43,371 bases of DNA from Acidobacteriota bacterium (lineage in GTDB: Bacteria > Acidobacteriota > Terriglobia > Bryobacterales > Bryobacteraceae): assembly GCA_016871015.1 (NCBI GenBank), contig VFZX01000021.1, forward strand, positions 1 through 43,371. The letters run 5' to 3'. A program made the position numbers and the translations under genes. Each line of letters begins with the position of its first letter. Position 1 is the stretch's first letter. Under the pieces are notes generated by a model. That model ran no database searches. It was given only the letters and a program-made list of their open reading frames with translations, and had not been told where the DNA came from. Shown one piece after another: positions 1 through 43,371 of the stretch.

Positions 1-142
1 TCATGCTGACCAAATCCCGGTAGCTCAACTTGAAGCTCAGGTACCACCGCACGCACAACACCACAATCTCCGCGTCGAAATGGCGGCCAGCGAACAACTC
101 TTCAACCGGAACGAAGGAGGGCATTACGTCATTTTCTCTCAT
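1..142 (-). CDS. IS6-family transposase, N-terminal fragment (cut by window edge)
   Basis: This frame starts at ATG 142 on the minus strand and stays open to base 1, giving 47 residues. They include GRHFDAEIVVLCVRWYL (about residues 19-35) followed by KLSYRDLV, the conserved N-terminal segment of IS6/IS26 transposases that precedes the DDE catalytic core. The catalytic residues lie outside the window. There is no stop or frameshift in the visible part, so the copy may be intact. Two internal ATGs exist; 142 is chosen because it is the most upstream one inside the terminal repeat. Confidence 0.8.
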   Translation of the reverse strand, partial: MRENDVMPSFVPVEELFAGRHFDAEIVVLCVRWYLSFKLSYRDLVSM

Positions 143-150
143 CTCGGCCG

Positions 151-165
151 GTTTGCACCAGAGCC
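151..165 (-). repeat. Terminal inverted repeat of the IS6-family element
   Basis: GGCTCTGGTGCAAAC on the minus strand (165 to 151) differs from the IS6100-type end mainly by G for T in the middle. Its partner copy should lie to the left of the window. Confidence 0.7.
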
Positions 166-167
166 CT

Positions 168-1163
168 TCAACTCTTGATCGCGAGCACGGCATCGAGCGG
201 CGCGCCGGTGACGCGGCCGCTCACCTCGCCGAATCCGGCTTCGGTCAACAGTCGCGTGTACTGTGCCAAACTGCGCTCGCGGCCTTCGGTGCACACCAGC
301 ATGTTGAGGGATTGCATGTGCGCGTGGACGGGTCCTGCCAGATCATCGGCAAGCAGCTTCTCCGCGATCAATAGACCGCCGCCGGCCGGCAGCGCAGCGT
401 GGATCTTGGTAAGCAGAGTCCGGATCTTCGGCTCGCTCCAGTCGTGAAGGATCCGGCCGAGCGCGTAGAGATCGGCGGACGGCAGAGGATCGATGAAGAA
501 GTCGCCCTCGATCAACTCGACACGGGAGCCGGCCGTGAATTCGCGCGCGTTCCCGATCACCGCGGGCAGATCGAACACGGCCACCTGCATCCCCTCGTAG
601 CGCGCGGCCGCCGACACCGGGAGGTGGCCCGTGCCGCCGCCCAAGTCGACCAGACGCGTAAACCGCGTGAGGTCGAATGCCGCGACCACAGCCGGACTCG
701 ACAGCAGCCCGAATCCGTGCATGCCCAGCAGGAACTCGCGGCGTGATTCCGGCGTGCGGTAGAAGTGCGAGAACAGCGGACCGTCGAGCCCGTATGTCTG
801 TTTCCACCGGTGAGTTCCTTCGCGGATCGCATCTTCGAGGTTTCCCCACAGTGGGTAGAGGACATCGTTCGAGTACTGGATGTAGCCGGCAAGCGTCGAC
901 GGCGAGCCGCGAAACAGGTACGCCTGCGCGGTGGCGCTGTTGGCGTAAGCCGCCCCTTGCCGGGCCAACAGGCCCAGAGCCACGCACGCGTCCAGCAGCC
1001 TCGCGCAGGTGTCCGGATCGGTGCGTGTTGCCGTGGCGATGTCAGGGCCCTCGCGTGGTCCGGCCGCAAGTTGGTCGAACACGCCGAGCGACAACGCGGT
1101 GAACATCGTCTTCGAACGCCGAAACGCCTCGATCAGATCGATCACGGGTGTGGGATCAGCCAT
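168..1163 (-). CDS. SAM-dependent O-methyltransferase (acetylserotonin/hydroxyneurosporene type)
   Basis: The 331-residue protein has the two-part layout of plant-type and polyketide O-methyltransferases. An N-terminal winged-helix dimerisation domain spans about residues 8-95. A Rossmann domain follows, with the SAM-binding motif LVDLGGGTG at 171-179 and the LHDW motif at 239-242, whose histidine is the usual catalytic base. The substrate cannot be read from sequence; the family methylates hydroxyls of small aromatic or carotenoid compounds. ATG 1163 overlaps the end of thiL by 8 nt, so it is the last gene of a four-gene operon. An IS6 element begins 2 bp after its stop, which may have removed a native terminator. 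The C-terminus looks natural for the family. Confidence 0.85.
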   Translation of the reverse strand: MADPTPVIDLIEAFRRSKTMFTALSLGVFDQLAAGPREGPDIATATRTDPDTCARLLDACVALGLLARQGAAYANSATAQAYLFRGSPSTLAGYIQYSNDVLYPLWGNLEDAIREGTHRWKQTYGLDGPLFSHFYRTPESRREFLLGMHGFGLLSSPAVVAAFDLTRFTRLVDLGGGTGHLPVSAAARYEGMQVAVFDLPAVIGNAREFTAGSRVELIEGDFFIDPLPSADLYALGRILHDWSEPKIRTLLTKIHAALPAGGGLLIAEKLLADDLAGPVHAHMQSLNMLVCTEGRERSLAQYTRLLTEAGFGEVSGRVTGAPLDAVLAIKS

Positions 1164-2022
1164 AATTCATCAGATGATCATAGCCGAGCTGCTCGACCGC
1201 CTTGCCGGCGAGCGTAACCCGTCCAGGCTTCCCCGCTTTGATGCGGCCGATCCTGGTCAGCGGCAACGTATCATGGCTCTCCGGGATGCGAGCCTGCGGA
1301 GAAGCGGTGAACAGCAGCTCGTAATCCTCGCCGCCGTGGAGCGCCACGTATTCCGACGCGCCTGGAAACACCGGTAGCTCCCCATCGATCTCCGCGGCGA
1401 CGCGCGACTCAACGCACAGCCGGTGCAAGTCGGTCGAGAGTCCGTCGCTCAAGTCCATGCAGGCGGACGCCTTGCCCCGGAGGAACCGGCCGAGTTTGAG
1501 GCGCGGAACGGGATGCACGTGCCGCTTCCACGCCTTGGTACCGGGTTCGTTCATTCCCTTTGCCGATCCGCCCAGCGTGCCGCTCACGTAGACCAGGTCG
1601 CCCGGCTTGGCGCCCGATCTTCTGAGCGCCTGGCCGCGCGGAACCGAACCCACAACCACGATGTCGCAACTGAACGTCATCGCATGCGCGGTGTCGCCGC
1701 CGAGCAGGGGCACGCCGAGCTCGCTCTGTCCGGCGTAGAACCCACGGATCCACACATTGTCCGTACTGTCCGAGGTTGCAATCGACACCAGGTACCCTCG
1801 AGGATCGCCGCCCATCGCCGCAATGTCGCTGATGGCACGGGCCAGCGCGCAGTATCCCACCTGCCTTGCCGTGTGCGTCTCGAAACGGAAATGCACATTC
1901 TCGATAAACTGATCCGTCGTGATCAATAAGTCGCAGTCCGGCGGCGGACGCAGGACTGCGCAGTCATCGCCCAGATCCACTCCGATGCGTTTCAACCGGG
2001 CAACCATCTGCAGCTCGGTCAC
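1156..2022 (-). CDS. thiL: Thiamine-monophosphate kinase
   Basis: ThiL phosphorylates thiamine monophosphate to the active cofactor thiamine diphosphate with ATP in the cytoplasm. Family motifs are in order: LGDDCAVL (17-24), TTDQF (35-39), SDIAAMGGDP (65-74), GGDTA (108-112), DLSDGLS (190-196) and HGGEDYELLF (229-238). These are the Mg/ATP and substrate acidic motifs of the PurM-like fold. At 288 residues it is shorter than the usual 310-330, the loss being in the C-terminal half, but no key motif is missing. The start is GTG at 2022, overlapping the Hsp70 stop as GTGA, so translation is probably coupled. Thiamine diphosphate is the cofactor of the E1 enzyme further along, though the two are not in one operon. 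Confidence 0.92.
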   Translation of the reverse strand: MTELQMVARLKRIGVDLGDDCAVLRPPPDCDLLITTDQFIENVHFRFETHTARQVGYCALARAISDIAAMGGDPRGYLVSIATSDSTDNVWIRGFYAGQSELGVPLLGGDTAHAMTFSCDIVVVGSVPRGQALRRSGAKPGDLVYVSGTLGGSAKGMNEPGTKAWKRHVHPVPRLKLGRFLRGKASACMDLSDGLSTDLHRLCVESRVAAEIDGELPVFPGASEYVALHGGEDYELLFTASPQARIPESHDTLPLTRIGRIKAGKPGRVTLAGKAVEQLGYDHLMNYG

Positions 2023-4658
2023 TCGATCACCAGGCCGCTTGGTAGCTCCTCGCCGAAAATCCGGCTGAGCGTCTCGGAATCGCGCGTTGATGCGCCCTCC
2101 AGCACCGGCAGCAGCCGTGCGGCGTCCTTGTGTTGCTCGATCACCCGGCGCGCCACCCCGATGGAGGCGGGTGGCAAGTCCCGGTAGGCATCGCCGGTCC
2201 GGCGTGCCAGCGCGGCCAGCGTCTCCGCCGCCGGCAGGACCTTGGCCAGCGCATCCACCCAGCGCGCCGCGGTGGCGGCGGGCAGCACCTGGTTCGAAGG
2301 TCCGTGGAACAGGTTACGCGCGCCCAGTCTTCCCAGGCACCACAATTCGCTCTCGCGAAAATCACCCGCGTGGATCCGTTTCACGAGCGCGTCGCCAAGC
2401 TCGGTACGGGTGTGCGCGGGCAGCAGTTCGAGCGAACAGGCGCAACGCCACATTTCACGCAAAAGGCTCGAGTTCACCCGCACCTTCTGGTTCTTCCGCG
2501 GCATGATGGAACCGGCGATCCGCTGGTAGATATCAGCCTGCTGGTTGCGGTTTAATCCGCCCGCCACGCGTCCCCAGAAAATCCACCACTCGCTCTCGTT
2601 CTGGACCGCGTTCGGGAACGCGATGCCGCTCGCGAACATGCGCCGCGCGATCTCGATCCGGTACTCATCGCCCGGGAATCCGAAGCCCGGACGCAAACAC
2701 AACCCGCAGAGGTTGAGCCATCGCGCTTCGAGTGCCGCGCCCCGCTTGCGGCTCTCCGCCAGCGACAGGAACAGATCCGCCATCCGCCGGATCGCCGATA
2801 GCGGCCAGGAATTGCGGCCGAGCGCAAGCGTCTGTTCAAGCCGCGCTGGCAGGGCTTCCGGTTCGATTGTGAACCGCTCGAACGTGTCGCGGATCAGCGA
2901 CTCCGCCGCAGTTAGCGCCTCATCCGGAATCACCGCGGCGGGACGCGCGGGCGCATCCGCGTTGGCCTGCTTACGCAGCTCGAACTGAAGCCTCCAACGG
3001 TGTTCGCTGATCTTGGACTCGGCCCAAAGCTCGAGCGTCCCGACTTCGGTCAGTTTCGCGCCGAGCCTCACCGGGACGGTCCGTTCACCCGGCTTGCCGA
3101 AGCGGATCACTGCATTGAGAGGAGCGTGCCGGTGCAGGACTCCCTCCTCGACATCGGACTTGGGAAAACTCACGAGGCTTCCGATCGGGTCGTCCAACCG
3201 CGTGAGCGAGCTGTAGAGCCGGAAGGTCACCGGCTTGTTAGCGACAAGCTGCAGGCCCTCCTGTTCGATATGGAGTGTCTCGCCTTCCTGCGTGCCCCGC
3301 GGCATGATGGTGACGGTGTTGAGCGCGCCGTCTTTGGAATCGAGCTCGACGTAGTAGGATCGCGGAAGCCCCCCACGGACCACCAGTCCCGCGCCCGTCG
3401 TGCGGACGTAGCTGTAGTAGGCCGCGCCCACGGCCACCGCCAGATCGAGGCCGCGATTTTCGAGGATCAGCGGCCGTTTGCCAAACCAGCTCTCGAGCAC
3501 GTCGGCCGTGCGGTTCCGCAAGAGATCGGGGATAAAGAAACCGCCGTTGAACAGCACCGCGTCAGGCACGGCGTTGCCTGAGTCCGCGAGGAACGCGGCG
3601 AGATGGCGGGTGATTGCCGGGTCGTTCTCGTAGGGCAGGCCGAGTTCGCCGAACGGGCTCATCTCCTCTCTCTGCGGCCGGTCCGTCGCGGCGCACGAAG
3701 ACAGGAATCCGTCGAGGGCCAGCTCGAGCGCTTCTTCCCGTGTGATCTCGGTACGCAGCGTCCCGCCGATGAGCGAGCGGCCAGCACCGAGGATGGTGAT
3801 GGGCACGCGGTCCACCGTGGCGTCGGCGAGCATCCGTTCCTTGGCCGCGGCGCACTGGCGGCGCAACGCGGTTTTTTGGCGGACGGAGAGCTGGGCGTTG
3901 AGTTTGGATTCGGCGAGCCACGACAGCGTCAGGTCCAGGTTGTCACCGCCGAGCAGCAAGTGGCGGCCGACCGCGGTGCGCGTGAAGTCGATCCGGTCGC
4001 CGTCGCGGTGGACCTTGATCAAAGTGAAATCGGAGGTCCCGCCTCCGACGTCGATGACCAGCACGATCTGGCCGTCGAACAGGTCCTTGCGCGACTGTGC
4101 CAGGTGATTCGCGATCCAGGAATAGAACGCGGCGGCCGGCTCTTCGAGCAGCGTCAGTTTGGCAACGCCCGCGGCCTGCGCGGCGGCGACGGTCAATTCG
4201 CGCGCCTCTTCGTCGAACGATGCCGGAACGGTGAGCACCACTTCGTTCCCGCCGAACGGCTCGTTCCCGGCACGCTCCCACGCCTCGCGCATCGCGGCGA
4301 TGTAAGCCGTCGACGCCTCCACGGGGCTGAACAGGCGCCCGCCCTCGCCGGCATCCCACGGCAGGATCTTCGCGGTCCGGTCCACTGCCGGATTCGACAG
4401 CCAGCTCTTCGCCGAATGGACCAGCCGTGTCGGTGTCAGCGCGCCTTGCTCGCGAGCGTGGACGCCCACTTGCGGCGTGTCCCCCGTCAACAGGAAAGAC
4501 GGCAGCGTGCGCCGCGCCTCGACGATCCCTTCCGCCACCGGCTGGGGGATGTCCAGCACATGGACGGGCGGAAACTCAGCGTCCTCGGTCTCCGAGGCGC
4601 GAATGTAGGCGAGCGCGGAGTTCGTGGTACCCAGGTCGATTCCGATGAAAGAGCGCAC
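2019..4658 (-). CDS. Hsp70-family ATPase with long non-canonical C-terminus
   Basis: The 879-residue protein has an actin-fold Hsp70 nucleotide-binding domain: phosphate-1 loop IGIDLGTTNS (5-14), phosphate-2 loop IDVGGGTSDF (202-211) and an adenosine-type NGGFF motif at about 370. The remainder is not the DnaK substrate-binding domain. It has a beta-rich stretch at about 420-560 and a helical region to the end, resembling the DUF3731-type Hsp70 relatives. It is therefore unlikely to be the housekeeping DnaK (about 640 residues). The start is GTG 4658, 6 nt after the DUF2760 stop, and the gene overlaps thiL. Pairing of DUF2760 with such Hsp70 proteins recurs in bacteria as far as I recall, suggesting a shared but uncharacterised chaperone function. 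Confidence 0.88.
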   Translation of the reverse strand: MRSFIGIDLGTTNSALAYIRASETEDAEFPPVHVLDIPQPVAEGIVEARRTLPSFLLTGDTPQVGVHAREQGALTPTRLVHSAKSWLSNPAVDRTAKILPWDAGEGGRLFSPVEASTAYIAAMREAWERAGNEPFGGNEVVLTVPASFDEEARELTVAAAQAAGVAKLTLLEEPAAAFYSWIANHLAQSRKDLFDGQIVLVIDVGGGTSDFTLIKVHRDGDRIDFTRTAVGRHLLLGGDNLDLTLSWLAESKLNAQLSVRQKTALRRQCAAAKERMLADATVDRVPITILGAGRSLIGGTLRTEITREEALELALDGFLSSCAATDRPQREEMSPFGELGLPYENDPAITRHLAAFLADSGNAVPDAVLFNGGFFIPDLLRNRTADVLESWFGKRPLILENRGLDLAVAVGAAYYSYVRTTGAGLVVRGGLPRSYYVELDSKDGALNTVTIMPRGTQEGETLHIEQEGLQLVANKPVTFRLYSSLTRLDDPIGSLVSFPKSDVEEGVLHRHAPLNAVIRFGKPGERTVPVRLGAKLTEVGTLELWAESKISEHRWRLQFELRKQANADAPARPAAVIPDEALTAAESLIRDTFERFTIEPEALPARLEQTLALGRNSWPLSAIRRMADLFLSLAESRKRGAALEARWLNLCGLCLRPGFGFPGDEYRIEIARRMFASGIAFPNAVQNESEWWIFWGRVAGGLNRNQQADIYQRIAGSIMPRKNQKVRVNSSLLREMWRCACSLELLPAHTRTELGDALVKRIHAGDFRESELWCLGRLGARNLFHGPSNQVLPAATAARWVDALAKVLPAAETLAALARRTGDAYRDLPPASIGVARRVIEQHKDAARLLPVLEGASTRDSETLSRIFGEELPSGLVIE

Positions 4659-4664
4659 GCGCCG

Positions 4665-5213
4665 CTACTCGACTTCCACTTCGGCGGGCGCGACAATCGT
4701 CACCGCTTCGCCCGCCTTGAGCGAGGGCAGCGTGACGCGCTCCACCTTCCAGCCCTTGTGCCGCAGGATGCCGGAATCCACTTTGCCATCGGGTGGGACC
4801 TTCCCGATCAGCTTGACGCCCTTGTGCTTGGAGCTGAGTCCGGCGGCGGCGAGACTGGTCGGGGTGTCCTCCACTCCGTCGATGACCGGAGCGAGCTTCA
4901 TCACCCGCTCCAGCACAGTCTTGCACTGGGTGTGAATGTTGCGCATCGCCTGGCCCACCTGCTCGTCGCTATACGGCGTGATGTCCTCCATGAAGAAGTC
5001 CACCAGCCGCGACTCCTGCTGCAGCAGGCCCAGGAACTGGACCGCGCCATCGGCCGGTTTCGCGGGCTCGGCTTCCGCCTTGGGCGCGGAGCCCGGCGTC
5101 TGCGGCACCGAAATCCTCCGGATCAGGCCAAGTTCGACAACGATGTCCTCCGGGAGCTTGCCCGAAGAGAGGAGCGAAAAGAAGCTCCGGAACGCGAGTG
5201 AAACACGTGACAA
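4665..5213 (-). CDS. DUF2760 domain-containing protein
   Basis: This 182-residue protein matches the DUF2760 family by its N-terminal hydrophobic helix (SRVSLAFRSFFSLL), an Ala/Pro-rich linker at about 40-55, a conserved helical block with FLGLLQQESRLVDFFMEDI (about 60-78), and a C-terminal beta region ending in an acidic tail. The family function is unknown. The start is TTG at 5213, because GAGGT lies at 5225-5221, 7 nt upstream, an ideal ribosome site; the frame stays open to an unsupported TTG at 5243. It is the first gene of the operon with the Hsp70-like protein, thiL and the methyltransferase, and is divergent from the adenylate kinase across 47 bp. Confidence 0.8.
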   Translation of the reverse strand: MSRVSLAFRSFFSLLSSGKLPEDIVVELGLIRRISVPQTPGSAPKAEAEPAKPADGAVQFLGLLQQESRLVDFFMEDITPYSDEQVGQAMRNIHTQCKTVLERVMKLAPVIDGVEDTPTSLAAAGLSSKHKGVKLIGKVPPDGKVDSGILRHKGWKVERVTLPSLKAGEAVTIVAPAEVEVE

Positions 5214-5220
5214 GATCAGT

Positions 5221-5225
5221 ACCTC
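5221..5225 (-). promoter_or_regulatory. Ribosome binding site deciding the TTG start of the DUF2760 gene
   Basis: GAGGT on the minus strand, 7 nt before TTG 5213. It supports a non-ATG start that lies 30 nt inside the longest open frame. Confidence 0.65.
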
Positions 5226-5238
5226 AAAAGTTTTAGGA

Positions 5239-5244
5239 TACAAT
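5239..5244 (+). promoter_or_regulatory. Putative -10 element (TACAAT) for adenylate kinase/PQQ dehydrogenase
   Basis: TACAAT is one mismatch from the sigma-70 -10 consensus, 16 nt before ATG 5261. No good -35 hexamer sits at the usual distance; the nearest, GTGACA at 5207-5212, is 26 nt away, too far. The complementary strand reads TTGTATCCT here and may serve the divergent DUF2760 operon. Confidence 0.35.
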
Positions 5245-5260
5245 GCAGGGGCTACGGTCC

Positions 5261-5851
5261 ATGGACAAGTTCATCATCATCGGCCCGCAAGGCGCCGGCA
5301 AAGGAACACAGGCCCAGCTCCTGTGCAGTGAATTCGACTTCGTGCATATCTCGATCGGGGATATTTTCCGGTGGCATATGCGACACCACACCAAGCTGGC
5401 GGCGCGCGTGACGCGCATCATGAATGAAGGCCGCCTGGTGCCCGACGAGATCGTCGAGGAGGTGGTGGGGAAGCGCCTCCAGGAGCACGACTGGAATTGG
5501 GGATTCGTGCTCGACGGCTTCCCGCGCACCCGCTCGCAAGCCGAGTACCTCTTCGAAAACTGGAATCTCGACCGCGCCGTCTACCTCGACATCCCTGACG
5601 ACGTGGTGTTCGACCGCGTGGCGATTCGCGCCGCTGTCGGTGAGGGCTCCGGATTCACCAAGCGCGCCGACGACAATCCGGCCGCGCTGCGTGTCCGCCT
5701 CGGCGAGTTTCACGGCAAGACCGCGCCGTTGCTGCAGCTTTTTCATGACAAGCACATGCTGGTGACGGTCGACGCCAACCGGCCCATCACCGAGGTCTAC
5801 GAGTCCATCAAGGAGGCCCTCGATCTGTGCGGGCCAAAGGGGGGCAAATGA
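5261..5851 (+). CDS. adk: Adenylate kinase (nucleoside monophosphate kinase)
   Basis: Adenylate kinase interconverts ATP + AMP and 2 ADP in the cytoplasm. The 196-residue protein has the P-loop GPQGAGKGT near residue 8, the AMP-binding Arg in the IFRWHM helix, DGFPRT (about 86-91), and a lid-side KRADDNPAALRVRL segment. The lid is short, without the zinc-type cysteines. ATG 5261 is chosen over ATG 5243 because AGGGG lies about 9 nt before it and the P-loop follows at the normal distance. Its stop overlaps the next gene as ATGA, an odd partner for an adenylate kinase. A housekeeping adk normally sits in the ribosomal-protein/secY cluster, so this may be a second copy; the symbol is by family only. 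Confidence 0.85.
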   Translation: MDKFIIIGPQGAGKGTQAQLLCSEFDFVHISIGDIFRWHMRHHTKLAARVTRIMNEGRLVPDEIVEEVVGKRLQEHDWNWGFVLDGFPRTRSQAEYLFENWNLDRAVYLDIPDDVVFDRVAIRAAVGEGSGFTKRADDNPAALRVRLGEFHGKTAPLLQLFHDKHMLVTVDANRPITEVYESIKEALDLCGPKGGK

Positions 5852-8139
5852 TGTCGCGAACGGGACTGTTGCTGGCATCGGCCGCCATCATGATGGCCCA
5901 GAACACCAGGCTGGTGCGCGACGGACGCCAGTTGTTCGTGAAGCAATGCTCGGCTTGCCATGGCGACAACGCTAAAGGCGGCCGCGGATCCGATCTCACG
6001 ACTGGCGAGTGGAAACACGGCGGCACCGATCAGGAGCTGACGCGAAACATCACGAAGGGAATTCCGGGAACGCAGATGCCTGCTGTCCCGTTGCCGGAGT
6101 ACGATGCACGGGCGATCATCGCGTTCCTGCGTTCTGTCTCGTCGGGTGGACCGGATGAGCAGGTCTCCGGTGACCCGGAACGCGGCAAGACGCTGTTCTT
6201 CGGCGCTGCGGGATGTTCCAAGTGCCACATGTACGCCGGGCACGGGGGAAGGCTCGGTCCTGATCTGACCCAGGCCCGGGCACGGTACAAGGTGGCGGAC
6301 CTGCGCAAATCGATTCAGGATCCTGGGGCGAGGATCGCCGCTGGATTCGAAACCGGCGTGGCGAAGCTGAGATCGGGACAGACGGTCCGCGGCGTGAAGC
6401 GCAACGACGACACGTTTTCCGTGCAGATGATGGACCCGTCGGAGAAGCTGCATCTGCTGATGACGCGGGACCTGGCGTCATTCGACAAGCCGTACGAGTC
6501 GATGATGCCTGCCTACACGGGCCCGGACCTCAATCACCTGCTCGCGTTCCTGTCGAAATTCGATCCTGGCACGATGCCGGTCCCGGAATGGAAGCCCGCG
6601 GCTGACTTCAACGTTTCCTACCGCCGGATCCTGAACGCGAAGGCTGAGCCGCACAACTGGCTCACCTACTGGGGCGACTTCCAGGGGCGCCACAACACCC
6701 CGCTCAGCCAGATCACGCCGGCCAACGTGTCCCAACTGAGAAGCGCCTGGGCGCTTCAATTTGGCGGCGGGACCAACGAAACCACGCCCATCGTGGTGGA
6801 CGGAGTGATGTTCGTCACGGGTCCGCTGAATGCCGCGGCGGCCCTTGATGCGCGCACCGGACGCCCGATCTGGCGGTACAACCGCAGGCTGCCAAGCGTC
6901 GCGAGCCACTGCACGGTGATGACGAACCGGGGCGTCGCGGTGCTGGGCGACCGCGTCTACATGGCCACGCTCGACACGCACCTGGTAGCGCTCGATGCCA
7001 AGACTGGCAACGTGATCTGGGATGTCGCGGTGGACGACTACACCAAGGGGTTTTCGATCACGCACGCGCCACTGGCGATCGACGGCAAGATCATTGTCGG
7101 CGTCACCTCGGGTGAATGCGCACTGTACGGGTGGGTGGATGCGTTCGATGCGGCCACCGGCAAGAAGCTGTGGCGCGTGCACGCGATCGCACAGGAAGGC
7201 GATCCGAACCGCGCGAGCTGGTCCGGCGACTCGGCGAAGTACGGCGGCTCACCGACCTGGACCACTGGCACCTATGATCCTGATACGGACACGATCTTCT
7301 GGGCGACCGGAAATCCGGGTCCGGACTACGATGGCACACCGCGCGATGGCGACAACCTGTACTCGTGCGCGGTTCTGGCGATCGATCCGAAGACCGGCCG
7401 GTTAAAGTGGTGGTTCCAGTATTTGCCCCACGATGTCCACGATTGGGATGGCAATCAGACGCCGATGCTCGTGGACGGCGTGATCCGCGGGCAGAAGCGT
7501 AAGCTGCTGGTGACGGCACAGCGGAACGCGTTCTACTACGTGCTCGACCGCGTCACCGGACAATTCATCAGTGGCAAGGCGTTCGCCAAACAGACTTGGG
7601 CGCGAGGCCTCGATGACAAGGGCCGGCCGATCGTGATTCCAAACACGGACCCGACGCCCGAGGGCAACTACGTGTGTCCGGACGCGGCGGGTGCGGCCAA
7701 CTGGGGCGCCCCGTCCTTTGACGCAGGACTGAATCTGTTCTTCGTCTCAGTGCGCGAGGCTTGTGCGACCTACATGCGCGTGACAAAGTCCCCGGTGCCG
7801 GGTGAAGGATACACGGGCGGCGGGCAGGAAATCGATCCGAAGGTCGGGACTCCGGGCGCAGTCCGGGCGCTGGAGGCGACGACGGGGACAGTGAAGTGGA
7901 ACTATCCGCTGCACACCGGATCCTCTGCCACCGGGGTGATTGCGACCGGTGGCGGTGTGGTTTTCGCGTCGTCGGCGGACGGCAACCTGATCGCGCTGGA
8001 GTCGCACACGGGAAGGTACCTGTGGCACTATCAGACCGGCGCCAACATCAAGAGCGGCCCGATCTCGTATGCGGTGGATGGCAGGCAGTACGTCGCTATC
8101 GCATCGGACGCGGCGTTGTTCACGTTCCGACTTCCGTAG
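5848..8139 (+). CDS. Diheme cytochrome c - PQQ-dependent alcohol dehydrogenase fusion
   Basis: A periplasmic quinoprotein that should oxidise an alcohol or sugar and pass electrons through its own hemes. A signal peptide (about residues 1-18) is followed by two c-type heme sites, CSACH at 34-38 and CSKCH at 123-127. An eight-bladed PQQ propeller fills about 265-763, with repeated AxDAxTG-x-xxW blade motifs. The active-site segment PHDVHDWDG places the catalytic Asp at 532 and a second Asp at 534. That extra Asp is the published marker of lanthanide-using enzymes (XoxF-like). No vicinal Cys-Cys pair is visible. Hemes lie N-terminal, the reverse of classic quinohemoprotein alcohol dehydrogenases. 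ATG 5848 overlaps the adenylate kinase stop with AAGGGGGG just upstream. Confidence 0.85.
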   Translation: MMSRTGLLLASAAIMMAQNTRLVRDGRQLFVKQCSACHGDNAKGGRGSDLTTGEWKHGGTDQELTRNITKGIPGTQMPAVPLPEYDARAIIAFLRSVSSGGPDEQVSGDPERGKTLFFGAAGCSKCHMYAGHGGRLGPDLTQARARYKVADLRKSIQDPGARIAAGFETGVAKLRSGQTVRGVKRNDDTFSVQMMDPSEKLHLLMTRDLASFDKPYESMMPAYTGPDLNHLLAFLSKFDPGTMPVPEWKPAADFNVSYRRILNAKAEPHNWLTYWGDFQGRHNTPLSQITPANVSQLRSAWALQFGGGTNETTPIVVDGVMFVTGPLNAAAALDARTGRPIWRYNRRLPSVASHCTVMTNRGVAVLGDRVYMATLDTHLVALDAKTGNVIWDVAVDDYTKGFSITHAPLAIDGKIIVGVTSGECALYGWVDAFDAATGKKLWRVHAIAQEGDPNRASWSGDSAKYGGSPTWTTGTYDPDTDTIFWATGNPGPDYDGTPRDGDNLYSCAVLAIDPKTGRLKWWFQYLPHDVHDWDGNQTPMLVDGVIRGQKRKLLVTAQRNAFYYVLDRVTGQFISGKAFAKQTWARGLDDKGRPIVIPNTDPTPEGNYVCPDAAGAANWGAPSFDAGLNLFFVSVREACATYMRVTKSPVPGEGYTGGGQEIDPKVGTPGAVRALEATTGTVKWNYPLHTGSSATGVIATGGGVVFASSADGNLIALESHTGRYLWHYQTGANIKSGPISYAVDGRQYVAIASDAALFTFRLP

Positions 8140-8145
8140 CCACCC

Positions 8146-9255
8146 TCATTGTCCCGACGGCGCCTGGTGCACGGCCATCACATCCAGCCCGAAATCGCCG
8201 TCCCAGTCGCGCCAAACCGAGTGGCTGTGATTCGAGTAGTTCTGCGTGTTGTTGTACTCGATCAGGAACGACGGGCTTTGGACCCGGTAATAGATCCCCT
8301 GCCGTGACCGGTTCCCCGTGGTCGGCTTGCCGATCTCTGGCTGCCGCACCTGGATCCGCTCTGTCTCGCCCGCCCAGGCAAAATACAACTGGTCGAGCGG
8401 CGCCTTCCGTGCCTGCTCCATTCTCCGTTCCGCCAGCGGACCCGTTACGTTGTTCGCGTACTCCGCGATCAGTGCCATCAACTGTTCCCGCTGCGCCTTG
8501 GTGAGCTGGGAAGCCGGAACCCCCACCGGGTTTTTCTCCAGCCGGGCCCGGACCATCGCCATCGTCATGATGTCGAACGGTGCGAACTCGTCATAGACCG
8601 CGCGCTTGCGCTGGCCGCTGTTGAGCGACTGCACCAGGCTTCGCGCCAGATCTTCCTCCGGACCCAGTGCCCGCATGCCCTTGTGCGGCTCCACCGCAAC
8701 CTCGTGCGGATTGGACCCGAAAAACAACGGACTCGACGACACCGTCTTGCCTTCGCGGATCACGAAATTCAATGCCACGTGGTGGCCCTCGACGCGCCAG
8801 CCCCACACTCCCGTGTCCGCCGGCTTGCCGAAAATCGTGAAGTGGAACCGCTCGGCGTCGCGGTTTCCGGTGGTATCGGCCTCGATCACCTTCACCACTT
8901 CCTCGATGCTCATGATCGTGGTGGCCTTGACGAATCCAACGTGGCTCAGCCCCGTGGACAGCAGCGCATACGCGAGATGCCGCTGCTTGGGATCCATTTC
9001 CTTGAACATGATCCCGCGCCGGTCGCCGCCATGCTCCTGTGCGAATCCGCGCTCCGGAAAGTAATGCCACCTGACGCGCTCGGGACTGTCCATCGCGAAT
9101 ACCGTATTGGCGCGCTGCGCCGGTGTCAACGATTCCGCGAACCGCGACGCGGTGATCGCCATCAAGCCCTCCGGCATCGATCCGCGGTTGGACAGCGCGA
9201 TGCCTCCTGCAAACGCAACAGAACAGATCAGCCGGATACGAGCGGTGAATCCCAT
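8146..9255 (-). CDS. Secreted DUF3500 domain-containing protein
   Basis: The 369-residue protein starts with a signal peptide-like segment (MGFTARIRLICSVAFAGGIA) and continues as a DUF3500 family member. Recognisable blocks are FAESLTPAQR near residue 40, WHYFPERGF, QRHLAYALLSTGLS, and a late YFAWAGETE with WRDWDGDFG near the C-terminus. The function of the family is unknown; members are often secreted in Planctomycetes and Acidobacteria. The frame is open 225 nt further upstream, but ATG 9255 gives a proper export signal and lies 7 nt after a TACAAT. It is divergent from the esterase and convergent with the PQQ dehydrogenase (6 bp between stops). Confidence 0.8.
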   Translation of the reverse strand: MGFTARIRLICSVAFAGGIALSNRGSMPEGLMAITASRFAESLTPAQRANTVFAMDSPERVRWHYFPERGFAQEHGGDRRGIMFKEMDPKQRHLAYALLSTGLSHVGFVKATTIMSIEEVVKVIEADTTGNRDAERFHFTIFGKPADTGVWGWRVEGHHVALNFVIREGKTVSSSPLFFGSNPHEVAVEPHKGMRALGPEEDLARSLVQSLNSGQRKRAVYDEFAPFDIMTMAMVRARLEKNPVGVPASQLTKAQREQLMALIAEYANNVTGPLAERRMEQARKAPLDQLYFAWAGETERIQVRQPEIGKPTTGNRSRQGIYYRVQSPSFLIEYNNTQNYSNHSHSVWRDWDGDFGLDVMAVHQAPSGQ

Positions 9256-9262
9256 GGAGAGA

Positions 9263-9268
9263 ATTGTA
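9263..9268 (-). promoter_or_regulatory. Putative -10 element (TACAAT) for the DUF3500 gene
   Basis: TACAAT on the minus strand ends 7 nt before ATG 9255, implying an almost leaderless transcript. No convincing -35 was found. Confidence 0.35.
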
Positions 9269-9278
9269 CAAGAAATGC

Positions 9279-9284
9279 TATGAT
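9279..9284 (+). promoter_or_regulatory. Putative -10 element (TATGAT) for the esterase gene
   Basis: TATGAT lies 10 nt before ATG 9295. It overlaps the two earlier in-frame ATGs (9280, 9283), which argues for 9295 as the true start. No -35 is evident. Confidence 0.35.
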
Positions 9285-9294
9285 GCCGGTTGTC

Positions 9295-10173
9295 ATGCGC
9301 ACCGCCGCTGTAGTTCTGTTTGCCGCCACGAGCCTTTGGGGCCAGCCGCCCCTGAGAGTCCCGGAGGGCTGGAAGGTCCACAAGGACCTCGCATACGTTT
9401 CCTTCGCGACCGCCCGGCAAAAGCTCGACCTCTACCTGCCGCCGGGCGCCGGACCCCGTCCCCTTGTGATCTGGATCCACGGCGGCGGCTGGCGCGGAGG
9501 CAGCAAGGACAACCCGCTACCATTGCGCTCGCTTGCGAACGAGGGTTATGCGATCGCCTCGGTGGGGTACCGGTTGAGCAATCAAGCCAGATTCTCGGCG
9601 CAGATCGAGGACTGCAAGGCTGGCATCCGTTGGCTGCGCGCACACGCGGCGGAGTACGGCATCGATCCGAACCGGTTCGCGGTCTGGGGCTCGTCAGCCG
9701 GAGGCCACCTCGCCGCACTCTTGGGAACCGCGGGAGACAAGTTCGACATCGGCGAGCACACCGGGTTGTCATCGCGTGTCCAGGCGGTGGTCGACTACTT
9801 TGGTCCCACGGACTTCCTTCGCATGGACCAGCACGCGCTCCCCTCCGCGCCCTTCAAGCACGACGCTCCCGAATCGCCCGAGTCGCAACTCGTGGGCGGA
9901 CCGATTCGCGAAAATGATATCGCCGTCGCGCGCGCCAATCCCGCAACTTATGCGTCGCGTGACGATCCGCCGTTTCTGATCGTGCACGGCGATCAGGACC
10001 CGCTCGTGCCGCTCCACCAAAGCGTGATCCTCGAAGAGGCGCTGCGCAAAGCCGGTGTGCCAGCGCGCCTCTACGTGGTGAAGGGCGCTGGACACGGCCA
10101 GGGATTCGACATGGATCCCGCAATCCTGCCGATGGTGAAGGAATTCCTCTCGAAATCGCTCGGGCGCCAGTAG
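9295..10173 (+). CDS. Secreted alpha/beta hydrolase (BD-FAE-like esterase)
   Basis: The 292-residue protein has a signal peptide (MRTAAVVLFAATSLWGQ) and an alpha/beta-hydrolase fold of the hormone-sensitive lipase/acetylxylan esterase group. Key sites are the oxyanion motif HGGGWRGG (about residues 62-69), the nucleophile elbow GSSAGGH (about 132-138), the acid in HGDQDPLVP and the base in GAGHGQGF near the C-terminus. The triad Ser-Asp-His is therefore complete. The likely role is deacylation of plant polysaccharides or related esters outside the cytoplasm; the substrate is not determinable. ATG 9295 is chosen because it begins the signal peptide directly. The frame is open to 8683, but that part is the antisense shadow of the DUF3500 gene. 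Confidence 0.85.
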   Translation: MRTAAVVLFAATSLWGQPPLRVPEGWKVHKDLAYVSFATARQKLDLYLPPGAGPRPLVIWIHGGGWRGGSKDNPLPLRSLANEGYAIASVGYRLSNQARFSAQIEDCKAGIRWLRAHAAEYGIDPNRFAVWGSSAGGHLAALLGTAGDKFDIGEHTGLSSRVQAVVDYFGPTDFLRMDQHALPSAPFKHDAPESPESQLVGGPIRENDIAVARANPATYASRDDPPFLIVHGDQDPLVPLHQSVILEEALRKAGVPARLYVVKGAGHGQGFDMDPAILPMVKEFLSKSLGRQ

Positions 10174-10175
10174 GG

Positions 10176-11231
10176 CTACAGCACCAACCGCAACGGCGAC
10201 TCGATCAGACTCACGATCTGCTGCAGGAATTGCGCCGCGGCCACTCCGTTGATCACGCGATGGTCGACGGATAGCGACAGCGGAACCGTGGTCCGCGCAG
10301 CGATGCGGTCACCGTCCACCACGGGCCGCTTCGCGATCCGGCCTACCGCCAGGATCAACGGCTGGGGTGGATTGAGGATCGCCTGGAAGCGGTCCACTCC
10401 AAATGGCCCGAGGTTCGATACCGTCATGCTGCCGCCCCGCAGATCCTCGGGTACCGCCCTGCGCTGCTGGCACTTCTCGACCAGCGCCCCTCGCGCCGCC
10501 GCGATCTCCGCGATCGCCGATTTGGAGGCATTGCGGATCACCGGTGCGAGCAGGCTGTCTCCCGCCTGGACCGCCAAACTCACATCGACGCTTCCGAATG
10601 GCATAATCGTCCCGTCGCGCCAATAACAGTTCAGTTGAGGCATCGCGTCGAGCGCCATCGCGGCCGCCTTCACCAGCAGGTCGTTGTACGTCACACGGAC
10701 GCCGTGGCGCTTTTCCAGAATCGGAAGCAGATCCCCTCGCAGCTTGACGAACGCCTCGGCATCGGCATCGGCTTGAACGTAGAAGTGAGGCGCGCGAAAA
10801 CTCTCTTCGAGCCGCGCCGCCACCACCTGCTGGGTCCCCCGCGGCTTGCCCACGCGCAGCACGTCGGCTTCGACCACGCGATTCGCCCCGGGCGCCGCGG
10901 ACACAGTGGCGATGTCGATCCCCAGCTTCCGCGCGGCCGCCCGGGCTCTGGGACTGGCGCACTGCCGCGCCGGATGGACGGACTCTCCCTGTGCCAGCAG
11001 GTGTCCGAGCACCTGGCCCACAGTGACGGTTCCGCCCGGCTCGGGACCACCTGCGAGCACTTGCAGGATTCCGCTGTCCAGCGACTCCACATCCATCGTC
11101 ACCTTGTCGCTTTCGAGCGCGAACAACGGCTCGCCTTGCACGACCGTCTCGCCAGGCTGTTTCAGCCAGCCTGCGAACACGCCTTCTTCGGACGACCATC
11201 CGAGCCGTGGAACCGTGATCTCAATCGCCAT
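10176..11231 (-). CDS. 2-oxoacid dehydrogenase complex E2 (dihydrolipoamide acyltransferase)
   Basis: E2 carries the acyl group from E1 on a swinging lipoyl arm to CoA. The 351-residue protein has one lipoyl domain with lipoyl-lysine K43 in ESDKVTMDVES, a peripheral-subunit-binding domain (about 88-125, SPRARAAARKLGID) and a catalytic acyltransferase domain (about 135-351). The active-site motif near the end reads DHRVING: His324 is present, but the usual DG aspartate is Asn328. This is a compact single-lipoyl E2 of the acetoin/branched-chain type. It starts 3 nt after the E1 stop and is the last gene of a six-gene operon. No E3 (dihydrolipoamide dehydrogenase) is nearby, so that subunit must come from elsewhere. 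Confidence 0.9.
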   Translation of the reverse strand: MAIEITVPRLGWSSEEGVFAGWLKQPGETVVQGEPLFALESDKVTMDVESLDSGILQVLAGGPEPGGTVTVGQVLGHLLAQGESVHPARQCASPRARAAARKLGIDIATVSAAPGANRVVEADVLRVGKPRGTQQVVAARLEESFRAPHFYVQADADAEAFVKLRGDLLPILEKRHGVRVTYNDLLVKAAAMALDAMPQLNCYWRDGTIMPFGSVDVSLAVQAGDSLLAPVIRNASKSAIAEIAAARGALVEKCQQRRAVPEDLRGGSMTVSNLGPFGVDRFQAILNPPQPLILAVGRIAKRPVVDGDRIAARTTVPLSLSVDHRVINGVAAAQFLQQIVSLIESPLRLVL

Positions 11232-11234
11232 CGC

Positions 11235-13184
11235 TCACTCCCGCACCAGGCGCCGGATCGCGCCGGTGACGGCCGCGGTGTCCGGCACGACAGCAGCTTC
11301 GAGCGGTGGACTGTACGGCGTTGGGACGTGCGCCCCGCTGATCCGGCGGACCGGCGCATCCAGGAAGTCGAACCCCTCGCTCGCCACCTGAGCCGCGATC
11401 TCCGCGCCCAGGTTGCAGTGTCCGAACGTCTCATCGGCGATCAACAGGCGTCCGGTCTTGGCCACTGAAGCGATGATCGCGTCCGTGTCGAGCGGCGACA
11501 CGGTGCGCGGATCGATCACCTCCACCACAATCCCCTCCTCGCGCAACTGCCGCGCGGCCGCAACCGCCCGCGGGACCATCGCCCCGATCGCCGCCACCGT
11601 CACACGATCGCCTTCCACCACCACGCGCGCCTTGCCGAATGGAATCTCATATGGCTCCGCGGGCACAGGTCCTTTGGCGGACATCAGCTCGCGAGGCTCA
11701 AGAAACAACACCGGATCCTCGCACCGCAGCGCATGCGTGAACAGTCCCTTGGCATCGTACGGCGACGAGGGAACCACAACACGGAGCCCGGGAATGTGAC
11801 TGTAGATCGAATAGTAGCTGCCCGAATGATGCGTGGCCGCGGAGTGCCCGATCCCGATGCAGCCCCGCAACAGCACGGGCATCTTCAGCCTTCCGCTGCT
11901 CATGTACCGCATCTTGGAAATCTGGTTCATGATCTCGCCGAACGCATCGTTCAAAAAATCGATGAACATGAAGTCGACCACGGGCCGCGCGCCCGCCATC
12001 GCGGCGCCGCAAGCCAGTCCGGTGAATCCCCGCTCGGCGATGGGAGTGTCGCGCAGCCGCTGTTCACCGTACTTGGCGAACAGACCAACCGTAGTACCGA
12101 AGTTGCCGCCACGCCGTCCGATTCCTTCGCCCATCACGAAGATCGCAGGGTTCGATGCCATCTCGTTGTCCAGCGCCTCGAGCGTCGCTGCGACAAACGA
12201 GATCTCGCGGCCTGTTCCCGGACCCGGCTCTTGCACCCTCCGCTCCACACCGTACACATACGCCGCGGCATCCGCTGCCACAGGCCACGCAGCCTCCTCG
12301 GCGGACTTGCTCGCCGCCGCGACCTCGGCCGCGACCTCACCATCGAGCGCATCCAACGCCGCCGGATCCTCGATCGTCGCGCGGAATCTCTGAATCGGGC
12401 AGCGCTCCCTCCACGCGGAAACCTCCTCTCGCGTGCGATACGTGTAGTCGCCCATGCCTTCCGAATGCGGACGTGTCCGGTAGGTGAGGCACTCGATCAA
12501 CGTTGGACCCTCACCCGCGCGCGCTCTTTCGACCGCTGCCTTCGCGGCCAGCGACACGGCGCGGACATCGTTGCCGTCCACCTGCACGCCCGCCATCCCA
12601 TACGACCTCGCGCGCGCCGCCACATCGGGGTTCGCCGCCGCGTAGGTGAACGGGACCTCCGTCGCGAACTGGTTGTTCTCGCACACGAACAGCACCGGCA
12701 GTCTCCAGATCCCAGCCAGATTGAGCCCCTCGTGGAACGCGCCGTTGTTCACGGCGCCATCACCGAAGAAGGCGGCGGCCACTTGATCCGTGCGTGCCAA
12801 CTGGAACGCATAACCGGCGCCCGCGGCCTGCAGGATACACGGACCCACGATGCCGCTCGTCCCCATCAACCCGGTCTCCGGCGCGAACAGGTGCATCGAG
12901 CCTCCGCGTCCCCGTGAACAGCCGGTGGCGCGGCCGAACAACTCCGCGAACAACTCCGCCGCCGGCAGTCCCTTGGCAAGTGCATGCCCGTGTCCGCGAT
13001 GCGTGCTGAACACCGCGTCATCCGGGCGCAGGTGGGCGCACACGCCCGTCGCCACCGCTTCCTGTCCGACATAGGTGTGGCACGCGCCGTGGATCAACCC
13101 GCGCGCGTAGCACCGCGCCAGTTGCTCCTCTGACTCGCGGATGAGCCGCATCGTACGGTAGATAAACGTAGACTCGCGGTCCAT
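11235..13184 (-). CDS. Thiamine-dependent 2-oxoacid dehydrogenase E1, fused alpha and beta subunits
   Basis: E1 decarboxylates a 2-oxoacid (or cleaves acetoin) with thiamine diphosphate and loads E2. Residues 1 to about 325 are the alpha subunit, with GRGGSMHLF (92-100) and the TPP/Mg motif GDGAVNNGAFHEG (141-153) followed by CENNQFA. From about 332 the beta subunit begins, with EGIGRRGGNFGTT, IAERGFTGLACGAAMAG, GHSAATHHSGSY and the transketolase C-terminal domain to 649. The alpha half resembles acetoin dehydrogenase as much as branched-chain enzymes, so the substrate is open. The start is ATG 13184, one base after the SDR stop (TGACATG). Alpha-beta fusions of this kind are known, but most complexes encode two genes. 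Confidence 0.9.
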   Translation of the reverse strand: MDRESTFIYRTMRLIRESEEQLARCYARGLIHGACHTYVGQEAVATGVCAHLRPDDAVFSTHRGHGHALAKGLPAAELFAELFGRATGCSRGRGGSMHLFAPETGLMGTSGIVGPCILQAAGAGYAFQLARTDQVAAAFFGDGAVNNGAFHEGLNLAGIWRLPVLFVCENNQFATEVPFTYAAANPDVAARARSYGMAGVQVDGNDVRAVSLAAKAAVERARAGEGPTLIECLTYRTRPHSEGMGDYTYRTREEVSAWRERCPIQRFRATIEDPAALDALDGEVAAEVAAASKSAEEAAWPVAADAAAYVYGVERRVQEPGPGTGREISFVAATLEALDNEMASNPAIFVMGEGIGRRGGNFGTTVGLFAKYGEQRLRDTPIAERGFTGLACGAAMAGARPVVDFMFIDFLNDAFGEIMNQISKMRYMSSGRLKMPVLLRGCIGIGHSAATHHSGSYYSIYSHIPGLRVVVPSSPYDAKGLFTHALRCEDPVLFLEPRELMSAKGPVPAEPYEIPFGKARVVVEGDRVTVAAIGAMVPRAVAAARQLREEGIVVEVIDPRTVSPLDTDAIIASVAKTGRLLIADETFGHCNLGAEIAAQVASEGFDFLDAPVRRISGAHVPTPYSPPLEAAVVPDTAAVTGAIRRLVRE

Positions 13185-13185
13185 G

Positions 13186-13989
13186 TCAGCGTGTGCTCCC
13201 CGGACCCACCGACCCGCTGCCGTTCAGCGCCAGGTTCCCGCCATCCATTGGAATGAGAGCCCCAGTGATCCAGCTCGATGCATCGGATGCGAGGAACACC
13301 GCTAGCCCGCGGATGTCTGATGGGTCACCCATGCGGCCCGCCGGGATCCCGCTCAGCCATTTGTCCCGCAGGCGGGGATTCTCGGCGATCCGCTTTTCCA
13401 GTCCCGGATTCATCACCTGTGCCGGCAGGATCGCGTTGACGCGGACTCCGCGCCCTGCCCATTCCGTGCTCAACTCACGCGTCATCTGCGCCACCGCGCC
13501 CATGGCCATGCTGTAGGCGATATGCCCGCGTCCCAGCGCCGTGATGCTGGCGAGCGATCCGATGTTGACGATGCTGCCGCGCCCCGCGGCCAGCATCCGG
13601 CGGCCCGCTTCCTGGCAGGCGCAAAACCGCCCGATCACCAGGTTGCGCAGCACCTGCTCGACATCCTCAATCGAAATCTGCTCGGGCGGCGCCATGATCG
13701 ACTCGCCGGCCACATTGCCCAGGAAGTCGATGCGGCCGAACTCCTGGTCCATCCGCTCGAACATCTGGCGCACCTGAGTGGGAACGGACACGTCGGTCGC
13801 CGCAGCCGCGGCACGCCGTCCCATCGCGCGAATTTGCTCAGCGGTGTTCGTGGCGCCCGCTCCGTTGCGGTCCACCGCGAGTACGTCCGCGCCGGCTTCC
13901 GCGAGCGCGAGCGCCATCGCCCGTCCCATACCTTGCGCCGCGCCGGTCACCAGCGCGGCCCTGCCTGAAAGATCAAACATTGAAGTCAT
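13186..13989 (-). CDS. Short-chain dehydrogenase/reductase-like protein lacking the catalytic lysine
   Basis: The 267-residue protein is a classical SDR by fold: TGAAQGMGRA nucleotide loop (about 15-24), a DV near residue 66, GNVAG in place of NNAG, catalytic-region NIGSLAS and Tyr159. The Tyr-x-x-x-Lys motif reads YSMAM, so the lysine that lowers the tyrosine pKa and binds NAD(P) ribose is Met163. The codon is unambiguous (ATG at 13503-13501). The remainder, including GVRVNAILPAQV and the C-terminal WITGALIPMDGG, is well conserved, so this is not a decayed gene. ATG 13989 overlaps the MFS stop as ATGA; a longer open frame upstream is unsupported. It may be inactive or use an altered mechanism. 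Confidence 0.85.
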   Translation of the reverse strand: MTSMFDLSGRAALVTGAAQGMGRAMALALAEAGADVLAVDRNGAGATNTAEQIRAMGRRAAAAATDVSVPTQVRQMFERMDQEFGRIDFLGNVAGESIMAPPEQISIEDVEQVLRNLVIGRFCACQEAGRRMLAAGRGSIVNIGSLASITALGRGHIAYSMAMGAVAQMTRELSTEWAGRGVRVNAILPAQVMNPGLEKRIAENPRLRDKWLSGIPAGRMGDPSDIRGLAVFLASDASSWITGALIPMDGGNLALNGSGSVGPGSTR

Positions 13990-15308
13990 AGTGTGATTGG
14001 TTGACGCCTTGTCCGGATGAAACTGATGATGATCCCGCCCAGGCAATAGCACGAGGCGAGGAACATCAGGCACTGCTGATCAGTGGCTCCGCGATGCCGC
14101 ATCCATCCGATCAGGTGATTGCCGCAGTATCCCGCAAGATTGGCGAAGATGTTGATGAACCCGATGCTCACCGCCGCGGCTGAGGCCGTCAGCGAAAGCG
14201 TCGGCAGCGCCCAGAACGGTGGCGGCCAGGAGAGCGCCGCAAAGCCGGTGAGGCACAGCGTCACCATCACCAGCGCGAAGGCCTGGCCCGGAATGGAGGA
14301 TAGGGCAAGGAAGACGGACGCAGTGATCATCGCCCCGGCGCAGTACCACTTGTGCTGGCCCGTGCGGTCCGACACGCGGCCCGCGATGATCACGCCCGCG
14401 AGTCCGAACAGATAGTAGAGTCCGGTGTATCCGAGCGCGGCCTGGTCGGATTCCCCCGAGAGGCTCTTCACCGTGGTGGGCAGCCAGAATCCCATTGCGT
14501 AGCCTCCAGTGTTGGTGGCGAAGATGCCGAGAGCGAGCAGCCACACCTCACGCAGACGCAACGCCTGTGTGATCGAGATCTTGGCCACGGACTCCTTGGC
14601 GCGCGCCTCAGCCGCAAGCTCGGTCTCCAGGTACTCACGTTCTTCAGCCGTGAGCCAACGCGCGTCGCGTGGACGGTCGGTCAGCACGAACAGCGTGATC
14701 ACTCCCAGCACCACGGCGGGCAAACCCTCGACAATGAACAGCCATTGCCACCCGCGCAACCCCAACCAGTCCACATCGAGTAGCAGGCCCGACAACGGCG
14801 CGCCTATTGCAAGGCTCATCGGGACTGCCACAATGAACCCCGACATCGCACGCCCGCGCAGGTGCGCCGGAAACCAGTGCGTGAAGTAGACAATGATGCC
14901 GGGAAAGAATCCCGCCTCGGCGACCCCCAGGAAGAAGCGCGCGAAGTTGAACTGTTCGGGCGTGCTCACAAACGCCGTCCCGGCCGAGATGAGCCCCCAC
15001 GTGATCAGAATTCGCGAGAACCATTTGCGCGCGCTCCACCGTTCCACCAGCAGCGCGCCCGGAATCTCCAGCGTTAGATAGCCGATGAAGAAGAGTCCGA
15101 TCGCGAGGCCGAACACTTGCTCGGAGAAGTTCAGGTCTCTTGCCATGCGCAGCTTCGCGAACCCGACATTGGCGCGGTCCAGGTACGCGGCCAGATACAG
15201 CAGGATGGAAAGCGGCAGGATGCGCCAGGCGACCTTCCTCCGCATCGCCGCAACCTGCGCGGGCGTGAGCATCCATTGGTTAGACCACACGTCCGGACTG
15301 GGTGTCAA
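13986..15308 (-). CDS. MFS transporter, anion:cation symporter (phthalate/hexuronate permease) type
   Basis: The 440-residue protein has about 12 hydrophobic segments in two halves separated by a charged loop around 205-235 (TDRPRDARWLTAEEREYLETELAAEA), the signature layout of the ACS family. Helix 1 contains LYLAAYLDRANVGFAKLRM, typical of the group, which imports organic anions such as tartrate, galactonate, phthalate or threonate with protons or sodium. The frame begins at TTG 15308, overlapping the upstream MFS stop as TTGA; an ATG at 15272 (MLTPAQ) is an equally possible start, and neither has a clear ribosome site. It is the third gene of the operon, presumably importing its substrate. 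Confidence 0.88.
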   Translation of the reverse strand: MTPSPDVWSNQWMLTPAQVAAMRRKVAWRILPLSILLYLAAYLDRANVGFAKLRMARDLNFSEQVFGLAIGLFFIGYLTLEIPGALLVERWSARKWFSRILITWGLISAGTAFVSTPEQFNFARFFLGVAEAGFFPGIIVYFTHWFPAHLRGRAMSGFIVAVPMSLAIGAPLSGLLLDVDWLGLRGWQWLFIVEGLPAVVLGVITLFVLTDRPRDARWLTAEEREYLETELAAEARAKESVAKISITQALRLREVWLLALGIFATNTGGYAMGFWLPTTVKSLSGESDQAALGYTGLYYLFGLAGVIIAGRVSDRTGQHKWYCAGAMITASVFLALSSIPGQAFALVMVTLCLTGFAALSWPPPFWALPTLSLTASAAAVSIGFINIFANLAGYCGNHLIGWMRHRGATDQQCLMFLASCYCLGGIIISFIRTRRQPITL

Positions 15309-16525
15309 CCGTCTGCCTGTGCGGACCGCCCGAAATGTACCGGAGCCACTTCAGGCACCAGCCGCCAAAGGCAGACGGCGCCGGCCGTGGCCACAACCGC
15401 GGCCGCGAGGAAGGCGGGCGTGAAGGACCCTGTCTTCTCGACAGCAACGCCCGCCACCCAGGGCGACACTACGCCGCCCATGTTGCCGATCGCGTTCTGG
15501 ATCCCCGTCCAGCGCCCCGCCGCCGCGGGTCCCGCGAGCGTTTGCGTCACAGCCCAGACGTTCGCCGCGAACATGCCCAGCATGACGTGCGCCGCGATCA
15601 ACAGTGCAAGCGACACCCAGACGTCGCCTGCAAGCGCCGCCGGCGGCAGCAGGACCGCGGAAAGCAGGAGTCCCAGAATCAGGAACCGGCGCCGCTCGTT
15701 CGCGGATCCGCGCGCCACCCGGCGGTCGGCCAGCCACGCCCATACCATCGTTGCGGCCGCCATCATGGCCAGCGGCAGCGATCCGAATCCGGCCACCTGC
15801 TTCATCGTGAATCCCCGCGAATGGACCAGGTATTGCGGCAGCCACGACAGCAGGAAGTACCACACGTAGCCCAGCGCAAACATTGCGAGCGACATTCCCC
15901 AGGCCTCCTTCCGCCGCAGGATTCCTCCGAACGAGACTTGCGCCGGCTGCGCCCCGCTGGTCCCGCCCGGATCCCGGTACAACGCGATCCATGCGGGCAG
16001 CCACAGCAGGCTTAATGCTCCCGCGCCGAAGAACAGCCAGCGCCATCCCCACTGTTCCACGATCAGGCCGCCGGCCAGATTGCTCAACGCCGGACCCATC
16101 TTGGTGGCCGCGTCAATCCAGGCATTGGCGACTCCCCGGTGTTGCTCGGCCACCGATCGCACCAGGATCCGCGAACAGGCTGGGTAGGCCGCGCTTTCAC
16201 CCAGCCCCAGCATCAGCCGGCATGCGAACAGCGCCGCGAATCCGCCGGCGAAACCGGTGGCGAGCGTGGCCAGCGACCACAGCAGGAATCCGCCAGCGTA
16301 GACCCATTTCACCGGCGCGCGGTCCACCACCCAGCCGGTTGCGATCTGGCACAGCGCGTAGGTCCAGAAGAACGCGGAAAACAGCAGTCCCATACGCGAC
16401 GGACCGATGTCCAAATCGCGTGCAAGCACCGGTGCGGCCACGCTCAAACTGCCGCGGTCGAGATAGTTGAGGAACATCGACGACACGAGCAGGATGAGCA
16501 CCGTGCCGGCGGCGCCTCGCGTCAT
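15305..16525 (-). CDS. MFS transporter (ACS-like), second copy in the operon
   Basis: The 406-residue protein has 12 predicted membrane segments and the first-half motif LNYLDRGSLSVAAPVLARDL with LLFSAFFWTYALCQIATGWVVDR, typical of the hexuronate/galactonate transporter branch of MFS. The RLMLGLGESAAYPACSRI segment is the conserved helix 4-5 region of sugar-acid carriers. It begins at ATG 16525, a few bases after the DUF169 stop, and ends overlapping the next MFS gene. Two different ACS-type carriers in one operon suggests two related acids, or uptake plus export of a product. The substrate cannot be read from sequence. Confidence 0.87.
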   Translation of the reverse strand: MTRGAAGTVLILLVSSMFLNYLDRGSLSVAAPVLARDLDIGPSRMGLLFSAFFWTYALCQIATGWVVDRAPVKWVYAGGFLLWSLATLATGFAGGFAALFACRLMLGLGESAAYPACSRILVRSVAEQHRGVANAWIDAATKMGPALSNLAGGLIVEQWGWRWLFFGAGALSLLWLPAWIALYRDPGGTSGAQPAQVSFGGILRRKEAWGMSLAMFALGYVWYFLLSWLPQYLVHSRGFTMKQVAGFGSLPLAMMAAATMVWAWLADRRVARGSANERRRFLILGLLLSAVLLPPAALAGDVWVSLALLIAAHVMLGMFAANVWAVTQTLAGPAAAGRWTGIQNAIGNMGGVVSPWVAGVAVEKTGSFTPAFLAAAVVATAGAVCLWRLVPEVAPVHFGRSAQADG

Positions 16526-16531
16526 CGTGGT

Positions 16532-17230
16532 CTACAGGATCGGAAACTGGCTCTGCTTTTGCGTGTAGTAGGCGCCCATGGTCCGGTTCGCGCCGGCGAC
16601 CGCTGGAAGCTCCGCCGCCACTGCGTCCCACGATGCACCGGGGACGAAGAAGTACAGCTCACCGTCGCCGAGTCCGGTAAATGTGCGGTTGCCCTTGCAT
16701 CCGAACGAGAGCCCCGCCTTTCCAGTCTGGCTCGCGAACGGAATCCCAGCGCAGCCAGGCCGCCCCAGGATGCTTGCGCTCATGTCGCAGGCGCCCGCCC
16801 GCACCGCGGCTTCGTACACCAGCATTGCCGTGGCGGCTGGAGCGGCAATGATCACCACATCCGGTTTGAACGCCGTGGCGCCCACTGGGCCATAAGCCAC
16901 CGCGGCGGGCTGCGTCTTCTGCGTCGGGATAGCGGGGACCTCCTCCATGCGGATGTACCCATTCGAAACCATGAACCCGATGGTTTCCTCCAGCTCTTTG
17001 GCCCGCTCCGGCGGCAAAGAGATCGCGTGCGTGTGCGATCCCACCGCGCAGTTGTGGTGATCCGCGGGAACCGTGTAGAACGTCTCCCCTTTCATCGCCT
17101 GCCGCCAGAATGCGCAGCCGGCTGGCGCGGCGGCGCCGTCCCATTGTTTGATTCCCTCCGGCGCGGAATCGAGGAACGCGATGCCGATAGGTGGCGAAGT
17201 CAAGCCAAGAAGTGATTGAACGTTTTCCAT
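16532..17230 (-). CDS. DUF169 domain-containing protein
   Basis: This 232-residue protein matches the DUF169 family (COG2043) of unknown function. Conserved blocks are LTSPPIGIAFLD at the N-terminus, GCAFWRQAMKGETFY, ADHHNCAVGSHTH (about 62-74), a central PDVVIIAAPAATAMLVYEA, then GRPGCAGIPFA and FGCKGNRTF. The invariant-looking Cys and His residues in those blocks could bind a metal or cofactor, which is inference only. There is no signal peptide, so it is cytoplasmic. It is the first gene of the six-gene operon and divergent from the four-carbon acid sugar kinase by 20 bp. The start ATG 17230 lies 6 nt after TACAAT. Confidence 0.82.
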   Translation of the reverse strand: MENVQSLLGLTSPPIGIAFLDSAPEGIKQWDGAAAPAGCAFWRQAMKGETFYTVPADHHNCAVGSHTHAISLPPERAKELEETIGFMVSNGYIRMEEVPAIPTQKTQPAAVAYGPVGATAFKPDVVIIAAPAATAMLVYEAAVRAGACDMSASILGRPGCAGIPFASQTGKAGLSFGCKGNRTFTGLGDGELYFFVPGASWDAVAAELPAVAGANRTMGAYYTQKQSQFPIL

Positions 17231-17236
17231 GCAATG

Positions 17237-17242
17237 ATTGTA
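17237..17242 (-). promoter_or_regulatory. Putative -10 element (TACAAT) for the DUF169-MFS-SDR-E1-E2 operon
   Basis: TACAAT on the minus strand ends 6 nt before ATG 17230. The plus strand reads TGTACT at 17239-17244, 6 nt before the kinase ATG at 17251. The 20-bp divergent gap must hold both start sites, so the transcripts would be leaderless and the promoters mutually exclusive or co-regulated. Confidence 0.35.
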
Positions 17243-17250
17243 CTTCGAAC

Positions 17251-18225
17251 ATGTCCCTCGCGCCGCCGGAGATCCGGATTCTCGCCGACGACCTCACCGG
17301 CGCGTGTGACACCGGCGCCGCGTTCGCCGGGCGTGGACTCCGGACCATCGTCAGCCTTGATGGCCAGCCGCATGCGTGCGACGTCCTGGTGATCTCGACC
17401 GCGTCACGGGCTGACTCGCCCGCCGACGCCTATGCCAAAGTGCGCGCCGCGTGTGAGACTCTGGCCCCGGGTGGACGCGGCCTGTTCTACAAGAAGATCG
17501 ACTCAACCCTGCGCGGTCCTGTGGCCGCCGAGATCCGCGCCTGCATCGACAGTGGCGGCAGGGTTCCAGCGATTGTGTGTCCCGCGTTTCCCGCACAACG
17601 ACGGACCGTGGTCGGTGGCCGCCTGTGGGCGCCCGGTGTCAGTATTGACCTGGGCGACGTCCTCGCCGGGCTTCCAGTGCGAATCTGTGACGCGTCGACA
17701 GCGGATGATCTGGAGCACATCGCGGCTTCGCTTCTGCGCGCGCCAGTTCCACTCGCCGCCGGTTCGGCCGGACTCGCACGGGCGATCGCCGGATTCTATG
17801 GCTCGGATACGCGGGCATCGGCGCCCAGGCCCGTGGGCGGCCCCGTTGTACTGTGCGTCGGCTCGGATCATCCAGCCACCGCTGCGCAGTTGAGCCACCT
17901 GGAACAGGCACGGCCGTCCGGCTGGGAGCTCCATCGCGTGGACTTCAGCGTGGCGATCCCCGGGTTGGCATCGAAGCTCGAGGCGATGCGCAATGGCGGG
18001 GTGTTCTTTTGCGGCGGCGACACCGCTGCGCACGTGTGTGGACTACTGGGAGTCCGCGCCATCCAACTGGATCGCGAAGTCCTGCCGGGCGTGCCAATCG
18101 GCCGCCTGATCGGCGGGCCGTGTGATGGACTCGCGGTGGTCACCAAGTCCGGCGGATTCGGGGCCGTGGACGTGCTGAGTTGCGTCGTCGATGCGCTTTC
18201 GGCACAGAATCGAAAGACAGCATGA
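17251..18225 (+). CDS. Four-carbon acid sugar kinase (DUF1537 family)
   Basis: The family phosphorylates threonate, erythronate or related acids with ATP (DtnK, LtnK, OtnK). Motifs seen are ADDLTGACD (12-20), KKIDSTLRG (about 87-95), CPAFPAQRRTVVGG, GSAGLA (about 182), GGDTAAHV (about 253-260) and the C-terminal GGPCDGLAVVTKSGGFG. At 324 residues it is shorter than most members (about 390-450), with trimmed connecting loops but all recognisable motifs. ATG 17251 is chosen since ADDLTG then falls at the usual position; the longer frame from 17191 overlaps the divergent DUF169 gene. Its stop overlaps the PdxA-like gene (ATGA), matching the DtnK-PdxA2 pairing of D-threonate catabolism. Confidence 0.88.
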   Translation: MSLAPPEIRILADDLTGACDTGAAFAGRGLRTIVSLDGQPHACDVLVISTASRADSPADAYAKVRAACETLAPGGRGLFYKKIDSTLRGPVAAEIRACIDSGGRVPAIVCPAFPAQRRTVVGGRLWAPGVSIDLGDVLAGLPVRICDASTADDLEHIAASLLRAPVPLAAGSAGLARAIAGFYGSDTRASAPRPVGGPVVLCVGSDHPATAAQLSHLEQARPSGWELHRVDFSVAIPGLASKLEAMRNGGVFFCGGDTAAHVCGLLGVRAIQLDREVLPGVPIGRLIGGPCDGLAVVTKSGGFGAVDVLSCVVDALSAQNRKTA

Positions 18226-19181
18226 TGCGAAAGCCTCGAATTGCAGTGACAATGGGTGATCCGGCCGGAATCGGTCCGGAGGTGGTCGTGAAGGCGCTGG
18301 CCGATCCTGGTATTGCGGACCTGGCGGATTGGATCGTAGTGGGCGATGCAGTCGTCGCGAGGCGGGCCTCCTCACTCACCGGTCTCGACTTGCGCGCGGA
18401 ACTCAGCGGCCAAAGCCAGTTGAGTGATGAGAACGGCTTCGAGTTCGGCAAGCTCGATGCGGCCTGTGGGCGCGCCGGTCTGCACTACGTGAAATCGGCC
18501 ACGGAAATGTGCCTGCGGGGCGAAGCCGACGCAATGGTGACCGCGCCGCTGAACAAGGAAGCAGTGGCGCTCTCCGGCGTCCAGTTTTCCGGCCACACCG
18601 AGTACATCGCCGAGCTGTGCGGCAACTCGGACTCGCGGATGCTACTCGTCAGCGAACGCCTGCGGGTGGTCCACGTGTCCACCCACATCGCGCTGCGCCA
18701 GGCCTGCGAGCTGAAGACGGACCGGATTATCCGCACCATCGAGCTCGGTGATCAGGCGCTACGGCTCCTCGGGTTCAGCGCGCCGCGCATCGCGGTTTGC
18801 GGATTGAATCCCCACGCGGGCGAGCATGGACTGTTCGGCACGGAGGACGAAGAGGCGATCGTGCCGGCGATCCGTGCCGCACGCGCAATCGGAATTCATT
18901 GCGATGGTCCCCATGCCGGCGACACGGTGTTCCTGGCGGCGGTGAAGGGCCGCTACGACCTCGTGGTAGCGATGTATCACGACCAGGGCCACATTCCCAT
19001 GAAGCTGCTCGATTTCGACCGCGGTGTGAACGTATCCATCGGACTGCCGGTGATCCGGACTTCCGTTGATCACGGCACTGCGTTTGATATCGCCGGCAAG
19101 AATCAGGCGAATCCGGAAAGCATGATGTGCGCGCTGCGGCTGGGCGCTCAGATGGCTGCCGGGGCGTTGGCGAAGCAGTAG
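18222..19181 (+). CDS. PdxA2-type 4-phospho-acid dehydrogenase (4-hydroxythreonine-4-phosphate dehydrogenase family)
   Basis: The 319-residue protein shows the PdxA family motifs: TMGDPAGIGPEV (10-21), GHTEYIAEL, HVSTHIALRQA (a metal-binding His), GLNPHAGEHGLFG (metal-binding His region), AMYHDQGHIPMKLL and SVDHGTAFDIAGKNQANPES. The fold oxidises a 4-phosphorylated hydroxy acid with NAD and then decarboxylates it. Next to a DUF1537 kinase the characterised role is D-threonate 4-phosphate to dihydroxyacetone phosphate plus CO2, rather than vitamin B6 synthesis; this is inference from context. ATG 18222 overlaps the kinase stop as ATGA. The last 34 nt overlap the convergent propeller gene. Confidence 0.88.
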   Translation: MMRKPRIAVTMGDPAGIGPEVVVKALADPGIADLADWIVVGDAVVARRASSLTGLDLRAELSGQSQLSDENGFEFGKLDAACGRAGLHYVKSATEMCLRGEADAMVTAPLNKEAVALSGVQFSGHTEYIAELCGNSDSRMLLVSERLRVVHVSTHIALRQACELKTDRIIRTIELGDQALRLLGFSAPRIAVCGLNPHAGEHGLFGTEDEEAIVPAIRAARAIGIHCDGPHAGDTVFLAAVKGRYDLVVAMYHDQGHIPMKLLDFDRGVNVSIGLPVIRTSVDHGTAFDIAGKNQANPESMMCALRLGAQMAAGALAKQ

Positions 19182-20518
19182 AGCGACGATTGGGTGCGCA
19201 CGAAGATCCGCCCGTCCACGATGGCGGGCGTCGCGAACACTTCTTCGCCGAGCGGGTTCACCTGCACGATGCTCCACTGGCCTTCCGCTTTGACAACGGA
19301 CACCGTGCCGTCCTGGCTTACCAGCCAGATCTTGCCATCTGCGGCGACTGGTGATGCGAAGTACTTATCGATAGCCCCTTTGAGCCGGTCCTGCTTGATC
19401 ACGGCTCCCGTGGCGGGATCGAATGAGATCAGGATGCCGCTGTCGTTGACCATGAACAATACCTCGTTGTAGAGGACCGTCGAGGGCACCTGCGGCACTG
19501 GGCGCTGGTACTTCCACAAAACCTCGCGTGACGCCAGGTCCACCGCCAGCAGTCCGTTTTCCGCGGCGAGCATGGCACGCGCGATGGCCCATTCGGTCTC
19601 GTTCAACCGCCCGTCCTGGTTCGTGTCGAACGTGCCGAAGTAACCGGGACGCTCCACCCGCTCGTTCGGGATCTCGGCGGGCGATAGGCTCCCGTCGCGG
19701 TCGGCGTCGTTGGAGGCGAGTGCCTCGGCGAACGGCGGCAGCTTGATCTGCTGGCCTGGCTGATTCTCCGGGAAACCCCAGCCGTTGATGTACAGCTTGC
19801 CGTTGGCGATCGAAGGCACCGATTTCATCTCGCATGCGAGTCCCGGAATGGACCATAGCTTGCGGCCGTCGCCAGCGGCGTAGGCGCTGAGCTGGAATGA
19901 TTCCGCGATCAGGATCTGGCCCTGGTGCACCACAGGCGTCGAGTACCCGGAGATTACGCCCGGCCGTTGCGTGCGCCACGCCTGCTTGCCGGAGCGTGCG
20001 TCCACCGCCAGCAGGAACGACTCGGCGTCCTGGTCCACTGGCAGGATCACCTTGCCATCCACCAGCACCGGGGACGCGCCGAATCCGTAGTAGACCTTGA
20101 ACGGACCCAAAGGAAACCGCCACCGCTCCTTGCCGTTCCGGTCGTAGGAGAGCAGCCCGAAGTCCTGGAAGAAGACGAACACGTTATCCCGCTCGTCGGC
20201 CAGTGGACTGGGAGACGCCGGGTTGTTCGGCTTTCGCAACGGATTTCCAGTCCCCGCGTCCACCTCGCGGCGCCACAACAGCTTCCCGTCCTTGCGATTC
20301 AAACAAATCGTGGCGCGCTTGTCTTTTTCAAATCCTGTCACGTAGACCCGGTCGCGCGTGACCACCGGCGAAGAGTGGCCCGGCGGGACCGGAGCCTTCC
20401 AAACCACGTTGCGTCCGGGTCCGAACTCCACGGGAGGCGCCGCGCCGGTGGCGATCCCTTGCGAGTTGGGACCGCGGAACTGTGGCCACGTCAACAGAAG
20501 CGCGGCGAGCAGTGTCAT
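19148..20518 (-). CDS. Secreted PQQ-like beta-propeller protein with an inserted EF-hand pair
   Basis: The 456-residue protein begins with a short signal segment (MTLLAALLLT) and then WPQFRGPNSQGIA, the standard start of the outer-membrane-biogenesis/PQQ-like propellers common in Planctomycetes and Acidobacteria. Blade repeats (e.g. CLNRKDGKLLWRREVD, AVDARSGKQAWRTQRPG) follow. Between blades sit two canonical 12-residue calcium loops, 271-282 (DADRDGSLSPAE) and 298-309 (DTNQDGRLNETE). No catalytic Asp motif of true PQQ dehydrogenases is apparent, so it may be a structural or binding propeller. ATG 20518 overlaps the cupin stop as ATGA. The 3' end overlaps pdxA2 by 34 nt on the opposite strand. 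Confidence 0.85.
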   Translation of the reverse strand: MTLLAALLLTWPQFRGPNSQGIATGAAPPVEFGPGRNVVWKAPVPPGHSSPVVTRDRVYVTGFEKDKRATICLNRKDGKLLWRREVDAGTGNPLRKPNNPASPSPLADERDNVFVFFQDFGLLSYDRNGKERWRFPLGPFKVYYGFGASPVLVDGKVILPVDQDAESFLLAVDARSGKQAWRTQRPGVISGYSTPVVHQGQILIAESFQLSAYAAGDGRKLWSIPGLACEMKSVPSIANGKLYINGWGFPENQPGQQIKLPPFAEALASNDADRDGSLSPAEIPNERVERPGYFGTFDTNQDGRLNETEWAIARAMLAAENGLLAVDLASREVLWKYQRPVPQVPSTVLYNEVLFMVNDSGILISFDPATGAVIKQDRLKGAIDKYFASPVAADGKIWLVSQDGTVSVVKAEGQWSIVQVNPLGEEVFATPAIVDGRIFVRTQSSLYCFANAPAAI

Positions 20519-20895
20519 TTGAGTTCGATGCGGATCGAGTGCATTGCGGTCTTGCCAATGTTCTTCACTTCGTGGACAACTGGCTCGCTCCACACCACGG
20601 TGCCGAACTTGCGCACGGCCTTGTTCTTGGCGCCGCTCGGAAAGGTGGTCTGCTCGATTTCGTAGTCGGCCAGATACACCGTGACACCACGCGGATGCTT
20701 GTGCTTCCGCTCGATCTTCCCGGGCGGTACCTTCGCCGAGATCACGCGGACGATCGGGTTCTCAAGCAGCAGCGTATGCGTGTCGCCGGCCACCTTCAGC
20801 GGGTCGAGTTCTTCTTGTGAGGCGGCGGGAGTTCTCCACATCACCAGGCCGATAACGGCGAGGCATGCCAACGGAATCCATTTCTTGATGGCCAT
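20515..20895 (-). CDS. Small exported cupin-fold protein
   Basis: The 126-residue protein has an N-terminal hydrophobic export segment (about 6-20, WIPLACLAVIGLVMW) and a cupin-like barrel: VRVISAKVPPGKIERKHKHP, then VTVYLADYEI, and VVWSEPVVHEVKN. The KHKH pair (about 65-68) and a later His (VVHEV) could be metal ligands, which is inferred from cupin architecture. The Cys in the leader lacks a proper lipobox at -3. Function unknown; related proteins are annotated as cytoplasmic or secreted cupins. It is the first gene before the EF-hand propeller (ATGA overlap) and starts 16 nt downstream of the aminotransferase stop, so it may be co-transcribed with it. Confidence 0.72.
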   Translation of the reverse strand: MAIKKWIPLACLAVIGLVMWRTPAASQEELDPLKVAGDTHTLLLENPIVRVISAKVPPGKIERKHKHPRGVTVYLADYEIEQTTFPSGAKNKAVRKFGTVVWSEPVVHEVKNIGKTAMHSIRIELK

Positions 20896-20911
20896 GCCGG
20901 ATACTCTACCA

Positions 20912-22228
20912 TCACCCGGTGGTTTCGATGGCCTGGACGAGGCTGCGCTCGATCAGATCGAACAACTCGTCCATGTCGGCGATGGTCGAGTTGATCGCCG
21001 GACACACCGCGAACCAACCTGGATCGCAGCGCATGATCAGTCCGTTGGCGCGCGCCGTCCGCTTCAGCGCCGTCCCGATTTTCGTGCCGGTCAGCTCCAC
21101 TCCCAGCAGCACGCCCTTGCCGCGAACCTCACGGACCACGCCGTGACGCTTCAGCGTCTCAAGCCGCGCCCGTAGGTGCGATCCCAGGCGCTCGGCGTTC
21201 TCCCACAAACGGTGGCGCTGGATCTCCTCGATCACCGCAATCCCGGCAGCGCACGCGAACGGATTGCCCGCGTACGTGTGGCCATGCATGAACTGGACCT
21301 GGTCCTCGGGCCGCCCCAGGAACGCTTCGCCCATATCCTCGCGCGCCGCCATCGCGGCCAGCGGTACCGTCCCGCTCGATATCCCCTTGCCCACGGCCAT
21401 CAGATCCGGCGTAACGCCAAATGTTCCAGCCGCGAACATGTTCCCTGTCCGGCCGAACCCGGTGATCACTTCATCGAAGATCAGCAGGACATTGTGCCGG
21501 TTGCAGATTTCGCGGATCAGCCGGAAGTACTCCTCCGTTGGTGTGATAATGCCGCCGGTGTTGCCGATTGGCTCAAGGATCACCGCCGCCACGGTCTCCG
21601 GATCCTCGTTCACAATCACGTCTTCAAACGCGAGCGCGGCGAACCGGTTGCACTCCTCCCATGATGAAAAGCGGTCACGGTACCACGTCGGTGGCGGGAC
21701 TTTCAGGAAGCCCGCCATGTGTGGCTCGAACTTTGACTTGCGGCTCCCGGTGCCGCTCGCCGCCATCGCCCCGAACGTCCCACCGTGGTAGCCGAAGTAG
21801 CGGCTCACCACCTTGTACTTGGCCGGATGCCCGGACTGCTTCCAGTACTGGCGCACGAACTTTAGCGCGCACTCCACCGCTTCCGATCCACCACTGAACG
21901 GCTTGATGTAGTTGAGCCGCCCTGGCGTAATCGAGCTTAGTTTATCGATAAACTCCAGCGCTACATCGGAGATCGCGTGCAGCGGCGGCGCGAACGTCAG
22001 ACGGTCGAGCTGGCGGTGCAGCGCCTCAATCACGCGTGGATGGCGGTGGCCGAGCACCGCGACAAAAATTCCCCCGATCGCGTCGAAATAGCGGCGCCCC
22101 TCGACATCCCAGTAGTAAAGGCCTTCCGCGCGCTCAATGACAAGCGGATCCTTGGCAAACTCCTCCATCTGGTGGAAATCGACAAAGGTGCGCTTGAGCA
22201 GCGCTTCAACCGGAACTGTGGCGGGCAT
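20912..22228 (-). CDS. Class III pyridoxal-phosphate aminotransferase
   Basis: The 438-residue enzyme belongs to the omega-aminotransferase/acetylornithine-type family, which moves an amino group to or from a terminal amine using PLP. Seen are GGSEAVECALKFVRQYW (about 113-129, phosphate binding), YHGGTFGAMAASG (147-159), the cofactor Asp in IFDEVITGFGRTG (D252) and the PLP-lysine in AVGKGISSG (K281). The substrate is not determinable; it resembles the taurine/4-aminobutyrate group. Three in-frame ATGs exist (22240, 22237, 22228); 22228 is preferred because TATGAT then ends 7 nt upstream, like other genes here, but 22240 is possible. It is divergent from the DUF4838 gene. Confidence 0.85.
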   Translation of the reverse strand: MPATVPVEALLKRTFVDFHQMEEFAKDPLVIERAEGLYYWDVEGRRYFDAIGGIFVAVLGHRHPRVIEALHRQLDRLTFAPPLHAISDVALEFIDKLSSITPGRLNYIKPFSGGSEAVECALKFVRQYWKQSGHPAKYKVVSRYFGYHGGTFGAMAASGTGSRKSKFEPHMAGFLKVPPPTWYRDRFSSWEECNRFAALAFEDVIVNEDPETVAAVILEPIGNTGGIITPTEEYFRLIREICNRHNVLLIFDEVITGFGRTGNMFAAGTFGVTPDLMAVGKGISSGTVPLAAMAAREDMGEAFLGRPEDQVQFMHGHTYAGNPFACAAGIAVIEEIQRHRLWENAERLGSHLRARLETLKRHGVVREVRGKGVLLGVELTGTKIGTALKRTARANGLIMRCDPGWFAVCPAINSTIADMDELFDLIERSLVQAIETTG

Positions 22229-22235
22229 TCTCCTC

Positions 22236-22241
22236 ATCATA
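22236..22241 (-). promoter_or_regulatory. Putative -10 element (TATGAT) for the aminotransferase gene
   Basis: TATGAT on the minus strand is followed by GAGGAGA and ATG 22228. The GAGGAG sits too close (1 nt) to act as a normal ribosome site, which suits a leaderless start. It overlaps the divergent -10 on the other strand. Confidence 0.3.
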
Positions 22242-22245
22242 AAAT
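22240..22245 (+). promoter_or_regulatory. Putative -10 element (TAAAAT) for the DUF4838 gene
   Basis: TAAAAT ends 9 nt before ATG 22255, with no ribosome site between them. Confidence 0.35.
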
Positions 22246-22254
22246 AGAGCGTTG

Positions 22255-24678
22255 ATGCGGCATTGGTGGATTGGACTGTGGGCCTGCGTGGCGTGCGCGC
22301 AGATCAAGCTTGTGGAGAACGGCGGGAGCCGCTACACGATTTGCACGGAGGACCCGGCCTCAGCCCACCAGCAGCGGGCCGCCGCTGAGCTGCAGCGCTT
22401 CGTGGCTCAGATGTCCGGGGCCAAGTTTCCGGTCTCCCCTTGTGCCGAATCAGCCACGCATCAGGTCCGGATCCGCGAGCGCGACGGACTGGGAGAAGCC
22501 TCCTCAATCGAGATCAGCGGCTCCGGACTCATCATTGAAGGCGGGCGTGACCGCGGCGTGCTCAACGGCGTCTATTCGCTCCTCGATCAACTTGGCTGCC
22601 GCTGGTTCACCCGTACCGTGAGCCACATACCAAACCGCCGGACGATCGTGATCCCGAAGACGCGCCAGCAATTCCGGCCCGCCTTCGAGTACCGCGACGT
22701 CTACTTCACCGAGGCACGGGATCCCGAATGGTCCGCGCGCAACCGGCTCAACGGACAGCACGTCATCTACCACCCGTTCGTCCATTCGTTTCCTGCAATC
22801 ATTCCGCATGAGCAGTACTTCGCGTCTCATCCTGAGTACTTCGCGCTTGTCGACGGCCAGCGCCGATGGGAGCGCGCGCAGATCTGCCTCACCAATCCCG
22901 ATGTGATGCGGATCGCGGTGGACCGCACCCGCCAATGGATCCGTGAGCGGCCCGATTCGAAGTTCGTGTCCATCTCGCAAAACGACTGGACCGGATACTG
23001 TGAGTGCGACCGTTGCCGGCGCGTTGAGGCCGAAGAGGGCGGGGCACACTCAGGTCCGCTGGTGCGTTTCGTCAACCACGTCGCCGAACAGATCGAGCGT
23101 GAGCATCCGGACAAGAAGATCGATACGCTGGCTTACTGGTACACCGAGCCGCCGCCCACCAAAACGCGTCCGCATAAGAATGTTTGGATCCGGTTCGCTC
23201 CCATCCGCGCCTGCCAGTCGCACCCGTATGAGAGCTGCCCCTACAACGCGCGCGTGACCGGCAACCTGCGCCGTTGGTCGGAGATCACCAACCGCATCTA
23301 CGTCTGGCACTATTCGACCAATTTCGAGCACTACCTGCTGCCGTTCCCCAACTTCAAGGAACTTGCCGCCGACGTACCGATGTACCGGCGCCACGGCGTT
23401 ACCGGGATCTTCATGCAGGGTAGTCCGGCGCCGGGTGGAGGAGGCGAGTTCGCGGAGCTGCGATCCTACGTGCTCGCGCGGCTCCTGTGGAACCCGGACG
23501 CCAACGTCGAAGCTGAGATCAACAGCTTCCTCGCGGCGGTGTTTGGAAGCGCCGCCAAGTCCGTCCGGGCTTACTTCGATCTCGTCCAGCGGCAGGGAAG
23601 GGCGAATCACCTCTGGGTGTACGATCCGGCGGACTCACCGTATGTGCACACCCGATTTCTCGATCAGGCCGATGCCATCTTGCGCCGCGCCGCATCACAG
23701 GCCGTCAGTCCTGAGATCCGCGAGCGCGTCGAACGCGTACGCCTCGGGATCGACTACGCAAAGCTGCGCCGCCGGCAACAGTTCTTCCTCGAAGGCGATT
23801 GGTTCCAACCCCGTGGACTCGACGCCCTCCGCACGGACTTCAACCGCTTCTTCGACCGCATCCGCGAACTCGGCATCGAACATGTCCGCGAAGGTGTTCC
23901 GCCGGAGATGGAGCGAGCGATGTTCGATCAAGGCACCCGCCCGTTCCGCACCGTAACGCTGTCGTCGGCGTCCACTCGCGCCATTGCAATTCCTGAATTG
24001 AACTCCCGCGTGATCGAACTCGGCGCCTACCGTGTGGGCATCGATCCCGGAAGCTGGCGGTACCCGGATCAAAGCGGAATCTGGCCGCAAGCACATGCAA
24101 GCGCGCACCACCGCGTACCCTACCAGTTCACGTGGGCCGATGTTGTAGACCGCGGTCCGGCAGGTGAAGTGGCGATCTCCGGGGCCTCCCCTGACGACCT
24201 CATCATCACGCGGAAGATGCGGCTCGATGGCGGCCGCCTGGAGACGGTCACCGAGGTCCACAATGTGGGTGAGACCTCGCGCCCCGTTACGATTCAGGCG
24301 ATCGCCGAGCTGCGGCTCGATCCCGGTGCGAACGGCGAACAACTGGCGCTCGCCTACCGCACCGTGTCTGGCACGCAAGTGGACCGCACGTTCTTCGAGC
24401 CCCGCGGGGAGACCGGACGAAGCGGATTCCTCCGCGGCGACAACCTGCCGGCGGGCGTGTGGCACGCGTACGGTCCAGCCGGCACACCGGGGATCGAGCA
24501 CTCGTTTGAAATCAACGAAGTCGACCGCTGTGACTGGGCGTGGACGCTACGCGGCGTCCCCACGCTTGCGATCTCGTGCTGGAGCAAGCCCGTCACACTG
24601 GAACCGGCCCGCCGTGTGATGCTTAAGTCCCACTATCGCGCGACGTCTGGGCGCGGAGGAAAGCCATCAGGTCGGTGA
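22255..24678 (+). CDS. Secreted DUF4838 domain-containing protein (alpha-glucuronidase-like architecture)
   Basis: The 807-residue protein starts with a signal peptide (MRHWWIGLWACVACAQ). Residues about 20-115 form a GH20/GH67-like N-terminal domain (HQQRAAAELQRFVAQMSG, RGVLNGVYSLLDQLGCRWF). DUF4838 follows (about 200-460: SISQNDWTGYCECDRC, LAYWYTEPPP, WHYSTNFEHYLLPFPNF). The C-terminal third is beta-rich. The layout is that of a polysaccharide-processing enzyme, but activity is not established for DUF4838. The CECDRC cluster (about 249-254) is conserved in the family and may bind metal or form a disulfide. The 3' end overlaps the convergent cytochrome gene by 56 nt. ATG 22255 is chosen over the preceding TTG. 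Confidence 0.82.
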   Translation: MRHWWIGLWACVACAQIKLVENGGSRYTICTEDPASAHQQRAAAELQRFVAQMSGAKFPVSPCAESATHQVRIRERDGLGEASSIEISGSGLIIEGGRDRGVLNGVYSLLDQLGCRWFTRTVSHIPNRRTIVIPKTRQQFRPAFEYRDVYFTEARDPEWSARNRLNGQHVIYHPFVHSFPAIIPHEQYFASHPEYFALVDGQRRWERAQICLTNPDVMRIAVDRTRQWIRERPDSKFVSISQNDWTGYCECDRCRRVEAEEGGAHSGPLVRFVNHVAEQIEREHPDKKIDTLAYWYTEPPPTKTRPHKNVWIRFAPIRACQSHPYESCPYNARVTGNLRRWSEITNRIYVWHYSTNFEHYLLPFPNFKELAADVPMYRRHGVTGIFMQGSPAPGGGGEFAELRSYVLARLLWNPDANVEAEINSFLAAVFGSAAKSVRAYFDLVQRQGRANHLWVYDPADSPYVHTRFLDQADAILRRAASQAVSPEIRERVERVRLGIDYAKLRRRQQFFLEGDWFQPRGLDALRTDFNRFFDRIRELGIEHVREGVPPEMERAMFDQGTRPFRTVTLSSASTRAIAIPELNSRVIELGAYRVGIDPGSWRYPDQSGIWPQAHASAHHRVPYQFTWADVVDRGPAGEVAISGASPDDLIITRKMRLDGGRLETVTEVHNVGETSRPVTIQAIAELRLDPGANGEQLALAYRTVSGTQVDRTFFEPRGETGRSGFLRGDNLPAGVWHAYGPAGTPGIEHSFEINEVDRCDWAWTLRGVPTLAISCWSKPVTLEPARRVMLKSHYRATSGRGGKPSGR

Positions 24679-27600
24679 GTTCCTGCTGCGACAGCACTTC
24701 ATCGAATCCTTCCGGCATCAGCGACACAGGAGCGAATCCCATCTTCTTCACGTCCTTGCGTGGAATGCGCACTTCGTCGTTCGGACCCGTGATCAGCAGC
24801 ACGTCGCCCGCGCCGCCACCACCGCGCTTTAGCAGTCCGGAATAGACTTCGCGCTCGGTCTCGACACGGTAGATCTCGTGTCCCGGCACGAAGCTCTCGC
24901 TTGGCAGCACGATCGCCTCCAGCAGGTCGTGCGGCGAGCGGATGGCGCCGATCGAGGTAAGATCCGGACCCACGTGCCCGCCCTCGATTCCGATCGTGTG
25001 GCAGCTCCCGCACCCCGCCTTGCTTCCAAAGAAGACGGTGCGCCCGCGGCCCACGTCACCCGCGGTCCGGAGCGTGTGCGAAAGTTTCGCCAATTTTTCG
25101 AGCCGTGATTTCTTCGCTTCCTCGATGCGCGCGATCAGCGGCTTGGCCTCCGCGCGGATCGATTCCGGGAGCTTCTTCACCAACTCCTCCACTCTCTGGC
25201 TGCTGACCGTGCCAAGAGACGATTCCACCGCGTTCAACGAAGCCAACAGCGCCCTGCCGGTCGCTTCATCGGTCGAAGCGCGGAACGCATCCAGGAGATT
25301 CGGCAGCACCAGCGGATCCGACTCTTTCAAATACTTGCTCGCCACGGCCAACTGCTGTTCCTTGCTGAACTCGGCGCGCGAAAGAATCTGCCCAGCGGCG
25401 AGCTTCGTGTTCGCCTCCGCTTTTGGCGCCACGCTCGCCATCAAGTAATCGAACGCCGGGCCGCTCAGCTTGGGATGCCGGTTCACCAGCGCCGACAGCG
25501 CGGCGATGCGGACCTCGTCCTTGCCGCTTGCATCCTCCGCCAACCGCCGCAACGGATCGTCCAGCGAATCCAAGCCCCGCGTCCGCGCCAGGCCGATCGC
25601 GGCCACGCGGACCTTCGGATCAGCGTGATCCAGCAGCCGCACCAGCCCCGCTGTCCAATCTTTCGGGAACTCCTTGGAGCTGCACTTCTCGGCGGCGCGG
25701 ATCAGGAAAACCTGCCGGTCCGCGTCCAGCGCCGGATCTCCCAACGCCTTGCCGATCGCGGCCTTCATGTTCGCATCAGGACAGAATGCGCCAATCGCGT
25801 CAGCGACAGAATCGGCCTCAGCCGCCGGGAACTGCGGCGAACGGAAGCGCGCCTCCAGCACCTGCGTGAGTCGCGCGCCCCACTGTGGACGCCGCGAAGC
25901 GACCCACAATGCCGTTTGGCGCAGGTCCCCGTCCTGCTCATGGAGGAAGGGAACCAACTGTTCCACCCGCAACGGACTCCCGTCCATTTGATCGAGCGCG
26001 ATCAGCGCCGCCTTGCGCACCGCCGGCTGCGCCGCTCCCAGTTTCGCCACCAACGGCGCGGACTGCTTCAGGTGGATCAACGAGTAGATCACCGAGTGCT
26101 CGACGAAGCGGTCCTCGGGATTCGCCGCAGCCTCGATGAGCGCAGGCACTGCCCGGGCATCGCCGATCATGCCAAGTGACGCCGCGGCCTGCCGCCTCAC
26201 GCCAGGTTCCTCTTTGCGCGCCATCTCCATCAGTGCTGGAACGGACTCGGAATCACGCGCCGTGCCGAGCTGCCGCGCCGCTGCCTGCCGCACCTCGGCG
26301 CGCGAGTCCTTCAGCGCCTCGCGCATTGCGGCCGTCGCCGCCGCGTTGCCCACGCGCGACAGTCCGTACACCGCGCCCGTGGCGCCTTCAACCGTCGTAG
26401 CGGATGCCCGTGCAGCCGCCAGCACCGGGACCGCGCTCTTCTCCGCCAGCTTGTCAAGCACTGCTTCGCGCACCGTCGGCCTGGGATCATCCAGGAGCTT
26501 GGCGAGCTTCTCCGGTTCCGCACTCAATTCTTGCTCGCTCCCGCGCGGGTTTGCGGTCTTCGGTGCGCCCTTGCGGCGCACGCGATAGAGCGCACCGTGG
26601 ATATCGGGCTTGGACACGCGCGACAACGGGCAGCCATGAATGAACCAGGCCCCAGTGTCGACTACGATGAGGCTCCCATCGGCGTCCTCCATCACGTCCG
26701 TGGGATGGAGGTCCGGATCCGACGACACGAAGAAATCGCTGTCCTCGGTCTTGTACGTCGCGCCGTTCCGCGAAACGATATGGCGCTGCACACGGTGTGA
26801 ATTGAACTGCGCCGAAAACAGGTTGCCCTGGAATCCGGAGCCGAACGCCGCTCCCTGATACCGCTCGAGCCCGGCCGGCGCGATCCGCGCGAACTTGGTC
26901 ATCACCGGCATCAGCGGACCAGTGCGCTTGAACTCCTCGGTCACCCCATTCGGCTTCGGATAGCACCCGCCCTCGACAAAATGCAGGATGGCGTCGCGTT
27001 GGCCATCCGCCGGATCCTGGAAATACGTCATCGTGCCGAACATGTCCCCGCCCGGAGTGAACACCACCTCCACAGGATTGTCGAAGCCGCCGCCCGCGTA
27101 CCACTCAAGCTCGGTGCCATCGGGCTTCAGCCGCCAGATGCGCGACGCCTTGCCTGCGTAGTGCTTGCCATCCTTCGTGTCGATGTTGAACCCGTGCCGG
27201 CCATCAGTCAGGTACAGCCAGCCATCCGGCCCCAAGATCGGTCCGTGTAGCGACGCCGCATTGGCCGACAGTTTCCATCCCGTGACAACGATGTCGCGCA
27301 CATCGGCGACCCCGTCGTTATTGGTGTCGGTGAACCGGTAGACATGCGGCGGCGCGGCCACATACAGCGACCCGCGGTACCACACTGCGCCCGCGGGCAG
27401 AGTCAGCTTGTCGGCGAACGTCGACGACTTGTCATAGACTCCGTCGCCGTCGGTGTCGGTGAGCATCGACACCACGTAGTTGGGGTCGGCGGACATTTCG
27501 GGAGTTTTCATCGTCTTGCCCGAGGACTCGCACATGAAGATCCGGCCCTGGTTGTCCACCGTGCCGAGCATCGGATACCGCACCAACCCCGGCTTCGCCG

Positions 27601-27745
27601 CGATCGACACTTCGAAGCCGTCGGGGACCTTGACCGATTCCAGTCCGCGGAGCGCGGGCGGAGCGCCGCCGCGGCCGCCGACGAATTGATAGACGCCAAA
27701 GCCAACGGCTCCTGCCGCTGCTGCGAGGATCAGCTTCTTGTTCAT
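24623..27745 (-). CDS. Large secreted dehydrogenase-like propeller with HEAT repeats and PVC-type cytochrome c domain
   Basis: The 1040-residue protein has an N-terminal export or anchor segment (about 4-20). A six-bladed glucose-dehydrogenase-like propeller spans about 35-370 (VPDGFEVSIAAKPGLVRYP, DGVADVRDIVVTGW, YQGAAFGSGFQGNLF). A long HEAT-repeat array runs about 405-880. At the end is a Pirellula/Verrucomicrobium-type heme domain with CGSCH at 912-916, HVGPDLTSIG and LLEAIVLPSESFVPGHE. This architecture (TIGR02604 plus TIGR02603) is thought to oxidise sugars outside the cytoplasm; the substrate is unknown. ATG 27745 has GAAGG upstream. It is divergent from the sulfatase (23 bp gap) and its end overlaps the DUF4838 gene. 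Confidence 0.87.
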   Translation of the reverse strand: MNKKLILAAAAGAVGFGVYQFVGGRGGAPPALRGLESVKVPDGFEVSIAAKPGLVRYPMLGTVDNQGRIFMCESSGKTMKTPEMSADPNYVVSMLTDTDGDGVYDKSSTFADKLTLPAGAVWYRGSLYVAAPPHVYRFTDTNNDGVADVRDIVVTGWKLSANAASLHGPILGPDGWLYLTDGRHGFNIDTKDGKHYAGKASRIWRLKPDGTELEWYAGGGFDNPVEVVFTPGGDMFGTMTYFQDPADGQRDAILHFVEGGCYPKPNGVTEEFKRTGPLMPVMTKFARIAPAGLERYQGAAFGSGFQGNLFSAQFNSHRVQRHIVSRNGATYKTEDSDFFVSSDPDLHPTDVMEDADGSLIVVDTGAWFIHGCPLSRVSKPDIHGALYRVRRKGAPKTANPRGSEQELSAEPEKLAKLLDDPRPTVREAVLDKLAEKSAVPVLAAARASATTVEGATGAVYGLSRVGNAAATAAMREALKDSRAEVRQAAARQLGTARDSESVPALMEMARKEEPGVRRQAAASLGMIGDARAVPALIEAAANPEDRFVEHSVIYSLIHLKQSAPLVAKLGAAQPAVRKAALIALDQMDGSPLRVEQLVPFLHEQDGDLRQTALWVASRRPQWGARLTQVLEARFRSPQFPAAEADSVADAIGAFCPDANMKAAIGKALGDPALDADRQVFLIRAAEKCSSKEFPKDWTAGLVRLLDHADPKVRVAAIGLARTRGLDSLDDPLRRLAEDASGKDEVRIAALSALVNRHPKLSGPAFDYLMASVAPKAEANTKLAAGQILSRAEFSKEQQLAVASKYLKESDPLVLPNLLDAFRASTDEATGRALLASLNAVESSLGTVSSQRVEELVKKLPESIRAEAKPLIARIEEAKKSRLEKLAKLSHTLRTAGDVGRGRTVFFGSKAGCGSCHTIGIEGGHVGPDLTSIGAIRSPHDLLEAIVLPSESFVPGHEIYRVETEREVYSGLLKRGGGGAGDVLLITGPNDEVRIPRKDVKKMGFAPVSLMPEGFDEVLSQQELTDLMAFLRAQTSRDSGT

Positions 27746-27768
27746 GTGCCTTCAGGTGTTATATCAGA

Positions 27769-29166
27769 ATGATGCTTCCCCTCTCACGCCGCGATTTGCT
27801 CGCCGCCTTCGCCGCCCAAGTTGCGCGGCAGCAATTGAACATCGTGTTTCTTTTGGCCGATGATCTCGGCTGGGCCGATACGCAGCTCAACGGCGGGGAT
27901 TTGCATGAAACACCCAATTTGCTCCGGCTTGCACGGTCCGGTGTCCGCTTCACGCACGCGCTTGCAGCCGCGCCTGTTTGCTCGCCCACGCGCGCCTCGA
28001 TCATGACAGGAAAGTTCCCCGCGCGTCTGCACATCACCATCTGGCGTGAGTCCTCCCGCAATCCTCCGAAGAACCGGCGTGTCGTGCCGCCTATTGCCGA
28101 AGCGGACTTGCCCCACACTGAAACCACGCTTGCGGAACTGATCCGCTCCCGCGGCTATTCGACCGCCCACATTGGCAAGTGGCACCTGGGCTCAGCCGAA
28201 CACTACCCTGAGACCCACGGATTCGACGTCAATGTGGGCGGGACCTTGTGGGGCGCGCCCGAAACATTCTGGTTCCCTTATGGAGGCAAGCCGCGCTGGA
28301 ACGAGCCTCGCTACGTACCCGGGCTCGGCCACAGCGAGCCAGGCGAGTACCTCACCGACCGCCTCACCACCGAAGCGATCCAGCGGATGAAACGCCGCGG
28401 CGGCAAGCCGTTCTTCGTCAACCTCTGGTTCCACTCTCCCCACACGCCGATCGAGGGAAAGCCTGAGCTTACCGCGAAGTTCAAAGCGCGGATCCGCCCG
28501 GAAATGAAGCACCAGAATCCTGAATACGCCGCGATGGTCGCGAGTATCGACGGGAACGTGGGCCGCATCCTCGACCACCTCGAAGGCACCGGAGAACTCG
28601 GCCGCACCATCATCGTGTTCACGTCCGACAACGGCGGCTACATCGGCAAGGATCGCGGACAGCAGATCCCCGTGACCAACAACCATCCGTTGCGTTCGGG
28701 CAAGGGATCGCTCTACGAAGGTGGACTGCGCGTGCCACTGGTAATCCACTGGCCTGGTGCCGCCAAGCCCGGCGCGGTATGCGGTGAGATGGTCTTCTCC
28801 GCGGACCTCTATCCGACCCTCGCCGAAGCCGCTGGCGCACAGCCTCAACCCGGAATCGACAGCATGAGTCTCACGCCACTGCTGCGCGACCCCGCCGCGC
28901 GCCTCTCCCGTGAACGGCTCTACTTCCACTATCCGCACTACTACGAGACCACAACGCCCGTCAGCGCGGTCCGCGAGCGCGACTGGAAATTGCTCGAGTA
29001 CCACGAAGACAGCCGTGTCGAGCTGTTTAATCTCGCCAACGATCCCGGCGAATCGCGCGACCTCGCCGCTTCAGAGCCGCGACAGGCCACGCGTCTGCGC
29101 GAGCTGCTCCACCGTTGGCGTGCGGAGGTCGGTGCCCAAATGCCCACGCGCCGGATACCGGAATAA
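27769..29166 (+). CDS. Sulfatase (formylglycine-dependent arylsulfatase family)
   Basis: The 465-residue enzyme hydrolyses sulfate esters and is probably exported: the N-terminus MMLPLSRRDLLAAFA contains a twin-arginine-like pair. The metal-binding start NIVFLLADDLGWAD is followed by the activation motif CSPTRAS with Cys71, Pro73 and Arg75, where Cys is converted to formylglycine. HIGKWHLG, FTSDNGG and the C-terminal WKLLEYHEDSRVELFNLANDPGE are also typical. No sulfatase-maturating enzyme lies in the window, so that factor must be encoded elsewhere. ATG 27772, one codon later, is equally plausible. It heads a plus-strand run of secreted proteins. Confidence 0.92.
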   Translation: MMLPLSRRDLLAAFAAQVARQQLNIVFLLADDLGWADTQLNGGDLHETPNLLRLARSGVRFTHALAAAPVCSPTRASIMTGKFPARLHITIWRESSRNPPKNRRVVPPIAEADLPHTETTLAELIRSRGYSTAHIGKWHLGSAEHYPETHGFDVNVGGTLWGAPETFWFPYGGKPRWNEPRYVPGLGHSEPGEYLTDRLTTEAIQRMKRRGGKPFFVNLWFHSPHTPIEGKPELTAKFKARIRPEMKHQNPEYAAMVASIDGNVGRILDHLEGTGELGRTIIVFTSDNGGYIGKDRGQQIPVTNNHPLRSGKGSLYEGGLRVPLVIHWPGAAKPGAVCGEMVFSADLYPTLAEAAGAQPQPGIDSMSLTPLLRDPAARLSRERLYFHYPHYYETTTPVSAVRERDWKLLEYHEDSRVELFNLANDPGESRDLAASEPRQATRLRELLHRWRAEVGAQMPTRRIPE

Positions 29167-29194
29167 TTTCCGGCGCCGCTCTGATTCACAGGGC

Positions 29195-29641
29195 ATGAGA
29201 CATTGTTTAGCGGTTCCGTTTCTCCTCCTTTCACTGGCGCCAGCCGTCCTGCCGAAGGACCTCGTGGCGCCCGTCAACGCCGACGGCAAGGGCGTGGCCA
29301 TCAAGGGCTACGATACCGTCGCCTATTTCACCGATTCCAGGCCCGTCAACGGCTCACCGGAATTCACCGCCGTCTGGCGCAACGCAACCTGGCGCTTCGC
29401 CAGCGCCGCGAATCGCGACCGGTTCCAGGCTAACCCGGAACAGTACGTGCCCCAATATGGCGGCTATTGCGCCTGGGCTGTCAGCAACAACTACACAGCC
29501 CCCATCGATCCCACCGCCTGGCGGATCGTCAACGGCAGGCTCTATCTGAACTACAACTCCTCCGTCCAGGCGAGATGGGCGCAGGAGCTCAACCAACGGA
29601 TCGACGCGGCGGACCGCAACTGGCCCAGCCTCCACAAGTAG
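29195..29641 (+). CDS. Secreted YHS domain-containing protein
   Basis: The 148-residue protein has a signal peptide (MRHCLAVPFLLLSLAPAVLP) and a YHS domain: GVAIKGYDTVAYFTDSRPVNGSPEFT, WRFASAANRDRFQANPEQYVPQYGGYCAWAV, ending with RLYLNYN and DRNWP. The family resembles heavy-metal-associated and TRASH-like domains, but this exported subgroup has no proven role. The single Cys in YGGYCA is the conserved one. It begins at ATG 29195, which directly gives the signal peptide; the open frame upstream lies antisense or out of frame within the sulfatase gene. It lies 28 nt after the sulfatase stop. Confidence 0.88.
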   Translation: MRHCLAVPFLLLSLAPAVLPKDLVAPVNADGKGVAIKGYDTVAYFTDSRPVNGSPEFTAVWRNATWRFASAANRDRFQANPEQYVPQYGGYCAWAVSNNYTAPIDPTAWRIVNGRLYLNYNSSVQARWAQELNQRIDAADRNWPSLHK

Positions 29642-29648
29642 GTGTCCC

Positions 29649-30230
29649 ATGCGCATTGCAGCATTTATCCTTTTCGCCGCCACACTCGCGGCTCAAAAAC
29701 ACGACATCGGATTCACGCTGGGACGGGTCCGCGCCGACAACCGGCCCCTGATCCGTATCGGACCCGGTAACGCCTGGCAGGCCAACTACGGCTATCGCCT
29801 CAACAGCAGTGAGAGCCGCGTTGGCGTCTACGCAACCGGACATTTTCTCGCCGCTCCGTTCCGCCAGACCGGATCCGGTGAGCTGCGCGCCACACGGGAC
29901 ATCGCATCCCTGTACCTGACCCCCGCCCTGCGCGTGAAATTCGCACCGGGCGGACCCGTGTCCCCATGGATCGAAGGCGGCGGTGGACTCGCGGTCTACG
30001 AGCACAGCCTCACCACCATCGGCCGGTTCGCCAATCCGGCTCCCCGCCTGTCCAACACCGGCGCACTTGTCGTGGGAGCGGGCGCTGATTTCCGCATCCG
30101 CCGCTGGTTCGCCCTGCGTGGTGAGATCCGCGATTTCTACAGCGGATCCCCGGTCTACAACATTCCCAGCGCGATGCGCCGCCAGCACAACCTCGTAGTT
30201 GGCGGAGGATTCGCGCTGCGGTTCCGGTAA
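29649..30230 (+). CDS. Small outer-membrane beta-barrel protein
   Basis: The 193-residue protein has a signal peptide (MRIAAFILFAATLAAQ). Alternating hydrophobic strands follow (KHDIGFTLGRVRAD, ESRVGVYATGHFLAA, LYLTPALRVKFAPGG, VSPWIEGGGGLAVYE, ALVVGAGADFRI, LVVGGGFALRFR). The eight-strand pattern matches the OmpA/OmpX-like outer-membrane barrel fold. The terminus FALRFR is close to the aromatic-ending beta-signal, though Arg is last. No function can be assigned. It starts 7 nt after the YHS gene, so the two are probably co-transcribed. Confidence 0.78.
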   Translation: MRIAAFILFAATLAAQKHDIGFTLGRVRADNRPLIRIGPGNAWQANYGYRLNSSESRVGVYATGHFLAAPFRQTGSGELRATRDIASLYLTPALRVKFAPGGPVSPWIEGGGGLAVYEHSLTTIGRFANPAPRLSNTGALVVGAGADFRIRRWFALRGEIRDFYSGSPVYNIPSAMRRQHNLVVGGGFALRFR

Positions 30231-30236
30231 CTGCGA

Positions 30237-30242
30237 TAGAAT
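30237..30242 (+). promoter_or_regulatory. Putative -10 element (TAGAAT) for the DUF1549 gene
   Basis: TAGAAT lies 15 nt before ATG 30258 and overlaps the left arm of the inverted repeat at 30239-30257. Confidence 0.3.
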
Positions 30243-30257
30243 CCTCTTCAAGGATTC
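30239..30257 (+). promoter_or_regulatory. Perfect 7-bp hairpin abutting the DUF1549 start codon
   Basis: GAATCCT (30239-30245) and AGGATTC (30251-30257) form a perfect inverted repeat with a 5-nt loop CTTCA. The right arm contains the likely ribosome site AAGGA (30250-30254) and ends directly before ATG 30258. It could mask the ribosome site in an RNA, or act as a DNA operator. Confidence 0.45.
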
Positions 30258-32897
30258 ATGCGTCCAGTTCTGCTTCTTGCCGCCGCGGCCGCCGCCGCTG
30301 CTCCGTTTCCACCGGACCGCTTCGAGTCAGAGATCCGCCCCCTGCTTGCTGCCAACTGCTTCGAGTGCCACACCAAGGCGGCGATGGGCGGACTCCGGCT
30401 CGACTCGCGCGAGGCCGCGCTCAAAGGCGGCAGCTCCGGCGCTGCGATCCAGCCTGGGGCGTCCTCGCAGAGCCTGCTCGTATCGGTGATCGAACATACG
30501 CACAAGCGGCTGAAGATGCCGCCCAAAGGCAAGCTCGACGCCGGCCAGATCGCGGTCCTGCGCGAATGGATCGACGCGGGAGCGCCGTGGCCCGAGTCCG
30601 CTGTCAAGCCTCACGTGCAGGCTGCCGGACATTGGTCCTTGCGGCCAGTCCGCGATCCGGCCATCCCCACACCGAAGCGGACCGGCTGGGCGGTCACCGC
30701 AACCGACCGGTTTATCCTCGCGCGGCTGGAACAAGAGGGACTTGCTCCGGCTCCCGAGCTCGACCGCCGCGCGTTAATCCGCCGGGTCACGTTCGATCTC
30801 ACCGGACTCCCGCCCACTCCCGGCGAGACCGCAGCCTTCGTTAACGACAAGCTCCCCGGGGCCTACGAGCGCGTCGTTGAGCGCCTGTTGTCGTCGCCCC
30901 ACTACGGCGAACGCTGGGGACGCCACTGGCTCGATCTCGCCCGCTATTCCGACGGACGCCAGGCGGCCCGCGACGACGATCCCTATCCCAACGCGTTCCG
31001 ATACCGGGATTGGGTTGTCAACGCCTTCAACCGCGATCTCCCCTACGACGTATTCATCAAGGCGCAGATCGCCGCCGACCTCATGCCCGAGCCTACCCGC
31101 CGCGAAAGCCTCGCCGGACTCGGATTCCAAACCCTCGGTCTCAGCGACGACGACCGTGTCGACGTCACTACCCGCGTCTTCCTCGGGTTCACCGCCGGAT
31201 GCGCCCAGTGCCACGACCACAAGTACGACCCCATCCCCACGCGCGACTATTATTCGCTGCTCGGAGTGTTCAAGAGCAGCAAGGTGGACCAGCATCCCCT
31301 CGTGCCCGCGGACGAAGTCGAGCGGTACAAGAAGGCGAAGGCTGAGGTCGACGAACGCCAGGCCGTGCTCAAGCGGTTCATGGACCGCCAGATCGGACAG
31401 GTTTCCGAGATCTTCGCATCGCAGACGTCCATCTACATCATCGGTGCGTGGCGAGTGCTCGCCGGTGGACAAGCGGACAAGGACCTCGATCCGGAAACCG
31501 TCAAGCGCTGGACCGATTATCTTCAGCGCGCCAAACGCGACCATCCGCACATGGACGCCTGGGACGAGTTGATGAAGCAAACCGGCGGTCCCGCCAAGGC
31601 CACCGAGGCCCAGGTCCGCGAAGTTGCCGCACGCCTCCATTCATCCGTGCAGGAGATCTTCGCCGAGAAGCGCGCGATCGATGACCGGAACTACGTCAAG
31701 GTCGGCGGCATTGAAGGCATGAAGGACACCGCCAAGGTCATCAAGACTCTGGTCGACGCGCTGCCCATTACCAAGTACTATTTCTGGCGCGACCTCGCTT
31801 CCGGACCCTACAAAGTCGAGGACCTCGCCTTCCCCGGCGGCGTCTTCTATTACGGCGCGAAGGACGTTGAGCGTTTCTTCAGCCCCGCGTGGAAGGGCTA
31901 CCTCGCCACCCAACGTGCTGAAATCAAGGCGTTGGAACAGGCGATGCCGAAGCCGTATCCCTACTGGGACGTGCTGGCCGATCAGCCCAAGCCTCGTAAC
32001 GTCCGTGTCGCGATCCGCGGCAACAACGCGACGCCCGGTGAAGAGGCTCCGCGTCGGTTCCTGTCCGCGCTCAGCGAGGGCGAGCCCGCGCCATTCCGCA
32101 AGGGCAGTGGACGGCTCGAATTGGCCGAGGCGATCGCCAGCCCCTCGAATCCGCTCACCGCGCGTGTGATGGTGAACCGCATCTGGAAGCATCACTTCGG
32201 CGAAGGGCTCGTGCGATCCTCCAGCAACTTCGGCCGCAACGGCGAAACCCCCAGCCATCCTGAACTGCTCGACCACCTGGCGTCGCGTTTTGCCGCCTCC
32301 TGGTCGGTCAAGGCGATGCACCGCGAGATGGTCTTGTCGGCCACCTACCGGATGACGTCGGACTCGGTCTCGCCCGAAGCTGTGGCCAAGGATCCCGCCA
32401 ACCGCCTGCTGTCGCGCGCCAACGTCCGTGAGCGCCTGGAGGCGGAATCCGTGCGCGACGCGGTTTTATTCGTCGCCGGGACGCTGAATCCCGAGCTCGG
32501 CGGACCCGCCGCCCCGCTCACCGATTCATTCAGCCGCCGTGCGCTCTACGCGACCGTGAGCCGCGGCAAGCCTGAGCGCGCGATGACGTTGTTCGATTTC
32601 CCCGACGCCGGCGCTACCTCGGAGTCGCGCGCCGTGACTGTCGGCCCGATGCAGCGCTTGTTCTTCCTGAACAGCGGATTCATCACACGCAACTCCGCGG
32701 CACTGGCCGCCCGCCTGGAGCGCGAATCGAGCGACCCCCGGGCGCGAATCCAACGCGCGTATGAGCTGCTCTACTCGCGTCCCCCGGCGGAAGAGGAGAT
32801 CCGTCTCGGGCTCGATTTCGTCGCGGCCAAACCCGATGCCTGGCCACGATACGCGCAGGTCCTGTTGAGCGCGGCCGAATTCAGCGCGGTAAAGTGA
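30258..32897 (+). CDS. DUF1549/DUF1553 secreted cytochrome-type protein (PSCyt1 domain)
   Basis: The 879-residue protein has an Ala-rich signal peptide (about 1-15). A planctomycete cytochrome C domain follows with heme motif CFECH (34-38) and the GGLRLDSREAALKGG segment. DUF1549 comes next (about 140-345, FDLTGLPPTPGE, HYGERWGRHWLDLARYSDG) with a second CAQCH at 315-319. The C-terminal part is DUF1553 (about 590-860, NPLTARVMVNRIWKHHFGEGLV, SSNFGRNGETPSHPELLD). The pair of CxxCH motifs suggests heme or metal binding in the periplasm. The family function is unproven; it is abundant with sulfatases and DUF1501 proteins. It is followed 12 nt later by the DUF1501 gene. Confidence 0.93.
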   Translation: MRPVLLLAAAAAAAAPFPPDRFESEIRPLLAANCFECHTKAAMGGLRLDSREAALKGGSSGAAIQPGASSQSLLVSVIEHTHKRLKMPPKGKLDAGQIAVLREWIDAGAPWPESAVKPHVQAAGHWSLRPVRDPAIPTPKRTGWAVTATDRFILARLEQEGLAPAPELDRRALIRRVTFDLTGLPPTPGETAAFVNDKLPGAYERVVERLLSSPHYGERWGRHWLDLARYSDGRQAARDDDPYPNAFRYRDWVVNAFNRDLPYDVFIKAQIAADLMPEPTRRESLAGLGFQTLGLSDDDRVDVTTRVFLGFTAGCAQCHDHKYDPIPTRDYYSLLGVFKSSKVDQHPLVPADEVERYKKAKAEVDERQAVLKRFMDRQIGQVSEIFASQTSIYIIGAWRVLAGGQADKDLDPETVKRWTDYLQRAKRDHPHMDAWDELMKQTGGPAKATEAQVREVAARLHSSVQEIFAEKRAIDDRNYVKVGGIEGMKDTAKVIKTLVDALPITKYYFWRDLASGPYKVEDLAFPGGVFYYGAKDVERFFSPAWKGYLATQRAEIKALEQAMPKPYPYWDVLADQPKPRNVRVAIRGNNATPGEEAPRRFLSALSEGEPAPFRKGSGRLELAEAIASPSNPLTARVMVNRIWKHHFGEGLVRSSSNFGRNGETPSHPELLDHLASRFAASWSVKAMHREMVLSATYRMTSDSVSPEAVAKDPANRLLSRANVRERLEAESVRDAVLFVAGTLNPELGGPAAPLTDSFSRRALYATVSRGKPERAMTLFDFPDAGATSESRAVTVGPMQRLFFLNSGFITRNSAALAARLERESSDPRARIQRAYELLYSRPPAEEEIRLGLDFVAAKPDAWPRYAQVLLSAAEFSAVK

Positions 32898-32909
32898 GAA
32901 GGAACCACC

Positions 32910-34256
32910 ATGACACGGCGTGAAGCGTTTCAGATGCTCGGCTGCGGATTCGGCCAGGCGGCGCTTGCCGCCACCACGCAGGGAGCGCGGACCCATTTTC
33001 CCGCCAAGGCCAAGCACGTCATCTTCCTGTTCCTCAATGGCGGTCTCTCCCAGGTGGATACGTTTGATCCCAAGCCTGAGCTCACGCGCATGGATGGCAA
33101 GCCGATGCCCGGTCCGAAGGTGAAGACCGACAGCGCCACCGGCAACCTGATGAAGTCGCCGTTCCAGTTCCGCAAGTACGGCCAGAGCGGAATCGAGGTA
33201 AGCGAGATCTTCCCTCGCGTCGGTGGGCTGATCGACGACATCGCCGTGATCCGGTCCTGCTACGCCGACAACGGCAACCACGGTCCATCGCTGATGCTCA
33301 TGAACACCGGACACCAGTTGCCCGGCCGTCCGTCCATGGGAGCCTGGATCAGCTACGGACTCGGAACCGAGAACCAGAACCTGCCCGCCTTCATCGCCCT
33401 GTGCCCCGGCTACCCGGTGATGGGCCCGCGGCTCTGGACCTCCGGATTCCTGCCCAACTCGCACCAAGGCGTCTACGTACCCAACAACGAGCGGACCCCT
33501 GACAAGCTCGTCCAATACATTCGCAACGAGACCGTTCCGGACGAGGAGCAGCGGCGCCAGGTCGCGCTGCTCGACCGCCTGAACCGGCTGTACCTCGGCG
33601 ATGGCAACCGCCAGCCAAAGGTCGCTGCTGGTGTCCAGGCGATGGAAGTGGCGTTCCGGATGCAGGCCGAGGCGCCGGAAGCGTTCGATGTCGCGCGCGA
33701 AGCACCCGCGGTCCGGACGCGTTACGGCGACTCCGACTTCGGGCGCGGCTGTCTGCTGGCCCGCCGTCTGGTCGAGCGTGGCGTGCGGATGGTACAGATC
33801 TACTTCGGCAACTCGCAGCCCTGGGACAGCCACGAGGACATCCGGTCGCACCAGTCGCTTGCCAAGGAAGCCGATCCAGCGATCGCGTCGCTGATTGAGG
33901 ATCTCAAGTCAAACGGGCTGTTTAAGGAAACCATCGTGATCGTGAGCAGCGAGTTTGGGCGCACGCCGATGATCCAGAGCGCGGGCCAACTGCGTGTGAA
34001 TCAGGGGCGCGACCACAATCCGCCTGCATTCACGACGCTGGTGGCCGGCGGTGGGTTCAAGGGCGGCATCACATATGGTGCGACGGACGACTTCGGCTAC
34101 AAGTCCGTTCACAACCGCGTCCATCCGCACGACCTGCACGCCACCGTGCTGCACCAGTTGGGGATCGACCACACGCGCCTCACCTACCGCTACAGCGGGC
34201 GCGATTTCCGGCTCACGGACACAGGTGGAACGGTCGTGCGCGAACTTCTCGCCTGA
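32910..34256 (+). CDS. DUF1501 domain-containing protein (Tat-exported, sulfatase-like fold)
   Basis: The 448-residue protein begins with a twin-arginine-like leader (TRREAFQMLGCGFGQAALA). It matches DUF1501: HVIFLFLNGGLSQVDTFDPKPEL near residue 32, GNHGPSLMLMNTG, SMGAWISYGLGT, VYVPNNERTPD, WDSHEDIRSH and VSSEFGRTPM with GRDHNPPAFT. The family has an alkaline phosphatase/sulfatase-like core, but activity is undemonstrated. DUF1501 genes almost always follow DUF1549/DUF1553 genes, as here, and the two are presumed to work together outside the cytoplasm. AAGGA lies upstream of ATG 32910. It is convergent with the phytase gene, 4 bp between stops. Confidence 0.93.
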   Translation: MTRREAFQMLGCGFGQAALAATTQGARTHFPAKAKHVIFLFLNGGLSQVDTFDPKPELTRMDGKPMPGPKVKTDSATGNLMKSPFQFRKYGQSGIEVSEIFPRVGGLIDDIAVIRSCYADNGNHGPSLMLMNTGHQLPGRPSMGAWISYGLGTENQNLPAFIALCPGYPVMGPRLWTSGFLPNSHQGVYVPNNERTPDKLVQYIRNETVPDEEQRRQVALLDRLNRLYLGDGNRQPKVAAGVQAMEVAFRMQAEAPEAFDVAREAPAVRTRYGDSDFGRGCLLARRLVERGVRMVQIYFGNSQPWDSHEDIRSHQSLAKEADPAIASLIEDLKSNGLFKETIVIVSSEFGRTPMIQSAGQLRVNQGRDHNPPAFTTLVAGGGFKGGITYGATDDFGYKSVHNRVHPHDLHATVLHQLGIDHTRLTYRYSGRDFRLTDTGGTVVRELLA

Positions 34257-34260
34257 CCGC

Positions 34261-35325
34261 TCACCGCCGGATCGCGGCCTCGATATCCTCCCACCGGAAG
34301 AGGAGGAAATTCTTCGGACCGCTGTTCATCGCCACCATCAGTCCGCGTTGAAAACTCCCGATTCGGTGCGCGCTGACCTCGAGTCCGTCCGTCGAATCCG
34401 CACCGCCGCGAATCACGCCGAGCGCCTTGTGCTCATGGGGCTGTCCCGGTGCTCCCTCCCGTGTGAACACGTGATACTCGCTGTTGCCAGGGATCTGGTC
34501 GGTGCACAGCAGATATCCCGTGCCGTCCTCGCGCGCGTAGATTGCGATTCCCTCGCGGTCTCCGCGGAATCCGGTCCGGCCGAAATGCGCCAGCTCGGTC
34601 CCGGCTGCGGCTCCGTCCGGATCCGCCGCGTACTTGTGGATCCCGTCGCCCTCGTCGGCGTAGTAGACGAATCCGGGCGCGTCATCGACCGCCACGGCTT
34701 CAATCTCGCCCGTGCCGCTGAAGCTCCCGAAGTAGCGCACGAACCGCGCGTTGATGCGGCCCTTCCCATCGTCCTCCAGGCGATACTGGCCGAGATAACC
34801 TTGCCGCGGACCCTCCTTCGGCGCGACGATGGCAAAAATCACCCCGTCGCCGGGCCTGCGGTACAGCGACACTCCCATCGGAGCAGCCTGCTCGCCCGCT
34901 CGGTCCGCAAAAACCCCGGTATCGCCGGTGATGTCGGCCACTCCCCGCTCGCTCACCTCGAACACACGGAGCCGCCTCTGCAGCCGCTCCGTCACTACGG
35001 CGATGTCGATGACGCCACGTGCGGTCTTCAAGCCGTACTCCACGTCCACGTTGTTCGGACGGTCGAGTCCGGCAGCCGTCTGCCGCGTCTTGCCGTCCAA
35101 CCCGAAGACCACCAGCGCGCCGGTAGGAGCCTTGGCCTTATTCGTCCCGAGGATCAAGCTCCGCGCGTCATCCGTGGGGTGGACCCACACCGCCGGATCG
35201 TCCGGGTCATCGGTCACGGCATCCGTCTGCCCGGACGCCCTGACATCCAGGACTTGCGGCGCCGTGGGTTGGTGGCATGCCGCGGCAACCAGACACAGCA
35301 TCGCCACCCAAGCCCGGTGCGTCAT
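34261..35325 (-). CDS. Beta-propeller phytase (3-phytase family)
   Basis: The 354-residue protein should release phosphate from phytate in a calcium-dependent reaction outside the cytoplasm. The export leader (MTHRAWVAMLCLVAAAC) could be a lipoprotein signal, although AAAC is a weak lipobox. Phytase motifs are DDPAVWVHPTD (about 42-52), RPNNVDVEYG, GVSLYRRPGDG, EIEAVAVDDAPGFVYYADEGDGIHKY, GDREGIAIYA and DGLEVSAH; the acidic clusters match the calcium sites of the six-bladed fold. ATG 35325 shares a base with the stop of the TonB receptor (TGATG), so translation is likely coupled and the two should act in one uptake route. Confidence 0.9.
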   Translation of the reverse strand: MTHRAWVAMLCLVAAACHQPTAPQVLDVRASGQTDAVTDDPDDPAVWVHPTDDARSLILGTNKAKAPTGALVVFGLDGKTRQTAAGLDRPNNVDVEYGLKTARGVIDIAVVTERLQRRLRVFEVSERGVADITGDTGVFADRAGEQAAPMGVSLYRRPGDGVIFAIVAPKEGPRQGYLGQYRLEDDGKGRINARFVRYFGSFSGTGEIEAVAVDDAPGFVYYADEGDGIHKYAADPDGAAAGTELAHFGRTGFRGDREGIAIYAREDGTGYLLCTDQIPGNSEYHVFTREGAPGQPHEHKALGVIRGGADSTDGLEVSAHRIGSFQRGLMVAMNSGPKNFLLFRWEDIEAAIRR

Positions 35326-38285
35326 CAGAAGTTCAGGCGAAGGGCCATCTGAAGCTGCCGCGACGTGCCGGTGCCGATCGTCCGGTTCAGTCCGCTGGTC
35401 ACCAGCCCGAAACTGGCGGGAGACGTCAGAGTGAGGCCTGGATTACCGGCCTGCACCCGGTTGAAGAGGTTGAACGCTTCAAGCCTCACCACCAGCGCCT
35501 TCCGCTCCGCCAACGGGATGTTCCGCTGAAACGCCCAGTCCAGTTGCACCAGGCCCGGTCCCGTGCCGATGCTGCGGCCCGCGTTGCCCCACGTCCCCCG
35601 TGCGGGAATCGCGAACGCGGCCGGATTTAGCCACTGATCGAACTTCGGTCCACCGGCGGGATAAATCGAAACACCCGGCACGATGTTCGGCCGCTGCCCG
35701 GACGTGTTGCCATCCGGGACATCGGCGGTGGCACGGGCAATGCCGACTGTGAGCCTGCGTCCCGTTCTCGCCGTCCAGATGCCGCTGGTTTCCCAGCCAC
35801 CCAGGATCTTCGCCGCTGGGCCGCTCTTCAGGTACGGCTGGCCGGCTCCGAAGGGAAGCTGATACACCCAGTTCGACGTGATCGTGTGCCGGATGTCCTG
35901 GGCGCTGTTGCCACGGTCGCAGGCCCGACAAATCGCGATCTGCGGCTGCGATCCCTCTCCTCCGCCAAGGTTGCCGTCGTTGATGGAATGGGACCACATG
36001 TACTCCGTGCCGAGCGTCAGGCCCCGCGCCACACGCCTGTGAAGCGAAACCTGCAACGCGTGGAAATTGCTCTTGCCATCCTGGCGCTTCTCATCCATCC
36101 GTCCGAAACTCGGCAGCGGGCGGACGCGCGTGGCCGGATCTATGTTGTTGATGTACTGGCGCGAGAACAGCTTCACTCCGGAGCTGCCCATGTATCCAAC
36201 TTGCGTGAGAAACTCCGCGGGCAGTTGATGCTGAATGGAGAATCCCCACTGCGCGCTGTACAGGTCGCGGCGGTCCCGCTGCAACGAACGGGGCGTGATT
36301 CCCGACGAGCGCGCCTGAGCGAGGAACGGGGTGACCGGATAGGAAAGATTCGGAGCTTCGGCAGTCGTCAACCCGAAGCGGTCCACCATGTTGTCGAGCG
36401 CTGTATTGACGTCATCCACCTGGCCGGGACCATGGTAGATCCCCGCGCCAGTCCGGATCACCGTCTTCCCTTTGAGCGCGCCAGGCGACCACGCCAGTCC
36501 GATCCGCGGGTCGAAGTTGTTGCGGTCCGGGAAGTACCACGGCGTGCCGTGCGGGCAGAATCCGCGGCATTCGTTTATGTCGAACACGCGGTAGCGGTCC
36601 CTGACCTCCCGGTTCACGGAGTAGTATTCGTACCGCATCCCGAGGTTTAGCGTCAGGTTCGGCCGGACCTTGAAGTCATCCTGCAGGTATGCATAGTAGT
36701 ACGTCTTGCGGGTTCCGAGCACCGGTGCCCCAGCGGTGATTCCCACCGAGTCCACGCGATTGTCGAGGAACGCCGTCCGGTTGGCGAACGTGACAGTCAC
36801 GGTGTCGAACGCGGGGTCGGCCACATTGACCCGTGCCCGCCGGATCTCTCCGCCGATCTTCAAGGTGTGCCGTCCACGCGTGATCGCCAGGTTGTCGATG
36901 AGTGAAAAGGTGGTTCCCGCCTCCACCAGCAGATTGTCCGGATTCAGGGTAGTGAAGCCGGCGACGGCAACGCTCGCTGGCACCGGGCCGTAGCTGAACC
37001 GCCTCAACGCCGAACGGTTCATACCCGCCTTCCATTCATTGACCACCGTGGGTGAGAAGACTCGCTGGTACTGCAACGCCAGGTTGGACGGACGGAAATT
37101 GCTGTCCTGCCGGTCGCCCGCGATCACGGTCCGTGGCGCCAGGATCAGCCCGTCGTCCACGTTGTAGCGGGCGAACACGGTGTTGCTGTCATTGAACCGG
37201 TGGTCGATCCGCAACGTGCCGGCATCCTCCCGCCATCCCTGGCTGCGATCGGCCTGCACGCGGTCCACTTCCGCGTTGGAGGTCGTAATTGTGCCCACCG
37301 GGTAGATCGCCAGCAATTGCCGGATCGCTGGATTTACCGCCCGCGCCCGGTATGCCGCACTCGGCACGTCGTTGGTGAATGTCTGGCTGACGCGCTGCCG
37401 CAGCCCTTCGTAATTGGCAAAGAAAAAGCTGCGGTTCCGCACAATGGGACCGCCCATGTTGCCCCCGAACTGGTTCAGCCGGAAGGGCTGCTTGGAATTG
37501 TCAAAGGGGTTGCGCGCGTCGAGCTTGTCATTCCGGAAGAACTCGAACACGCTGCCATGAAACTCGTTCGAGCCGGACTTGGAAACCAGGTTGACCTGGC
37601 CGCCCGCGCCGTTCCCGGTCTCGGCCGAGTAGAGCGTCGAGTTCACGCGGAACTCGGCGATCGTATCCGTGCTGATCACCAGTCTCAAAGCGGCTTCCTG
37701 CCGGGGATCCTTGACGCCGGTGGAATCGACGCCGTCGAACGTCCAGTTGTTGTCGTCGCGGGACCGGCCGACGAACCGGATTGTCTGCTGGCTGCCGTCC
37801 CCCGTATTGATCGCACCTGGCGCTAGTGCCATCAGACTTGCCCAATGCCGTCCGTTGAGCGGCATCTCGCGCATCTGCTGTGCCCCGATGACGGTTCCGA
37901 CCACCGGCGACGTGGTCTCGACAGCCGCCAGCACGCCCTCCACGGTCACTGCGCTGTCCACCGCGCTGACCTGAAGCTCCAGGTCCAGCGTGCGGTTGTC
38001 GCCGACGCCGAGCCGGACATCTTTGATAGCCATGGTCCGGAAACCGGTGTGGCTCGCCGTTACCGTGTAAAGACCGATTGGGAGCAGAGAAAACGTGTAG
38101 ACACCGGAAACTGATGTCCGCACTTCACGCCGCAAGCCGGTGTCCTGCGAAACGGCCTCCACCTTGCTTTGCGGCACCACCGCGCCGCTGCTATCGGAAA
38201 CCGTTCCTGTGAGTGTTGCGCGGTCAATCTGAGCCCAGACGGGGCAGAGCAAGCTGGAAAGGAGCATGAGCGGGAGACGTCGCAC
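35325..38285 (-). CDS. TonB-dependent receptor, Oar-like with carboxypeptidase-regulatory domain
   Basis: The 986-residue outer-membrane protein has a signal peptide (about 1-19). A carboxypeptidase-regulatory-like beta-sandwich spans about 22-108 (TGTVSDSSGAVVPQSKVEAVS), a plug about 120-250 (QQMREMPLNGRHWASLMALAPG, GNGAGGQVNLVSKSGSNEFHGSVFEFFRND) and a 22-strand barrel to the end, terminating in LRLNF. The group is expanded in Acidobacteria and is taken to import oligosaccharides or other large ligands. The GTG start at 38285 is fixed by AGGAGG 8 nt upstream. It overlaps the phytase start, so phytate or an inositol phosphate is the best guess for its ligand (inference). Confidence 0.92.
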   Translation of the reverse strand: MRRLPLMLLSSLLCPVWAQIDRATLTGTVSDSSGAVVPQSKVEAVSQDTGLRREVRTSVSGVYTFSLLPIGLYTVTASHTGFRTMAIKDVRLGVGDNRTLDLELQVSAVDSAVTVEGVLAAVETTSPVVGTVIGAQQMREMPLNGRHWASLMALAPGAINTGDGSQQTIRFVGRSRDDNNWTFDGVDSTGVKDPRQEAALRLVISTDTIAEFRVNSTLYSAETGNGAGGQVNLVSKSGSNEFHGSVFEFFRNDKLDARNPFDNSKQPFRLNQFGGNMGGPIVRNRSFFFANYEGLRQRVSQTFTNDVPSAAYRARAVNPAIRQLLAIYPVGTITTSNAEVDRVQADRSQGWREDAGTLRIDHRFNDSNTVFARYNVDDGLILAPRTVIAGDRQDSNFRPSNLALQYQRVFSPTVVNEWKAGMNRSALRRFSYGPVPASVAVAGFTTLNPDNLLVEAGTTFSLIDNLAITRGRHTLKIGGEIRRARVNVADPAFDTVTVTFANRTAFLDNRVDSVGITAGAPVLGTRKTYYYAYLQDDFKVRPNLTLNLGMRYEYYSVNREVRDRYRVFDINECRGFCPHGTPWYFPDRNNFDPRIGLAWSPGALKGKTVIRTGAGIYHGPGQVDDVNTALDNMVDRFGLTTAEAPNLSYPVTPFLAQARSSGITPRSLQRDRRDLYSAQWGFSIQHQLPAEFLTQVGYMGSSGVKLFSRQYINNIDPATRVRPLPSFGRMDEKRQDGKSNFHALQVSLHRRVARGLTLGTEYMWSHSINDGNLGGGEGSQPQIAICRACDRGNSAQDIRHTITSNWVYQLPFGAGQPYLKSGPAAKILGGWETSGIWTARTGRRLTVGIARATADVPDGNTSGQRPNIVPGVSIYPAGGPKFDQWLNPAAFAIPARGTWGNAGRSIGTGPGLVQLDWAFQRNIPLAERKALVVRLEAFNLFNRVQAGNPGLTLTSPASFGLVTSGLNRTIGTGTSRQLQMALRLNF

Positions 38286-38293
38286 CGTAGGAA

Positions 38294-38299
38294 CCTCCT
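38294..38299 (-). promoter_or_regulatory. Strong ribosome binding site for the TonB receptor (fixes GTG start)
   Basis: AGGAGG on the minus strand, 8 nt before GTG 38285. It is the best Shine-Dalgarno match I noticed in the window. Confidence 0.75.
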
Positions 38300-38321
38300 G
38301 AAAAGCGTTTGTACGAGGTCA

Positions 38322-38327
38322 AGTATA
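38322..38327 (-). promoter_or_regulatory. Putative -10 element (TATACT) for the TonB receptor-phytase operon
   Basis: TATACT on the minus strand, 36 nt before GTG 38285, leaving a leader of about 30 nt that carries AGGAGG. No TTGACA-like -35 is seen. Confidence 0.35.
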
Positions 38328-38358
38328 GCCATCCGCTGCTCTGGGGTAAAGGGGAGAT

Positions 38359-39552
38359 CTACGCGCCACAAAATTCGACCGCGGTGGTCGCGTAGATGGC
38401 TGCGCACTCCACCAGCCGGTCGATGCTCACCCGCTCATGATCGGAATGCGCCGTCTCATGCGCCGGACCATAGTACACCGTTGGAACCCCGCCGTCATTG
38501 CTGTACAGATTCGCGTCGCCCACCAGGCCCATTCCGATCCGGGCAGGCTCCACACCCGTAACGGCGGTGGCCGCGCTGGAAAGCGCCCGCACAACCGGAT
38601 GGTCCGCCGGCGTCTCGAACGGCTCACGTGTGGCCGCCGGATCCAGGCCCCATTCGAACTCGAGCCCGGACTCCTCCGCCAGCCGCGCGCACAGACTCCC
38701 TAAAAGCCGCTCCGTGTCCGCTACGTTCCGGCCAGGCGTCCAGCGCCAAGTCCCAACCACCTCGATCCGCGCCGGCAGCCGGTTCATGTAATCGCCACCG
38801 TGGACCATCCCCACGTTGAGCTGCTGCCGCCCGCACAACGGATGCCGCGGACCGGCCTCGAACTCCCGTTCCAGAGCCGCGAGTTCTTCCAGCAGCCGCC
38901 CCACCCACCGCGCCGGATTCCGCTCATACGGGACCTTGATCGTGTGAATCGGACCGAGAGGGCTCGTGATGCTCACCTGGTAGATCGACGACCCCAGACT
39001 CGCTGACCAAATAGCCGCCGGGCCCTCGACAATGATGATCGCCTCCACCGGCAGCGAACCATCCCGCAGCCGCCGGATCAAGTGCCGCGGACCCTCTTTG
39101 CGTCCCACCGGCGATTCGTGTCCGATCACGCCCGTCAAATACAGATCGCCCTTCAGCCGCACTCCCGCCCGCCGCAATGCCGACGCCGCGTGGACCATCG
39201 CCACCAGCCCGCCCTTCATGTCCTCGGCGCCCCTGCCGGTGACCCATCCGTCCCGAAGTTCCGGCGGGGCCGACGATCCGATCGGGATCGTGTCGGTATG
39301 CCCATTGAACATCAGCGCCGGACCGTCGCCTCTCCCGGGTATCCGGCACACAACATTCGGACGGCCTGGTAGTACCGGATCCAACACCGGGTCAAATCCT
39401 TCCCGGCGTAACAGATCCGCCAGGAACTCGCTTCCGGGCCCCTCGGAGCCGGTTTCGCTCTTTGTTCGGACAAAAGTTAACACGTCCTCCGCCAAAGAGT
39501 CGCGGTCGATGTTCGAAAGATACGGCATTGGGTCTTGCGGGAATTGGCGCAC
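38359..39552 (-). CDS. M20-family metallohydrolase (ArgE/DapE/carboxypeptidase G2-like)
   Basis: The 397-residue protein is a two-zinc amidohydrolase or deacetylase-type enzyme of the cytoplasm. Metal ligands appear in FNGHTDT (H85, D87) and GAEDMKGG (D111). The next site, usually a Glu-Glu pair, reads GHESPVG (H145-E146), and the last zinc ligand is in ETAHSDHE near the C-terminus; the bridging dimerisation domain lies at about 190-300. The substrate is not determinable. GTG 39552 gives the N-terminus MRQFPQDPMPYL, and TAGGAT ends 6 nt before it; ATG 39528 is an alternative. It is divergent from the glycosyltransferase. Confidence 0.85.
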   Translation of the reverse strand: MRQFPQDPMPYLSNIDRDSLAEDVLTFVRTKSETGSEGPGSEFLADLLRREGFDPVLDPVLPGRPNVVCRIPGRGDGPALMFNGHTDTIPIGSSAPPELRDGWVTGRGAEDMKGGLVAMVHAASALRRAGVRLKGDLYLTGVIGHESPVGRKEGPRHLIRRLRDGSLPVEAIIIVEGPAAIWSASLGSSIYQVSITSPLGPIHTIKVPYERNPARWVGRLLEELAALEREFEAGPRHPLCGRQQLNVGMVHGGDYMNRLPARIEVVGTWRWTPGRNVADTERLLGSLCARLAEESGLEFEWGLDPAATREPFETPADHPVVRALSSAATAVTGVEPARIGMGLVGDANLYSNDGGVPTVYYGPAHETAHSDHERVSIDRLVECAAIYATTAVEFCGA

Positions 39553-39558
39553 TGCGGT

Positions 39559-39564
39559 ATCCTA
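39559..39564 (-). promoter_or_regulatory. Putative -10 element (TAGGAT) for the M20 hydrolase
   Basis: TAGGAT on the minus strand ends 6 nt before GTG 39552. The complementary TATCCT (39558-39563) may serve the divergent glycosyltransferase, whose leader would then be about 30 nt with GGGGA before ATG 39601. Confidence 0.3.
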
Positions 39565-39600
39565 CTTCAATCCGGGGAATCTGAACCAAACGGGGACCGA

Positions 39601-40365
39601 ATGAAATTCCGGCAGGGCTCGCTGAGCGTCTTCTTTCCAGCCTACAACGACGCTCCCTCTCTACCAGGCCTTTTAGAGAAAACATTTCACGTCTTGGATG
39701 CCTGCGTTGACGACTACGAAGTGATCGTGGTGAATGACGGCAGCCGGGACAATACCGGACAGGTACTGGATGCGCTCGCGCAGAAGTACGGCCGGCGCTT
39801 GAAGATCGTTACCCATCCGGAAAACAGGGGATACGGTGGAGCGCTCCGCACTGGGTTCGCCACAGCGTCCAAGGATTGGGTGTTCTACACCGATGGCGAC
39901 AGCCAGTACGACACCACCGAGCTTCCGCACCTGCTCGGCCGGGTGCGGCGGGACATCGGCTTGGTCAACGGCTACAAGCTCGAGCGGAACGACCCGTGGC
40001 ACCGGATCTTCATCGGCAAAGTCTACAACCAGTTTGCGCGGATGCTCTTCCGCATCAAATTGCGCGACATCGACTGTGACTTCCGCCTCATTCGCCGCGA
40101 CCTGCTGGACGCCATCGAGCTGACCTCTACGAGTGGAACCATCTGCGTGGAACTTGTCCGCAAGCTGGAGTTGAGCGGCTGTGGGGTGGAAGAAGTCGGT
40201 GTCCATCACTATCCCCGCCTGTACGGGCGCTCGCAGTTCTTCCGCATCAAGTCCCTTCTGACGACTTTCGGACAACTGCTGAGGCTCTTCACGCGGCTGG
40301 TTGTTCTGGCCCCGGCGCAGGACCGCGTACGGCGCTTGCGGGCCGCGCTCGTACGGAACGAGTAG
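39601..40365 (+). CDS. Family 2 glycosyltransferase (polyprenyl-phosphate sugar transferase type)
   Basis: The 254-residue protein has the GT-A fold start LSVFFPAYNDAPSL, the nucleotide-sugar site VIVVNDGSRDNT (41-52), GGALRTGFATAS and the metal-binding TDGDSQYD (97-104). The layout up to about residue 230 matches dolichol-phosphate mannose synthase-like enzymes, which load a sugar onto a lipid carrier. No membrane helix is obvious; the amphipathic KSLLTTFGQLLRLFTRLVVL near the end could sit at the membrane. The GGGGA ribosome site and ATG 39601 agree; the longer open frame to 39535 overlaps the divergent gene. No other glycan genes flank it. Confidence 0.87.
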   Translation: MKFRQGSLSVFFPAYNDAPSLPGLLEKTFHVLDACVDDYEVIVVNDGSRDNTGQVLDALAQKYGRRLKIVTHPENRGYGGALRTGFATASKDWVFYTDGDSQYDTTELPHLLGRVRRDIGLVNGYKLERNDPWHRIFIGKVYNQFARMLFRIKLRDIDCDFRLIRRDLLDAIELTSTSGTICVELVRKLELSGCGVEEVGVHHYPRLYGRSQFFRIKSLLTTFGQLLRLFTRLVVLAPAQDRVRRLRAALVRNE

Positions 40366-40392
40366 CCCCGGCGACGGCGGCCTCGCAGCAAG

Positions 40393-40995
40393 TCAGTTCG
40401 GGCGGGCCGCGCCGGCCCCGGAGTTGGTCCGCGCGGCGATGCCGTTCACGATCAAGACGGACTGAACCCGATCGAAAACCAACCGCCCCTGATGGATCGC
40501 ACGCAGTTCCCCCGTATCCCACGGGCAACGCATGATCCCGGCCCTCGAGTGCGCGCCCTTGCCGAGCAGCAGGTGGCCGAGTTCGTGTGCCAGCGCCGCG
40601 CCCAATACCTGAGAGGTGGCGCTGCCCGTCGCGCCCTTCAGCTCTTCCACCCGGTGGTAGAAAACCGTCGCCACCCGCGCCAGCTCGTTCTCGGCCACCG
40701 GCTGGACGTACCCCATGAGGGATTCTCTCCGCGTCAGACCCTTTGCCATTTCTTCGCTGCAGATGCGCAGGACAATGTCTCCCGGCACATCCGCCAGCCG
40801 GACTCGCTCGCCGGGTTGCCATACCCGCGTCTCGACCCTCCACACCACTCGGCCGCCTGTCTTCCGGTAGATTGCCGTGAACACCTCTTGGGCGTCAGAC
40901 ATCGTAGCCGCTGGGACGTCCGCGTAGTCAAGGACGGTGACGTTCAACACTTGGGCCGAAGCGGCCAGCGGGAGCATGAAGATCAGGAATCGCAT
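40393..40995 (-). CDS. Secreted metzincin-like zinc protein
   Basis: The 200-residue protein has a signal peptide (MRFLIFMLPLAASAQ). Its central feature is AHELGHLLLGKGAHSRAGIM, with zinc-site H137-E138-x-x-H141, a later H149 and a Met-turn-like GIM (153-155). Metzincins read HExxHxxGxxH; here the spacing is HExxHxxxGxxxH, so the third ligand is shifted by two. An N-terminal region with VLDYADVPAATMSDAQEVFTAIYRKTGGRVVWR suggests the first half of a metalloprotease-like fold. Similar short proteins with HELGHLLLG are, from memory, common in Acidobacteria and uncharacterised. It is divergent from the winged-helix regulator across 168 bp. Confidence 0.75.
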   Translation of the reverse strand: MRFLIFMLPLAASAQVLNVTVLDYADVPAATMSDAQEVFTAIYRKTGGRVVWRVETRVWQPGERVRLADVPGDIVLRICSEEMAKGLTRRESLMGYVQPVAENELARVATVFYHRVEELKGATGSATSQVLGAALAHELGHLLLGKGAHSRAGIMRCPWDTGELRAIHQGRLVFDRVQSVLIVNGIAARTNSGAGAARPN

Positions 40996-41114
40996 GCTGG
41001 CCAGTTTGGGCTGGCCGCCGCACTACCTCCATCCCCGCCGCATCGACATTCCCTCTCCGGAACCTAGAAGTTTCCTCGATATGCAAGTAGCTGAAAACAC
41101 GAATATTACGCCGG

Positions 41115-41124
41115 GATCTAGATC
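41115..41124. promoter_or_regulatory. 10-bp palindrome upstream of the winged-helix regulator (possible operator)
   Basis: GATCTAGATC is a perfect palindrome, 23 bp upstream of TATACT and just before the -35 position. It lies in the 168-bp gap between the metzincin-like gene and the regulator, where I see nothing else except a near-palindrome CGAATATTACG just before it. Confidence 0.25.
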
Positions 41125-41147
41125 GCCCAACCAGGCGCTTCCCGTGA

Positions 41148-41153
41148 TATACT
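41148..41153 (+). promoter_or_regulatory. Putative -10 element (TATACT) for the winged-helix regulator
   Basis: TATACT is one base from TATAAT and ends 10 nt before ATG 41164. No clear -35. Confidence 0.4.
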
Positions 41154-41163
41154 TCTGTCCGGG

Positions 41164-43293
41164 ATGGCTCCCAGGATCATTCAGTTCGGGACGTTTCAGG
41201 CCCGCCTCGACTCCGGCGAACTCTACCGCGACGGCATAAGGCTCAAGCTGGGTGGCCAGCCGTTCCAGGTCCTCGCATTTCTGCTCTCGCGGCCAGGCGA
41301 AGTAGTCACCCGCGAGGAACTGCAGTCGGCGCTATGGCAATCCGACACTTTCGTCGACTTCGACCACGGCCTCAACACCGCGATCAACAAGATCCGCGAA
41401 GCGCTCGGCGACTCGGCCGGCAATCCCCGTTTCGTCGAAACGATCCCGAGGCGCGGCTACCGCTTCATCGCTCCCGTCGACCAGCCCGTTCAGACCACGC
41501 CCGAGGCTCGTCCCCCACCCGTCCCGCCGCCCGCCACGCAGTCTCGGAAGTGGATTCCCATCGCCGCCAGCGCCGTTGTGGCCGCCGTAGCCGCGGCCGG
41601 GTTTACGTTCTTTCGCTCCCGGCCCTCCGTCCCCGTCCAGTACAAACTGACGCAGGTCACTCGCGACTCAGGCCTCACGCAGCAGCCGAGCCTGTCCGCC
41701 GACGGTAACTTCGTCGCCTACGCCTCCGATCGCGCCACGGGAAGAGACCTCGACATTTGGCTCCAACACGTATCGGGCGGCCAGCCGGTCAGACTGACCT
41801 CGACTCCCGCCAACGAGTCCTATCCGTCGCTCTCCGCCGACGGCCGAAGGGTCGCATTCCAGGTGGGCCAATCGCGGGAGGAATACGGGATCGCAGTGAT
41901 TCCCGCGCTGGGAGGAACCCCGAAACTGGTCGCGGCCTCGGGACTGTATCCACAGATCTCGCCCGACGGCGCTTCGATTGCCTATTCATCGGGCACCAAC
42001 CTGCAAGCCAGCGAAGTCAGGGTGGTCTCGACCGATGGCGGCGAGCCGCGCGCCGTCTCCACGGGCCGGGATTGGGCCATGGCTCCGCTGTGGACTCCTG
42101 ACGGCCGGAACCTTCTCGTCTGGACCCGGGATCCTATGGACTATTGGACCGTTCCCGCCAGCGGCGGCGTCGCCACCAACACGGGAGCGTCCAAACTCCT
42201 GCAAGACTCGATCGGGGTCCCCATGTCGTTTCTGCCCTACCTGCGCGACCCGTACCCGGTGGCTTCGGTGGGAACCGCCGGGATCGTCATCGCCGCGCGA
42301 TTCGCGGACGGACACGATCTCTGGTTGTGTCCCATGTCCGGCGGACGAACCGTGGGGGCGCCCGTTCGAGTCACGGCCGGCGCAGGGGCCGCGCATCCAT
42401 CGATCGCCGCGAACGGACGAATCGCCTTCTCCCGCCTCGCGGTCAGTTCCGGCCTCTGGATCTTGCCGCTGGATCCGTCGACCGGCCGCGCGACAGGCAA
42501 ATTGCGCCGGGCATGGGCCGAGAACGTCACCGTGGCGTATCCGAACGTTTCCGCTGACGGCAAGACGCTCGCCTACGTCTCCAACCGCGGCGGCGATCCC
42601 GATGTCTGGATCCGCGATCTCGAAACTGGTGCGGACCGCCAGTTGACAGCGAGCAAGGAAAGCGAATTCCGGGCCGTGATTTCGCCCAACGGCGCGCGCG
42701 TCGCGTTTGCCCTCAAGGGAGACGCATTCCGGTCCATGAGGGGAGACGCCTACACCATGCCGTCGACCGGAGGCGTCCCGAAGCTGGAATGCCGGGGTTG
42801 TATGAACAATGTAGCCGGCTGGACTCCCGACGGCCTGAGCCTAATCTACTACGAGGGCAATCCGATTCGGCACGCCACGTTCGACCTCGCCACGGGGCGC
42901 AAACGCGATTTGGCCTGGCACCCAACCGGCCACATCCACAATTTGAGATTCTCGCGAGACGGACGCTGGATCACCTTTACCCTGGTTGGCGAAGCAACCC
43001 GGATTGTCTACGTCGCCGGCGTCAATGACGGCGGGAAACCGGCGTCCTGGATTCGGGTTTCCGCCGAAGGGCTGGTGGACAGCTCGTTCTGGTCGCCGGA
43101 CGGGAACCTTCTCTACGTCCATCAGGGAGACGCGCTGTGGGCGCGCAGACTTCAACCGGACACGAAAATCCCTGCCGGTGACCCATTTTTGGTTCACCGC
43201 ATGCATGGGCCGCGCTTTTCCGCGATCTTCTCCACCAACGGGCTGATGTGCGAACCGGAGACATCCTTGACAAGTGTGCCGGTGGGCGGTTGA
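41164..43293 (+). CDS. Membrane-anchored winged-helix regulator with PD40 beta-propeller
   Basis: The 709-residue protein has an OmpR/CadC-type winged-helix DNA-binding domain (about 5-105: GQPFQVLAFLLSRPGEVVTREELQSALW, GLNTAINKIREALGD, VETIPRRGYRF). A proline-rich linker and one membrane helix (about 130-150) follow. The C-terminal 550 residues are a WD40-like PD40 propeller (repeats of PSLSADGxxVAYxSD, DIWL/VWI). DNA binding is cytoplasmic and the propeller lies in the periplasm, so it may sense a ligand there directly. This family is expanded in Acidobacteria. The C-terminus ends abruptly at LTSVPVGG, right at the edge of an IS481-like element, so the last part may be truncated. Confidence 0.88.
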   Translation: MAPRIIQFGTFQARLDSGELYRDGIRLKLGGQPFQVLAFLLSRPGEVVTREELQSALWQSDTFVDFDHGLNTAINKIREALGDSAGNPRFVETIPRRGYRFIAPVDQPVQTTPEARPPPVPPPATQSRKWIPIAASAVVAAVAAAGFTFFRSRPSVPVQYKLTQVTRDSGLTQQPSLSADGNFVAYASDRATGRDLDIWLQHVSGGQPVRLTSTPANESYPSLSADGRRVAFQVGQSREEYGIAVIPALGGTPKLVAASGLYPQISPDGASIAYSSGTNLQASEVRVVSTDGGEPRAVSTGRDWAMAPLWTPDGRNLLVWTRDPMDYWTVPASGGVATNTGASKLLQDSIGVPMSFLPYLRDPYPVASVGTAGIVIAARFADGHDLWLCPMSGGRTVGAPVRVTAGAGAAHPSIAANGRIAFSRLAVSSGLWILPLDPSTGRATGKLRRAWAENVTVAYPNVSADGKTLAYVSNRGGDPDVWIRDLETGADRQLTASKESEFRAVISPNGARVAFALKGDAFRSMRGDAYTMPSTGGVPKLECRGCMNNVAGWTPDGLSLIYYEGNPIRHATFDLATGRKRDLAWHPTGHIHNLRFSRDGRWITFTLVGEATRIVYVAGVNDGGKPASWIRVSAEGLVDSSFWSPDGNLLYVHQGDALWARRLQPDTKIPAGDPFLVHRMHGPRFSAIFSTNGLMCEPETSLTSVPVGG

Positions 43294-43371
43294 CACAAAC
43301 GAAGGGTAACCGGGGGACAGCGGTTAAGCTGGGGGATGCCCTGGCGAGAGGTGAGCCGCATGGACAGCAAG
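43294..43371 (+). mobile_element. IS481-like insertion sequence, 5' end (partial)
   Basis: The region after the regulator's stop codon holds a transposase start 42 nt downstream. The element end probably lies near TGACACAAACGAAGGGTAAC (from 43291), possibly overlapping the stop codon; the exact boundary cannot be fixed without the other end. Confidence 0.45.
43336..43371 (+). CDS. IS481-like transposase, N-terminal fragment (cut by window edge)
   Basis: The frame encodes MPWREVSRMDSK before running off the window. From memory, MPWKE-x-x-x-MD is the usual N-terminus of a large group of IS481-type integrase-core transposases. A GGGGG run lies directly before ATG 43336. Only 12 residues are visible, so the assignment rests on this motif and its position. 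Confidence 0.5.
   Translation, partial: MPWREVSRMDSK

Follow-up and report, generated by a model that had tools for sequence, protein, structure and literature searches.

A fused diheme PQQ-type dehydrogenase from an Acidobacteriota bacterium with a probably lanthanide-capable site

Introduction

XoxF methanol dehydrogenases are not known to carry heme, type II quinohemoprotein alcohol dehydrogenases carry one heme, and polyvinyl alcohol dehydrogenase probably has an N-terminal heme c. PedH of Pseudomonas putida KT2440 (6ZCV/6ZCW) is a lanthanide (Ln)-dependent ethanol dehydrogenase, and Kustd1711 (7ZS0) is a stand-alone diheme cytochrome c from anammox bacteria whose hemes are described as high potential, near +350 mV, in the passages of PMC11791136 that deal with them. 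Metal use has been linked to a second Asp next but one to the catalytic Asp: a marine survey treats this D-x-D motif as a direct indicator of Ln binding and, assigning by D-x-D itself, reports Acidobacteria genomes with very many Ln-PQQ-DHs (PMC11996626).

Here we describe a gene from a window of 43,371 nucleotides (the whole stretch of DNA analysed) on contig C21 of an Acidobacteriota genome (8.66 Mb, 720 contigs, 99.74% complete). On balance, we read its product as a periplasmic, probably lanthanide-capable quinohemoprotein dehydrogenase that would use scavenged PQQ. If this reading holds, a lanthanide-capable quinohemoprotein would come with a built-in two-heme wire, and its host would seemingly be without a gene for cofactor synthesis.

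Results

A diheme module fused to a PQQ-type propeller

The diheme quinoprotein gene occupies 5848..8139 (all features given here are on the forward strand). It is one intact frame, in which PHDVHDWDG is present as the initial annotation had stated, with 796 codons from stop to stop, 763 residues from ATG 5848 or 762 from ATG 5851, and the stop codon at 8137-8139; its start overlaps, as ATGA, the stop of an adenylate kinase ORF (5243-5851). Residues are counted here from ATG 5851 (P0001, 762 residues), in which numbering the pair annotated as Asp532-x-Asp534 is found as Asp531 and Asp533. A putative signal peptide, M(M)SRTGLLLASAAIMMA, was recognised by inspection at 5848..5898, where model pLDDT is 64-76.

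The two N-terminal heme sites of that annotation were also found, as 33-CSACH-37 and 122-CSKCH-126, with no CxxCH elsewhere in the protein. Cytochrome c domain 1 (residues 22-96, 5914..6138; PF00034/PF13442) contains the first CxxCH (5947-5961) and the axial-ligand candidate Met76 (6076-6078), both invariant in the 10 rows of our A1 alignment (the query and nine orthologs). Domain 2 (residues 107-236, 6169..6558), delimited from TIGR02603, the structural model and Kustd1711 (7zs0), bears inserted beta strands spanned by the TIGR02603 model, and contains the second CxxCH (6214-6228), invariant in the same rows, and a further axial-ligand candidate, Met219 (6505-6507), nearly invariant. The PQQ-type beta-propeller (residues 254-762, 6610..8136) was delimited by PF01011 and superposition on PedH 6zcw. 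Pfam gave matches to Cytochrom_C (2.4e-15) and the PQQ propeller PF01011 (1.5e-78). The TIGR02603-type heme domain of NCBIfam scored at the very edge of its 68.15-bit cut-off (68.1 bits, 7.4e-19) and matched in 10/10 A1 rows. Since both CxxCH motifs are retained in the nine orthologs (58-81% identity), together with Met76 and the metal-ligand and catalytic residues, the architecture is real and not a chance arrangement.

Modelled alone, the diheme part reached pLDDT 91.4 and pTM 0.75. Its best fold match was Kustd1711 (Z 16.6 over 195 residues), which also gave a sequence-profile match to heme domain 2 (7.9e-26); the rmsd between the two was 4.9, and domain packing or inserts therefore differ. 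Cytochrome cL was considered as the closest relative of heme domain 1 and dropped because the fold score was unspecific (Z 11.1, versus 11.9 for cytochromes c6 and 13.0 for a cbb3 subunit).

Fold and phylogenetic position

The AlphaFold2 model of the protein (47 rows) had pLDDT 90.2 and pTM 0.89, and its best solved match was PedH 6zcw (Z 51.9), which was also the top match by sequence. The initial annotation had proposed a structural alignment as a check on the metal site; in the predicted model 507 residues of the propeller do superpose on PedH, at 1.6 A, a comparison at the level of the whole fold. The next matches were 1kv9 (Z 51.0, tied with PedH), 6dam (50.5) and 1yiq (50.4), and ranks 1-27 of the search were all quinoprotein dehydrogenases (Z 51.9-44.5), the following row falling to 38.0. 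Since the type II enzyme 1kv9 matches as well as PedH, fold similarity by itself does not distinguish Ln from Ca.

Each known group resembles the query in part. PedH shares the propeller fold, Glu, Asn and Asp-x-Asp, as well as the Gly before Glu, Trp and Arg, but its aligned chain is without a fused diheme, keeps a Cys-Cys pair, is 34-38% identical and lies on a separate tree branch. Type II quinohemoprotein alcohol dehydrogenases (1KV9, 1YIQ, 1KB0; Z 49.0-51.0) likewise combine a PQQ propeller with a c heme on one chain, whereas their heme domain is C-terminal (both CxxCH of the query are N-terminal), Thr replaces Asp at +2, and they form a separate clade (support 100). XoxF enzymes (6DAM, 6OC5, 4MAE; Z 48.9-50.5) share D-x-D and the Gly-Glu site but group with MxaF (support 100). 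TIGR03075 (methanol/ethanol family PQQ dehydrogenase) matched all 10 A1 rows, with a top E-value of 1.9e-162 that should correspond to a score above the cut-off, while the query itself scored 472.1 bits, below the cut-off of 480.05. Its best NCBIfam score was for TIGR04528, "acido-empty-quinoprotein group A" (501.8 bits), again below the cut-off (650). As the protein lacks one tested defining feature of each, we did not file it as XoxF, PedH, type II alcohol dehydrogenase, TIGR03075 or TIGR04528.

A quick IQ-TREE phylogeny of 86 rows, with SH-aLRT support only and unable to tell fusion from fission, was built from the query, 10 references, 51/80 named loci, 18/19 of the other ADH-type paralogs of the same genome and 6/9 orthologs from the genome search (Gcd, L036 and L056-L075 were left out; L050 and L092 are identical rows). 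The named loci, retrieved with the patterns HD[VT]HDWD and [KQ]GI[PA]GTQM, represent the best 80 of 578, so that D-x-D in them is partly there by construction; own-genome paralogs and genome-search relatives were chosen without any sequence pattern. XoxF with MxaF, PedH with ExaA, and the type II enzymes formed separate groups, each with support 100, and the 76 family rows formed one clade free of any reference (SH-aLRT 97). The query fell within a 17-row, all-fused ortholog clade (support 100; 16 distinct sequences). Thus, placed in a phylogeny as the initial annotation had advised, it joins none of the XoxF/MxaF, PedH/ExaA and type II clades, and among the own-genome proteins compared none was nearest to XoxF.

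Active-site pocket and metal

We compared the pocket by alignment with ten solved PQQ alcohol dehydrogenases (4 Ln and 6 Ca references), assuming the roles of site positions from MxaF numbering and taking six references, 1kv9 among them, to be Ca enzymes. The PQQ alcohol dehydrogenase set of Glu, Asn, Asp, Trp and Arg is complete in the query: Glu422 (7114..7116) and Asn488 (7312..7314) stand at metal-ligand positions, Trp470 (7258..7260) at the position that we take to stack on the cofactor, Asp531-Trp532-Asp533 (7441..7449) at the catalytic base position with the lanthanide-type extra Asp, and Arg558 (7522..7524) at the active-site Arg position, all placed by alignment and conservation. Glu422, Asn488, Trp470, Arg558, Asp531 and Asp533 are identical in 17/17 ortholog-clade rows, as are 12/13 counted positions altogether (16 distinct sequences), E310 being Q in one row. 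Gly421, just before Glu422, is Gly in 4/4 Ln references (PedH and three XoxFs) and in 0/6 Ca references (Ala or Asp). The pocket also has features of its own: C354-T355 (6910..6915; Cys-Thr in 17/17 ortholog rows) replaces the vicinal Cys-Cys pair, presumably located beside the cofactor in PQQ alcohol dehydrogenases, which is present in 10/10 aligned references and 25/76 family rows; Ser420 stands where the references have the Gly of the GGE/GAE stretch; Gln557 precedes Arg558, at a place occupied by Asp in the MxaF, XoxF and PedH/ExaA rows; and Ala693 takes the place of MxaF Trp476.

From this pocket and the heme module we infer PQQ occupancy, metal identity, substrate and electron route as follows. 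The protein would be an exported, periplasmic quinohemoprotein dehydrogenase, in which the propeller would coordinate a metal through Glu422, Asn488, Asp531 and Asp533, with PQQ bound above it and Asp531 as the catalytic base. Oxidation of an alcohol- or sugar-type substrate would reduce PQQ, whose electrons would reach the respiratory chain by way of the two N-terminal c hemes. PQQ would be scavenged, the host being apparently without pqqC. The gene is one of 20 high-scoring ADH-type paralogs, of which the diheme module is a common partner, fused here and encoded by a neighbouring gene elsewhere.

The initial annotation had called the site lanthanide-type on the strength of its second Asp. 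D-x-D does lie at the catalytic position, in a pocket with Glu, Asn, Trp and Arg, but D-x-D alone is no proof, and as a discriminator the second Asp proved insufficient, since E. coli Gcd (HDLWDMD) and Glu-less relatives have it too. D-x-D was found in 76/76 family rows (51 of them chosen partly by a motif containing it), although the Glu position is Asp in 12 and Gly in 2; likewise, 15/15 TIGR04528 members keep D-x-D with D (9), S (4), H (1) or V (1) at the Glu position. Being invariant across the family whatever the rest of the site, the motif says little about this member. Judged from the sequences compared, D-x-D is not a sufficient discriminator of lanthanide use, and lanthanide dependence should not be called from it alone; the lanthanide claim for this gene would rest on the whole site, in which Asp533 together with the small Gly421 suggests a pocket suited to a lanthanide, Ca being also possible.

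The alternative that survives best, fairly unlikely in our estimate, is that the same enzyme depends on Ca (or Mg), with D-x-D tolerated and a lanthanide unnecessary. In addition to the family-wide invariance of the motif and the tie of 1kv9 with PedH in fold, the presence of D-x-D in Gcd lends it weight, as m-GDH is stated to accept Ca, Mg, Zn and Sr in the marine survey, which also predicts m-GDH to be facultatively Ln-dependent (PMC11996626). Against this, the combination of Gly-Glu with D-x-D is shared with PedH and XoxF and with none of the six aligned Ca enzymes, and Gcd is a remote comparator, with Asn and Val at the positions aligned with Glu and Asn. A lanthanide-capable site remains our preferred reading.

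PQQ supply and occupancy of the propeller

We explored PQQ synthesis using pqqC and pqqE. No pqqC match was found in the source genome, nor in any of the 10 ortholog-bearing genomes (the source and nine relatives, G001 among them being only 77% complete). The search itself works, as pqqC was over cut-off in 4/41 genomes (the source included in the 41) and in 10/199 genomes of the phylum; it was silent in all 14 controls. The four genomes with pqqC are of the same order and contain relatives of this enzyme, and the difference between 0/10 ortholog genomes and 4/31 others means little. For pqqE, 9 matches under cut-off in the source genome were not counted as pqqE, since such matches occurred likewise in all 14 controls. 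A search of the source genome with the E. coli importer PqqU, run without a positive-control genome, revealed no ortholog, its 10 matches being weak and partial (4.4e-11 for the best one, which covers residues 29-186). PQQ biosynthesis seems to be lacking in the host bacterium. With neither pqqC nor a PqqU-like importer found, either the enzyme relies on scavenged PQQ or its site works in some other way.

Scavenging is a plausible source of PQQ. PMC12124388 describes import of PQQ by bacteria that do not make it as common, places PqqU among Acidobacteria only in Vicinamibacteria, and considers that other Acidobacteria may make PQQ or gain enough from soil by diffusion; in a granite study, 16/38 XoxF-bearing genomes were able to make PQQ (PMC10875860).

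A second alternative, which we hold to be improbable, is that the protein is an "empty" quinoprotein without bound PQQ, the propeller having another role or cofactor and the diheme unit doing the redox work. The name of its best-scoring NCBIfam model, TIGR04528, points this way (as a name only), as do the lost vicinal Cys pair, the 37/41 genomes without pqqC over cut-off (its own included) and the replacement of the Glu310 and Glu422 equivalents in TIGR04528 members. These members do resemble the query in keeping D-x-D, Asn, Trp and Arg; summed over three frames, the 1 kb upstream of them holds at least two CxxCH in 14/15 cases and one in the remaining case. The query, however, scores well below the TIGR04528 cut-off and keeps both Glu310 and Glu422, residues found in 0/15 TIGR04528 members examined (9/15 with Asp at 422); moreover, its catalytic residues do not vary within the ortholog clade, pqqC is after all encoded in 4/41 genomes, and import without synthesis is widespread according to PMC12124388. 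TIGR04528 was over cut-off in 19/61 genomes of the order and in none of the 20 of 89 own-genome candidates scored. In the open-licence literature, we found nothing on "empty quinoprotein" or on a Bryobacter PQQ dehydrogenase with cytochrome c.

Decidedly less probable is a broader variant, in which the D-x-D pocket has become uncoupled from PQQ and the family binds a lanthanide or other metal, another cofactor or none, with electrons passing via the diheme. The family would then be graded from an intact pocket (this gene) to Glu-less ones (TIGR04528), in apparently PQQ-auxotrophic bacteria, and something other than PQQ chemistry would account for the conservation of D-x-D. Whichever reading is taken, pockets that are intact, lack the Cys pair or lack the Glu make up a natural series within the family for comparing PQQ use and metal choice.

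Fused and adjacent diheme modules

The architecture had been annotated as distinct, on the grounds that known quinohemoprotein enzymes carry their hemes at the C-terminus. The hemes are indeed N-terminal and fused, but relatives often encode the diheme unit in a gene of its own immediately upstream, and the premise is not general: CcPDH, a fungal PQQ pyranose dehydrogenase, also has an N-terminal cytochrome fused to its PQQ domain, although it differs from our protein in being a eukaryotic AA12 enzyme with a b-type heme, as characterised in the relevant part of PMC4332668.

Among the named loci (best 80 of 578), the diheme was fused in 25 and encoded by an adjacent frame with two CxxCH in 48 (73/80 altogether). 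In the remaining 7/80 no single adjacent frame held two CxxCH; a contig end truncates L142, L132 begins at the locus start, and L123, L127, L131, L133 and L161 showed diheme similarity by tblastn with one CxxCH in the counted stretch. Likewise, 16/20 of the best-scoring genes of the source genome (L017-L036) had a diheme, fused in six and in an adjacent ORF in ten; two others had one fused heme, and two on contig C30 flank an ORF that is weakly similar to the diheme (28%) and has one CxxCH, the frame of L036 itself also holding one CxxCH. On the tree, the fused label requires 7 changes and the split label (no CxxCH within the first 300 residues of the ORF) 8, and the well-supported branches alone force these too; in some relatives, the heme and propeller genes are parted by a single in-frame stop. 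Given these counts and the 7-8 changes, N-terminal fusion and a neighbouring gene are, from sequence comparison, alternative states of one pair, and the architecture varies a known enzyme type and is no new kind of enzyme. No paper on this diheme PQQ dehydrogenase architecture was found in the open-licence literature among the matches listed.

That the fusion is an assembly or annotation artefact, an idea that the many relatives with two separate genes, some parted by that single stop, might inspire, has a negligible probability, as the fusion occurs in all 17 ortholog-clade rows (16 distinct sequences) and is one open frame here.

The gene neighbourhood was dropped as a clue to substrate because nine proteins of window ORFs, adenylate kinase included, gave no tblastn match (E <= 1e-8) at the 17 named ortholog loci with flanks of up to 5 kb. 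Within the best 80 of 578, these 17 loci (55-68% identity) all carry Acidobacteria-lineage titles, 7 of them Bryobacterales or Bryobacter and one Sulfopaludibacter, while the wider family in the same 80 was also observed in MAGs whose titles name Gammaproteobacteria, Gemmatimonadetes, Verrucomicrobia, Alphaproteobacteria and Acidimicrobiia.

Quinoproteins and the Asp-x-Asp pair

The genome holds 118 PQQ_2 matches in total, and the E. coli glucose dehydrogenase Gcd, a reference quinoprotein with Asp-x-Asp, was the nearest reference for four more of its proteins (L037, L041, L042, and L044). Asp-x-Asp was retained in the 15 TIGR04528 members, or 'empty quinoproteins', that were examined (L170-L184), in which the place of Glu310 was taken by Lys, Arg or Ser and that of the metal-ligand position Glu422 by Asp, Ser, His or Val (numbering of the 5848-8139 product).

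Gene arrangement and neighboring genes

In one quinoprotein gene of the same genome (L019, C63:6159-8435), a single TAG separates the diheme part from the propeller within one frame, an intermediate between the split and fused states. On another contig, a weak TonB-receptor match (8.9e-4 against the E. coli PQQ importer PqqU) adjoins a quinoprotein and diheme pair on the same strand (C73:6746-7156 and C73:7499-9768).

Within the window, DUF7133 and HEAT repeats are combined in one protein (24623-27745, reverse strand), close to whose C-terminus a stretch (24872-25147) showed 35% identity to part of the diheme domain. Also on the reverse strand, 19148-20593 encodes a second beta-propeller, of PQQ_2/BamB type, and 2019-4658 an HSP70-like product with DUF3731.
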